Source: Anaerolineales bacterium
Lineage (GTDB): Bacteria > Chloroflexota > Anaerolineae > Anaerolineales > Villigracilaceae
Assembly (NCBI GenBank): GCA_919902735.1
Contig: CAKKRM010000218.1
Location: 1-46,767 of the forward strand
Direction of reading: 5' to 3'
DNA: 46,767 nt
The notes under the pieces were generated by a model, which made no database searches, was not told the origin of the DNA, and saw nothing but the letters and a program-made list of their open reading frames with translations. Positions within the stretch are counted from its first letter, which is position 1. Each line of letters starts with the position of its first letter. Below are positions 1 through 46,767 of this stretch, piece by piece. The translations under genes were made by a program, and so were the position numbers.

Positions 1-60
1 TAAAAAGCGGCCACTTTATGCTTCCAGGCGCGGCCATTTTATGGGTAAAGTCACACCCAA

Positions 61-265
61 AAATACGACGACGAAAATTTGGGATGCGGATTCAAAAGTC
101 AACTCGTCGGATTTGGGGGAGACGTGGCGATAGGCTTTTACTTGCAAACACGACGCTGAAAATTTGGAATGCGGAGTCAACGGTCAACTCGTCGGATTTG
201 GGGCAGACTCAGCGACAGGCTTTTACCTGCAAATGCGACAACGAAAATTATTTGTGCGGATTCGG
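61..265. repeat. Imperfect 85-bp tandem repeat
   Basis: Two successive 85-bp units (61-145 and 146-230) match closely, sharing AACTCGTCGGATTTGGGG and AGGCTTTTAC at the same offsets, and a third, degenerating unit begins at 231. The unit is not a multiple of three and carries no recognisable protein motif, so a coding origin is unlikely. It may be remnant mobile or satellite-like DNA. Confidence 0.75.
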
Positions 266-315
266 TTTGCGTCAATGTTGGGGTTGGGGGAGACGAGGCC
301 AAGTAAATTTGCCGC

Positions 316-344
316 TTGCGCCTGTGTACAATTGTGCATATAAT
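316..344 (+). promoter_or_regulatory. Promoter of brnTA, apparently leaderless
   Basis: A perfect TATAAT lies at 339-344 with TTGCGC 17 bases upstream (316-321). Only 8 bases separate the -10 box from the brnT ATG at 353, so transcription would start at or next to the start codon, and no Shine-Dalgarno sequence precedes it. BrnTA-type operons are usually autorepressed by the antitoxin or complex; I see no clear operator palindrome here. Confidence 0.6.
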
Positions 345-352
345 CAAATTCA

Positions 353-634
353 ATGAGTTATGAATGGGATCCCAACAAAGCAAAATCAAACTTCAAGAAG
401 CATGGCGTCAAATTCGCCGATGCCGTAGGTGTCTTTGAAGATGAAAAAGCCATCACGGTTGAGGACGATCATGAAAAAGAAGATCGCTTTATCACCATCG
501 GCATGGATTTTCTGAGTCATATTCTGATTGTAGTGTACACCTTTCGTGATATTGTCATTCGAATCATCTCTGCGCGAAAAGCCACAGCGCGCGAGAAAAG
601 GATGTTTGAGGAACAAGATGAAGAAAGAATATAA
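353..634 (+). CDS. brnT: BrnT family type II toxin
   Basis: The 93-residue protein has the BrnT layout: WDPNKAKSNFKKHGV near the N-terminus, a conserved D-ERFI-like stretch (KEDRFITIG) in the middle and RIISARKATAREKR near the C-terminus. BrnT toxins are small RelE-like ribonucleases that halt translation when free of their antitoxin. The length is normal for the family and the frame is intact. The gene overlaps brnA by 17 bases, the usual toxin-first order of this family. The start is set by the ATG just downstream of a strong -10 box. The identification rests on motif recall; the function in this organism is inferred. Confidence 0.88.
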   Translation: MSYEWDPNKAKSNFKKHGVKFADAVGVFEDEKAITVEDDHEKEDRFITIGMDFLSHILIVVYTFRDIVIRIISARKATAREKRMFEEQDEERI

Positions 635-872
635 CTTTAGCAAAGGCAAACGCGGGGCAGTTGTCCCTGCGCCGAAAGGAAAAACACGTATCACCATCCG
701 CATTGATGATGATATTTTGGAATGGTTTCGGAGTGAAGTGGATGCGGCTGGCGGCGGAAATTATCAAACGCTGATCAATGATGCTTTGCACGGGCACATT
801 ACCCGTCAACAGGAACCGATTGAGGTAATCCTTCGGCGGGTAGTTCGCGAAGAATTGACTGCTGTCAGATAA
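618..872 (+). CDS. brnA: BrnA family antitoxin (ribbon-helix-helix)
   Basis: Starting at the ATG at 618, inside the end of brnT, gives 84 residues. The C-terminal half carries the BrnA signature KTRITIRIDDDILEWFR followed by GGGNYQTLINDAL, a ribbon-helix-helix DNA-binding fold that neutralises BrnT and represses the operon. The open frame continues upstream to 546, but that extension lies within brnT and has no family similarity. A hairpin with trailing T residues (890-924) follows. The N-terminal basic stretch MKKEYNFSKGKRG is typical of the toxin-contacting region, though that detail is inferred. Confidence 0.87.
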   Translation: MKKEYNFSKGKRGAVVPAPKGKTRITIRIDDDILEWFRSEVDAAGGGNYQTLINDALHGHITRQQEPIEVILRRVVREELTAVR

Positions 873-889
873 TCTTTGACAGAACCCCG

Positions 890-922
890 AAAACGGGACT
901 GTGGGTGAATCGCAGTCCTGTT

Positions 923-924
<2 letters not shown>
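890..924 (+). terminator. Terminator after brnTA
   Basis: AAAACGGGACTG pairs with CAGTCCTGTTTT across a short loop, ending in four T residues. It sits 17 bases after the brnA stop codon. Confidence 0.6.
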
Positions 925-2990
<2,066 letters not shown>

Positions 2991-3009
2991 TAGCTGAAAG
3001 CTGACGGCT
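2991..3009. repeat. Short 7-nt-periodic remnant after ligA
   Basis: AGCTGAA followed by AGCTGAC starts immediately after the ligA stop codon. Only two units are clear, but the unit AGCTGAA recurs in the murG array. Confidence 0.45.
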
Positions 3010-3079
3010 TTCCGCCATCTGCTAGACAGAAACCAACCCCTCGGCTAAACTTACGCCATTCTGTTTCGGAGGCTTTTAC

Positions 3080-4291
3080 ATGGATTTCCACAACACTAAC
3101 GATGCTGTCACCCGCCGCATCAAGGCGATGACCGACCGCATTCATTATTTGAAAACCAACGATTTGTATTTCTACAACCAACCCGTGGAAGAGATGATGG
3201 GCGGGGCGAAAGTGCGCGTGCGCGGACGCGAAATGGGCATGTACGCTTCTTACAGCTACCTCGGGCTGGTCGGCCACCCACGCATTAACGAAGCTGCCAA
3301 AAAAGCCGTGGACAAATTCGGCACGGGCACGAACGGTGTGCGTACGCTGGCGGGCACGCTGACCATTCACAATGAACTCGAAGAGACCATTGCGAACTTC
3401 AAGCATGAAGAAGCCGCCATCACCTACACCTCGGGCTATGCCACCAACCTGACCGTCATCTCCACCATGATGGGACGCGGCGATTACGTTTTCTCAGACA
3501 AGATCAACCACGCATCCATTGTAGATGGCTGTTTGATGTCTGGCGCGGAGTTCCGCCGCTTCCGCCACAAAGACATGGAGCATCTCGAAGGCCTGCTCAA
3601 GAACGCTCCCGCAGATGTTGCCAAGATGGTTGTCGCGGACTCTGTCTTCAGCATGGATGGCGATATCATTGACCTGCCGAAGATGGTGGAGTTGTGCAAA
3701 AAATACAACGCCTGGCTGATGATCGACGAAGCCCATTCCGTGGGTGTGCTCGGTGAAAAAGGCACAGGCATCGAAGAATATTACAACATGTACGGCGCCA
3801 TTGATATTAAGATGGGCACGCTCAGCAAGACCATCCCCTCTGTCGGTGGATATGTGGCCGCGAAGGAAGATATCATCACCTACCTGCGCCACGCCAGCCG
3901 CGCGTACATCTTCTCTGCCGCGCTGCCGCCTGCGCAGGCCGCCGCCGCGAACGAAGCCTTCAAAGTTATTTTGGATGAACCCTGGCGCATCGAACGCTTG
4001 AACGAAAACACCAAGCAGTTCATCGGCGGTTTGAAAAGCATGGGCTTCGACACCATGCTGACCGAAACCGCCATTGTCCCCGTGCTGTGCGGGCAGGACA
4101 ATGTGGCCTTTGAAATGACCCGCGAAGCACAGCATCGAGATGTGTTCGTCTTGCCCGTCGTCTCCCCCGCCGTGCAGGAAGGACTCGCCCGCCTGCGAGC
4201 CACCGTCACCGCCGCGCACGAGCCAAGCGAGATCGAACGCGCAATGGATATCATCGGTGAAGCAGGCAAAAAGCTGGGCGTTATCAAATAG
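3080..4291 (+). CDS. PLP-dependent alpha-oxoamine synthase (Kbl/BioF/serine palmitoyltransferase family)
   Basis: This 403-residue fold-type I PLP enzyme belongs to the family that condenses an amino acid with an acyl-CoA and releases CO2. Seen in the sequence: TYTSGYATNL (cofactor loop), SVFSMDGD, IDEAHSVGVLG with Asp216 and His219 for the pyridine ring, and the Schiff-base lysine Lys250 in GTLSKTIPSVGG. The product depends on the acyl chain: 2-amino-3-ketobutyrate (Kbl), 8-amino-7-oxononanoate (BioF) or 3-ketosphinganine (Spt). No threonine dehydrogenase, biotin or sphingolipid gene is nearby, so the substrate cannot be decided. The ATG follows a good CGGAGG ribosome binding site (3066-3071). 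A hairpin terminator follows the gene. Confidence 0.9.
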   Translation: MDFHNTNDAVTRRIKAMTDRIHYLKTNDLYFYNQPVEEMMGGAKVRVRGREMGMYASYSYLGLVGHPRINEAAKKAVDKFGTGTNGVRTLAGTLTIHNELEETIANFKHEEAAITYTSGYATNLTVISTMMGRGDYVFSDKINHASIVDGCLMSGAEFRRFRHKDMEHLEGLLKNAPADVAKMVVADSVFSMDGDIIDLPKMVELCKKYNAWLMIDEAHSVGVLGEKGTGIEEYYNMYGAIDIKMGTLSKTIPSVGGYVAAKEDIITYLRHASRAYIFSAALPPAQAAAANEAFKVILDEPWRIERLNENTKQFIGGLKSMGFDTMLTETAIVPVLCGQDNVAFEMTREAQHRDVFVLPVVSPAVQEGLARLRATVTAAHEPSEIERAMDIIGEAGKKLGVIK

Positions 4292-4322
4292 AAAGCGAAA
4301 AGCAGAAAGTGAAAAGTGGAAA
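4288..4322. repeat. 7-nt-periodic array at the 3' end of the oxoamine synthase gene
   Basis: Units ATAGAAA, GCGAAAA, GCAGAAA, GTGAAAA, GTGGAAA run from the stop codon to the terminator stem. Confidence 0.7.
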
Positions 4323-4350
4323 CTCGCTCCGAATGTGAGCGAGTTTTTTT
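4321..4350 (+). terminator. Rho-independent terminator after the oxoamine synthase gene
   Basis: AACTCGCTC pairs perfectly with GAGCGAGTT around a 7-base loop, followed by a run of T residues to 4350. Confidence 0.85.
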
Positions 4351-4361
4351 ATATAACCATT

Positions 4362-4446
4362 TCATGTCATGCTGAGGGGCGTTCGTTGCCCCGAAGCATC
4401 TCTACGCCTGAAATCCGAGATGCTTCGCTTCGCTCAACATGACATT
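4362..4446. repeat. Dispersed palindrome, GAAGCATCTC type
   Basis: The outer arms ATGTCATGCTGAG and CTCAACATGACAT are near-complementary, and an inner pair CGAAGCATCTC / GAGATGCTTCG adds a second stem. The layout parallels the CATTGCGAGG palindromes found elsewhere in the window, with a different arm sequence. Elements of this kind are common non-autonomous repeats in many bacterial genomes. Confidence 0.75.
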
Positions 4447-4510
4447 GCGCAAGGCGAGTTATAAGATTTGTCTAATATATCAACTGTACAATCCTGGTTG
4501 CTTCAAGTGG

Positions 4511-4516
4511 TATAAA
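4511..4516 (+). promoter_or_regulatory. Candidate -10 box for the P-type ATPase gene
   Basis: TATAAA preceded by TGG (extended -10 style) lies 72 bases upstream of the ATPase ATG. The predicted transcript would carry the following CCCTAAAGG hairpin in its 5' leader. I find no convincing -35 box. Confidence 0.4.
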
Positions 4517-4533
4517 TAACATCTACCTAAAAC

Positions 4534-4572
4534 TGCAGACCCTAAAGGTTTCAAAAACCTTTAGGGTCTGCA
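4534..4572. repeat. CCCTAAAGG palindrome, copy 1 (5' leader of the ATPase gene)
   Basis: A perfect inverted repeat: TGCAGACCCTAAAGGTTT is followed by a 3-base loop and its exact complement. It ends 15 bases before the ATPase start codon. The same core occurs downstream of ftsZ, where it forms a terminator. Here no T run follows, so a leader hairpin is more likely than termination. Confidence 0.85.
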
Positions 4573-4587
4573 CTGAAACGGAAAACA

Positions 4588-7323
4588 ATGAACTGGCACA
4601 CACTCGAAACAAAGACTGCATTGGATGAATTTTCTTCATCGTCTGAAACGGGGCTGACCTCAACACAAGTAAATGAAAACAAAGCCAAATACGGCGCGAA
4701 CGAACTCATCGAACGCGGCGGGCGGACTGCATTTCAGATTTTATGGGAGCAGATCACTGCCACAATGGTTTTGATTCTGATTGGCGCGGCAGTTGTGGCA
4801 GGTTTGCTCGGCGATACAAAAAATACAATCGCGATCCTTGCCATCGTTGCGCTATATGCCTTGCTCGGTTTTGTTCAAGAATACCGCGCAGAGCAGGCGA
4901 TTGCCGCGCTGAAGAAAATGTCTGTGCCGAATGTGCGCGCGCTGCGCGACGGCAATTTACAGGAACTCGCTGCAAATGAACTTGTGCCTGGCGACATCAT
5001 TCAACTGGAAACAGGCAACATCATCCCAGCAGATTTGCGCTTGCTCGAAGCCGTCAATTTGCGAATTCAGGAAGCCGCGCTCACGGGCGAATCTGAATCC
5101 ATCGAAAAACATACTGCCGCACTTTCCGGTGAGGATTTACCGCTCGGTGATCGCCGCAACATGGCATACATGGGAACCATCGTTACGCAGGGCCGCGGCC
5201 TTGCGCTGGTGATCGCCACAGGAATGCAGACTGAGCTTGGAAAAATTGCTGATCTTATCCAACAAGTAAAGCATGAACAAACTCCGCTGCAGCGCAGGCT
5301 CGATGCGCTTGGCAAAAACCTCGCGCTCATCGGCGTTGTTATCGCCGCCTTGATCTTCATTTTGGGCATCCTGCGCGGCGACGAAATTCGTCACATGCTG
5401 CTCACCGCCGTTAGTGTCGCGGTTGCCATCGTCCCCGAAGGCCTGCCCGCAGTCGTCACCATCACCCTCGCGCTCGGCGCACAACGCATGTTGCAACGCG
5501 AAGCGCTCATCCGCAAATTGCCCGCCGTCGAAACGCTCGGCTCGGTCACAGTCATCTGTTCCGATAAAACAGGCACGCTGACTGAAAACAGGATGACGGT
5601 CATTGTGCTGGATGTGGCCGAACATGCGATTGACCTGACTGAAATGATGGAACGCTCAGGCTCGCTTCATGCCACCCGTGGGCTGGGTGCGCCGGTCCAA
5701 TCATCTCTTTCGCTGGCAGCGATTGGCGGCGCGCTCTGCAATGACGCGAAGTTGATCGACACGGGCGATGACCGCTTCCACACGCTTGGCGATCCCACGG
5801 AAGGCGCCATGGTTGTCGCCGCCGCAAAAATGGGCTATTGGAAAGGAACACTCGATTCATCCTTCCCGCGCGCCGCAGAACTTCCCTTTGACTCAGAACG
5901 CAAACGCATGACCACTGTCCATCATTTGGGTCAATATGATCCCACCGTGTTATCGGGTCTTGAGATCGGCGACAAACGCTACATCGCCTTCACGAAAGGC
6001 AGCATCGATGGGCTGCTCGATGTGGCGAGCCATGTTTGGGTGGAGGGAATCTCCCAGAAACTGGATGCAGAGTGGAGATTAAGAATTGAGGCGGCAAATG
6101 ATCGGCTTGCCAAAAAGGGGATGCGCGTCCTCGGCGTTGCATTCCGCCTGATGAACTCCATCCCTGAAGTGATGCAAACCGACCTTGAACAGAACCTGAC
6201 CATCGTTGGTCTCTTCGGCATGATCGACCCGCCGCGCAACGAAGTGAAGGATGCCGTGGCAGCCTGCCGCGCCGCTGGCATTCGGCCAGTGATGATCACA
6301 GGCGACCATCCGTTGACCGCGATCGAGATCGCGCGTCAATTGGGCATTGTTTCTGCTCCAGCCGCCGTCCCCGGCGGCGAGGACGCCGCCTTAAGCATAA
6401 AAGCATTGACGGGCGTTGAGATCGAAAGTTTATCCTTTGATGAATTGAAAAATGTTGTGGATGAAGTCAACGTCTTTGCACGAGTTGCTCCTGAACATAA
6501 ATTGCGAATCGTGCAGGCGTTGCAAGCGAAGGGTCATATCGTTGCGATGACAGGCGACGGCGTGAACGATGCGCCCGCCCTTCGCAAAGCGGACATTGGC
6601 GTGGCGATGGGCATCGCTGGCACGGATGTTTCCAAGGAAGCCGCGGATATGGTTCTGCTCGATGATAATTTTGCGACCATCGTTGCCGCCGTGCAGGAAG
6701 GCCGCACCATTTATGACAACATCCGCAAGTTTGTGCGCTTTAGTGTGGCGGGCAACATCGGCAAAGTATTGGTGATGTTGATCGCGCCATTTTTAGGCAA
6801 GCCGCTGCCGCTGCTTCCCCTGCAATTGCTTTGGCTGAATTTACTCACCGACGGTCTGCTCGGACTCGGCATGGGCGTGGAAAACCCCGAACCCGATACG
6901 ATGAAGCGCAAGCCAACCTCCCCCACCGAAGGCGTCTTCTCCCGCGGCGCAGGGACTCAAACCATCTGGGTCGGTGTGATGATCGGCGCGCTCGCCCTCT
7001 CGCTTGGCTCCTGGTACTACTTCACTGGCCGCCGCGAATGGCAGACGATGATCTTCACGTCCCTGGCCTTTATGCAGGTCTTTCAGGCTTTGGCTTCGCG
7101 CTCTAATAAAGAATCACTTTTCAAGCTGGGGATGATGAGCAATCCGTTATTGGCAGGCATGGCTTTATTGGTGGTCGTTTTGCAACTGGCTGTTTTATAT
7201 TTTCCTGCGTTGAGCAAGTTCTTTGAAGTGCTGCCCCTCAGCGGCTACGATCTTATGACCGCCGCCTCCATGGGTTTGTTCGTGTTTGCAGTAATGGAGT
7301 TGGAGAAGAAATTCAAGAAGTGA
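4588..7323 (+). CDS. Cation-transporting P-type ATPase, Ca2+ (PacL/SERCA) type
   Basis: This 911-residue membrane pump has all P2A-type landmarks: TGES (166-169) in the actuator domain, the phosphorylated Asp326 in [20 protein letters not shown] and [11 protein letters not shown] in the P domain, and about ten membrane segments. The ion-site signatures are [16 protein letters not shown] in helix M4 and NLLTDG in helix M6, which fit Ca2+ pumps. Members use ATP to expel Ca2+, sometimes Mn2+, from the cytoplasm. Residues 592-601 ([10 protein letters not shown]) are encoded by a copy of the 44-bp GC palindrome seen twice in the dcw cluster; it lies in the P domain and keeps the frame. The gene stands alone between a leader hairpin and its own terminator. 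The exact ion is inferred. Confidence 0.93.
6354..6397. repeat. 44-bp GC palindrome, copy 1, inside the ATPase gene
   Basis: The 30-bp core 6361-6390 differs at one base from the copies at 19893-19922 and, reversed, 35986-36015. The left arm TGCTCC is kept and the right arm is diverged. It is translated as part of the ATPase. Confidence 0.85.
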
Positions 7324-7358
7324 AAAAAACAGAGCGTATTTTTTCACTCTGTTTTTTT
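7323..7358 (+). terminator. Terminator after the ATPase gene
   Basis: AAAAAACAGAG pairs with CTCTGTTTTTTT around a 12-base loop, right after the ATPase stop codon. It would work in both directions. Confidence 0.85.
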
Positions 7359-7384
7359 CACGCGTAGTTTTACGGAAGTAGGTT

Positions 7385-7390
7385 TATAAT
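7385..7390 (+). promoter_or_regulatory. Candidate -10 box of the DUF4258/YgiT pair
   Basis: A perfect TATAAT lies 29 bases before the GTG start codon, leaving room for a normal leader with the ribosome binding site AAGGA. Confidence 0.5.
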
Positions 7391-7419
7391 GAACAAACTC
7401 CTGAAACAAGGAATCCTCT

Positions 7420-7692
7420 GTGAGCAGAATCTCTGAAATCCGCGCTTTGGTTCACAACGGCCTTTATTATTTGACTGAGCATGCAGACGATGAAGCCATG
7501 CAGGATGGATTTGATATCTATGATGTCGAAAGCGGTATTTTGACAGGTAAGATCAGAAAGACCTGGCCCAAAGAACAAAAATTTGAAATCATCGGCAAAT
7601 CTTTGGATGGACGCGCAATTGGATCTGTCTGTCGCTTTACGAAAGGCGGCAAGATTCGCGTCATCACTGTTTATGAAGATCAATCGAAATAA
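7420..7692 (+). CDS. DUF4258-like small protein, probable toxin of a TA pair
   Basis: The 90-residue protein reads like DUF4258: a start resembling ISEIRALVHNG, a histidine in YLTEHADDEA, the central VESGILTGKI and the C-terminal RVITVYED. DUF4258 proteins are related to RelE/BrnT-type toxins. The GTG start is chosen because AAGGA lies 8 bases upstream and no ATG is available at the right place. The gene is 7 bases upstream of a YgiT-type zinc-finger gene, the common partner of DUF4258 genes. Toxicity is inferred from the pairing, not seen. Confidence 0.75.
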   Translation: MSRISEIRALVHNGLYYLTEHADDEAMQDGFDIYDVESGILTGKIRKTWPKEQKFEIIGKSLDGRAIGSVCRFTKGGKIRVITVYEDQSK

Positions 7693-7699
7693 AAATCCT

Positions 7700-7948
7700 A
7701 TGGAAACTACAAACTTCTGGCAAGACGAAACCTGCGAATATTGCGAAGGTCGAATCGTTGAAAAGCGCGTGACCTTGTATCGCAAAGTCAAAGGCGAATA
7801 CGTTTTGATCGAAAACGTCCCTGCGGGGGTGTGTATGGAATGCGGCACGCGCTATTTTGCCGCAAACGTGCTGAAAACCGTTGCGGAAAACATTCGCGGG
7901 CGAAGAACCGCAGTTCGCAAGGTTGTTGTGCCTGTATATGCGTTTTAG
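7700..7948 (+). CDS. YgiT-type zinc-finger protein (MqsA N-terminal-like), probable antitoxin partner
   Basis: The 82 residues contain two CxxC pairs (CEYCEG and CMECGTRYF) with the spacing of the YgiT-type zinc finger at the N-terminus of MqsA antitoxins. ENVPAGVCMECG is the typical family context. The helix-turn-helix domain of full MqsA is absent, as in the many short partners of DUF4258 genes. The open frame extends upstream to 7583, but that part overlaps the DUF4258 gene and shows no family similarity, so the ATG at 7700 is chosen. The role as antitoxin is inferred from the gene pairing. Confidence 0.78.
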   Translation: METTNFWQDETCEYCEGRIVEKRVTLYRKVKGEYVLIENVPAGVCMECGTRYFAANVLKTVAENIRGRRTAVRKVVVPVYAF

Positions 7949-7963
7949 CATGAGGGAAGAAAA

Positions 7964-7998
7964 CAGTTATCAATTATCAATTATCAATTATCAGTAAA
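7964..7998. repeat. 7-nt-periodic array between the TA pair and the exporter gene
   Basis: Five heptamers: CAGTTAT, CAATTAT three times, CAGTAAA. It lies 15 bases after the YgiT-type stop codon and runs up to the terminator stem. Confidence 0.85.
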
Positions 7999-7999
7999 A

Positions 8000-8023
8000 A
8001 ACCCGTCTCATGTGAGGCGGGTT
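8000..8023 (-). terminator. Terminator of the LysE-type exporter gene
   Basis: AACCCGCCTCACATGAGACGGGTT on the minus strand is followed by T residues, just after the minus-strand stop codon at 8028. It may also end the plus-strand TA transcript. Confidence 0.8.
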
Positions 8024-8027
8024 CTTT

Positions 8028-8636
8028 CTAGCCCATAATTCCCTTCCACAACTGGTATAACCCAAACCCAAGCAGCGTAATGGACGATATGCCCAACAAG
8101 GCGCGGTTGAACTTTGGTCCCAACTTTGCCGCGGTTCCAAAGATGATCACGATTGCAGCCAGGCCGCCGACCAATGTGAAGTAAAACCCCGCCAGAAAGC
8201 CAAGCCCATTCACAGGAGACTCGCGCCAGCCCGCCAAAAGAATCGGGCCAGTCACCAGAGTCCAAAAAATATATGCGCCAGGACTGAGCATATTCGTCAA
8301 GGCGGCTTTGAGGATGTTTTGATGGTCTGAAATTTCAGGCGAGGTTTGATGTTCATCAAAATTGCGCCATGCTTTTAATGCGCCGTATGACAAATATAAA
8401 ATAAATACCCCGCCTGCAACGTAAAGGATTCTTTGCAGCCATTCGGGAACCTGGGTGAGTACCAAAACACTAAGCAGGATGATAGGGCCGTCACTGACCA
8501 GCGGCGCGAGGGCAGCGGGCAGAGCGCGCTTCCAACCGCGGGTAAGAGTCTGGGAAATCAGGTAGGTTTGAAACGGTCCGGGCTGGGAGGCGGCGGCGAA
8601 GCCGTATCCAATGCCTTGCAGGAGATAGATCCACAT
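8028..8636 (-). CDS. LysE/RhtB-type membrane exporter
   Basis: The 202-residue protein is a six-helix membrane protein of the LysE/RhtB superfamily. The N-terminal helix with GFAAASQPGPFQTYLI matches the family's conserved G-x-x-PGP motif; LVSDGPIILLSVLVL and TNMLSPGAYIFWTLVTGP follow as in RhtB members. Such proteins export amino acids or other small molecules by proton exchange. Length is typical. It lies at the end of the minus-strand group, separated from the PPOX gene by an 84-bp MITE-like element that now occupies its whole upstream region. The substrate is unknown. Confidence 0.85.
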   Translation of the reverse strand: MWIYLLQGIGYGFAAASQPGPFQTYLISQTLTRGWKRALPAALAPLVSDGPIILLSVLVLTQVPEWLQRILYVAGGVFILYLSYGALKAWRNFDEHQTSPEISDHQNILKAALTNMLSPGAYIFWTLVTGPILLAGWRESPVNGLGFLAGFYFTLVGGLAAIVIIFGTAAKLGPKFNRALLGISSITLLGFGLYQLWKGIMG

Positions 8637-8639
8637 AAT

Positions 8640-8737
8640 TTATTAACTCACCTTACGCGAAACGTCCCGAAGGTTTGAGCGAAAAACCAGCCTGAATTAC
8701 GAAAACCTTCGGGACGGTGCGTAACATCAGTTATTAA
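8640..8737. mobile_element. MITE-like 84-bp element, copy A, with 7-bp target duplication
   Basis: The element is 8647-8730, flanked on both sides by TTATTAA (8640-8646 and 8731-8737). Its ends CTCACCTTACGC and, reversed, CTGATGTTACGC are imperfect terminal inverted repeats. An inner hairpin is formed by CGTCCCGAAGGTT and its complement (8663-8716). The right target duplication contains the stop codon of the PPOX gene. A second copy lies at 17857-17940. No coding capacity. Confidence 0.85.
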
Positions 8738-9222
8738 TCGTCGAAAACAAACTTCGTGGGGTTCTCGAAGAACTTCGTCCAGGCCAGGCATTGACGGGGA
8801 GTGAAAACGTACAAGCCGCCTTCGTCCCACTGAGATGGTTTGGGGGCGTAGCCGTCCGATTCGTATTTCGCGCAGTAGACTGCCGATAGTCGTTGTGCCA
8901 GCTCCAGGCTTGGTTTGGAGGCGGGTTGTGAATTTCCTTCCATGATGACCACGTCATTTCCGCTTTCGAGATGCAAAGTCACATTTGGATTCTTTTCCAG
9001 ATTTTTAGCATGACGTGTTTCGGGACTGCCATCGTAAAAAAGTTTGCCATCCAAAAATGCGCCCCAGCGCGGGACGACGTGCGGGCGGCCATCGGGATAG
9101 ACCGAGCACAACCAATAGTTAATCGATTCGGCCAATCGCTTTTCGACATGCTCCCACGGCACTTCCGAGATCGGGTGATCCACATAGCCTTTGGGCAGTT
9201 TGGGACGAATGATCGTTGGCAT
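8734..9222 (-). CDS. PPOX-family flavin/F420-binding protein (pyridoxamine 5'-phosphate oxidase-like)
   Basis: This 162-residue protein has the split-barrel PPOX features: YWLCSVYPDGRPHVVPRWGAFLDGK near the start is the typical first strands, followed by SPETRHAKNLEKNPNVTLHLESG and a C-terminal FTPRQCLAWTKF, the tail where the family packs against the cofactor. Members bind FMN or F420 and reduce or oxidise small molecules. The start codon is one base after the protease stop codon, so the two are probably cotranscribed. The substrate and the choice of cofactor cannot be read from sequence by eye. Confidence 0.82.
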   Translation of the reverse strand: MPTIIRPKLPKGYVDHPISEVPWEHVEKRLAESINYWLCSVYPDGRPHVVPRWGAFLDGKLFYDGSPETRHAKNLEKNPNVTLHLESGNDVVIMEGNSQPASKPSLELAQRLSAVYCAKYESDGYAPKPSQWDEGGLYVFTPRQCLAWTKFFENPTKFVFDD

Positions 9223-9223
9223 T

Positions 9224-11542
9224 TTATTTTTCCAATGCTTTTTTCACAGCTTCATACACATCTACAACACCATAGCCAAAAGCATTGCTGGGAGTATTGC
9301 CCGTAAAGCATCCAACTGATGTATCGCCTGCGTAAGGCTGGGCCGTATCGATGATGAGTTGTTCGGTTGCATCAATGTCGCCGATCAAATCTGGCTGGGC
9401 AGACCAGATCAATGCCACCACGCCCACCAAATGCGGACCCGCCATCGAAGTACCGCTGAACGAGCCATAGGTATTTTCAGGAAGCGAAGAGAGAATATCC
9501 ACACCAGGGGCGACGATATCGGGTTTATTGCGGCCTGAACCATCGGCAGTGACGGGGCCGCGGCTGCTGAACGGGGCCATGTCGCCGAACTGGTCAATTG
9601 CGCCAACAGAAAAGACAGAGTCGTACAAAGACAACGGCGATTCAACCGTTTCACAATTCGGCCCATCATTGCCAGTGGAGACCACCACGAAGATACCCGC
9701 ATCGCGCAAGTTATCCACCGCGTATAGCAAGGCATTCGGGTCACAGCCTTCAATGGAAGGGCAGCCCCATGAATTATTCATCACATGCACGGCCTGGGTT
9801 GGGTCGCCATCAAACAGCGGATCGCCGCCCAGCGGAAAGGGCGCGAGCATGAATTGCATACAATCCAGATACAAGGCGGGGTTGGCAAGGTTTCTATCAA
9901 GGTTCACACATCCGATCCATTGCGCTTTGGGAGCGACGCCGATTCCGCCGCTACCCAAAATCGTGCCCATCGTGTGCGTGCCGTGCCCGCCTTCATCGTT
10001 CGGGGACGTGGTCGCATCCCAGGGGTCGAACCAGTTGTAATCATCGCCTGAGTTGACGCCGCGATATTGTTTCGCAATCGCGGGGTGATTCCCATCCACG
10101 CCCGAATCAGACTGCCCGACGATAATGCCTGCGCCTTGCACGTTGAATTCATCCCAGACTTTGTCCGCGCCGATCATGGAAATGTTCCACTGCACGCTGC
10201 CGTCTGTTTGAGATAAATATCCAGGCGAAGGAGAATCTTCGGGAGCGGCACGCAGGCGCGGGCTTGGAATGACGCGCTCCACTTCGGGGCGGGTCAGCAG
10301 GTAGAGTCGCACCAACATCCCGCCGCGCACTTCCATCGCGTTCTCCAAATAATACGGCGTGTACTCCACGCCCACCGCATCAAAAAATTTTCGCATCTCG
10401 GCCTGGGTTGTGTTTGCATGTTCGGTCAATTGTTCGTAGGCCAAAGCCAACCTTGTATCGCGGTCTTCGATCTCGGCCACGGCAGAAATATCGGCCTGAT
10501 CTTTTAAGATGACAAAAAGCCTGTCGCCATAATTTCCTGGATTGCCAAACATAAAGAAGATGGCGATAACGGAAAGCCATACCACGCCAGCCCCCGCCCA
10601 ACCGACGGCTCGCTTCACATCCGCGCCCGCGCCTGCCACGTTTATCTGACGCAGAATCAACGCTACGACACTCGTCCCCCACCCAATCAACAACCCAATG
10701 CCAACGGACTTGGTTGCCAGCCCCGCAATATCGCCGAGGACAATTGTTAATTCGGTCGGGTCAAAAAATGCGAGCGCGGCAAACGCAAGGATGCCCGCCG
10801 CTGTGCCCGCTGCAACGCGCGAAGGCAAGACCGCCGCAATCGCAAACGAAAACGCGGGCACAAGCACGAGCAATAAACGCTGTGAGCCGTCATACCCAAA
10901 GACGGATGCGAGCAACGCCAGCGCCGCGCCCACGCCAACGCCATTGAGCAAAACATTTTCGGTTGAGTCAAAGATCAACACCGCCGCAAGGAAACCAAAT
11001 GCCAAGCCTGCCAGCAAGCTGAGAAACGCATCGCCAAACGAACCAAACGAGCCATAAATTGCCAGCGGCGCAATGCCAATGCCCGCCACCAACAAACCGA
11101 ACGGAAGCGCGCCGCCATCCCAAACAATTTGGTTTTTGCGAAAACGAATCATAATGAAGACCGCGATCAACGCGATCACAATTTGAATGATCGAACCCAG
11201 TTGATCGTTGTTCGGGCCAAGCGTCCGCAGCAACAAGGCAGGGAATGCCATCAACGATGCGCCGAACAAACCCGCATACACAGGTTTGAAACGCTCATCA
11301 TTTGTGAAACGCCATAACAACCCAGTGACGAGTGCCATCACAATGCCTTGCGCTGTCAAACCGATCGGACCCGCCCAGGCTAAATTTTTTGCGCTCGAGG
11401 AAATGATTGCATCCTGTTCCATTGTCCACAATACGTAGTGATAGATGTACAAACACAATGGCATTGGCAATGCAAAGAGCAAAAAGATCACCAGCGCACC
11501 CATGGAACGGTTTTGCGGTTGGATTATTGATTCGCTTTCCAT
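9224..11542 (-). CDS. Membrane-anchored subtilisin-like (S8) serine protease
   Basis: The 772-residue protein is a fusion in one chain of a large N-terminal membrane domain (roughly ten hydrophobic segments up to about residue 345) and a C-terminal S8 peptidase. The catalytic triad is visible: Asp about 479 in SDSGVDGNHP, His about 520 in GGHGTHTMG and Ser about 699 in FSGTSMAGPH, with the oxyanion-hole Asn in VVSTGNDGPN. The start is placed at the ATG at 11542 because AAGGAGA lies 7 bases upstream; the longer frame begins in a palindrome. No cleavable signal peptide or obvious propeptide is seen, though residues about 350-455 before the peptidase could act as one. The role of the multi-pass domain is unknown. 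Confidence 0.88.
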   Translation of the reverse strand: MESESIIQPQNRSMGALVIFLLFALPMPLCLYIYHYVLWTMEQDAIISSSAKNLAWAGPIGLTAQGIVMALVTGLLWRFTNDERFKPVYAGLFGASLMAFPALLLRTLGPNNDQLGSIIQIVIALIAVFIMIRFRKNQIVWDGGALPFGLLVAGIGIAPLAIYGSFGSFGDAFLSLLAGLAFGFLAAVLIFDSTENVLLNGVGVGAALALLASVFGYDGSQRLLLVLVPAFSFAIAAVLPSRVAAGTAAGILAFAALAFFDPTELTIVLGDIAGLATKSVGIGLLIGWGTSVVALILRQINVAGAGADVKRAVGWAGAGVVWLSVIAIFFMFGNPGNYGDRLFVILKDQADISAVAEIEDRDTRLALAYEQLTEHANTTQAEMRKFFDAVGVEYTPYYLENAMEVRGGMLVRLYLLTRPEVERVIPSPRLRAAPEDSPSPGYLSQTDGSVQWNISMIGADKVWDEFNVQGAGIIVGQSDSGVDGNHPAIAKQYRGVNSGDDYNWFDPWDATTSPNDEGGHGTHTMGTILGSGGIGVAPKAQWIGCVNLDRNLANPALYLDCMQFMLAPFPLGGDPLFDGDPTQAVHVMNNSWGCPSIEGCDPNALLYAVDNLRDAGIFVVVSTGNDGPNCETVESPLSLYDSVFSVGAIDQFGDMAPFSSRGPVTADGSGRNKPDIVAPGVDILSSLPENTYGSFSGTSMAGPHLVGVVALIWSAQPDLIGDIDATEQLIIDTAQPYAGDTSVGCFTGNTPSNAFGYGVVDVYEAVKKALEK

Positions 11543-11561
11543 TTTTGTCTCCTTGTTTTGA

Positions 11562-11602
11562 GCGTGTTGCGTGTTCCGTAAAAGACGGAACACGCAACAC
11601 GC
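11562..11602. repeat. Perfect hairpin built from heptamers upstream of the protease gene
   Basis: GCGTGTT twice plus CCGT, a 5-base loop and the exact complement give an 18-bp stem. It fills the gap between the YczE-like gene and the protease. No T run follows on either strand, so it is not a standard terminator; it may act as a processing or mRNA-stability element. Confidence 0.85.
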
Positions 11603-11607
11603 AATAT

Positions 11608-12264
11608 TTACTCCGCGCCGCCTTCAACGCCTGCCACAACTTCCTCATCCATCGGCTTGTGCGGCTGGACTTTGAATATTTTAAATCCCAACTGCACCGA
11701 TGGGCCAACCAAGATGGCATACGCCAGCGTACCAAATCCCACAGGCCCGCCCAATAACCAGCCAATCGTTACAACGGTCACTTCAATGATCGCACGCGCC
11801 GCGCGGATACTGATGCCCGTGGTGCGTTTGATCGCCAGCATCATGCTGTCGCGCGGGCCTGCGCCCGCATCCACGCCGATGTAAATCGCGCTGGCGAGGC
11901 CCATCAAAAAGACAGCCAGCAATAACATGCCGATCTGCAAAGGCAGATTATCTCTCACCGATGGAACAATCGAAAGCCAGAAATCCTCCCACGGCCCAAT
12001 CGACAAAATATTTGCCAGCGTGCCCCAGCCCATTTTTTCGCGCATCAACACCGCGCCCGTCAACACAAAAAAACCCATCAGCACCGTCATCGTTCCAATG
12101 GAGATACCGATCTTTTGCGCCAACGCAACTTCCAACACTGCCCACGCGCTCGTCCCAATATTGCCGCGGATCATCAGCGTGATCGCCAGCCCAAACAAAA
12201 AGAATCCCACCTGGATTCTAAGAAAATCTTTAATGAACGTATTCCATCGAATTGGTTTTAACAT
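11608..12264 (-). CDS. YczE/YitT-like integral membrane protein
   Basis: The 218-residue protein has five or six hydrophobic segments and reads like the YczE family: FFLFGLAITLMIRGNIGTSAW at the start, a central AGPRDSMMLAIKRTTGISIRAAR and the late LLGGPVGFGTLAYAILVGP. The function of YczE-like proteins is poorly known. The ATG at 12264 is preferred because GAGGAGA lies 5 bases upstream; the frame runs on to 12303 in a palindromic repeat. It is the first gene of the minus-strand group with the protease, PPOX protein and exporter. Confidence 0.82.
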   Translation of the reverse strand: MLKPIRWNTFIKDFLRIQVGFFLFGLAITLMIRGNIGTSAWAVLEVALAQKIGISIGTMTVLMGFFVLTGAVLMREKMGWGTLANILSIGPWEDFWLSIVPSVRDNLPLQIGMLLLAVFLMGLASAIYIGVDAGAGPRDSMMLAIKRTTGISIRAARAIIEVTVVTIGWLLGGPVGFGTLAYAILVGPSVQLGFKIFKVQPHKPMDEEVVAGVEGGAE

Positions 12265-12281
12265 TATTCTCCTCAAAAGTA

Positions 12282-12400
12282 TGTCGTTGCGAGGAGGATG
12301 CACTTCCCGACGACACTTGCGCCGCGCGCAGTGCGGTGAGCAATCCCCGTCACAGTATAGGAGATTGCTTCGTCAGGCTGAAGCCTTCCTCGCAATGACA
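12282..12400. repeat. CATTGCGAGG-type palindrome, copy 1
   Basis: The outer arms TGTCGTTGCGAGGA and TCCTCGCAATGACA pair, with inner GCAATC / GATTGCTTCG blocks and a small nested GC-rich hairpin. It fills the divergent intergenic region between the YczE-like gene and the rRNA methyltransferase gene, so any promoter must lie inside or beside it. Confidence 0.85.
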
Positions 12401-12454
12401 TGATGTCGGTGATGATACCATGCCCAGCATAATATGCTGTGATAAACTCGCCCC

Positions 12455-13642
12455 ATGAACCTCACCATCAAACCTGGACGTGAAAAAAGTTTACTGCGAC
12501 GCCATCCCTGGGTCTTTGCCAGCGCGATTCAACCATTTGACTCACCCATCGCCTCAGGCTCGACCGTTGACCTGCTTGCCCCAAATGGCAGTTTCCTCGC
12601 CCGGGCATCCTACTCCCCTATCTCACAAATCCGCGCCCGTGTGTGGACGTTTATCGACGAACCGATTGATAAAGAATTCTTTCGCAGAAAAATCAAAGCT
12701 GCAATTGAGGTGCGTCGAAGGTTGCAAGTTGAAGGTCGAAGCGATTCGTATCGTTTGATTCATAGCGAATCTGATAACCTCCCTGGTTTTGTTGTAGATC
12801 AATATAAAGATGTCCTCGTTTTGCAATCCACAACCGCAGGCTCCGAATTCTGGAAAGACAGCATCGCCGATATTTTGGTTGAAGAAACAGGCATCCAAAA
12901 CATCTACGAACGCTCCGATGTGGATGTGCGCGAACTCGAAGGCTTGAAGCCCATCACAGGAATTCTACGCGGCGCAATCTCCAGTCTCCAGTCTCCAATT
13001 ACGAATTACGAGTATGGCCTGAAATTTCGGGTTGACCTGGAACACGGCCACAAGACCGGCTTCTATCTCGACCAGCGCGAAAACCGTCACCGCGTCGGTG
13101 AACTCGCCAAAGACCGCGATGTATTGAATTGCTTCTGCTACACTGGCGGATTTTCGATCCACGCACTGGCAAATGGAGCCAAGTCCGTGCTGTCTGTGGA
13201 TTCATCCGCCGATGCGCTGGCTTTGCTGGAAGAAAATATCGCCATCAACAGCCTACCCGCTGACAAACACACATCCCTCGAAGGCGATGTTTTTCAACTG
13301 CTGCGAAAATTCCGCGACGAAAACCGCTCCTTCGATATGATCATTCTTGACCCGCCGAAATTCGCTCCCACCGCCGCCCATGCCGAAAAAGCCTCGCGCG
13401 CCTACAAAGATATCAACCTGCTGGCTTTCAAGTTATTACGACATGGCGGCATCCTCGCAACCTTCTCCTGCTCCGGCGGCGTGGATGCGGCTCTCTTCCA
13501 AAAAATCGTCGCCTCCGCCGCATTGGATGCAGGCACGGAAGCGACGATCATCGAGCATTTGTCACAGGCAGGCGATCACCCTGTCAGTTTGCATTTTCCA
13601 GAGGGCGCGTATTTGAAGGGGTTGATTTGTGTGAAGGGGTAA
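12455..13642 (+). CDS. RlmI-like 23S rRNA (cytosine-C5) methyltransferase
   Basis: The 395-residue protein has a PUA-like N-terminal domain (KPGREKSLLRRHPWVFASAI), an RlmI/RlmK connector (YRLIHSESDNLPGFVVDQY) and a Rossmann methyltransferase domain with HKTGFYLDQRENR, NCFCYTGGFSIHA and ILDPPKFAP. RlmI-type enzymes methylate a cytosine in 23S rRNA using S-adenosylmethionine; FSCSGGV carries the late cysteine. Two regions are encoded by 7-nt-periodic DNA: residues 87-95 and 174-187 (AISSLQSPITNYEY), the second exactly 42 bases and so neutral for the frame. The start lies just after a weak -10-like GATAAA with no Shine-Dalgarno, suggesting a leaderless message. The exact target base is inferred. 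Confidence 0.88.
   Translation: MNLTIKPGREKSLLRRHPWVFASAIQPFDSPIASGSTVDLLAPNGSFLARASYSPISQIRARVWTFIDEPIDKEFFRRKIKAAIEVRRRLQVEGRSDSYRLIHSESDNLPGFVVDQYKDVLVLQSTTAGSEFWKDSIADILVEETGIQNIYERSDVDVRELEGLKPITGILRGAISSLQSPITNYEYGLKFRVDLEHGHKTGFYLDQRENRHRVGELAKDRDVLNCFCYTGGFSIHALANGAKSVLSVDSSADALALLEENIAINSLPADKHTSLEGDVFQLLRKFRDENRSFDMIILDPPKFAPTAAHAEKASRAYKDINLLAFKLLRHGGILATFSCSGGVDAALFQKIVASAALDAGTEATIIEHLSQAGDHPVSLHFPEGAYLKGLICVKG
12714..12741. repeat. 7-nt-periodic array in the rRNA methyltransferase gene (first)
   Basis: Units GTCGAAG, GTTGCAA, GTTGAAG, GTCGAAG. The unit GTTGAAG is the same as in the murG array. Confidence 0.65.
12974..13015. repeat. 7-nt-periodic array in the rRNA methyltransferase gene (second)
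   Basis: Six units: GCAATCT, CCAGTCT twice, CCAATTA, CGAATTA, CGAGTAT. The 42 bases encode 14 residues lying between the connector and the methyltransferase core. Confidence 0.8.
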
Positions 13643-14902
13643 CTAAAGTTTTATTTTTGTCTTCAAGTAGGAACGCAGTTTTACAGGCTTGATTCCGCTA
13701 AAGTCGAATTTCTTTGCACCGATCATGCCGGCGAATCGTTTCAAGCCATTGGCGAGGGCGTTGGCGAAGGCTTCATCTTTGGGGGCGTCGTCTTCGAGCC
13801 AGAAACCGAGGATATGAAGGGTGTTTGTCGTGCGGTCGAGCTTGGGGTCGAGGCGGGCAACGAGATCGTCGCCGTATAAAATGGGCAGGGTGTAATATCC
13901 CCAGCGGCGTTGATGGGCGGGCTTGTACACTTCCCACAGATATTCAAAGTCGAAAACTTTTTTCGCGCGTCCCCTGGCGCTGACAATTTCCAACGGCGCG
14001 AGGAAGGTGACCTCTTCATCCGTTGTTGGACCCTTTGGCTTCCATACTTTGGGAATATGCCCCGCCTCCAATGCGGACAGATGGGACTGGTCGCTGTTCA
14101 AGATGAGGAATCCATCCTTTGAGCCTTCCACTCCAACCCGCAAAACAATACCCTGCTCGACAAGTTGCTGGGTCAATCTTTTTGCTTCGTCCCGAGAAAC
14201 ATCCTTATGAAGGTAATAGGAAAGTTCTGTACCCAGGCGGTTTTCCCGCATCATTCCCAGAAAGGCGATGATTTTCCTGCTCATAAAGTCAATCGTTTCT
14301 TTTTCAGTTGCCGCATAATCAAACTCTGACGGCACAACCCGTTCGCGCAAGTCGTAGATGCGGTCAAAGCCTTTGCGATTGGAGATCATTACTTCACCCG
14401 TTAACCAAAGGTAGAAGAGGGCAACGGAAGTTTCCTTGCGCCCGCGGTAACTCCATGCTTTTACTTTCGCGCCTTCAAAGTCCCTGCTTCCCAATGGACC
14501 GCGATCCCGCAGTTCATCCAGCACAAACTTAACTAAATCGGCAGGAGGATGCTTGAATGATTCGTAATTAATTCCCTTCTGCTGGCGATGTTTCATGTGC
14601 AAACGCCAGTATGGAAAATCGCTCATGGGATACATCATCAACCAGCCGCCGTAATCGAAGGCTTTGCGTTTTTCATATGCCATTTTATACAAATGGTCGG
14701 GCTTGTAATTCAACACGCGGCCATACATGGCAATGTCCTGGCTGCGCGCCACCATGACCAGCGGATCGAGTTGAAGCGCCTGCATCTGGCGCAAAGCGGA
14801 TTCGGCGCCGAGCGGCCCTTCGAAACGGCGGCCAGGCCAAAGGGCCTGGGAGGCGAGCAGGAAGCGGCGATAGGTTTGTTTTGAGATGGAGTCAATCGTC
14901 AT
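13643..14902 (-). CDS. YcaQ/AlkZ-family winged-helix DNA glycosylase
   Basis: The 419-residue protein matches the HTH_42 family. The N-terminal LGAESALRQMQALQLDPLVMVARSQD contains the Q-x-D catalytic motif (QLD) of the YcaQ branch, rather than the Q-x-Q of AlkZ. The middle SRDFEGAKVKAWSYRGRKETSVALFYLWLTGEV is a winged-helix block and HQRRWGYYTLPILYGDDLVARLDPK is the conserved C-terminal signature. These enzymes unhook DNA interstrand crosslinks and remove alkylated bases. The gene starts 2 bases after the HD-GYP stop codon, so the two are likely cotranscribed. Its stop codon abuts that of the rRNA methyltransferase gene without a base between them. Confidence 0.87.
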   Translation of the reverse strand: MTIDSISKQTYRRFLLASQALWPGRRFEGPLGAESALRQMQALQLDPLVMVARSQDIAMYGRVLNYKPDHLYKMAYEKRKAFDYGGWLMMYPMSDFPYWRLHMKHRQQKGINYESFKHPPADLVKFVLDELRDRGPLGSRDFEGAKVKAWSYRGRKETSVALFYLWLTGEVMISNRKGFDRIYDLRERVVPSEFDYAATEKETIDFMSRKIIAFLGMMRENRLGTELSYYLHKDVSRDEAKRLTQQLVEQGIVLRVGVEGSKDGFLILNSDQSHLSALEAGHIPKVWKPKGPTTDEEVTFLAPLEIVSARGRAKKVFDFEYLWEVYKPAHQRRWGYYTLPILYGDDLVARLDPKLDRTTNTLHILGFWLEDDAPKDEAFANALANGLKRFAGMIGAKKFDFSGIKPVKLRSYLKTKIKL

Positions 14903-14904
14903 GG

Positions 14905-17736
14905 TTAACCGTTAAGTTCCTTGATCGTTTTTAAAAATATTTCCACAAGCTGCGGGTCGAAATGTTTTCCGCTTTGTTTCTTGATATATGCCAGCGCCTT
15001 CTTTTTTGTCCACGCCTTGCGGTATGGGCGTGAACTCGTGAGCGCGTCCCAAACATCCACCACTGCAAAGATGCGCGCAACGAGCGGAATCTGTTCGCCT
15101 TTGAGTCCGCGCGGGTAGCCTGTGCCGTTCCATTTTTCGTGATGGCAACAGGGAATGTCCAAAGCCTGGCGCAAATAGGCGATGGGTTGCAGCATTTGGA
15201 GAGCCAGCGTGGGATGCAGGCGCATGGCCTCCCATTCTTTTTGTGTCAATGCGCCTTTTTTGAGCAGGATTTTATCGGAGACGCCCATCTTGCCAATATC
15301 ATGTAAAAGCGCGCCGCGGCGGATATGCTGAAGCTCGTTATCGTGTATCCCAACAACCTTTGCCAGCGTCATGGTCAATTCGGTGACGCGCCGTGTGTGG
15401 CCTTCGGTTTCCTTATCGCGCAGGTCCAGCGCGCGCGACCAGCCTTCGATGGTGGCTTCGTAGGCGATGGCGAGTTCCATATTCACCCGCTGGACGTTGT
15501 CGAACATTTGGGTGTTGTCGATTGTGATGGCGGCCTGCCCCGCGAGGGTTTCGAGGAAATCAAGCCATTCATCGCTGGGAGTAAATTCCGAGCGGTGATA
15601 AACCTCCATCACCCCTTTTACATCCCCTTTGGCAATGAGGGGGATGCAATAATAACTTTTGAATTCCTCCTCGGCCCATAAACGGGCAAAAGACGGGTTG
15701 TCAATTATTTGAGCAGGGCCAGAGATTTGAATGACGCGGCGCTCCATAACGGCGCGCCCGGCATATTTATCGTTCAGGTGAACATCGGCGCCTTCGATCA
15801 TGTGCGTGCGGAATCCGCGCCCTGCGGAATAGCGCAAGGCTTGTTCATCCGCGCGAAGTATCAACACATCGGCAGCATCCACCTTCAATTGAGTGACGAC
15901 ATGATTAAGCAGGATGTTCAAGGTAATATTCAGGTCGAGGCTGGAGGTAATTGCCTTGTCTATGATACGCAGGGTTTGCAAATGCTGAAGGCGGTGAATG
16001 GCTTCGTCGCGCAGGCGCGCCGAGTGGATGGCCCCCGCCGCCTGAGATGCGAACAGCGAAAGCAGGCGTTCATCTGCTTCGGTAAATTTGCGCTCGGAGT
16101 CGCCGATTTCATCCACCGTCAGAACGCCGATCAATTCACCGCCATAAAGCATGGGCACTTCAAGCACGGCGCGGATGCGAAAATCTTCATATTTTGCCGA
16201 ACGGCCTTCCCATGTTGAATAATCGTCAATGCGCAGGGGCTTGCGGGTTTGCACCACCCGCCCTGCCACCCCTTCCCCAATTTGCAGGCGGATACCAGAC
16301 GGGATATAGGGTTCGGTATCCATTTCCAATTCAAGTTCCTTACTGGCGGGGATGAATAAATACATTCCGCTGGATGTCGAGTTAAGCAGTTTTTTGGCGG
16401 CTCCCACAATCACATGCAGCATGGTATCCAATTCAGTCTCGGCAGAGAGAGCGCTGCTGGTTTCATACAAGGAAGCAAATTCCATGGCGCGCCGCGCGGT
16501 CTCGTCGAACAATTTGGTGCGGTGTAATATGGCCCCCGCGATTTCAGCCAGTGAATTCAGCAGTTTCATTTGCTCCGCATTGATCTGGCGCGGCAGTTGC
16601 ACTGAGATAAAAAATACTCCCACAATTTCAGAACCTGTCCGTATGGGCAAACAGGCTCCGCCCCAGCCTGCCGGGATTTTACTGCGAGAGTTGGGATGAG
16701 TTAAAGCATCGCTTACAAACTCAACAGACAGGTGAGCCTGGCCAGTTACAAAAACCGTTCCAGCAATGCCCTCGCCTGCTTTGATATTAATATCTTCGAT
16801 ATCCTCAAACCACCCGCGCGGATGGGTATCCCGCAAATCGTTGGTTTCGGGGTTATAAAGCAGGATCGTGCCCGTATCCGTTCCAACGGCGGCCAGGGTT
16901 TGATCGAGCAAAATGGGCAGGGCTTCATCGAAGGTTTGCACCGTCCGCAGAGAAGCCGAGACGTTGTACAAAGACTCCAGTTCCAGCAATCTCTGGCGAA
17001 GAGATTCTTCGGAGCGTTTGCGCTCGGTAATATCGCGCAGCATCCCTTCGTGATAGATAATATCCCCCCGCTCATCATGCACATAATAACCGTGGTCTTC
17101 CACCCAAATCTCGGAGCCATCCTTGCGGCGCATTCGATACGCCTCGATCTCCTGCTGGCCCGTATCCAAAATATGGCTGCCCCGCTCTTCGGGCGCAAAA
17201 TAAAGCTCCCGCTTAATATCAATTTCCAGCATTTCCTCTTTGGAGGAATACCCAAACATCTTCACCATGGCAGGGTTAACATCGATAAACCTGCCTTCAT
17301 GCGTGCTGCGATAAATCCCGTCAATCATATTTTCGAACAGCGAGCGGTAACGCTCCTCCGACTCGCGCAAGGCGGCATCCATCTGCTCGCGCCCGTTAAC
17401 ATCGTGGATGACGGAAAGATTGACAGCCTTTCCATTTATGTGGATTTGGGAAACATGCGCCTCGATTGTGCGGATTTCCCCACTGGCAAGTTTATGTTGA
17501 AAAACAGGATACTTGCGCTCCCCCTCCGCCGACAGTTGACCGGGCAAATGGGCATTGATCTTCGCTCTATCCATTCCCCGCAATTCAGCGAGGGTATATC
17601 CATAAAATTTTTCAGCCGCCGGGTTTGCATCCAAAATCCGCCCTGACTCTGGTTCGATCAGAAGCATGACTGCATCATGTCTCCTGAAAACATCAAGAAA
17701 CGTATCATCCTTCGCTGTGAGGTCTCCATCTGACAT
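14905..17736 (-). CDS. PAS-PAS-GAF-GAF-GAF-HD-GYP signalling protein, probable cyclic-di-GMP phosphodiesterase
   Basis: The 943 residues hold two PAS domains (about 14-118 and 128-245, the second ending in a PAC motif DITERKRSEESL), three GAF domains (about 262-410, 425-580 and 600-745) and a C-terminal HD-GYP domain. The last has EGHTRRV, HDIGKMG and HHEKWNGTGYPRG, all residues expected for an active two- or three-iron phosphodiesterase. No membrane segment, receiver or GGDEF domain is seen, so it is a soluble multi-sensor enzyme. The ATG is preceded by AGGAGA. Ligands of the sensor domains are unknown; the enzymatic role is inferred from the intact motifs. Confidence 0.93.
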   Translation of the reverse strand: MSDGDLTAKDDTFLDVFRRHDAVMLLIEPESGRILDANPAAEKFYGYTLAELRGMDRAKINAHLPGQLSAEGERKYPVFQHKLASGEIRTIEAHVSQIHINGKAVNLSVIHDVNGREQMDAALRESEERYRSLFENMIDGIYRSTHEGRFIDVNPAMVKMFGYSSKEEMLEIDIKRELYFAPEERGSHILDTGQQEIEAYRMRRKDGSEIWVEDHGYYVHDERGDIIYHEGMLRDITERKRSEESLRQRLLELESLYNVSASLRTVQTFDEALPILLDQTLAAVGTDTGTILLYNPETNDLRDTHPRGWFEDIEDINIKAGEGIAGTVFVTGQAHLSVEFVSDALTHPNSRSKIPAGWGGACLPIRTGSEIVGVFFISVQLPRQINAEQMKLLNSLAEIAGAILHRTKLFDETARRAMEFASLYETSSALSAETELDTMLHVIVGAAKKLLNSTSSGMYLFIPASKELELEMDTEPYIPSGIRLQIGEGVAGRVVQTRKPLRIDDYSTWEGRSAKYEDFRIRAVLEVPMLYGGELIGVLTVDEIGDSERKFTEADERLLSLFASQAAGAIHSARLRDEAIHRLQHLQTLRIIDKAITSSLDLNITLNILLNHVVTQLKVDAADVLILRADEQALRYSAGRGFRTHMIEGADVHLNDKYAGRAVMERRVIQISGPAQIIDNPSFARLWAEEEFKSYYCIPLIAKGDVKGVMEVYHRSEFTPSDEWLDFLETLAGQAAITIDNTQMFDNVQRVNMELAIAYEATIEGWSRALDLRDKETEGHTRRVTELTMTLAKVVGIHDNELQHIRRGALLHDIGKMGVSDKILLKKGALTQKEWEAMRLHPTLALQMLQPIAYLRQALDIPCCHHEKWNGTGYPRGLKGEQIPLVARIFAVVDVWDALTSSRPYRKAWTKKKALAYIKKQSGKHFDPQLVEIFLKTIKELNG

Positions 17737-17849
17737 CAGATTCTCCTGCCACCATTAATACTTCCCTTCCTCTCCTCCATCCTGTCAACCATAAAATACG
17801 CACAAAAAACCGACAACTCAATTGATCATCGGTTTATCGAGAAAACGAA

Positions 17850-17947
17850 TTAATCACTGATGTTACGCACCGTCCCGAAGGTTTGGGCTACAAACCAGCT
17901 TGATTTACGAGAACCTTCGGGACGTTTCGCGTAAGGTGAGTTAATCA
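17850..17947. mobile_element. MITE-like 84-bp element, copy B, with 7-bp target duplication
   Basis: The element is 17857-17940, flanked by TTAATCA on both sides (17850-17856 and 17941-17947). Its outer arms are the reverse complement of copy A's arms, but the 54-bp inner core (17871-17924) runs in the same direction as in copy A with 48 of 54 bases identical. The core is therefore inverted relative to the ends. The right duplication includes the stop codon of the 63-residue membrane protein gene. Confidence 0.85.
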
Positions 17948-18132
17948 TCGTTCAGGGAGGCAATCGCCCTCAAAAGACCGAAGACCAGCACACCCAATTT
18001 CAATCCTTCGCCAGTGGTGATGGCCGTTTCGCGTTCGTTCCGTTCGGCGCGGCGCGAAAGGAGCATCGCGGCAATGAGACCGGTCAGCGCGCCGACCAAT
18101 GCGCCGCTGAGTATGATTCTGGTTTTGTTCAT
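17941..18132 (-). CDS. Small membrane protein of unknown function
   Basis: The 63-residue protein has a first hydrophobic helix with small-residue spacing (GALVGALTGLIAAMLL), a charged middle (SRRAERNERE) and a second short hydrophobic stretch (LGVLVFGLLRAIASL). I do not recognise a family. Its ATG overlaps the stop codon of the upstream 141-residue membrane protein (ATGA), which argues that it is real and translated together with it. The stop codon lies in the target duplication of MITE copy B. Confidence 0.6.
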   Translation of the reverse strand: MNKTRIILSGALVGALTGLIAAMLLSRRAERNERETAITTGEGLKLGVLVFGLLRAIASLNDD

Positions 18133-18554
18133 GGTGTCATCCTTCCAAAAAATGCTTTGATGCTTTCAAGCCAGCCGTCCAACGCGAAGATGGGTTTGGC
18201 CGCCATATCCGCCGCGCGGACGATATATCCGCGCGCCTTGTAGACATAATCCTGCGCGATGCCGGTGTAGTACGGCAAGCCCTGCAAGGCACGCGCCATT
18301 AAATAGATCAGCCCAATCAGAACAAGGAGAAAAATCAACCCCGCAAGCAAAATGGGAATGACGATCCAGATCGTAGAAATCGCCGCCCAGCGGCCCACGT
18401 CCCCGCCCTGGTTGAAGGTGGCGAGGCTGATCAACACGACCAAGCCAACCAGCGCCACTGCGCTCAGGATGATGGGCAAAATGATCTGCGTGTTGCGCTG
18501 CTTGCGGTGCAGTTGATAGGAGTAATGTTCGGATTGGGGGAGTTTGGCTTTCAT
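18129..18554 (-). CDS. Membrane protein of unknown function
   Basis: The 141-residue protein has two strong membrane helices (about 22-46 and 58-86), a short N-terminal basic region and an amphipathic C-terminal part (ARGYIVRAADMAAKPIFALDGW). I do not recognise a family. The ATG at 18554 is preferred; the frame could start at a TTG at 18578, but that codon lies beside the ftsZ terminator. It is followed by an overlapping 63-residue membrane protein gene. Position directly after ftsZ is suggestive, but a terminator separates the two. Confidence 0.65.
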   Translation of the reverse strand: MKAKLPQSEHYSYQLHRKQRNTQIILPIILSAVALVGLVVLISLATFNQGGDVGRWAAISTIWIVIPILLAGLIFLLVLIGLIYLMARALQGLPYYTGIAQDYVYKARGYIVRAADMAAKPIFALDGWLESIKAFFGRMTP

Positions 18555-18580
18555 TGGTTGTATTTTAGCATGAATCAAAA

Positions 18581-18617
18581 AAAGACCCTAAAGGTTTCAG
18601 AAACCTTTAGGGTCTTT
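18581..18617 (-). terminator. Terminator of the dcw cluster (CCCTAAAGG palindrome, copy 2)
   Basis: On the minus strand AAAGACCCTAAAGGTTTC and its complement form a perfect stem, followed by a run of seven T residues. It lies 13 bases after the ftsZ stop codon. The same palindrome occurs at 4534-4572. Confidence 0.9.
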
Positions 18618-18644
18618 ATCTTCAATCTTTTATCTTCTATTTCT
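18617..18644. repeat. 7-nt-periodic array across the ftsZ stop codon
   Basis: Units TATCTTC, AATCTTT, TATCTTC, TATTTCT. On the minus strand it encodes the last residues of FtsZ (RNRR) and contains its TAA stop. Confidence 0.65.
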
Positions 18645-19793
18645 CAAAAAGGTCGGGACATCCAAATCGTCCGCGTTGATGCTGGGAGACTGGGACGCAG
18701 ATTTTGCGTCTGCCGATGACCTGGTTTCTGCGCCGACACTGACGGATTCGCTGGGGCGTGAGAAAGGCGTGTTGGCAACAGAGACAGGCTTCTCGTTACG
18801 AGGGAGGCGTTCCAACGCGCGGCGCGGGACTCCGCTGCGTTCAAATCCAGTGGCGATGACGGTGACGCGAATCTCGTCGCCCATTTCAGGATCGATGACC
18901 GCGCCGAAGATCATGTTGACATCGGGATGAGCCGTCTCGCGGATGATGGCTGCGGCCTGATTGACCTCGAAGAGAGTCATGTTCGAGCCGCCGGTCACGT
19001 TGAAGAGCACGCCGCGCGCGCCATCGATGGTGATGTCGAGCAGTTGGCTGGAGATGGCTTGCTCTGCGGCGGTCTTGGCGCGATCATCGCCGGTGCCGCG
19101 ACCCACTGCCATCAATGCCGCGCCGCCTTCGGACATGATCGTACGGACATCGGCGAAGTCGAGGTTTATCAAACCAGGGATTGTGATCAACTCGGAAATG
19201 CCTTGAATGCCCTGATGCAGAACTTCATCCGCCATGCGGAAGGCATCTTGCAGGGATGATTTTTTATCGGCGAGCTGCAGCAGGCGGTCATTCGGAATGG
19301 AGATGAGGGTGTGCGCGTGCTCCTTCATCTTTTGCACACCCGCTTCAGCGGACTGTGTGCGTTTGCCGCCTTCAAATGTAAACGGACGAGTGACCACGCC
19401 AATGGTGAGCGCGCCACATTCCTTGGCAACTTGAGAAATAACAGGAGCCGCGCCAGTGCCTGTGCCGCCGCCCATGCCCGCAGTGACAAAAACCATATCC
19501 GCGCCTTTGAGCACGTTGTACAGTTCATCGGAAGATTCTTCCGCGGCCTTGCGGCCAATTTCAGGGTCGCCGCCTGCGCCCAAACCACGCGTGATCTTGT
19601 CGCCGAGCCGCACGCGAATGGGAGCGCGTGAAAGCGTGAGCGCCTGCGCATCTGTATTGGCGGCGATGAATTCAACGCCTTGAATGCCTTCTTCCATCAT
19701 GCGGTTGACGGCATTCTGACCGGCGCCGCCCACGCCGATCACTTTGATTCGGGCGAAGGCTTCGGTTTGCAGATTTCTTTTGTTCGAGTCCAT
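18630..19793 (-). CDS. ftsZ: Cell division GTPase FtsZ
   Basis: The 387-residue tubulin homologue polymerises into the Z ring at mid-cell. GTP binding and hydrolysis motifs are intact: [25 protein letters not shown], the tubulin signature [13 protein letters not shown] and the T7 loop region [12 protein letters not shown] variable linker follows about residue 325 and ends in [13 protein letters not shown], the conserved C-terminal peptide that binds FtsA and other partners. AGGAGG lies 6 bases before the ATG. The final RNRR and stop are within a 7-nt-periodic array. Last gene of the dcw cluster, followed by a strong terminator. Confidence 0.98.
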
Positions 19794-19885
19794 GTGTTCC
19801 TCCTGGCAAGGAATATGCCATATCTTAAACGAGAATGCTGATTTTTAAAAGGTTTTAAATGAGCTTTGTGAATCTTTTCTCTTAA

Positions 19886-19929
19886 TGCTCTAGCCGCCGT
19901 CCTCGGCGGCGAGGACGCCGCCGGGAGCA
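19886..19929. repeat. 44-bp GC palindrome, copy 2, between ftsA and ftsZ
   Basis: A 30-bp core (19893-19922) is extended by complementary arms TGCTC and GGAGCA. It lies 6 bases after the ftsA stop codon. The remaining 90 bases up to ftsZ are AT-rich and hold the ftsZ ribosome binding site; I see no clear promoter. Confidence 0.9.
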
Positions 19930-19935
19930 GATCAA

Positions 19936-21180
19936 CTACGGCAACAACCGTTTCATCCAATTCTTGATTGCGTCAAAATTCATGTTGCTCTCTCCTCGCG
20001 ATCTGCGGCGTTTCTTATCGCCGCTTGAATGCGCAACGTCGTGTCCGCGCATGGTGGTGGCCCAGCGCAGTAAACCCACGCTGGTGGAATATGCGGGTGA
20101 ATCCAATTTATCCACCAGCCCGGTCAATCGTTCGGGCTGGGCGGTTCGGACGGGCATTCCCAAAATTTCACTGGCAACATGTTTGATGCCGGGCAATGCA
20201 GATGTGCCACCCGTCAACACCATGCCAGCGGGAAGCAGCCCATCATAGCCTGAGCGTTTGATTTCCTGCAGGATCAAGCCAAAGGTCTCTTCGATGCGGG
20301 CTTCGATGATGTGGGCCAAATCCTGCCGGTTGATGCGGACATCATGGTCTTCGCCAAACGGGCGGATGGAGAAAAACTCCTCGCTTCCAATCTGGGACCG
20401 AATGGCATGTCCCTGCTGCTTTTTCACTTCCTCCGCCTGAGACAGGGGCAGGCGCAGCCCGTGCGCAATATCCTGCGTCACGTGGTTGCCGCCAACCGCC
20501 AGCACCATCGTATGCCACACGTTGCCATCCACATAAATTGCCAGATCGGTGGTGCCGCCGCCAATATCGCAAACCGCCACACCCATCTGACGTTCCTGTT
20601 CGGTCAGCACCACTTCTGCCGAAGCGAGCGGGTTCAAAACGAATTGCTGAATATCCACACCTGCCGCGCCAACACACTGGCGGAGGTTATCCACCGTTGC
20701 GGCGGCGGCGGTGATGATGTGCGTTTCCACTTCCAGCTTGTAGCCGTGCATCCCGATGGGAGTCTTCACGCCTTCCTGCCCATCCACGGTGATGCCGCGC
20801 TGGATGACATGCACGATCTCGCGGTCATGCGGAATGGCAACCGCCTGCGCCTGTTCGAGCGCATGGGCAATATCCAGCGCGTCGATGATTCCGCCAGGGA
20901 CGCCCGTCGCGCCGCGGCTGTTGACCGATGAAACATGCGCCCCCGCCAGGCTGACCAGCCCTGTGGTAATTTCCAAACCAGAAGTGCGCTCCGCTTTTTC
21001 CACGGAACGTTTGATGGCTGCCGATGCGGCGGCAAGGTCCACGATGATGCCTTTGCGAATTCCATCCGAAGGCTCGATGCCCACGCCAAGAATGCGAATG
21101 GAGCCTGCATCCTCCACACGTCCCACGAGGGTGCAAACCTTGGTCGTCCCTACATCGATGCCAACTACGATCTCATCCAT
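19936..21180 (-). CDS. ftsA: Cell division protein FtsA
   Basis: The 414-residue actin-like protein tethers FtsZ filaments to the membrane. Seen: IVVGIDVGTTKVCTLVG (phosphate-1 loop), CDIGGGTTDLAIYVDG (phosphate-2), VLTGGTSALPGIKHVASEIL (adenosine region), the 1C domain between, and a C-terminal amphipathic helix (AIKNWMKRLLP) that binds the membrane. The ATG at 21180, one base after the ftsQ stop, is chosen; an ATG at 21195 overlapping ftsQ by 14 bases is also possible. Essential for division in most bacteria that have it. Confidence 0.95.
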   Translation of the reverse strand: MDEIVVGIDVGTTKVCTLVGRVEDAGSIRILGVGIEPSDGIRKGIIVDLAAASAAIKRSVEKAERTSGLEITTGLVSLAGAHVSSVNSRGATGVPGGIIDALDIAHALEQAQAVAIPHDREIVHVIQRGITVDGQEGVKTPIGMHGYKLEVETHIITAAAATVDNLRQCVGAAGVDIQQFVLNPLASAEVVLTEQERQMGVAVCDIGGGTTDLAIYVDGNVWHTMVLAVGGNHVTQDIAHGLRLPLSQAEEVKKQQGHAIRSQIGSEEFFSIRPFGEDHDVRINRQDLAHIIEARIEETFGLILQEIKRSGYDGLLPAGMVLTGGTSALPGIKHVASEILGMPVRTAQPERLTGLVDKLDSPAYSTSVGLLRWATTMRGHDVAHSSGDKKRRRSRGESNMNFDAIKNWMKRLLP

Positions 21181-21181
21181 C

Positions 21182-22186
21182 TTATTGTTCGCCATCCACT
21201 GTTTCTGCTTCAGTTGATTCTTCGGTCTCGCTGACGGCCATTCGATAGAACGGCGCATCGGCATAGACCACGCTGATATATTCGGGAACCAAATTGCGCG
21301 CAGTCAACGAATCAACCAGCGCTTGATACACGCGAATTTTCAAAGGCATGTCATGCGCGCTTGTGCCAAAATAAGCCTGCCATCCGCGCGGGTCTGTCCA
21401 GCCGAGACCCTGGGCTGAGTCGAATGTCATCGTCGAGCCGGCAGGCAAAAGCGGGGAAAGAGCGATGATCGCATTCACCAATTCCTTTTGCATGTACGGC
21501 GGCGGGCTGAGCAGGTCGGTCAAATCAGGAAGCCCTGCGGGCGGTTCATCCACGGCGACGACTGGTACCAACCCCGCTTCCAAACCTCGCGGACGGAAGG
21601 CCACGCCAGTTGCGTCGATCCATGTATAGCCTTCGCCTTTTTGCCAAAGGATGACGGGCGCGCGCTCAGTGACCGTAACGTAGACATGATTCGGCAAATA
21701 GACTTTTACCTCCGCTGAAAGCAGTTCGGGATAATTCATGCGCAGACGCGTTTCGAGTTCATCAGGCTGAACGGTAAAAATGGATTGGCCGACAACGCCA
21801 AGCACATTGGTGATCTCGTCCCTGTTCAAGCGGGCGTTGCCAAGCACGGTTGCGCTGGGAACAAAAAAGTATGGCAGTGTGAACGCGAGATAAATGGCGG
21901 CGCCAAGCAAAAGCGAAATAAGCATGGAAGCAAGCCGCCAATTTGCATGAATACGCGGCATGGAAATTTTCGGTTTATGAAAATGAAACTCAGGCAGGCC
22001 AAGCGCAATATTGAATCGGCGCGGCTTTGCCACCAGCCGAGGCCTGGAGGATATCGGCGTACGTGAAGTGACCGCCACCATTGGCTTGACTGCACGCTTT
22101 GTAGTTTGCTCCATCTCGTTTGCAGTGCGCTGGGCGCGGCGGCGGCGGGCGACCTCAGCGCGGGTTAATTCGCGTCTGTCGCTCAT
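21182..22186 (-). CDS. ftsQ: Cell division protein FtsQ
   Basis: The 334-residue bitopic protein has a long basic cytoplasmic N-terminus of about 85 residues, one membrane helix (LASMLISLLLGAAIYLAFTL), then a POTRA domain (VPSATVLGNARLNRDEITNVLGV) and the FtsQ beta domain (YLPNHVYVTVTERAPVILWQ, WIDATGVAF). It links the Z ring to septal wall synthesis together with the ftsL-like protein. Its ATG overlaps the ddl stop codon (ATGA). The cytoplasmic tail is longer than in enteric FtsQ. Confidence 0.93.
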   Translation of the reverse strand: MSDRRELTRAEVARRRRAQRTANEMEQTTKRAVKPMVAVTSRTPISSRPRLVAKPRRFNIALGLPEFHFHKPKISMPRIHANWRLASMLISLLLGAAIYLAFTLPYFFVPSATVLGNARLNRDEITNVLGVVGQSIFTVQPDELETRLRMNYPELLSAEVKVYLPNHVYVTVTERAPVILWQKGEGYTWIDATGVAFRPRGLEAGLVPVVAVDEPPAGLPDLTDLLSPPPYMQKELVNAIIALSPLLPAGSTMTFDSAQGLGWTDPRGWQAYFGTSAHDMPLKIRVYQALVDSLTARNLVPEYISVVYADAPFYRMAVSETEESTEAETVDGEQ

Positions 22187-23301
22187 GCCGTCCTCCGATG
22201 CTCGGTGCGGTCGCGCTGCGCTTTGCGTTGTAATGCGAGTTCGATCAAGCGGTCTACAAGCTGGGGATAGGACAACCCGCTCGCCTGCCAGAGTTTTGGG
22301 TACATGCTGATGGAGGTAAAGCCCGGTAACGTATTCAATTCATTCAAGTAAATTTTGTGCGTGTCGCTTTCGACGAAAAAGTCTGCGCGTGCCATGCCTG
22401 CGCAATCTATGGCTTTGTAGGCGCGGACTGCATACTCGCGGATTTTTTCGGTCACTTCATTCGGCAATTGCGAAGGGATGATGAGGCCGGAAGTACCATC
22501 CACATATTTTGATTCGTAGGAATAGAATTCGCGGCTCGGCAGCACTTCACCACAGACAGATGTCTGCGGGTCTTCATTTCCAAGCACGCTGACTTCCACC
22601 TCGCGGACGTTGCCCACGCCTTTTTCAATCACAATGCGGCGGTCATAGCGGGCGGCTTCCATCAACCCTTCGGAAAGGTCGGAGCGCGAATTGCATTTGC
22701 TGATTCCAACGGAGGAGCCAAGATTGGCAGGCTTTGCAAAGAAGGGATACGCGCCCATCTTTTCAATTTGTTCGAGTACGCCTTCCATATCGTTCTCGAT
22801 ATCACCGCGCAACACAAGCAGCGAATCAACGATGGGGATGTTGTTGGCGCGCATAACATCCTTGAAGATGCCCTTGTCCATGCCAACGGAGGAGCCCGCC
22901 ACGCCCGCGCCCACATAAGCCACGTCTGCCATTTCAAGCAGGCCTTGCAGAGCGCCGTCCTCGCCAAAGGGGCCGTGCAGGACGGGGAAGAAGATGTCAG
23001 GAGTTGCGATGAGTTCGAGTGTAGTTGTGTGTTGCTTGTTACGTACTGCGTAGAGGCCTTGTTCCGAGGGATCAGGTGAGAGAATAACGTGATTGAGCTT
23101 TCTGAAGTTCTTCTTTTCAAATGCGGCGATTGTGTTCTCGCCATTTAACCATTCGCCATCCAGGGTAATGCCAACCTGGGTCACTTCATATTTTTCGGGG
23201 TCGAGCGCCGCCAGCACCGAACGCGCAGACATAAGCGAGACATCATGTTCGCCGGAACGTCCGCCAAATAATACTGCAACGCGAAGTTTCTTTTCAGTCA
23301 T
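22183..23301 (-). CDS. ddl: D-alanine--D-alanine ligase
   Basis: The 372-residue ATP-grasp enzyme joins two D-alanines for the peptidoglycan stem peptide. Visible landmarks are VAVLFGGRSGEHDVSLMSARSV at the N-terminus, HGPFGEDGALQGLLEMA, YPFFAKPANLGSSVGISK (ATP-binding lysine), and the C-terminal LNELNTLPGFTSISMYPKLW with the metal-binding Glu and Asn. Length is normal. The upstream gap to murB is filled by a 63-base heptamer array; I see only a weak ribosome binding site. Confidence 0.97.
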   Translation of the reverse strand: MTEKKLRVAVLFGGRSGEHDVSLMSARSVLAALDPEKYEVTQVGITLDGEWLNGENTIAAFEKKNFRKLNHVILSPDPSEQGLYAVRNKQHTTTLELIATPDIFFPVLHGPFGEDGALQGLLEMADVAYVGAGVAGSSVGMDKGIFKDVMRANNIPIVDSLLVLRGDIENDMEGVLEQIEKMGAYPFFAKPANLGSSVGISKCNSRSDLSEGLMEAARYDRRIVIEKGVGNVREVEVSVLGNEDPQTSVCGEVLPSREFYSYESKYVDGTSGLIIPSQLPNEVTEKIREYAVRAYKAIDCAGMARADFFVESDTHKIYLNELNTLPGFTSISMYPKLWQASGLSYPQLVDRLIELALQRKAQRDRTEHRRTA

Positions 23302-23310
23302 ACAACATCA

Positions 23311-23373
23311 ATCTCTAGTCTCTTGTCTCCGATTACCAGTAAACAGTAATCAGTGAACAGTTACCAGTCTCCA
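23311..23373. repeat. 63-base 7-nt-periodic array between murB and ddl
   Basis: Nine heptamers, including ATCTCTA, GTCTCTT, GTCTCCG, ATTACCA, GTAAACA, GTAATCA, GTGAACA, GTTACCA, GTCTCCA. It contains the murB stop codon and last codons and fills the whole gap to ddl. Confidence 0.85.
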
Positions 23374-24284
23374 ACTAACTCAACTTCCAATTCCAGGTCA
23401 ACATTAAATTTTGAAGCAACCGCTCCCTGTACCAAACGAATCAAGGCGCGAACATCTTCGGCCTTGGTTTCGCCATGATTTACAAAAAAATTTCCGTGCA
23501 GAGCGCTGATCTCAGCGTTGCCGATGCGCGTGCCTTTCAGGCCCGCGGCTTCGATCAAGCGCCCCGCATGATCGCCCACAGGGTTTTTGAACATGGAACC
23601 CATGCTCGCCCCGGGCGGCTGCGTGGCTTTTCGGCGTTCGCTGAATTGTTCGATTTTAACCGACACTTCCGCTTTCGTTGAATTTTTTAACCTCAACAAA
23701 GCCGAAAGTACTATTGCCTTTATCTCACCGCGTTTCATCACGCTGGTGCGATAGCCATAACCCATTTGCTCAACGGAAAATTTTTCGCGGCCATTCTTCG
23801 TCAACAACTCGGCATACATTAAATTACCAGATATATCGCCGCCGAACGCGCCTGCATTTCCATACACCGCGCCGCCCACCGTGCCGGGGACTGTGGCCGC
23901 CCATTCCAAGCCTGCCAATCCTTTGGATGCACAGCGATTTGCAAGATTACTCAAGACGACTCCCGCTTCACATTTAACTGTGGGGCTGTCTCCCGTTTCG
24001 AAGAGCGTTTCCTTCGCCTTGTTCAAAACCACCACCCCGCGCACGCCTTTGTCGCTGACGAGAACGTTCGAGCCGCCGCCCAGCACATGATATGGAAGCT
24101 CATGTTCCCAGAGCAACTGCATGGCCGCCGCGAATTCAGCCGCTGATTTGACAGTGACCAGCACATCCACAGGCCCGCCGATGCGCGCAGACGTGTACGG
24201 CGCAAGAGAGACATTCTCCTGCACGGCAGCGCCAAATTGCTGGCGCAACACATCCACTGCATGAACGGAACTGGTCATAATCAT
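23361..24284 (-). CDS. murB: UDP-N-acetylenolpyruvoylglucosamine reductase MurB
   Basis: The 307-residue FAD enzyme reduces UDP-GlcNAc-enolpyruvate to UDP-MurNAc with NADPH. Seen: YTSARIGGPVDVLV, VLGGGSNVLVSDKGVRG (FAD-binding), GLAGLEWAATVPGTVGGAVYGNAGAFGG and the C-terminal PPGASMGSMFKNP with the catalytic serine region. The Y-loop is absent, pointing to a type II enzyme. I place the start at the ATG at 24284; GTG 24287, TTG 24293 and ATG 24278 are alternatives. The last codons and stop are within a heptamer array. Confidence 0.95.
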   Translation of the reverse strand: MIMTSSVHAVDVLRQQFGAAVQENVSLAPYTSARIGGPVDVLVTVKSAAEFAAAMQLLWEHELPYHVLGGGSNVLVSDKGVRGVVVLNKAKETLFETGDSPTVKCEAGVVLSNLANRCASKGLAGLEWAATVPGTVGGAVYGNAGAFGGDISGNLMYAELLTKNGREKFSVEQMGYGYRTSVMKRGEIKAIVLSALLRLKNSTKAEVSVKIEQFSERRKATQPPGASMGSMFKNPVGDHAGRLIEAAGLKGTRIGNAEISALHGNFFVNHGETKAEDVRALIRLVQGAVASKFNVDLELEVELVGDW

Positions 24285-24289
24285 CACAA

Positions 24290-24484
24290 TCAAGCTTTCT
24301 TTTCCAAATGTTCGATAATCTTCTTCAACGCCTGCGTTTGCACGCGCTCCTGCGGCTCGGCAGATTTGATCACAGCGGTCAACGCATTTTCGCGTTCGTC
24401 CTTTGCATGGACGAGGATCATCTTCAACGGAGGCAGGGCAATCACCTCGGCCCGGTCTTGAGGCGGGTGTTTTTCGTCAGCCAT
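24290..24484 (-). CDS. Small unknown protein within the dcw cluster (orf64)
   Basis: The 64-residue frame lies between murC (7 bases upstream) and murB, and its ATG and stop fit tightly between the neighbours, which supports it as real. It is soluble and charged, with a likely beta strand (VIALPPLKMILVHAKDE) and a long C-terminal helix (PQERVQTQALKKIIEHLEKK). I do not recognise the family. Its position between two cytoplasmic UDP-MurNAc pathway enzymes suggests a cytoplasmic role or a small partner, but that is inference. Confidence 0.65.
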   Translation of the reverse strand: MADEKHPPQDRAEVIALPPLKMILVHAKDERENALTAVIKSAEPQERVQTQALKKIIEHLEKKA

Positions 24485-24491
24485 GCCTGTT

Positions 24492-25877
24492 TCACAATTC
24501 CTTCAAAAGCTCGGAACTGATTCGATCTGCATCGCCTGCGGAAAGGACAATGACAACGTCGCCTGAGCGGGTATGATTTAATAAATATTTTTTCGTATCA
24601 TCCAACGAACCTAAATAGCGCGCGGATGGATGCGGCATGGCGCTGACCACCTCCGCGGAAGAGAAGCCCTGCCGGGCTTCACGCGAGGCGTAAATTTCAG
24701 TGACGAGCACTTCGTTGGCATCGGCAAAGGCGCGCGAGAATTCAAAGAACAAGGTCTGCGTGCGGGAATATGTGTGCGGCTGCCAGACCGCCCAAATGCG
24801 GCGGTTTGGATAACGCGATTTTGCGCCAGCCAATGTTGCGCGGATCTCCGTGGGATGATGGGCGTAATCGTCGATCACGACCACGCCATTGCGTTCGCCG
24901 CGCACTTCAAAACGGCGCCCCGTGCCGGTGAACTCACCCAACGCATCGGCAACTTCCTGCAATGGAAGCCCGATTGTCGCCGCAACCGAGAGCGTAGCCA
25001 GCGCATTGCGGATATTATGCTCGCCCGGCACCTGCAAGGAAACATGAATGGAAGAGGCGGACAACGTGCCTATATTGGTCATTGCAATAAAATCAAAGCC
25101 GCCGCGGTCATTGGGTTTGACCGCGCGCGCCTGCATCCATTGCGGGCTGTTAATCGTCATCTCACCTTGCAGGCTGTAGGAGACGACGTTCAATCCCTTG
25201 CGGCGCGCGTGAGACAGCAAGCTCACCGCGCCTTCATCCTCCGCGCAGACGATCAGCGAGCCGTCGGGGGGAAGCAAATCCACAAAATTTTGAAACGCCG
25301 AGTACATGTCATCGAATTTCGGGAAGATGTCGGGATGGTCGTGTTCGAGGTTGGTTACCACTTCAATCTGCGGTTTGAGGCCGAGGAACATGCGGTCATA
25401 TTCGTCGGCTTCGATCACGAAGAGGTCGCCTTTGCCAGCATGGGCATTGACTTTCAGGTTATTCAGCGTGCCACCCACAATGAAGGATGGGTCACGCTTC
25501 ATGGCATACAAGACCCAGGCGATCATGGCAGTGGTGGTGGTCTTGCCATGCGTGCCCGCCACGGCAATGCCTATTTTCTCAGACATCAACTGGCCGAGAA
25601 AATCCGAGCGTTTGTAGACGGGGATGCCAGCGTGCTTTGCCGCTACAACCTCGGGGTTGTCGTCCCCGATGGCGGAGGAACGGATCACCAGGTCTGCGCC
25701 GCCCACGTTGCGCGGATGATGCCCGATGTAGATGGCGACGCCGTCATTTTGCAAATCCACGGCAAATTGGGAGAGGGCGCGGTCTGAACCTGTCACTTCA
25801 TAGCCGCTCTCTTTGAGCAGGCGCGCGATGGCAGAAAGCCCTGACCCGCCGATGCCGATGAAGTGAATTCGTTTCAT
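24492..25877 (-). CDS. murC: UDP-N-acetylmuramate--L-alanine ligase MurC
   Basis: The 461-residue Mur ligase adds L-alanine to UDP-MurNAc. Seen: HFIGIGGSGLSAIARLL (nucleotide-sugar site), the P-loop VAGTHGKTTTTAMIAW, IEADEYDRMFLGL, TNLEHDHPDIF, and VVIDDYAHHPTEIRATL in the C-terminal domain. Length and domain order are normal. The ribosome binding site AGGAG, 6 bases before the ATG, lies inside the 7-nt-periodic array upstream. Confidence 0.97.
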   Translation of the reverse strand: MKRIHFIGIGGSGLSAIARLLKESGYEVTGSDRALSQFAVDLQNDGVAIYIGHHPRNVGGADLVIRSSAIGDDNPEVVAAKHAGIPVYKRSDFLGQLMSEKIGIAVAGTHGKTTTTAMIAWVLYAMKRDPSFIVGGTLNNLKVNAHAGKGDLFVIEADEYDRMFLGLKPQIEVVTNLEHDHPDIFPKFDDMYSAFQNFVDLLPPDGSLIVCAEDEGAVSLLSHARRKGLNVVSYSLQGEMTINSPQWMQARAVKPNDRGGFDFIAMTNIGTLSASSIHVSLQVPGEHNIRNALATLSVAATIGLPLQEVADALGEFTGTGRRFEVRGERNGVVVIDDYAHHPTEIRATLAGAKSRYPNRRIWAVWQPHTYSRTQTLFFEFSRAFADANEVLVTEIYASREARQGFSSAEVVSAMPHPSARYLGSLDDTKKYLLNHTRSGDVVIVLSAGDADRISSELLKEL

Positions 25878-25880
25878 AAT

Positions 25881-25943
25881 TAGCTCCTAGCTGTTAGCTT
25901 TTGGCGATTAGCGAATAGCTAACAGCCAATTGCTAATCGCTAG
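25881..25943. repeat. 63-base 7-nt-periodic array between the cvpA-like gene and murC
   Basis: Nine heptamers: TAGCTCC, TAGCTGT, TAGCTTT, TGGCGAT, TAGCGAA, TAGCTAA, CAGCCAA, TTGCTAA, TCGCTAG. It contains the stop codon of the upstream gene and the ribosome binding site of murC, and can fold on itself (CTGTTAGCT with AGCTAACAG). Confidence 0.88.
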
Positions 25944-26467
25944 ATGTACACCACAATAATAAAAATAAGGATGATGATGACGGCAAAGTAAATGCCCGGC
26001 TCGCCTAAAAAGCGCGGGGGCATATAATTCATCATCCGTTCGATGGTTTCCACAATAGCCGGTTCGGTTGCACGGCTGACGATTTTGCTGTAGGGATAGT
26101 TTGCCACATGGTTGTTATACAGAACGGTTCCTGCAATGAAATAGCCATTCAGGCCGCCCAGCACCGCGCCGAAGAGGGCATCCTGCAAACGCTCACGCGC
26201 GGCCTTGGAGGCCAGCCGCGGAAGAGATACGGTTTGATATCCGAAATACACCAGGGCGGTCAGAATGAGAGTGCGGATCCAAAAAACAGAACTGGTGGTT
26301 TTATCCAGGTCGCGGACGAGGGGAATGTATTTTTCCAAAAGCAAATTAACGGCCAGCGCGGTGATGACGCTGAAAGCCACGAGCAATTCCTTTGCCCATC
26401 CGCGCATGGCCCCGATCACTGCAAAGAGCAGGACATACATCCAGAAGATATAAACGATACTCATCAT
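25940..26467 (-). CDS. CvpA-like membrane protein
   Basis: The 175-residue protein has an N-terminal pair of helices with FAVIGAMRGWAKELLVAFSVITALAV, which matches the CvpA pattern G-x-RG-x-x-x-E, a further helix and then the typical RLASKAARERLQDALFGAVLGGLNGYF (A-x-G-x-x-x-G-hinge) followed by a terminal helix. CvpA family proteins are membrane proteins with ill-defined roles in envelope processes. The ATG overlaps the murG stop codon, so it is translated with the cluster. Presence between murG and murC is uncommon in textbook clusters. Confidence 0.72.
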   Translation of the reverse strand: MMSIVYIFWMYVLLFAVIGAMRGWAKELLVAFSVITALAVNLLLEKYIPLVRDLDKTTSSVFWIRTLILTALVYFGYQTVSLPRLASKAARERLQDALFGAVLGGLNGYFIAGTVLYNNHVANYPYSKIVSRATEPAIVETIERMMNYMPPRFLGEPGIYFAVIIILIFIIVVYI

Positions 26468-27666
26468 AGGGGTTGCTCTCCTGCCAGTTCAACCAACTGG
26501 CTGGCAATCACTTTCGCCGCGTTGGGGTTGGATAATTTTTTCAGCGCGACTCGCATAGCTTCACGTTTGTTTTCATTCATCAACAGGTCTTTCAGCACTG
26601 GCAGGAGTTTATCTTCCAATACTTCATCCTGCAAGATGACTGCGGCATTCTTTTCGGCAAGATAATCGGCGTTGACTTTTTGATAACGCCAGGCATACGG
26701 ATATGGCACGAGCACAGCGGGCAGGCTAAAGAAGGGATATTCACCCAGCGTGGATGCGCCAGCGCGGGAGAGGACCAAATCTGCGGCGGCGAGGGCGGCT
26801 CCCATTTCATGCGAGTAGGGCATGGCATGATATTGCGACTTCAACTGCGCGGGCAATGCCTGCGCGGCTTTTTCGATGACAGGCCAATCCAATAAACCTG
26901 TGAGGTGAATGACCTGCGCGATCTCTAAAATTTCTTCGAGATGATTCAAGACGGCCATGTTGATCGAGCGCGCGCCTTTGCTTCCGCCAGTGACAAGTAA
27001 TATGGGCTTGGCCGCATCCAGCCCAAAGTGTCCAGTCGCTTTTTCGCGGGACCAAGCTGAGAGGTCCGCACGAAGCGGGTAGCCTGTGACGGTGATTCTC
27101 TCAAGGCGTGAAAAATATTTTTTCGAGTCGGGAGCGGTCACAGTGACGACATCCGCAAAATTGGAAAGGAATTTGAGCGCAAGGCCTGGCTCGATATCCG
27201 GCACATACAATACGGTTGGAATGTTTCGGCCAGCCAGCGCCATGGGCGCGGCGACGAAACCGCCGGTGAAGAAGAGCACATCGGGTTTGAAGTTACGCAA
27301 AATGCGGCGGGACTCAAAGACTCCGCGTGTGAGCTTGGCAAGGTTGCCGGGCAAGGCGCGCAGACCAACGCCATGCACGCCTGCGGCTGGAACAGAACGA
27401 TAGGCAATGCCTTCGCGCTTCACGAGTTCCTCTTCCATGCCGCCTTCACCGCCGACCCACAGGGTTTGCAGGTTGAAGGTTGAAGGTTGGGAAGAGGTTG
27501 AAGGTTGAAGGTTGAAGGTTGAAGGCTGAAAGCTGAAAGCTGAAGGCTGAACTTTTGAACCTGCAACATGTAACCTTTCAACCTGCAACTTTTTCAACGC
27601 TTCGAGAACGGCGAGTGCGGGATACACTCCGCCGCCCGTTCCACCAGCGCAAATTAGCAACCGCAC
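26464..27666 (-). CDS. murG: UDP-GlcNAc:lipid I GlcNAc transferase MurG, with a repeat-derived insertion
   Basis: The 400-residue GT-B enzyme turns lipid I into lipid II at the membrane. Core motifs are intact: LLICAGGTGGGVYPALAV, GGEGGMEEELV, FTGGFVAAPMALAGRNIP, LVTGGSKGARSINMAV and LVLSRAGASTLGEYPF. The GTG at 27666 is the start because a perfect GGAGGT lies 6 bases upstream; it overlaps ftsW by 89 bases. Residues about 25-67 are encoded by a long 7-nt-periodic array. They include a QPSTFNL-type heptapeptide repeated about three and a half times, and give some 35-40 residues absent from ordinary MurG. The insertion falls in the loop after the first helix, before the strand ending LWVGG. Confidence 0.94.
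   Translation of the reverse strand: MRLLICAGGTGGGVYPALAVLEALKKLQVERLHVAGSKVQPSAFSFQPSTFNLQPSTSSQPSTFNLQTLWVGGEGGMEEELVKREGIAYRSVPAAGVHGVGLRALPGNLAKLTRGVFESRRILRNFKPDVLFFTGGFVAAPMALAGRNIPTVLYVPDIEPGLALKFLSNFADVVTVTAPDSKKYFSRLERITVTGYPLRADLSAWSREKATGHFGLDAAKPILLVTGGSKGARSINMAVLNHLEEILEIAQVIHLTGLLDWPVIEKAAQALPAQLKSQYHAMPYSHEMGAALAAADLVLSRAGASTLGEYPFFSLPAVLVPYPYAWRYQKVNADYLAEKNAAVILQDEVLEDKLLPVLKDLLMNENKREAMRVALKKLSNPNAAKVIASQLVELAGEQPL
27464..27598. repeat. Long 7-nt-periodic array inside murG
   Basis: The core 27471-27551 holds GGTTGAA six times, GGTTGGG once, GGCTGAA twice and AGCTGAA twice, with one 4-base interruption. 27552-27598 carries partly complementary units (CCTGCAA, CCTTTCAA), so the array can fold back. 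Because 3 x 7 bases make 7 codons, the protein shows a seven-residue repeat. Confidence 0.92.
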
Positions 27667-28837
27667 TGTAAGACCTCCATTCTTCATCTGTTGTTGTGCC
27701 ATCGCCAGCCTGACGCGAGATATTAAATAAAATGCCCAACGCCGCCAGTGTGGTGACGAGGTTCGAACCGCCCGCGCTGACGAAGGGCAAAGCGTTTCCT
27801 GCAAACGGCATCAGACCAACCATCACCGCCATGTTGATCAGCGCTTCCATGCCGATCCAAATTACCAAACCGGAAGCAAGCAGGGTGCCAAGCATATCTG
27901 GCGCGCGGCGGGCGATGACCAACCCGCGCCAGACGAGAAAACCATATAAACCAATCAACGCAACCGAGCCGAACCAGCCGAGTTCTTCAACAACGACTGC
28001 AAAAATACTGTCGGTGGGCGGCACGGGCAAACCAGTGAGTTTGGATTGCGACTGCCCCAACCCCACGCCGAACCATCCGCCGTTGACAATGGCTTCGAAC
28101 GAACGGCGCACATGGTATGAAGCCTGCAACGGGTCTTTGAGTCCCGCAAGGAAATCACCCACGCGTTGTTGGCCCGTGAGGCTGATGGACGCCACCAGCC
28201 ATGCGGCAATGAATGCAACGATCAGCAGGCCGCCGATCTGTTTCAAATCACCGCCTGCCAAAAAGAAAAGCAAGCCTCCCAGAACAAGCACGGTCGCGGC
28301 AGCGCTCAAATCGGGCTGCTGATAGATCAACCCGCCCACCACACCGAGGATCACGCCGAGCGGAATCAAACCAAAGGAAATATCGTGCAACTGCTGGCGC
28401 TTTGCATACAACCAAACGGCAAGATACATAATTGAGATCAATTTCGCCAATTCAGATGGCTGTACCGAACCCGCAATGAAAGAGCGTTTTGCGCCGAAGC
28501 GAATCTCGTTCATCAACAGCACGCCCATCAGCAAAACAATCGTCAATGCCAGGGCGGGCACAACCAGTTTGCGCCAGTGATGATAATCAAAGAATGCAAG
28601 GAAAATCGCGACGACCAATCCCAGCCCAAGCCAGGTCAATTGGCGGGTGAACATATACATCGGGTCATCGTACGCGCCGAGAGAAAAATCCCACGAGGCC
28701 GAGTACAACATCAACAACCCAAAGACCATCAGCGCCACTACCGAGACCAGCAGCGGCATGTCGAAGCCGCGCAAAAATCCTGCGGGGCTGTGCGAAGAAT
28801 ACGAGTGTTGCTCCTTTACGAAAGTTCGAGTACCCAT
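27578..28837 (-). CDS. ftsW: Septal peptidoglycan polymerase FtsW (SEDS family)
   Basis: The 419-residue protein has about ten membrane helices and SEDS signatures: GAKRSFIAGSVQPSELAK, GGLIYQQPDLSAAATVL (with the catalytic-region Asp), GGWFGVGLGQSQSKLTGLPVPPTDSIFAVVVEELGW and LPFVSAGGSNLVTTLAALGIL. FtsW polymerises lipid II with the class B PBP encoded by ftsI. The ATG overlaps murD by 22 bases. The last 30 or so residues, a basic tail ending RTRRSRSVEKVAG, overlap the start of murG by 89 bases and look unconserved. Confidence 0.95.
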   Translation of the reverse strand: MGTRTFVKEQHSYSSHSPAGFLRGFDMPLLVSVVALMVFGLLMLYSASWDFSLGAYDDPMYMFTRQLTWLGLGLVVAIFLAFFDYHHWRKLVVPALALTIVLLMGVLLMNEIRFGAKRSFIAGSVQPSELAKLISIMYLAVWLYAKRQQLHDISFGLIPLGVILGVVGGLIYQQPDLSAAATVLVLGGLLFFLAGGDLKQIGGLLIVAFIAAWLVASISLTGQQRVGDFLAGLKDPLQASYHVRRSFEAIVNGGWFGVGLGQSQSKLTGLPVPPTDSIFAVVVEELGWFGSVALIGLYGFLVWRGLVIARRAPDMLGTLLASGLVIWIGMEALINMAVMVGLMPFAGNALPFVSAGGSNLVTTLAALGILFNISRQAGDGTTTDEEWRSYSAVANLRWWNGRRSVSRTRRSRSVEKVAG

Positions 28838-30210
28838 TTTCTAAAAAATTCTCCTCTCTCTTCAAAATCCTTGAACTCATCATAACTCGTGCCGCCCGGC
28901 GAAAACAGGACGATATCTCCTGCGCTGGCGACTTCTGCGGCAAGGACGACGGCTTGCTTAAGAGTCTCTGCGCGATGAATGTCCACGCCTCTCTCCCCGC
29001 CGACAGTTGATACGGTTTTCTGAATCATATCCGCCGCCTCGCCAAAAACCACCAAATGATCCACGCGTTCACAAATCAATTTTGCAATGTCGCCCCACGG
29101 CAGATTCTTATCCCGCCCGCCGAGCATCAACACAATCGGCTCATTGAACGCATTAATATCTGCCATACTTCGTTCGGGCGCAGTCGCAATCGAGCCGTTG
29201 TACCAGTACACGCCACGCAATTCACGGACAAGTTCCAGCCGATGCCGCACCCCGCGAAATTCCTCTGCGGCTTCGAGCATGTCATCCAGTTTGAAACCCG
29301 CCGCATGACCGATGGTGAATGCGGCAAGCACGTTCGCCACATTATGGTCGCCGCGCAATTGAATTTTTTCACGCAACAACAAAGGCAGGTAGGCATGTCC
29401 ATCGCGCAGGTTCAACAATCCATCGTGTAAATAGGCGCCGTTCAAATTCTGATCCAGATCGTGCAGGCTGAAGGTCAGCAAATTACCTTTCACTTTATCG
29501 CGCAAACTCCACGCGCCTTTATCATCTTTGCCAAGGATGGCTGTATCTTTTTCAGTCTGAAATTCCAGAATCCGCGACTTGGCATTCGTGTACGCTTCCA
29601 TCGTGCCGTGACGGTCCAAATGGTTGGGCGTGATATTCAGGATGGCGGCGATATTCGGCGAGATGGTCATCTGCTCCAATTGAAAGGATGACAGTTCCAG
29701 AATGGCAATGTCATCGGCTGTCATCTCGTCCACGTAGTTGATGAGCGGGTCACCGATGTTGCCGCCGACGAAAACCGAATTCTGAATTCTGAATTTTGAA
29801 TTCTGAATTGAAAGTTTCGCCATCTCACCCACCAGCGTTGTGGTCGTCGTCTTGCCAGCCGAGCCGGTGATGCCGATGGTTTTGCAGGGGGCGGCTTCCA
29901 TGAAAATTTGAGAGTCGTTGGAAAGCGGAATGCCGCGTTTGACGGCTTCCTGCACGATGGGCAATGTCAACGGGACGCCGCCAGAGAGGCAGAGCACATC
30001 GGCCTTGTCCAATAATTCCAACGGATGCCCACCGACTGCCCACTGCACGGTCGTATCCGCGAGGGATGTACGGGCGGCGGATAATTCGTCCGCATGGCGC
30101 GAGTCACTCAAGGTCACGTTTGAGCCGTGACGAGAGAGCCAGCGGGCAAGGGCGAGGCCTTGTCTCGCTGCTCCGAGAATGAGGGTGTGGGTGTTGGTCC
30201 AGTTGGTCAT
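28816..30210 (-). CDS. murD: UDP-N-acetylmuramoylalanine--D-glutamate ligase MurD
   Basis: The 464-residue Mur ligase adds D-glutamate. Seen: LILGAARQGLALARWLSRHG, the P-loop GITGSAGKTTTTTLVGEM, FVGGNIGDPLI, LELSSFQLEQM, NITPNHLDRHGTMEAY and MLGGRDKNLPW. Residues about 133-144 (SIQNSKFRIQNS) are encoded by a 7-nt-periodic array and sit between the helix after the P-loop and VFVGGNIG, where a short turn is expected. All catalytic motifs are kept. Confidence 0.96.
   Translation of the reverse strand: MTNWTNTHTLILGAARQGLALARWLSRHGSNVTLSDSRHADELSAARTSLADTTVQWAVGGHPLELLDKADVLCLSGGVPLTLPIVQEAVKRGIPLSNDSQIFMEAAPCKTIGITGSAGKTTTTTLVGEMAKLSIQNSKFRIQNSVFVGGNIGDPLINYVDEMTADDIAILELSSFQLEQMTISPNIAAILNITPNHLDRHGTMEAYTNAKSRILEFQTEKDTAILGKDDKGAWSLRDKVKGNLLTFSLHDLDQNLNGAYLHDGLLNLRDGHAYLPLLLREKIQLRGDHNVANVLAAFTIGHAAGFKLDDMLEAAEEFRGVRHRLELVRELRGVYWYNGSIATAPERSMADINAFNEPIVLMLGGRDKNLPWGDIAKLICERVDHLVVFGEAADMIQKTVSTVGGERGVDIHRAETLKQAVVLAAEVASAGDIVLFSPGGTSYDEFKDFEERGEFFRKWVLELS
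29778..29812. repeat. 7-nt-periodic array inside murD
   Basis: Units AATTCTG twice, AATTTTG, AATTCTG, AATTGAA. It is translated in murD as an Ile-Gln-Asn-Ser rich loop. Confidence 0.85.
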
Positions 30211-30220
30211 AATTTTCCAT

Positions 30221-30308
30221 CGTCATTGCGAGGAGGGCGCTATTCCCGACGAAGCAATCTCCGTCACAGTGTATGAGATTGCTTCGGGCTGTCGCCCTCG
30301 CAATGACG
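30221..30308. repeat. CATTGCGAGG-type palindrome, copy 2, between mraY and murD
   Basis: The arms CGTCATTGCGAGG and CCTCGCAATGACG pair exactly, with inner GAAGCAATCTC / GAGATTGCTTC arms. It fills most of the 104-base gap between mraY and murD. Confidence 0.92.
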
Positions 30309-30314
30309 AAATAT

Positions 30315-31313
30315 TTAAACCTGCGAAAGTCCTATTCCGACCAGCGCGGCCATCAGGCCGATGAGCCAGAAGCGTTGAACGACCTGGGTTTCGCTCCAGC
30401 CGAGTAATTCAAAATGCAAATGGATGGGCGCCATTTTGAAGAAGCGTTTGCCTTTGGTCATTTTGAAATAGCCGATCTGGATCACCACGCTGAGCATTTC
30501 TGCAAGCGGGATGATTCCGATGACCAGCAGCATGGGCCACTGCCCCGTCATCAACGCGATGACGGCCAGCGCCGAGCCTAAGGCCATGGAGCCTGTGTCT
30601 CCCATGATGAGTTCGGCAGGATGAACGTTAAACCATAAAAAGCCAAACAGCGCGCCGACCAAAATAAAGCAGAAGCGCGCGATATACACCTGTTCCTGGA
30701 TCAATGCAATGCCGCCAAAGGCCGCAATGGCTGTGGCGGCGATTAAACCTGCCAGGCCATCCAGGCCATCGGTGAAATTAACGGCATTTGATTCAGCCAC
30801 AATGATGAAGGCGGCAATCGGCACATAAATCCAGCCAAGTTCCACTTCAAAGAACAAGCCGGGAAAATACATATCCGGCACATCAACCATATATTTCAAA
30901 ACATAAGCCGTGGCAATCGCCAGAATCACCTGGAATAGGAACTTGGTGCGGGCGCGCATCCCATCGCCTTTGCGCTTGCCGTGGATGCCTTCCCAATCGT
31001 CCACTGCGCCGAGGATGGCAAACCCAGTCATGACTGCCATTGGCAAAAGAATGGAGCGCCCTACCCCGCCTCCAGAGATACCGATCAATGCGACCGCATT
31101 CAATAAACCGGTCAACAACAGCACCGGCAAAATGAACATAACGCCGCCCATGGTGGGCGTGCCCATCTTTACGCGGTGGGCATCAGGCTCCTCCACGCGG
31201 ATGATCTTGCCAACTTTGAAATGCCGAAGAATACGAAGCAAAGGCCCGCCCCAAATGGCGGTCATGATGAAAGCCAGCCCAGCCAGGCTGAGGGATAGCG
31301 CGATCTGTCTCAT
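30315..31313 (-). CDS. mraY: Phospho-MurNAc-pentapeptide transferase MraY
   Basis: The 332-residue, ten-helix membrane enzyme makes lipid I from UDP-MurNAc-pentapeptide and undecaprenyl phosphate. Seen: RVKMGTPTMGGVMF, AVDDWEGIHGKRKGDGM (Asp pair), NFTDGLDGLAGLIAAT, MGDTGSMALGSALAV and APIHLHFELLGWSETQVV. In the last motif the usual HHH is HLH. Its ATG overlaps the murF stop codon (ATGA). Confidence 0.97.
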   Translation of the reverse strand: MRQIALSLSLAGLAFIMTAIWGGPLLRILRHFKVGKIIRVEEPDAHRVKMGTPTMGGVMFILPVLLLTGLLNAVALIGISGGGVGRSILLPMAVMTGFAILGAVDDWEGIHGKRKGDGMRARTKFLFQVILAIATAYVLKYMVDVPDMYFPGLFFEVELGWIYVPIAAFIIVAESNAVNFTDGLDGLAGLIAATAIAAFGGIALIQEQVYIARFCFILVGALFGFLWFNVHPAELIMGDTGSMALGSALAVIALMTGQWPMLLVIGIIPLAEMLSVVIQIGYFKMTKGKRFFKMAPIHLHFELLGWSETQVVQRFWLIGLMAALVGIGLSQV

Positions 31314-32725
31314 GACTTGACCTCCAGGGCGGCAGTGATGCGATCCATGCGCAAGCCGTGAGAACCTTTGATAAGAACGGCATCGTTCGAGGTGAGGTTT
31401 TTATTCAACCAATCCACGATTAGATCCGGAGTTTCAAATTCAAAAACATGGCTGGGTTTCATGCCAGCGCGGCGCGCGGCATCTGCGATCATGCGCGCGC
31501 GGGCGCCCAGGGTGAGCAAAGTCTTTGAGACCTGGGCGGCGCGCATGCCCACCATTTCGTGCCCCTGCTTTTCGTAGGGACCGAGTTCCAGCATGTCGCC
31601 AAGCACGGCAATCTTGCGTCCGTCCATTTCATCGAGCAAATTCAAAGCGGCCAGCATGGATTCGGGGGAGGCGTTGTAGGTGTCATCGAGGATCAACGCG
31701 CCGCTGCCACTGCGAACTGCCACAAGGCGTAATTGTGCGTGTCCGTGGGAAAGGCCTTCGAATATTTCCTGCCAGTGCAAGCCATCGTTCAATCCAACGG
31801 ATGCGGCGCGCAAAGCAGTATGAACGGAGTGCCGCCCAATCATGGGGATGTGTGTGTGCAGGGTCTCGCCTTTGTAGTGCAGGCGGAAACGAATACCGTC
31901 CAAACCAAGTCCTTCGATCTGGTCAGCCCACAGGTCGGCTTCAGGGGAAAGGCCGTAGAAGAAGACCCGCGCTTTGGATTTCTCTTCCATTCTGCGGACC
32001 CAGGGATCATCAAAGTTGAGGATGGCAACCCCGTCCGATGGAAGGGAATGGATCAATTCGCTTTTCCCTTTTGCAATGGCTTCCTGCGAACCTGCGCGCT
32101 CGGCGTGGACGGTGCCGACGTTCGTGACAACCCCGATTTGAGGCTGGGCAATATCGCAGAGGAATTGAATTTCGCCGGGGACGTAAAATCCCATTTCGAG
32201 CACGGCGCGTTCGTAGCCCTTGCCAAGTTTTAAAATGGTAAGCGGCAGGCCGATCTCGTTGTTCAAATTGCCGAGGTTTTTCAGTGTGCGGTAGCGCACC
32301 CCAAGCACTTCGGCAATCATTTCCTTGGTGGTGGATTTTCCAACACTGCCGGTGATGCCGACCACACGCAAATCCAGTTTGCGGCGCCAGAAGCGGGCGA
32401 TCTGTTGCAGGGCAGAGATGGTGTTGTCGACGCGCAGGCAGAGGGTAGAATCAAGCGTCAGCGGAGAATCAGCCGATAGACCGCCGCGCAGGTCAAGGGT
32501 CGGGAAAGAGGCGGGAACATCCTTTTGAATTAAAGCAAAAGATGCCCCCCTCTTGAATGCATCGGCAATAAAATCATGCCCGTCCACTTTTTCACCGGGG
32601 ATCGCCACAAAAAGCGAGCCGGGAATCACCTGGCGCGAATCAATGGCGGCTTCGGTGATGACCGCGGCGGCGTTCGGAGCGTGAACCGATGTGAGGGCTT
32701 CAAGGGCGTCGGCAAGTGTGAGCAT
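31310..32725 (-). CDS. murF: UDP-MurNAc-tripeptide--D-alanyl-D-alanine ligase MurF
   Basis: The 471-residue Mur ligase adds the D-Ala-D-Ala dipeptide made by Ddl. Seen: IDSRQVIPGSLFVAIPGEKVDGHDFIADA split over the N-terminal domain, the P-loop GITGSVGKSTTKEMIAEVL, the Mur motif TNVGTVHAERAGSQEAIAK and LILDDTYNASPESMLAALN in the C-terminal part. The start codon is one base after the ftsI stop and the gene overlaps mraY by 4 bases, implying coupled translation. Confidence 0.96.
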   Translation of the reverse strand: MLTLADALEALTSVHAPNAAAVITEAAIDSRQVIPGSLFVAIPGEKVDGHDFIADAFKRGASFALIQKDVPASFPTLDLRGGLSADSPLTLDSTLCLRVDNTISALQQIARFWRRKLDLRVVGITGSVGKSTTKEMIAEVLGVRYRTLKNLGNLNNEIGLPLTILKLGKGYERAVLEMGFYVPGEIQFLCDIAQPQIGVVTNVGTVHAERAGSQEAIAKGKSELIHSLPSDGVAILNFDDPWVRRMEEKSKARVFFYGLSPEADLWADQIEGLGLDGIRFRLHYKGETLHTHIPMIGRHSVHTALRAASVGLNDGLHWQEIFEGLSHGHAQLRLVAVRSGSGALILDDTYNASPESMLAALNLLDEMDGRKIAVLGDMLELGPYEKQGHEMVGMRAAQVSKTLLTLGARARMIADAARRAGMKPSHVFEFETPDLIVDWLNKNLTSNDAVLIKGSHGLRMDRITAALEVKS

Positions 32726-32726
32726 G

Positions 32727-34475
32727 TTATTTGGCTACGAGTTGCTGGCGAATATAGTCCGGAGGAATATTCAAAAGGATGACGGTTTTCTCGGCCATTT
32801 CGGCAAAGACGGGCGCGGCGGTTTCTGAACCCCAAATGGATTCAGACGGGCGCTCGAGCCAGACGTAGATCATGAACTGCGGGTCATCCACGGGGCCCCA
32901 GCCAATGAACGAGGTGTTGGTTTGGGTTGTATCGTAAAACCCACCGACTGGGATTTGCGCGGTGCCTGTTTTGCCGGCAATGCGGTAGCCGGGCACAAGC
33001 GCAAGCGACGCTTCCGATTCAAGCGAAATGGCGAGCATTTCCGAAAGCGTATCTGCGGTGGCTTCGGAAACGGGCGAGCCAGCAAATTGCGCGGGCACGT
33101 TGTACTGGCGGCCATCGCGCACCATGGCGTACAACGCATGAGGCATGACCATGCGTCCGTTGTTTGCGATGGATGAGACAGCCATCATCATCTGCATGGG
33201 CGTGGCGGTGACGCCCTGACCGAAGGAATTTGTGCCGAGGTCAACGGGATACCAATCCGCATCGCCCGGGACTTTGAGCCTGCCACTGACTTCCCCTTCC
33301 ATATCCACGCCTGTGAGATGACCAAAGCCAAAGGCATTCATGTAATCGTAAAAGATTCCCGCGCCCATTTGCGAAGTGATGGTGACCATGCACACGTTGA
33401 GCGAATGTTGTAGACAACCGACCATGTTCTGCACGCCCCACGGCTGTTGATCCCAATTCTGGATGGTGACTCCGCCAATGAGGATCGAGCCGGTATCGAG
33501 GTAGCTTGTGTTGGGAGTTACCGTGCCACTGTCCAATGCAGCGGCCATGGTAAGGATTTTTGTCACCGAGCCTGGTTCGTACGGTTTTGAAATGGCCGTG
33601 TCGAATTCGCTGGACTTGTCGAAGATGACGTTGTAATTCCAGAACTGATTCAAGTCCATGCGGCGGGAGGCGGCCATGGCGAGCAATTCGCCGTTACGCG
33701 GGTCCATCACAACGATGGCGCCGCCTTGCGCGCCATATGTCAGGAGAGCGTCGTCCAATATTTCTTCAGCCGCAGATTGCAGGTCGCGATTGATGGTGAG
33801 GATGAGGGTGGTGCCATTCTGTACGCGGGGAATCTCGAAGGCTTTGTTTGGGTCCGCGGGGACAAGCACCTGCACGGCGTTGCCCGAAAGCAGTGTGTCA
33901 TATTTCCCTTCGATTCCAAAATAGCCGCGTCCCTCGCGGGTGACAAAGCCAATGATGTTCGAGGCCAGCGCATCTTCGGGATAACTGCGCTGGGGATGCG
34001 CTTTGAATTGCAGGCCGGTCAACCCGCCCAATGTGCCTTCGGGGGCTTGTTCCTGCAAAGCCTTTTTCAACTCCTGAAGATTGAACGCCTGCTGCGCTTC
34101 GATAAAATCTGCAATGACGATGTAGGAAAGGCTTTGCGGCGGATTGTTGATCACATCCAGAATCTGGTTGTAATCCATGTTTAGTTCCGCGCTGACGGCA
34201 AAGGCAATGGCGTGTGGGTCGCGCACGGTGTTCAAGTCTACGCCGATCTCGTAGATGGTTTTGTTGCCAGCCAGCAAACGTCCGTGGCGGTCGTATATCT
34301 CGCCGCGGTCGGGGTAAAAGGTCTTCAATTCGTAGGCGTAGTTTTGCGCCTGCTGGCTGAAAATGGCAGCCTCGGCGCTGTTTTGAATGCGGGTCATCTG
34401 CACGATGATGGCAAGCGCGACCACTCCCATCGCGCTGATCAACACCTGGGTACGGCGCGCATATTGTTGTCTCAT
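32727..34475 (-). CDS. ftsI: Class B penicillin-binding protein (FtsI/PBP3 type)
   Basis: The 582-residue transpeptidase crosslinks septal peptidoglycan. It has an N-terminal membrane anchor (VLISAMGVVALAIIVQM), a dimerisation domain (YPDRGEIYDRHGRLLAGN) and the penicillin-binding domain with the three active-site motifs SVTK (in YEPGSVTKILTMAAALDSG), SLN (in CLQHSLNVCMV) and KTG (in IAGKTGTAQIP). No PASTA domain follows. The ATG overlaps the ftsL-like stop codon. The assignment as division-specific comes from its place in the cluster. Confidence 0.95.
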   Translation of the reverse strand: MRQQYARRTQVLISAMGVVALAIIVQMTRIQNSAEAAIFSQQAQNYAYELKTFYPDRGEIYDRHGRLLAGNKTIYEIGVDLNTVRDPHAIAFAVSAELNMDYNQILDVINNPPQSLSYIVIADFIEAQQAFNLQELKKALQEQAPEGTLGGLTGLQFKAHPQRSYPEDALASNIIGFVTREGRGYFGIEGKYDTLLSGNAVQVLVPADPNKAFEIPRVQNGTTLILTINRDLQSAAEEILDDALLTYGAQGGAIVVMDPRNGELLAMAASRRMDLNQFWNYNVIFDKSSEFDTAISKPYEPGSVTKILTMAAALDSGTVTPNTSYLDTGSILIGGVTIQNWDQQPWGVQNMVGCLQHSLNVCMVTITSQMGAGIFYDYMNAFGFGHLTGVDMEGEVSGRLKVPGDADWYPVDLGTNSFGQGVTATPMQMMMAVSSIANNGRMVMPHALYAMVRDGRQYNVPAQFAGSPVSEATADTLSEMLAISLESEASLALVPGYRIAGKTGTAQIPVGGFYDTTQTNTSFIGWGPVDDPQFMIYVWLERPSESIWGSETAAPVFAEMAEKTVILLNIPPDYIRQQLVAK

Positions 34476-34939
34476 TGCATTCCCTGTGAGGAAGAAATCT
34501 TTTCATCCATCCAATCCAACAGCGATTGGTTGTATTCCGGGGCAATGGTGAGCGCGCTCAATTGCAAATGCTGGGTTGCGCTTAAGATGAACGGCTCGGG
34601 TTCGGAATAGCCGGGCACCACCAGATATTCCACTTCATCTGATTCTATCGGGCGGAAACCAAGTTCGAGCGCGCGGCTTTCCATGGCGCTGGCGGAAGTC
34701 AATGACGCAAGCTGTGTCTGCAAGTCACCGCTCACCTGCTGGCTGATGGTGATCGAATAGGTCAAATCCTGAATTTCGCGCCCGGCAATGGCGGCTTGTG
34801 ATGTCACAATTAGATAAAGAGCCGCAACCATGGCAAGCGTAACCACGGCAAGCAAGGCGCCGCCGACCCACTGGCGTTGAATGCGCCAGGGGGCCACCTT
34901 GTAAGCATGAATGTAGTGGGTTACGTTTGGTATGTTCAT
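34472..34939 (-). CDS. FtsL-like bitopic division protein
   Basis: The 155-residue protein has a short cytoplasmic N-terminus, one membrane helix (about 27-48, VGGALLAVVTLAMVAALYLIV) and an external heptad-rich segment (REIQDLTYSITISQQVSGDLQTQ). It lies exactly where ftsL is found in other clusters, between rsmH and ftsI. FtsL-type proteins evolve quickly, so topology and position are the main evidence. They form a complex with FtsQ and the septal synthase pair. The C-terminal extension after about residue 100 is longer than in typical FtsL. Confidence 0.75.
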   Translation of the reverse strand: MNIPNVTHYIHAYKVAPWRIQRQWVGGALLAVVTLAMVAALYLIVTSQAAIAGREIQDLTYSITISQQVSGDLQTQLASLTSASAMESRALELGFRPIESDEVEYLVVPGYSEPEPFILSATQHLQLSALTIAPEYNQSLLDWMDEKISSSQGMQ

Positions 34940-34955
34940 GGTTTTGTGTCTCGTA

Positions 34956-35056
34956 TGTCATTGCGAGGGCGATCTTGTTCTTTGCCCGAAGCAATCTCCA
35001 ACATTTGCGGCTGGGATTGCTTCGTCGGAAAGAGCAAGAGCCCTCCTCGCAATGAC
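34956..35056. repeat. CATTGCGAGG-type palindrome, copy 3, between rsmH and the ftsL-like gene
   Basis: The arms TGTCATTGCGAGGGC and CCTCGCAATGACG pair, with inner CGAAGCAATC / GATTGCTTCG arms. It fills nearly all of the 118-base gap. Confidence 0.9.
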
Positions 35057-35057
35057 G

Positions 35058-35972
35058 TTACAGCTTCTCAACAACTCTAAGTTTTGCGCTGCGCGCGCGC
35101 GGGTTTTCTTTTACTTCTTCATCGGTAGGCAATATCGGCTTCTTATTCACCAATTGCACAACAGCCTTACGTTCCACTTCATAAATTCTTTCGTAAGGCG
35201 GATTGACGAGTTCTTTGCTCTGCTCTCGAAAATATTCCTTGACGATGCGGTCTTCCAAAGAGTGGAAGGAAATTACCGCGCATCTTCCACCTGACCTGAG
35301 AGCTGATACAGCTTGCGGAAGCGTGATCTCCACTGAGGCCAATTCCTCGTTGACAGCGATGCGCAGGGCTTGGAAAGTCTGCGTGGCAGGGTGGACGCGA
35401 TCCCCTCTTCGGGGAGATGCTTTTTCGATGACAGCAACCAGCTCACGGGTAGTGCGAAGCGGTCTGTTCATCACAATGGCTTTGGCGATCTTGCGCGAGT
35501 CGCGATCCTCGCCGTAGCGGAAGATGATGTCGGCGAGCTCCCGTTCATCAAAGGTGTTGACGATATCTTCCGCGCTCATCGTGGCGTTGATGCCAAACCG
35601 CATATCGAGCGGGCCATCCTGCATGAAGGAGAAGCCGCGTTCGGCATTATCGAACTGCATGGACGATGCGCCGAGGTCGAGGACGATGCCGTCAATCACA
35701 TCCCATTTTAAAGAAGCGAGTTGTTCGGCAAGGGTAATGTGGGAGGCTTGCACGAGATGAATGCGCTTTTCGTAAGGAGCCAAGGTCTCACGAGCGAGCG
35801 CCAAAGCCTGCGGGTCTACATCGAGACCGAGCAAAAGCCCATCTGGCGTGCAAGCCTCCAGTATCCCGCGAGCGTGTCCGCCCGCGCCCAGAGTGCCATC
35901 CACATACCGCCCGCCATTGCGAGGTTGCAGAGCGTGTATAATCTCTTGGTAAAGTACAGGTTTGTGTTGCAT
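35058..35972 (-). CDS. rsmH: 16S rRNA (cytosine(1402)-N(4))-methyltransferase RsmH (MraW)
   Basis: The 304-residue enzyme N4-methylates C1402 of 16S rRNA with S-adenosylmethionine. Seen: HKPVLYQEIIHALQP, YVDGTLGAGGHARGILE (motif I), GIVLDLGASSMQFDN, FSFMQDGPLDMRFG and AVISFHSLEDRIVKEYF. The ATG at 35972 is chosen because AGGAG lies 8 bases upstream; the open frame continues to 36023 only through the GC palindrome. That palindrome's end provides the ribosome binding site. Second gene of the dcw cluster, as usual. Confidence 0.97.
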   Translation of the reverse strand: MQHKPVLYQEIIHALQPRNGGRYVDGTLGAGGHARGILEACTPDGLLLGLDVDPQALALARETLAPYEKRIHLVQASHITLAEQLASLKWDVIDGIVLDLGASSMQFDNAERGFSFMQDGPLDMRFGINATMSAEDIVNTFDERELADIIFRYGEDRDSRKIAKAIVMNRPLRTTRELVAVIEKASPRRGDRVHPATQTFQALRIAVNEELASVEITLPQAVSALRSGGRCAVISFHSLEDRIVKEYFREQSKELVNPPYERIYEVERKAVVQLVNKKPILPTDEEVKENPRARSAKLRVVEKL

Positions 35973-35978
35973 TCGTTG

Positions 35979-36022
35979 TGCTCCTGGCGGCGTCCTCGCC
36001 GCCGAGGACGGCGGCAAGAGCA
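35979..36022. repeat. 44-bp GC palindrome, copy 3, between mraZ and rsmH
   Basis: The 30-bp core 35986-36015 is the exact reverse complement of the ftsA-ftsZ copy. Its arm reads AGGAGCA on the minus strand and forms the rsmH ribosome binding site. The element starts 4 bases after the mraZ stop codon. Confidence 0.92.
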
Positions 36023-36026
36023 CAAT

Positions 36027-36473
36027 TTATGATTTCGTTTTCGACAGATCCAGCGTCGAGAAGCGCGCGTTGTTTGCTTCGGTGTCCTGAAGCTGGGTCA
36101 TTTGTTCGCTCCAGGTCGCGGGTGTCCACACTTCAAAGTACTCGCCCTGCCCTGCCACAACCAGTTCACCGTTCTCTATTCCAAGAAAAGCGCGCAGGTT
36201 TTGCGGAACGAGGATGCGCCCAACCTTATCCGCTTCGATGGGATAGGCGTTGGAAAGGATCAAGCGGCGCAGCAAACGGGCGGTCGGGTCGGCCAGGTTC
36301 ATGGCTTCGATGCGCTCGTAGACCTGTTTGAAATACGTCTCAGTCATTACCATGAGACATTTGTCAAAACCCTGTGTGATAAATGCGCCACCTTCCAACA
36401 ACTCACGAAAGCGCGCTGGTATCATCAGGCGGCCCTTGTCATCGAGGTTGTGTTGGAACTGGCCTAAGAACAT
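36027..36473 (-). CDS. mraZ: Transcriptional regulator MraZ
   Basis: The 148-residue protein holds two SpoVT/AbrB-like MraZ domains, each with the D-x-x-x-R DNA-binding motif: NLDDKGRLMIPARFRELL at the start and EADKVGRILVPQNLRAFLGI in the second half. MraZ is a ring-forming regulator that binds tandem repeats before its own gene and tunes dcw expression. Three GTGG repeats at exact 10-bp period lie between the promoter and this gene, fitting that role. First gene of the cluster. Confidence 0.96.
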   Translation of the reverse strand: MFLGQFQHNLDDKGRLMIPARFRELLEGGAFITQGFDKCLMVMTETYFKQVYERIEAMNLADPTARLLRRLILSNAYPIEADKVGRILVPQNLRAFLGIENGELVVAGQGEYFEVWTPATWSEQMTQLQDTEANNARFSTLDLSKTKS

Positions 36474-36501
36474 TTGTGCTACTTATCCTTTTAATAGACG
36501 A

Positions 36502-36520
36502 ACGCCGGGCATCCCGGCGT
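36502..36520. promoter_or_regulatory. Hairpin in the mraZ 5' leader
   Basis: ACGCCGGG and its exact complement enclose a 3-base loop, between the MraZ operator and the mraZ start. No T run follows. It may protect or control the dcw mRNA leader. Confidence 0.6.
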
Positions 36521-36522
36521 CC

Positions 36523-36550
36523 TTACCACTTTCTACCACTTCTTCCCACA
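36523..36550 (-). promoter_or_regulatory. Candidate MraZ operator
   Basis: On the minus strand GTGGGAAGAA, GTGGTAGAAA and GTGGTAAGG follow each other with exact 10-bp spacing, directly downstream of the -10 box. Known MraZ sites are tandem short GTGG/TGGG-type repeats at 10-bp spacing before mraZ. Binding here would block the promoter start region. Confidence 0.75.
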
Positions 36551-36577
36551 TTATACGCTTTTCGAGGGAAAAATCAA
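36550..36577 (-). promoter_or_regulatory. Promoter of the dcw cluster
   Basis: On the minus strand TTGATT is followed after 16 bases by a perfect TATAAT (36555-36550). It is the only strong promoter I see for the 17-gene cluster. Confidence 0.75.
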
Positions 36578-36621
36578 GTGGGCTAGTACTTTTTTTCTCA
36601 TATCAAAGGCATTGCTGACTC

Positions 36622-37512
36622 ATGAAAACCTCCCCCACCTTCACCCTGCTCGAAGCCGATGACTGGCGAGACTATGAATTACTGGATTCAGGCGACGGCC
36701 AAAAGCTCGAACGCTTTGGCAAATACATTTTTTCGCGTCCTGAATCCCAAGCCATGTGGAGCCGCGCGCTCCCTGCCTCAGAGTGGAATAATGCCCACGC
36801 TATGTTTCAACCCTCGGGCGAGGAAAGCGGCGGGCATTGGGATTTCAAAAAGAAAGTCGATGAAAAATGGATGATGACTTATGGGGATTTAAAGTTCTGG
36901 GCGATGACAACACCCGGCCGCCACCTCGGCGTGTTTCCTGAAGTCGCTTCTCACTGGGACTTTATGGCTGATGCCGTCCGAAAGGCAGGTCATCAACCGA
37001 ACATTCTCAACCTATTTGGGTACACAGGTTTGGCTTCTCTTGCAGCGGCGGCGGCTGGCGCACAAGTGACTCATGTAGATGCATCCAAGAAATCTGTCAG
37101 TTGGGCGCGCGAGAACCAGGAATTGTCTGGATTAAAAGAAAAGCCCATCCGCTGGGTGGTGGAGGACGCCATCAAATACGTCCAACGTGAAGAGAAGCGC
37201 GGCGTGAAATATGATGGCATCATTCTCGATCCCCCGAAATTCGGGCGCGGACCCAAAGGCGAAATTTGGGAAGTGTACAAGTCCCTGCCCAACTTATTGG
37301 ACATGTGCCGCGCCTGCCTAAGCGACTCTCCCCTTTTCGTGATCGTCACGGTCTATGCCGTGCGCGCATCCGCCATCCATGTGGCGCAAGCCGTGGATGA
37401 AATGATGAAGAAATTCAAAGGTGATGTTGACAGCGGTGAGCTGGTGACGCGCGAAAAAAGCGCAAACCGCCTGCTTTCACAGGCGGTCTATGCAAGGTGG
37501 TCTGCCAAATAA
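36622..37512 (+). CDS. Class I SAM-dependent methyltransferase (RlmI/RlmK-like, without PUA domain)
   Basis: The 296-residue protein has a Rossmann methyltransferase core: HLGVFPEVASHWDFM, ILNLFGYTGLASLAAAAAGA (motif I), HVDASKKSVSWARENQELSG and IILDPPKFGRGPKGEIWEV. The layout is that of COG1092-type rRNA methyltransferases, but the N-terminal PUA domain is replaced by a short unrelated segment (SPTFTLLEADDWRDYELLDSG). The substrate is probably rRNA or another RNA, by similarity only. It diverges from the dcw promoter and has no clear ribosome binding site. A terminator follows. Confidence 0.85.
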   Translation: MKTSPTFTLLEADDWRDYELLDSGDGQKLERFGKYIFSRPESQAMWSRALPASEWNNAHAMFQPSGEESGGHWDFKKKVDEKWMMTYGDLKFWAMTTPGRHLGVFPEVASHWDFMADAVRKAGHQPNILNLFGYTGLASLAAAAAGAQVTHVDASKKSVSWARENQELSGLKEKPIRWVVEDAIKYVQREEKRGVKYDGIILDPPKFGRGPKGEIWEVYKSLPNLLDMCRACLSDSPLFVIVTVYAVRASAIHVAQAVDEMMKKFKGDVDSGELVTREKSANRLLSQAVYARWSAK

Positions 37513-37547
37513 AAAATCTCCGAGGCTCAACACCTCGGAGATTTTTT
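37511..37547. terminator. Bidirectional terminator
   Basis: AAAAAATCTCCGAGG pairs exactly with its complement around a 7-base loop. It lies between the convergent methyltransferase gene (+) and the membrane protein gene (-) and has T runs on both strands. Confidence 0.92.
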
Positions 37548-37555
37548 ATCCACTG

Positions 37556-38506
37556 CTATCCGCTGCTGCTGCTACTTGTACTGCTGGCGCTTCCCCCGCC
37601 ACTGCTCTTGCTGCTGCTCGTGCTTGTAGCAGGCGATGTTATTTTCTTCAACAGGTCATACCAGAAGGATGATCCCTGTGAGACAGCCGCGGCTGTCAGA
37701 CTTAGCCCAACTACTTTCAATAGGACGAACAAAGCCCAGTCCCCGGCATTGGCGCCAGCCGCAGGGCGTTCCGTTTGCCACCAACCGATCTTAATGGATA
37801 GGTCTCCAAGTTCCTTAAAAAGTTCATCCAGGCTTGCTTCTGTGCCTTCCCGCGCCACAACCATCTCCGCCTTGGCGGCAGCGATGGCGCGCAACTCTGC
37901 ATTATTCCACAAGGCTCTGGCAAGCTGAATGCTGTCTGTACCAAACAGCAGGGTCACCGCCACAGAAAGCATGATCACAAAACTGCGGGCATTCGCACGG
38001 AAAGTAGCTGCCGCCTGCTCAAGGATGCCTGAAAAATAAGTCGTTGTACGAGAACGCAAATCCTCGATTTTAGTAACACCCTGCGTAATCCAACTGATCA
38101 TTGCCATTTTTCCATCAGAATCGGGCAGCTTATCGATAATTTCAGCCAATTGAGCAAGGCTTAATTGCTTGTTGTCCTTCTCTGCTGTCAGCCCGATCAT
38201 ATCAAAGTATGCATCCACGAGAGTTGCCACCGGTACTTTCTCGATCATTTTTGGCTCGGTAGCAGACTTGAACAGACTCAGGAAGCTCTTATAACGAATG
38301 GGGCGCTGGGCTTCCAATTGAGGAAGTTTAAGCAGATCATCCACCTTTTTATCTCCAACGAGGGCGATCAGGTAGCGTTTCAAAGCCACACCGCGCGTTT
38401 CCAATGCCTCGTTGATCCACTGCGTCACCAACGAGACTATCGACCCCAGAATGTAATATACCAATATAAGGCCAATTGCAACTTCAAGAACCTGTGGAAT
38501 AGTCAT
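37556..38506 (-). CDS. Membrane protein of unknown function with Ser/Gly tail
   Basis: The 316-residue protein has a first membrane helix at about 6-28 (EVAIGLILVYYILGSIVSLV), a large middle region of about 140 residues and two further helices (about 178-195 and 262-285). It ends in QGSSFWYDLLKKI and a low-complexity tail of serine, threonine and glycine. The motif F-W-x-D-L-L before the tail recurs in bacterial membrane proteins of unknown role. The ATG at 38506 has AGGAGA 5 bases upstream. It is 46 bases downstream of the Vps62-like gene in the same direction, probably one operon. Confidence 0.75.
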   Translation of the reverse strand: MTIPQVLEVAIGLILVYYILGSIVSLVTQWINEALETRGVALKRYLIALVGDKKVDDLLKLPQLEAQRPIRYKSFLSLFKSATEPKMIEKVPVATLVDAYFDMIGLTAEKDNKQLSLAQLAEIIDKLPDSDGKMAMISWITQGVTKIEDLRSRTTTYFSGILEQAAATFRANARSFVIMLSVAVTLLFGTDSIQLARALWNNAELRAIAAAKAEMVVAREGTEASLDELFKELGDLSIKIGWWQTERPAAGANAGDWALFVLLKVVGLSLTAAAVSQGSSFWYDLLKKITSPATSTSSSKSSGGGSASSTSSSSSG

Positions 38507-38552
38507 AAGTTTCTCCTGTATCGATGTTAATTGTGCTGATCGTATAATCCGC

Positions 38553-40109
38553 TTAATGCGCGGAGTTTTCCAACTCTTCCAGCCAATCCAACGGCCTGCC
38601 CCAGCGCTTGCGTTCATTCACTGCGGGTTGATCCTTCTTTGGCCTGTCCCATTTTGGGCCAGGCGGGCCAGACTCTTCCTTCAACATACTTTTTACACCC
38701 CACAATCCCTTATATTGTACCCATTCCGGTTCAGGATTCAAGAGCACACGGCTCCACTCCTTAACCTTTGGGCGGGTTGTCTTACGGTCAGACATGACAC
38801 GCTTCAAGTAGCTGCTGGATTTAACAACACCCTCGCGCAAGTTATCCCCTTGCATTCCAAGGCGAAAACCATCCCCCGAAGCAAGCTCCATGGGCAGGCT
38901 CACAACATAATGATCGGCCTCATCGCGCATATAAATGAACGCATCCTCTGCAAAGAAGTGAGTGCGTTGAGCCTGCAATTCCTTTATAGCGATCTGCCTT
39001 GCCTTTTGACTCGGGTTGATCAGCATAAAAATATAATGGATCCAGCCGTCCAGCCTGAAAAGGATGCGCTGCAAACGGCCTGGCTTATACATGCTCGGCG
39101 AACGGATCACCTCGGGCTTGCTGTAATTTGCATGAGACCCCAAGGCAACGTAGACAACAGGATGCATCGTCTCATTCCCCAGTTTATCCAGAGCTTTACT
39201 CGTTGTCTCCCATTTTTCAATATTCCCCGCTCCATGCTGCGAAAATAAAACAGCATACGGGGTGTCATTCTTTAAATAGACCGCCGTCATCTCCCAATCC
39301 CCTTCGTGATGATTCATCCCATTGGCCGCAAGACGCCAGTCATTGAAGGCATAGAAAAAATGATATTGCAGGATCGTCCATTGATTGTTTGCCTTATCCG
39401 TCTCATGCAAAACACGGCCATAATAGACCGGCTGCTGATCTTTCTCGAGGATCTTTGCATATTGATGATACGCATCCTGGGCAATTCTCTCCGTGGCTTG
39501 TGAGAGCATATCCATGACAAGGCCCGGTCCTTCAGGGATAATATGGTCCAGAATGAACTTCATGGTGCGAACAGACATGTAAAACAGAATCAGCAGGTAC
39601 ATGGGCAGCAACACCAAATATTCCACTGCAATACCGATTGTACGATTTGGATGAAGAAAAAACAAGATCGGCGCAATTTCCAGCGCAATAAAAAAGAAGG
39701 CAGCCACAGCGGCAGGGATGATCCGCAGCCGGATCGGAGATGCAACCATAAAAATGACAAGCGCCGCGGTCAGGGAAACAGCCAGCGCAATTTCCACACC
39801 CATCAATCCAGCAAACCACCCCAAAGCGCCGATGCCCAAAGCCGATGCAGCCCCCCACCAGATCCACGCATCCGAGTCGCCGAGCGGGTTATTTACAAAT
39901 CGCAAATAAAACTGTTCGCTTTTCAATTCCCCCATATGATCCACAAGCGACTCATTCAAATGGGAGATCGTCTCCACCGCTCCCTTTGGCCCGCTCGGAA
40001 ACAATTTGCACATTTCCAAATACGGCTCCACCGCCATCGGAAAAAAACGCTCGCTCTTCGCAAAGCGTAAAACGGGTTCATATTTTTCGAGCAATTCGAG
40101 ATCGTTCAT
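38553..40109 (-). CDS. Membrane protein with Vps62-like domain
   Basis: The 518-residue protein starts with YEPVLRFAKSERFFPMAVEPYLE, a pattern seen in prokaryotic Vps62-type proteins. Four membrane helices follow at about 80-185. The second half has the hallmarks of the Vps62/necrosis-inducing-protein fold: LQYHFFYAFNDWR, HHEGDWEMTAVYL and HPVVYVALGSHANYS, where His, Asp and Glu of H-x-G-D-W-E are candidate metal ligands. The C-terminus is basic and proline rich. The role in bacteria is not known; a lytic or phospholipase-like activity would be speculation. It is divergent from galK with only 28 bases between. Confidence 0.72.
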   Translation of the reverse strand: MNDLELLEKYEPVLRFAKSERFFPMAVEPYLEMCKLFPSGPKGAVETISHLNESLVDHMGELKSEQFYLRFVNNPLGDSDAWIWWGAASALGIGALGWFAGLMGVEIALAVSLTAALVIFMVASPIRLRIIPAAVAAFFFIALEIAPILFFLHPNRTIGIAVEYLVLLPMYLLILFYMSVRTMKFILDHIIPEGPGLVMDMLSQATERIAQDAYHQYAKILEKDQQPVYYGRVLHETDKANNQWTILQYHFFYAFNDWRLAANGMNHHEGDWEMTAVYLKNDTPYAVLFSQHGAGNIEKWETTSKALDKLGNETMHPVVYVALGSHANYSKPEVIRSPSMYKPGRLQRILFRLDGWIHYIFMLINPSQKARQIAIKELQAQRTHFFAEDAFIYMRDEADHYVVSLPMELASGDGFRLGMQGDNLREGVVKSSSYLKRVMSDRKTTRPKVKEWSRVLLNPEPEWVQYKGLWGVKSMLKEESGPPGPKWDRPKKDQPAVNERKRWGRPLDWLEELENSAH

Positions 40110-40124
40110 GCTGCCTCGTCATGG

Positions 40125-40130
40125 TATAAC
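40125..40130 (+). promoter_or_regulatory. -10 box of galK, apparently leaderless
   Basis: TATAAC preceded by TGG lies 7 bases before the galK ATG in a 28-base divergent gap. No clear -35 box or Shine-Dalgarno sequence is present. Confidence 0.5.
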
Positions 40131-40137
40131 CGCCGTT

Positions 40138-41325
40138 ATGAACATTCAACATCTAAAGCAATCTTTTGCATTCCATTTTAACTCCGAATCCAAAATTATC
40201 GTCCGCGCGCCGGGGCGGGTTAATTTGATCGGAGAACACACCGACTACAACGACGGCTTTGTCCTGCCCATGGCAATCGACCGCGCCGTCTGGCTTGCGC
40301 TTCGTCCGCGGGATGATGGACGGTTGCGCATCCATTCATTGGATATGCAGCCCGCGCCTCCTCCTTCGACTGGCGCTCAGGACAACCCGACGCCTGATTC
40401 TGTTTTCGAAGTACATTCCCTCACGAAAGGCAGCGGCTGGCTCGAATATCCCAAAGGGGTCGCATATCATTTAATGAAGGCGGGCTATGAATTGAACGGC
40501 TTTGACGCCGTGATAACAGGCGATATCCCTCGCGGGGCAGGCTTAGCCTCCTCCGCCGCTGTGGAATTGGCATTCGCCCGCGCATTCGCCGCAGTCTCTG
40601 GGTTTGAGTGGGATGCGCCAAGAATGGCACAGATCGCGCAAAAAGCCGAGAACGAATGGGTCGGCGTCCACTGCGGAATAATGGATCAAATGGCAGGCGC
40701 GGCAAGCAAGGAAGGCCACGCTTTATTTTTGGATTGCCGCTCGCTGGAAATTCAGCACGTGCCCCTGCCAAAGAGTATCTCCATCGTAGTCCTCGATACA
40801 TCCACAAGGCGCGGGCTGGTGAACTCAGCCTACAACGAAAGGCGCACTCAATGCGAAGAAGCGGCGCGTTGGTTTGGAGTGAAAGCGCTGCGTGATGTAA
40901 GTGTAAGTGAATTTACAAGAAAGAGGAAAGAGGAAAGAGGATGGAGTGAGATTGTGTTAAGACGAGCCAGGCATATTGTCACCGAAAATGCGCGGGTTCT
41001 CGAAGCGATTGAGTTAATGAAGGCTGGAAATGTAAAAAGGCTTGGAGAGTTGTTCAATGCCAGCCATGACAGCCTGCGGGATGATTTTGAAGTGACGAAC
41101 AGTGCGCTCAACATCATGGTCGAATGTGCGCGTGAGCAAAGCAGTTGTTACGGTGCGCGCATGACGGGCGCAGGCTTCGGCGGCTGCGCTGTGGCGTTGG
41201 TGAAAGAGGAAAATGCCGCAGAGTTTGTCCATGCTGTTTCAGCGGTATACAGGCAAAGGGCGGGGTTGGAGGCGGCGGTTTACGTCTGCAAAGCAAGCGA
41301 GGGAGCAAGCCTCATGCTGGGATAA
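40138..41325 (+). CDS. galK: Galactokinase
   Basis: The 395-residue GHMP kinase phosphorylates galactose to galactose 1-phosphate. Seen: RAPGRVNLIGEHTDYNDGFV (substrate site), IPRGAGLASSAAVELAFA (phosphate loop), HCGIMDQMAGAA with the catalytic Asp, LDTSTRRGLVNSAYNERR and the C-terminal GARMTGAGFGGCAVALV. The ATG at 40138 is chosen since it starts the conserved region; upstream frame overlaps the divergent gene. A short AAGAGGA array adds KRKEERG-like residues near 265. No other Leloir gene is close. Confidence 0.95.
   Translation: MNIQHLKQSFAFHFNSESKIIVRAPGRVNLIGEHTDYNDGFVLPMAIDRAVWLALRPRDDGRLRIHSLDMQPAPPPSTGAQDNPTPDSVFEVHSLTKGSGWLEYPKGVAYHLMKAGYELNGFDAVITGDIPRGAGLASSAAVELAFARAFAAVSGFEWDAPRMAQIAQKAENEWVGVHCGIMDQMAGAASKEGHALFLDCRSLEIQHVPLPKSISIVVLDTSTRRGLVNSAYNERRTQCEEAARWFGVKALRDVSVSEFTRKRKEERGWSEIVLRRARHIVTENARVLEAIELMKAGNVKRLGELFNASHDSLRDDFEVTNSALNIMVECAREQSSCYGARMTGAGFGGCAVALVKEENAAEFVHAVSAVYRQRAGLEAAVYVCKASEGASLMLG
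40917..40941. repeat. 7-nt-periodic array inside galK
   Basis: AAGAGGA three times, preceded by a partial unit. It is translated as a charged stretch between DVSVSEF and the conserved RRARHIVTEN. Confidence 0.65.
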
Positions 41326-41358
41326 AAAATTGGACACATGGCTGTGTCCAATTTTTTA
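41324..41358. terminator. Bidirectional terminator between galK and the ATP-grasp gene
   Basis: AAAAAATTGGACACA and its complement form a perfect stem with T runs on both strands. It fills the whole gap between the convergent genes. Confidence 0.92.
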
Positions 41359-42381
41359 TTAGGTGTATGCCATCTGTTCCACTTCAACGGGGCGTTTGCG
41401 CTGTTGGCGTTTGATGATCTTTTCAGCGGCTTTGATGGTCTGGCGTTTCTGGCCCGAGCGGATGATCAGCTTCATGAATTTGTTGTGATTGATATTCTTA
41501 TCATTCATGAGCGAAAAATCTGCAGAGCCTGGCTCGTGCGGCGGATAGAAAATGCCGCAGTTGGGGTTGATCTCCAGCATGTAGATTTCGCCGTTTGCGT
41601 CCATGCGGTAATCACAGCGGGCGTATCCGTTGCCGCCCAGTTCGTTGAAGACGCGCAGGGTCTGCTCACGAAGAATCTTTTCGATCTTCGGGTCTGTGAC
41701 CGCAGCCACAGACATTTTTTCGTATTCGACCCATTTCATTTCATAGTGTTTGAAGGATTCGCCCTGGGGAAAGATGAATTCAACAGGTTTGACGGTAATG
41801 GGCTTGTCGATATTATCAGGGTCTTCTGCGATCAGGCAGGTGAACTCGCGGCCTTCGATAAATTCTTCGATCAGGGCGCGGCCAAACTCCTCGACATCGA
41901 CTGCAATTTGTTCGCGGAGTTGTTCGATGTTTTCCACGCGGGATTTGCGGCGAATGCCAACGCTGGCGTATCCGTGCGGCGGTTTGACCAGCATGGGGAA
42001 TTTCAAACGCTTCGCAACCTTTTCAGCATCCTCTGCGCGATTGACGAAAACCCAATTGGGCGTGGGAACCGAAACGCGCCTTGCGGCATTTTTCATTTCA
42101 TCGCGTGTGGGGTCGAAGAATTTCGAATCTGCGCCTGTGAATGCAGCATTATATTTTTCGAGCGCATGAACAAGGGCAATTCCAGACAGCGCGTCATCGG
42201 GTGTGCCGTCGCACAAATTGATAAAGACCTCCACGCCTTCGTCCATTAATGCCTTGATCTGTTTTTCGACATTCGACGGTTCGACATGATGCTGCTTCCA
42301 GCGATACCCCTTCATGTATGCCGATGGGTCATACGGAATATCGTCAGCGTCTGGCGTGCTTGCTAATACGCAAATGTACAT
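41359..42381 (-). CDS. ATP-grasp enzyme, D-alanine--D-alanine ligase-like
   Basis: The 340-residue protein has the ATP-grasp elements of the Ddl family: FPMLVKPPHGYASVGIRRKS (ATP-binding loop), LIEEFIEGREFTCLI, GYARCDYRMDANGEIYMLEINPNCG with the metal-binding Glu and Asn. The N-terminal part differs from Ddl: it lacks GGRSGEH and begins ICVLASTPDADDIPYDP. A true Ddl lies in the dcw cluster, so this one likely ligates another carboxylate and amine pair. It is a single gene, preceded by AAAGGA. The substrate is unknown. Confidence 0.82.
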   Translation of the reverse strand: MYICVLASTPDADDIPYDPSAYMKGYRWKQHHVEPSNVEKQIKALMDEGVEVFINLCDGTPDDALSGIALVHALEKYNAAFTGADSKFFDPTRDEMKNAARRVSVPTPNWVFVNRAEDAEKVAKRLKFPMLVKPPHGYASVGIRRKSRVENIEQLREQIAVDVEEFGRALIEEFIEGREFTCLIAEDPDNIDKPITVKPVEFIFPQGESFKHYEMKWVEYEKMSVAAVTDPKIEKILREQTLRVFNELGGNGYARCDYRMDANGEIYMLEINPNCGIFYPPHEPGSADFSLMNDKNINHNKFMKLIIRSGQKRQTIKAAEKIIKRQQRKRPVEVEQMAYT

Positions 42382-42623
42382 GATTTTTCCTTTGTTGTCT
42401 TTCTGTTATGCTTTTATTTTTCGATTCGATGTCAACGAATCATGTTTTGTGTGTTTATATTTTTCATTCGACATATACCGATGAATCATTAATCATTATG
42501 ATGTGTTTATTTTATACAACTATTGATTTATGTAAAGGTTTTTGGGCATACAATTATCTTAAAATATCAAGGCGTTATTTATGTTTTAGCAATTGAATTT
42601 ATAAATTTATAAATTTCTTTTCT

Positions 42624-42706
42624 CTACCGTACAAAATAAAGTAATTTCGTCATTGCGCGCCGCCCAAGGGCAAAAGCGGCGGCGCGCAATGACGGATGTA
42701 CGGTAG
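42624..42706. repeat. Nested palindrome with CATTGCG core, copy 4
   Basis: The inner arms CGTCATTGCGCGCCGCC and GGCGGCGCGCAATGACG (42648-42694) pair exactly; the outer arms CTACCGTACA and TGTACGGTAG frame them at a distance. It is a variant of the CATTGCGAGG family. Confidence 0.85.
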
Positions 42707-42736
42707 TGAAAATTTCTTTAAGGTTTTTAATGTTTT

Positions 42737-42775
42737 AAGAATCAAGGATGGGCGGCTTGCCCATCCTTGATTCTT
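42737..42775. terminator. Hairpin after the GH4 gene
   Basis: AAGAATCAAGGATGGGC and its exact complement flank a 5-base loop. It lies 30 bases past the GH4 stop codon. T residues are few on the minus strand, so termination there is only likely. Confidence 0.65.
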
Positions 42776-42806
42776 TTATGATAAAAATCACGGCTCCATA
42801 AAAATT

Positions 42807-44192
42807 TTATTTATAAAACTGCGGCAAATGTTCCTTGTATGTATCCAGGTAATCATCAAGGATATTTTTTGCGGTATCCATATCGCTGATGACGGGATCG
42901 AGCAGCAGGCAGTGCAATGCTTTTTCGCGGCTGCCTTCTACAGCAGAGTCAACACCCAATTGCGCGATCATTAATTCACGGCGGCATAATTCCGCAATGG
43001 GTTCGGGTAAATTACCCACATGCACGGGATGAATCCCTGCCCCATCGACGTGGGCTGGCGTTTCGACAATTGCGCCAAGCGGCAGGTTTGCAATTTGACC
43101 GGCATTGGGAAGGTTTGCGGCAAGATGATAATGACTGCCTGCATACGCAATGTTCGCGATCATCTCCAACGCGCCTTCCGAGTCTGTTTCGAGCAGGCTT
43201 TCGATGGTCCTATTGCCATTTGCCATTTCATTTAATCTGTCCAGGCTGAAATCGCGCAGGCCAGCCATCACCTGCCAATCATACAGGCGGATGTTGAATT
43301 TTTCCCAGGGCTTGGTGACGGGGTCGCTCATCCACGGGAGGTATTCGCAGAGATGGGTATCTCCGGGAACCGGGAACAGGCCGAAGTCACGAAAGATGCG
43401 CCGCGTGAGCGGCTCAAATTGTTCATCGAGTTCAAAGAATCGTTTCCGCAGCAGTGGATATAAATCCTCGCCTGTTCGTTTGTCGTGGACGGAAACGATC
43501 CACGAAAAATGATTCGTGCCAGCGGCGCGGATGTCCACCAATGGGACGGTTTGCCGCATGACTTCATGTTGAAGCGGATGCTGGAGGATGTCCGCGTGCA
43601 TACCTTCGAGACCCTCAGGGATTTGAATGCCGAGGTCTTTGGCAAGCGCAACGCCCACCATGCCATAGCCGCTATAAATTTGATGACACAAACCCACAAC
43701 CTTTATTTTGCTGTGACGATTGACGAGATCGCAAATGCGCACCATGGGATTGGTGAAGTTGATAAACCACGCATTGGGACAAGCCTGCTCCATATCACGG
43801 ACAATTTCCAGCACGGGCTTGACGTTGCGCGCGGCATGGATAAAACCGCCAGGCCCGCCATTTTCGGCATACGGTTGACGCACGCCGTATTTAATCGGGA
43901 TTTCAAAATCGGATTTCCACAATTCTTCACGCGGGCCTACTTCAATGGCAGAGACAACGAAGTTCGTTCCTTCAAGCGCATCCATGTGATGAGTGTGCGC
44001 GGTGATGATGAATTTCGAATCCCATTCCTTATTCAAGCGATTCGCAAGCCTGTGGACAATATCGAGGCTTTGCGCATTTCGATCCACGAGGCGAAGCGTG
44101 GAGCCGTGCAGTTTTTTGGAACGCAACAATGCCGAGAGAGTGTTTTCTCCAAATGAAGCGCTGCCTGCGCCGATGACAGTGATCGTGGTCAT
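42807..44192 (-). CDS. Glycoside hydrolase family 4 protein (alpha-galactosidase/galacturonidase type)
   Basis: The 461-residue NAD+- and metal-dependent glycosidase starts with ITVIGAGSASFGENTLSALL (Rossmann NAD site). INFTNPMVRICDLV, GLCHQIYSGYGMVG (Cys and His of the Mn2+ site) and AAGTNHFSWIVSVHD are family signatures. GH4 enzymes cleave glycosides by a redox-assisted elimination mechanism. The CHQ motif fits the alpha-galactosidase (MelA) or alpha-galacturonidase side of the family rather than phospho-glycosidases. A good AAGGAGA precedes the ATG. Galactokinase is nearby, which would fit galactose release, but the genes are not in one operon. Confidence 0.88.
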   Translation of the reverse strand: MTTITVIGAGSASFGENTLSALLRSKKLHGSTLRLVDRNAQSLDIVHRLANRLNKEWDSKFIITAHTHHMDALEGTNFVVSAIEVGPREELWKSDFEIPIKYGVRQPYAENGGPGGFIHAARNVKPVLEIVRDMEQACPNAWFINFTNPMVRICDLVNRHSKIKVVGLCHQIYSGYGMVGVALAKDLGIQIPEGLEGMHADILQHPLQHEVMRQTVPLVDIRAAGTNHFSWIVSVHDKRTGEDLYPLLRKRFFELDEQFEPLTRRIFRDFGLFPVPGDTHLCEYLPWMSDPVTKPWEKFNIRLYDWQVMAGLRDFSLDRLNEMANGNRTIESLLETDSEGALEMIANIAYAGSHYHLAANLPNAGQIANLPLGAIVETPAHVDGAGIHPVHVGNLPEPIAELCRRELMIAQLGVDSAVEGSREKALHCLLLDPVISDMDTAKNILDDYLDTYKEHLPQFYK

Positions 44193-44245
44193 GTAAGTCT
44201 CCTTTTATGAAAGTGCATCGCACCCACAGCATGGTTATAAAAACA

Positions 44246-44274
44246 AAGCACGCTGAATCTTATCCAGCGTGCTT
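44246..44274 (-). terminator. Terminator of the ABC transporter operon
   Basis: AAGCACGCTG and CAGCGTGCTT form a 10-bp perfect stem; the minus strand continues with TTTGTTTTT. It lies 25 bases after the stop codon of the last adaptor gene. Confidence 0.85.
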
Positions 44275-44298
44275 ATTGTACAACCATCGGGTGAATTG

Positions 44299-45126
44299 TT
44301 ATTTTATTTTGATCTGCACTTCCGCCGTCATCCCCCAGAGTAAACCATCGGGCTGTTCATCTAGTTCAATCGTGACGGGGTAGACCACATCCCCGCCGAC
44401 GGTTTCAGGGATGGGTGAAATTCGAATCACTTTGCCCGTGACGGTCACATCCAGGGCTTCGATGTAGACATCCACACGCTGGCCGATCTTCACGCGCAGG
44501 ATATCGCGTTCGCCCAGGTCGGTGGTTTCGATTTGCAGGGCATCCAATGAAGCGAAGGTAAGGATCGCCTGACCCGCTTGAACCAATTCGCCGTGGATAA
44601 CATCAATTGAAGCGACGGTTCCAGCAAAAGGCGCGGCGAGGGTGGCCTGGGCCAAATTGGCTTTTGCAGACTCCAACACGGCGGCAGAGGCGGCGGTTCT
44701 TGATTGCGCCTTGAATTTGACTTCATGAGGCAGGGCAACAAAAGTAACGCGGCCCGTAAATTGATTCACCACTTTTACACGGTCTGCATCCTGCAACTCG
44801 GCGTTCAGGCTTGCGGAGTGATATGCGGCTTCCGCGGCGATCACTGCATACTCCAACTCAGGGACATCCAGCGTCATCAAGGTCTGCCCTGCCTGCGCCT
44901 GGTCGCCTTCACGAACGGCAACATCTTTAACCAGCGCCGAGATCGTAAACCCCAATCGAGAGACTTGAGCAGGAATCACAAATGCAGATGCGATGACCCC
45001 ATCAGAGTCGAAAACAACTGTGTTTTCAACAGGCGCAGAAGCAGCGGGAGAAACTGCCGCAGGGGTTGAACTTCCGCAGGCAGTCAGGAGGATGATCAAA
45101 CAAACTGACCCGATCAATCGTTTCAT
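44299..45126 (-). CDS. Lipoprotein HlyD/MacA-like adaptor of an ABC transporter (second of two)
   Basis: The 275-residue protein begins with a lipoprotein signal (IGSVCLIILLTACGSS, lipobox LTAC). A lipoyl-like half (VREGDQAQAGQTLMTLDV), an only short helical hairpin, the second lipoyl half (ATLAAPFAGTVASIDVIHGELVQAG) and a beta-barrel domain (VDVYIEALDVTVTGKVIRISPIP) follow. Such adaptors connect an ABC permease to extracytoplasmic partners. The ATG at 45126 is chosen because GAGG lies 8 bases upstream; ATG 45132 is close to it. It is clearly paralogous to the gene upstream. Confidence 0.85.
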   Translation of the reverse strand: MKRLIGSVCLIILLTACGSSTPAAVSPAASAPVENTVVFDSDGVIASAFVIPAQVSRLGFTISALVKDVAVREGDQAQAGQTLMTLDVPELEYAVIAAEAAYHSASLNAELQDADRVKVVNQFTGRVTFVALPHEVKFKAQSRTAASAAVLESAKANLAQATLAAPFAGTVASIDVIHGELVQAGQAILTFASLDALQIETTDLGERDILRVKIGQRVDVYIEALDVTVTGKVIRISPIPETVGGDVVYPVTIELDEQPDGLLWGMTAEVQIKIK

Positions 45127-45139
45127 TTTCATTTCCTCG

Positions 45140-45949
45140 TTAATTACCGACGAGGATTTCAACATCCGCGCTCATGCCCCAGAGCAAACCAGCGGGCTGC
45201 TGGTCGAAGTCAATCGTCACTTTGTAGACCACGTCGCCGCCAAGCGTGGTGGAGATGCGCGCAACGTCTGTCACTTTGCCGGTAAATTCTTCATTCAATG
45301 CTTCGATGAATACGCCGGCGGTTTGCCCAATTTTTACATTCGGCACATCGCGTTCGCTCAAGTCTGTTGTTTCGATGCGGAAGCCGCCGAGATCACCCAG
45401 CACAATCACAACCTTGCCAGGCGTCACTGTTTCAGCGGAGGAAATATCCACAGTCACAACCGTACCAGCAAACGGCGCAGTGAGCTGCGATTGCGCGTTC
45501 AAGGTCGCGTTGGCAGAATCAACCAAGGCCTGTGCGCGGGCCACATCCGCCCCGGCAAGTTCGAGATGCTTTTCATCGGCGCCCATGCGAATTAAATATT
45601 TCACTTGAATTTCTGCGACTGCAAGGTTTGATTCCGCCTCGTTGACTTTGGCTTCCAGAATCGCAGTATCCAACTCGATGAGGATTTGCCCCGCCTCGAC
45701 CACATCCCCAACCTGCACGTTGACCGAAGTGACTCGGCCAACGCTGGTGAACGAAAGACGCGCCTCAGCCTTCGGGACAACTGTTCCCGTGGCGGAGACA
45801 GAATCTCCGCTGTTGGTTTGCGGAACGTTCGCTGAGGATTGTCCATCCTCCAAAGAAATAGTGGGAATGGCTTCGGGTGTGCCGGGTTGTCCACAGGCGG
45901 ATAAAGCAAGCGCGAAAATACTTACGATAATCCAAAACTCTTTTTTCAT
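45140..45949 (-). CDS. Lipoprotein HlyD/MacA-like adaptor of an ABC transporter (first of two)
   Basis: The 269-residue protein has a lipoprotein signal (ALALSACGQPG, lipobox LSAC), the biotinyl-lipoyl halves (VNVQVGDVVEAGQILIELDT and LTAPFAGTVVTVDISS), a short coiled hairpin (ANATLNAQ region) and a beta-barrel part (VFIEALNEEFTGKVTDVARI). It matches the downstream adaptor in order and in motifs such as DLSERDVPNVKIGQ versus DLGERDILRVKIGQ, so the two arose by duplication. It starts 17 bases after the ATPase gene. Confidence 0.87.
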   Translation of the reverse strand: MKKEFWIIVSIFALALSACGQPGTPEAIPTISLEDGQSSANVPQTNSGDSVSATGTVVPKAEARLSFTSVGRVTSVNVQVGDVVEAGQILIELDTAILEAKVNEAESNLAVAEIQVKYLIRMGADEKHLELAGADVARAQALVDSANATLNAQSQLTAPFAGTVVTVDISSAETVTPGKVVIVLGDLGGFRIETTDLSERDVPNVKIGQTAGVFIEALNEEFTGKVTDVARISTTLGGDVVYKVTIDFDQQPAGLLWGMSADVEILVGN

Positions 45950-45966
45950 ACTTTTACTCCAGCGCT

Positions 45967-46659
45967 TTATTTTGCCGGCGCATGGTTATCTTTTTCGATC
46001 ACGCCGTCGCGCAGGGTGACGACGCGGGTGGCGTATTTGATCACGCGCGGATCATGCGTGGCAAACACGAAGGTAGCGCCAATCTCTTTGTTGAGCCGCT
46101 TCATGATCTCCATGACCTGCTCGCCATTTTCGGTGTCGAGGTTGGCGGTGGGTTCGTCAGCGAGGATCATTTTGGGGTTGGTAGCCAGCGCTCGGGCGAC
46201 AGCGATGCGCTGTTGCTGTCCGCCGGAGAGTTGATCGGGGCGGTGATGGGCGCGGTCGGTCATGGCGACGGCTTCGAGCAATTCCATTGCGCGTTGTTTG
46301 CGTTCGGCTGGAGTCTTGCCGTTGAGCAGGAGCGGCATTTCGACATTTTCGTAGGCGGTGAGCGTGGGGATGAGGGCAAAGAACTGGAACACGAAACCAA
46401 TCGTCCCTTTGCGGAGGTCGGCGCGCTGGTTGCGATTCAAGTTGGTGGTCTCCTTGCCGTCAATCACCACCTTGCCGGAGGTGGGCTGGTCGAGACAGCC
46501 GATGAGCTGTAAGAGCGTGGTCTTGCCCGAACCTGACGGGCCTACCAGGGAAGTGAATTCGCCGTTCCCAATCGTCAGGCTGACGCCGTTCAAGGCGCGG
46601 GTTTCCACTTCACCGATCTTGTAAACGCGGGTGACGTCTGTTAATTTTGCGACTTCCAT
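45967..46659 (-). CDS. ABC transporter ATP-binding protein (MacB/LolD type)
   Basis: The 230-residue ATPase has Walker [10 protein letters not shown] (about 40-48), Q-loop [18 protein letters not shown], signature LSGGQQQR, Walker [13 protein letters not shown] and the H-loop FATHD. The D-loop and N-terminal [17 protein letters not shown] are those of the MacB/LolD/FtsE class that pairs with FtsX-fold permeases. GGAGA lies 7 bases before the ATG. It follows the permease gene and precedes two adaptor genes, making a MacAB-like operon. Confidence 0.95.
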
Positions 46660-46679
46660 TTTGATTCTCCTTGTTGCTT

Positions 46680-46707
46680 GTAGAACAAGTCTATAGACTT
46701 GTTCTAC
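46680..46707. repeat. Perfect 28-bp palindrome over the permease stop codon
   Basis: GTAGAACAAGTCTA and its exact complement join with no loop. The stop codon of the permease gene is inside. It may be a binding site or a cruciform-prone sequence; there is no T run. Confidence 0.75.
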
Positions 46708-46767
46708 TGTGCCTTGTGCAGCGCTTCGACGGGTTCCATGCGGGAAGCCAGACGCGCGGGGTAGAGT
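46704..46767 (-). CDS. FtsX-fold ABC permease, C-terminal end only
   Basis: Only the last 20 residues are in the window. The reading [17 protein letters not shown] is the usual C-terminus of MacB-like permeases (P-x-x-x-A-S-x-x-x-P-x-E-A-L). The gene continues beyond the window edge and is the first known member of the ABC operon. Confidence 0.75.

Follow-up and report, generated by a model that had tools for sequence, protein, structure and literature searches.

A recurrent hairpin with an occasionally inverted loop in MITE-like elements of an Anaerolineales bacterium

Within the window (the whole 46,767-nt stretch of Anaerolineales DNA analysed here) two 84-bp elements with the same ends carry a 54-bp hairpin core, the loop of which is inverted in one of them, copy 1, between otherwise unchanged arms and flanks; loops are also inverted, separately, in elements of another kind, the D shells of a sister species. 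In the reading that we think likely, these elements are non-autonomous transposons carrying a portable hairpin, the spacer of which now and then inverts, probably when replication switches template from one arm to the other. The usual description of a MITE is that of a decayed copy of a single parent transposon; in the present elements the ends and the core have had different histories: the same ends recur around many palindromes, in many phyla, and the same palindrome recurs in several kinds of shell. The loop inversions can be counted as events and show how hairpins within bacterial mobile DNA rearrange, and the combination of constant arms with changing loops raises the question of what recognises the arms.

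Results

The two copies (copy 1, 8647-8730, plus strand; copy 2, 17857-17940, opposite strand) were each claimed in an earlier note to have their own 7-bp direct repeat, and this proved exact to the base (TTATTAA/TTATTAA around copy 1, TTAATCA/TTAATCA around copy 2; Table 1). Read from the same end, their shell ends are identical (left 16/16, right 14/14). The 54-bp cores agree at 34/54 positions directly and at 48/54 after reverse complementation of one, reproducing the claim that the outer arms are opposed whilst the cores run the same way, and the flipped segment could be narrowed to the 28-nt loop (8/28 direct, 22/28 flipped) between unchanged arms. Both copies folded better than 200/200 shuffles (z -4.8 for copy 1 and -5.1 for copy 2), and Rfam gave 0 matches above the gathering score in the window between 8400 and 18200.

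Table 1. Coordinates of the two 84-bp elements, their parts and the adjoining gene
Feature	Position	Strand	Remark
Target duplication 7 bp, copy 1 left, TTATTAA	8640..8646	.	TTANTAA consensus
Left end of shell A, copy 1, CTCACCTTACGCGAAA, IS701-family-type terminal repeat	8647..8662	+	Like ends on full-length IS701-family elements
Hairpin arm 13 bp, copy 1, CGTCCCGAAGGTT	8663..8675	+	
Loop 28 nt, copy 1	8676..8703	+	Inverted relative to ends vs 64 other scored A-shell hairpins
Hairpin arm 13 bp, copy 1, AACCTTCGGGACG	8704..8716	+	
Right end of shell A, copy 1, GTGCGTAACATCAG	8717..8730	+	
Target duplication 7 bp, copy 1 right	8731..8737	.	Contains stop codon of 8734-9222(-)
162-aa gene, pyridoxamine-phosphate-oxidase-like (PF01243)	8734..9222	-	Stop within duplication; synteny marker
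Target duplication 7 bp, copy 2, TTAATCA	17850..17856	.	
Right end of shell A, copy 2	17857..17870	-	Minus strand reads GTGCGTAACATCAG
Hairpin arm 13 bp, copy 2	17871..17883	-	
Loop 28 nt, copy 2, common orientation	17884..17911	-	Orientation scoring vs A-shell loops
Hairpin arm 13 bp, copy 2	17912..17924	-	
Left end of shell A, copy 2	17925..17940	-	Minus strand reads CTCACCTTACGCGAAA
Target duplication 7 bp, copy 2	17941..17947	.	Contains stop codon of 17941-18132(-)

When compared with other A-shell loops (mean of the five best), the copy-1 loop scored 16.0 flipped and 4.6 direct, and 14.4 and 3.4 respectively against 28 distinct A loops, whilst 0/1000 shuffles of it reached its flipped score or its flipped-direct difference. 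Of the 65 A-shell hairpins scored, the other 64 share one orientation and no loop but this one is inverted, so that copy 1 is the flipped member of the pair. Three of 11 D-shell loops were also inverted, all in the sister species (G080). Two are clear: L442 and L443 carry the reverse of the loop seen, with like flanks, in L112, L115 and L458 of the host genome, L429 of G080 and L449 and L453 of G367; the third, L444, gave a weaker inversion score (flip 6.3, direct 1.6). As L442 and L443 have a common flipped loop but different 8-bp repeats, the flipped D form appears to have been copied. Over all shells 4/113 scored hairpins were flipped, the scoring having left out 25 of 139 distinct hairpins that match none of shells A-D. 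Inversion of the core within an element, as the earlier note proposed, is therefore upheld by copy 1 and by the like change in the D shells; the single core orientation elsewhere that it had named as evidence to the contrary was found inside shell A, where no other scored copy is flipped, and not in the D shells.

The shell-A flip is a single copy known from the draft assembly alone, and that draft, of which the window is a contig, has 356 contigs and abounds in near-identical repeats, circumstances in which an assembly artefact at copy 1 might arise. Against this, the ends and duplications of copy 1 are intact, a like flip occurs in another genome, and the copy-1 loop differs from the other loops compared, so that no part of any of these has been misplaced there; we regard an artefact as most improbable.

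The core consists of arms CGTCCCGAAGGTT and AACCTTCGGGACG around a loop of ~25-30 nt. In most cases the core is preceded by AA and followed by GT, and it occurs as 96 exact hairpins in the host genome. It is a module of its own, present in several kinds of shell: ends of shell A (CTSACCTTACGC, target TTANTAA) enclose at least eight different cores in the host genome and further cores in other phyla, whilst the 54-bp hairpin core is also found in at least three other shell kinds (B, C and D), that is, in at least four shells. With one-base shifts allowed, border repeats of 9 bp were found in 12/25 B shells and of 8 bp in 4/9 D shells, which implies that these shells are served by transposition systems different from the one of shell A; shell C had no consistent border repeat, 16/22 lacking any that reaches 4 bp. 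These counts do not rest on k-mer clustering of the cores, which chained most shells into one group. One element, L114, joins a C-type left end and loop to an A-type right end, and together with the many cores in one set of ends and the one hairpin in many shells this hybrid bears out the suggestion that ends and core recombine independently. Insertion of the hairpin as a separate element into empty shells was rejected, no hairpin-less A, B, C or D shell having been found among the loci examined, an absence that says little for B, C and D because their loci were mostly fetched by the hairpin. As regards spread by viruses, two matching stretches were present in viral_contigs.

The arms are strictly conserved. 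Among 122 distinct hairpin sequences (defined with 12 bp of flank included) 111 have the consensus in both arms, 4 carry the same change in both, the mirrored pattern by which template switching would be recognised, and 7 carry a one-sided change. A site-specific recombinase, for instance a dedicated invertase, that acts at the 13-bp arms and uses the loop as a switch would agree with this conservation, with the exact hairpins in 13/25 sampled genomes of the family, with the polar AA/GT flank at 159/175 exact hairpins (three genomes) and with the inversion reported for the Correia MITE in Neisseria (PMC10969869); a working switch should, however, be mixed, and the rarity of flips (4/113 scored) makes such an enzyme very improbable; the companion genes searched for were those of IS701 and Y1 transposases. 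A possible reading, which we hold only tentatively, is that the 54-bp hairpin, a module with conserved, polar arms, is a passenger that has entered MITEs belonging to several unrelated transposases and is spread by its carrier shell, its loop flipping and diverging whilst the arms are held by recognition by a putative host or element protein.

Shell A occurs as many dispersed copies without coding capacity, as MITEs do, and of 96 shells in host-genome loci 73 have an exact 7-bp repeat (consensus TTANTAA), so that the direct repeats noted at the first pair recur at further insertions. Ends like those of shell A were found on full-length IS701-family elements in one genome of the same genus and one of the Chitinophagales, which answers the earlier note's call for a full-length element with the same ends and a transposase. 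Both L184 (1157 bp) and L470 (1114 bp) have CTSACCTTACGC-type ends, one of those of L470 deviating at the first base, and an open transposase frame matching NF049921 (transpos_IS701_2; cut-off 250 bits) at 316.7 and 345 bits respectively. Their target repeats are TTAATAA, exact, for L184 and TTATTAC/TTATTAA, with one mismatch, for L470; a 697-bp derivative in G080 (L465) has exact TTAATAA repeats, and the repeat of L464, read from the flanks, is 8 bp (TGATTTAA). The IS701 subgroup NF049921 thus includes 1.1-kb elements with ends and TTANTAA-type duplications as in shell A, whilst the strong matches L462 and L463 are without shell-A-type ends. In the host genome L250 and L251 are transposase fragments adjoining such ends, and the search of that genome for the transposase found only two fragments. 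By their sequence features the 84-bp copies are MITEs, with ends and TTANTAA duplications such as full-length IS701-family elements have; it is the ends and target by themselves that point to a link between an IS701 transposase and these MITEs. Unlike IS701 elements, the MITEs retain the ends alone, and their duplication is 7 bp as against the 4 bp given for the IS701 element ISTth8 in PMC6352166.

Each copy lies where a frame on the minus strand has its stop codon, as first noted, but the counts do not support a meaning for this placement: 19/80 host-genome shells with enough flank are inserted at a stop codon, compared with 4 of the 29 TTANTAA sites that those loci have unoccupied, so that it is a consequence of the target, and stop-codon targeting was rejected. 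Copy 1 is absent from the orthologous site in G406 (L254), where gene and neighbour adjoin with no element between them, whilst in the sister species G080 a shell with another core and a degraded far repeat follows the same stop codon. At four places (0, 7, 9 and 58 of the host genome) host and G080 each have a shell with differing cores, a comparison that used G080 loci chosen by their ends and gives no rate. Beside the shared stop codon at the copy-1 site the ends differ along with the core (CTGATG in the host, CTCACC in G080), and TTANTAA is scarce in the window, with 4 matches of which 2 are the copy-1 duplication; the simpler account is therefore that elements inserted more than once at one site, and in-situ swapping of cores at orthologous sites was rejected.

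Discussion

An inverted spacer between unchanged arms and flanks, as found here, is what spacer inversion by template switching would give. Replication would stall at the hairpin and the polymerase would pass from one 13-bp arm to the other as its template, unless a cruciform is processed instead, with in-place inversion of the loop as the outcome; the same switching would also hold both arms alike. Shell A would be moved in trans by an IS701-family transposase, a flipped element may still be able to move, and modules may have been shuffled among shells through strand exchange at the shared arms and nested insertion. Template switching gives no account of one arm sequence being common to different shells and genera.

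In-place inversion and exchange with a hairpin of the opposite orientation would leave the same trace, and the copy-1 core could have been acquired by recombination or gene conversion at the identical 13-bp arms. Such exchange does seem to occur, to judge from the L114 hybrid, the replaced right arm of L049 and the extra palindrome within an arm of L101 and L025, and the 96 exact hairpins of the host genome put many identical arms on offer. For homologous exchange, however, 13 bp is short, the flipped A and clear D cases carry loops of their own shell's kind, and no near-identical donor loop was found, the best match to the copy-1 loop among 28 distinct A loops being 22/28; nor was there an otherwise identical pair of elements differing only by the flip. 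We consider acquisition by exchange rather unlikely, and template switching remains our preferred reading. In yeast, template switching is described as homogenizing arms and inverting spacers, although the spacers inverted in PMC8604942 measure no more than a few bases, far fewer than 28, and plastid trnH-psbA has a 25-27-bp inversion between 18-bp repeats (PMC2903610). In both, a short spacer is inverted and the arms are unchanged, as here, but those are single chromosomal sites, whereas here the flipped hairpin lies within a transposable element and one flipped form occurs at two sites.

We also considered whether the hairpin is a REP-like element that a Y1 (RAYT) transposase moves and that has been inserted into MITEs. 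Genes for Y1 transposases do occur (host genome, 4 matches; 13/14 genomes searched), and GTAG/CGTC REPs, as described in PMC3733652, are high-copy palindromes with some dimers inside longer palindromes, whilst the hairpin arm here begins CGTC. CGTC REPs, however, have a CGTC-type tag, an 8-9-bp stem with a 4-5-nt loop and a short tail, mostly CCA (PMC3733652), whereas here a 13-bp arm without that internal stem and loop and without a CCA tail borders a loop of ~25-30 nt, and the assignment to CGTC-tagged REPs was rejected. With the arm in 0/20 Y1 loci of ~2-3.4 kb, including one of the host genome's four matches, movement by RAYT was rejected likewise and is improbable.

BOX elements of Streptococcus are modular, being built from exchangeable sub-elements, and the hairpin and shell elements described here share that modular build. 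In the papers covered by our text search neither arm string is printed, five contain an end string and are by title unrelated, and among the matches listed for core inversion in bacterial MITEs nothing fitted. The review PMC10969869 cites inversion of Correia repeat enclosed elements of Neisseria. That mention is a precedent for inversion in a bacterial MITE and leaves the inverted part unspecified, whereas here the 28-nt loop alone, and not the arms or ends, is inverted. Bacterial MITEs such as RUP, NEMIS and ERIC, in the account given in PMC3733652, are short, noncoding and hairpin-forming, with terminal repeats and target duplications, as are the present elements; unlike them, one pair of ends here encloses many cores and one core occurs across MITE kinds with differing border repeats.

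Loop orientation in the window pair and related hairpins

The two 84-bp copies in the window agreed with the earlier note's description of a pair with 7-bp direct repeats and a core inverted relative to its ends, the ends being identical at 16/16 and 14/14 positions. Each 54-bp core is a hairpin of two 13-bp arms around a 28-nt loop, and the two loops were alike at 8/28 positions directly and at 22/28 with one reverse-complemented. When the copy-1 loop was compared with other loops in the same end pair (shell A, of IS701-family type), 0 of 1000 shuffles reached its score. No second arm-like match was found near the lone one elsewhere in the window (see table).

Coordinates of the elements discussed
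Feature	Record	Position	Strand	Description
Copy 1	window	8647-8730	+	loop inverted
Copy 2	window	17857-17940	opposite	common orientation
Lone arm-like match	window	45767-45779	minus	TGTCCCGAAGGCT, two changes
Chimera	L114 (own genome, C205)	from 1466		left end and loop as in shell C, right end as in shell A, then TTATTAA
Deletion derivative	L465 (G080)	1461-2158		697 bp, from IS701-type element, exact TTAATAA repeats

The orientation survey started from 139 distinct hairpins, neither arm having more than one mismatch, which were distinguished by their 20-bp flank (so that identical elements whose repeats are alike may count as one). Of these, 114 could be assigned to shells A-D on the basis of either flank, three mismatches at most being allowed, and 25 to none; the C/A chimera was left unscored, giving 113. 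Reversal relative to the usual loop of the shell was seen in 1/65 hairpins in A (copy 1 itself), 0/23 in B, 0/14 in C and 3/11 in D, the last all in the sister-species genome G080 (L442 and L443 clear, L444 weaker). Judged by eye, a CTCGA-like loop part faces the AA flank in shells A, B and D but the GT flank in shell C, a difference that would be compatible with an ancient inversion.

Both arms were at consensus in 111/122 distinct hairpin sequences, the loops being variable, and four hairpins carried an identical change in both arms. In yeast, one article reports that template switching between inverted repeats homogenises arms and inverts spacers of a few bases (PMC8604942), and in plastids a spacer of 25-27 bp flanked by 18-bp repeats is described as inverting within species (PMC2903610). 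The loop flip probably arises likewise by template switching between the hairpin arms, which on our analysis is its best account. Such switching explains the likeness of the two arms inside one hairpin but does not explain one arm sequence across different shells and genera, for which common descent, exchange or selection is needed. One review cites inversion for the Neisseria Correia MITEs (PMC10969869), so inversion in itself is nothing new for a bacterial MITE.

Distribution of copies and hairpins

The genome-wide search for copies suggested earlier, with 40/326 first-look candidates scored, returned at least 78 rows, or at least about 40 places in the source assembly, because most places match on both strands. 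The exact arm pair, 20-40 bp apart, occurred 96 times in this 4.26-Mb draft (reversed control, 0) and the end motif CTCACCTTACGCAG 110 times (control, 0). Exact hairpins were found in 13/400 phylum genomes sampled, all within the window's own family, where 13/25 sampled members carry them. Across three genomes 159/175 exact hairpins (63/71, 50/57 and 46/47) were preceded by AA and followed by GT, a polar flank, numerators using a gap limit of 36 and denominators one of 40. With one arm mismatch allowed, hairpins of this kind were also present in named records of Anaerolineaceae (L233), Herpetosiphon by title (L239) and Borreliella by title (L199, a metagenome bin whose title is doubtful). The host of the window is likely to belong to Chloroflexota. 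The exact hairpin pattern is present in two viral contigs (L495 and L496, viral_contigs).

One pair of ends, many cores

In the loci examined, A ends were paired around differing cores, most of them palindromes: the CGTCCCGAAGGTT hairpin, GTCGTTGCGAG/AAGCAATCTCC, CGCCCTGAGCG/GAAGGGTCTCT, CGCAAAGACGCGAAGG, GCGGTACC with CCTGAGCCTGCCGAAGG, CACAGAGTTCACAGAGA, ACCAGATAC/GCCATATCTGG and GACCCCGAAGGGG. Direct repeats like those of the window pair recurred at other insertions, being exact over 7 bp in 73 of the 96 A shells in the loci examined from the source assembly and 14 of the 31 in those from G080; the remainder had 1-2 repeat mismatches, end pairs with more having been dropped. The consensus repeat is TTANTAA, and A shells are frequently tandem, with one repeat common to neighbours.

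The hairpin is also housed in shell B (GGGTGTGTTTCA; border repeat 9 bp in 12/25, other lengths in 7/25, none in 6/25), shell C (TAGACTTTATCGG; no border repeat of at least 4 bp in 16/22) and shell D (GTATCTTCTCAA; 8 bp in 4/9, 7 or 9 bp in 4/9, none in 1/9, L449 being counted twice and two 7-bp cases being runs of A). Nesting was seen in G080 (L321 and L335), an A shell enclosing another palindrome, then a B shell, then the hairpin, and the flipped D element of L442 is located within a C-shell end. Extra short palindromes occur within, or in place of, a hairpin arm in L049, L101 and L025.

IS701-type relatives

Full-length elements with such ends and a transposase, sought at the earlier note's suggestion, include a 1157-bp element in Chitinophagales (L184) encoding a transposase of 358 aa (IS701 family, NCBIfam NF049921) and a 1114-bp element in the same-genus genome G406 (L470) encoding a 357-aa transposase (345 bits). 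Two fragments of an NF049921-type transposase adjoin such ends in the source assembly. The NF049921 profile matched 8 of 14 genomes, 3 above the cut-off; L464 (G415) has such ends with an apparently 8-bp repeat, and L462 and L463 scored well but lack these ends. The G080 deletion derivative (L465) is an intermediate step between IS and MITE.

A repeat-plus-end scan of named genomes gave at least 109 stretches, and the 80 searched for end pairs yielded 35 (including three overlapping readings in L197) in 32 loci, their 7-bp repeats being either the same or different at a single base; the scan pattern itself required a repeat on one side. Titles among the end-pair loci listed include Chloroflexi, Ignavibacteria, Bacteroidetes, Chlamydiae, Leptospirales, Treponema, Campylobacterales, Armatimonadetes, Patescibacteria and Cloacimonadota. 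L147, L169, L182, L187, L207 and others, from many phyla, share like ends and TTANTAA repeats around differing cores in elements of 84-364 bp; elements of this type are a very widely spread MITE set of one IS701-type group.

Site history at copy 1

The copy-1 gene had a match in 26/57 same-genus genomes, the source assembly included. Both copies had been read as insertions at the stop codon of a minus-strand gene; at the copy-1 site G406, taken as an example, has no shell downstream of the orthologous stop codon. In G080 the orthologous stop codon is followed by a shell with another core, its near repeat intact and its far repeat degraded. Coincidences of this kind are most simply explained by scarce TTANTAA sites being used more than once.
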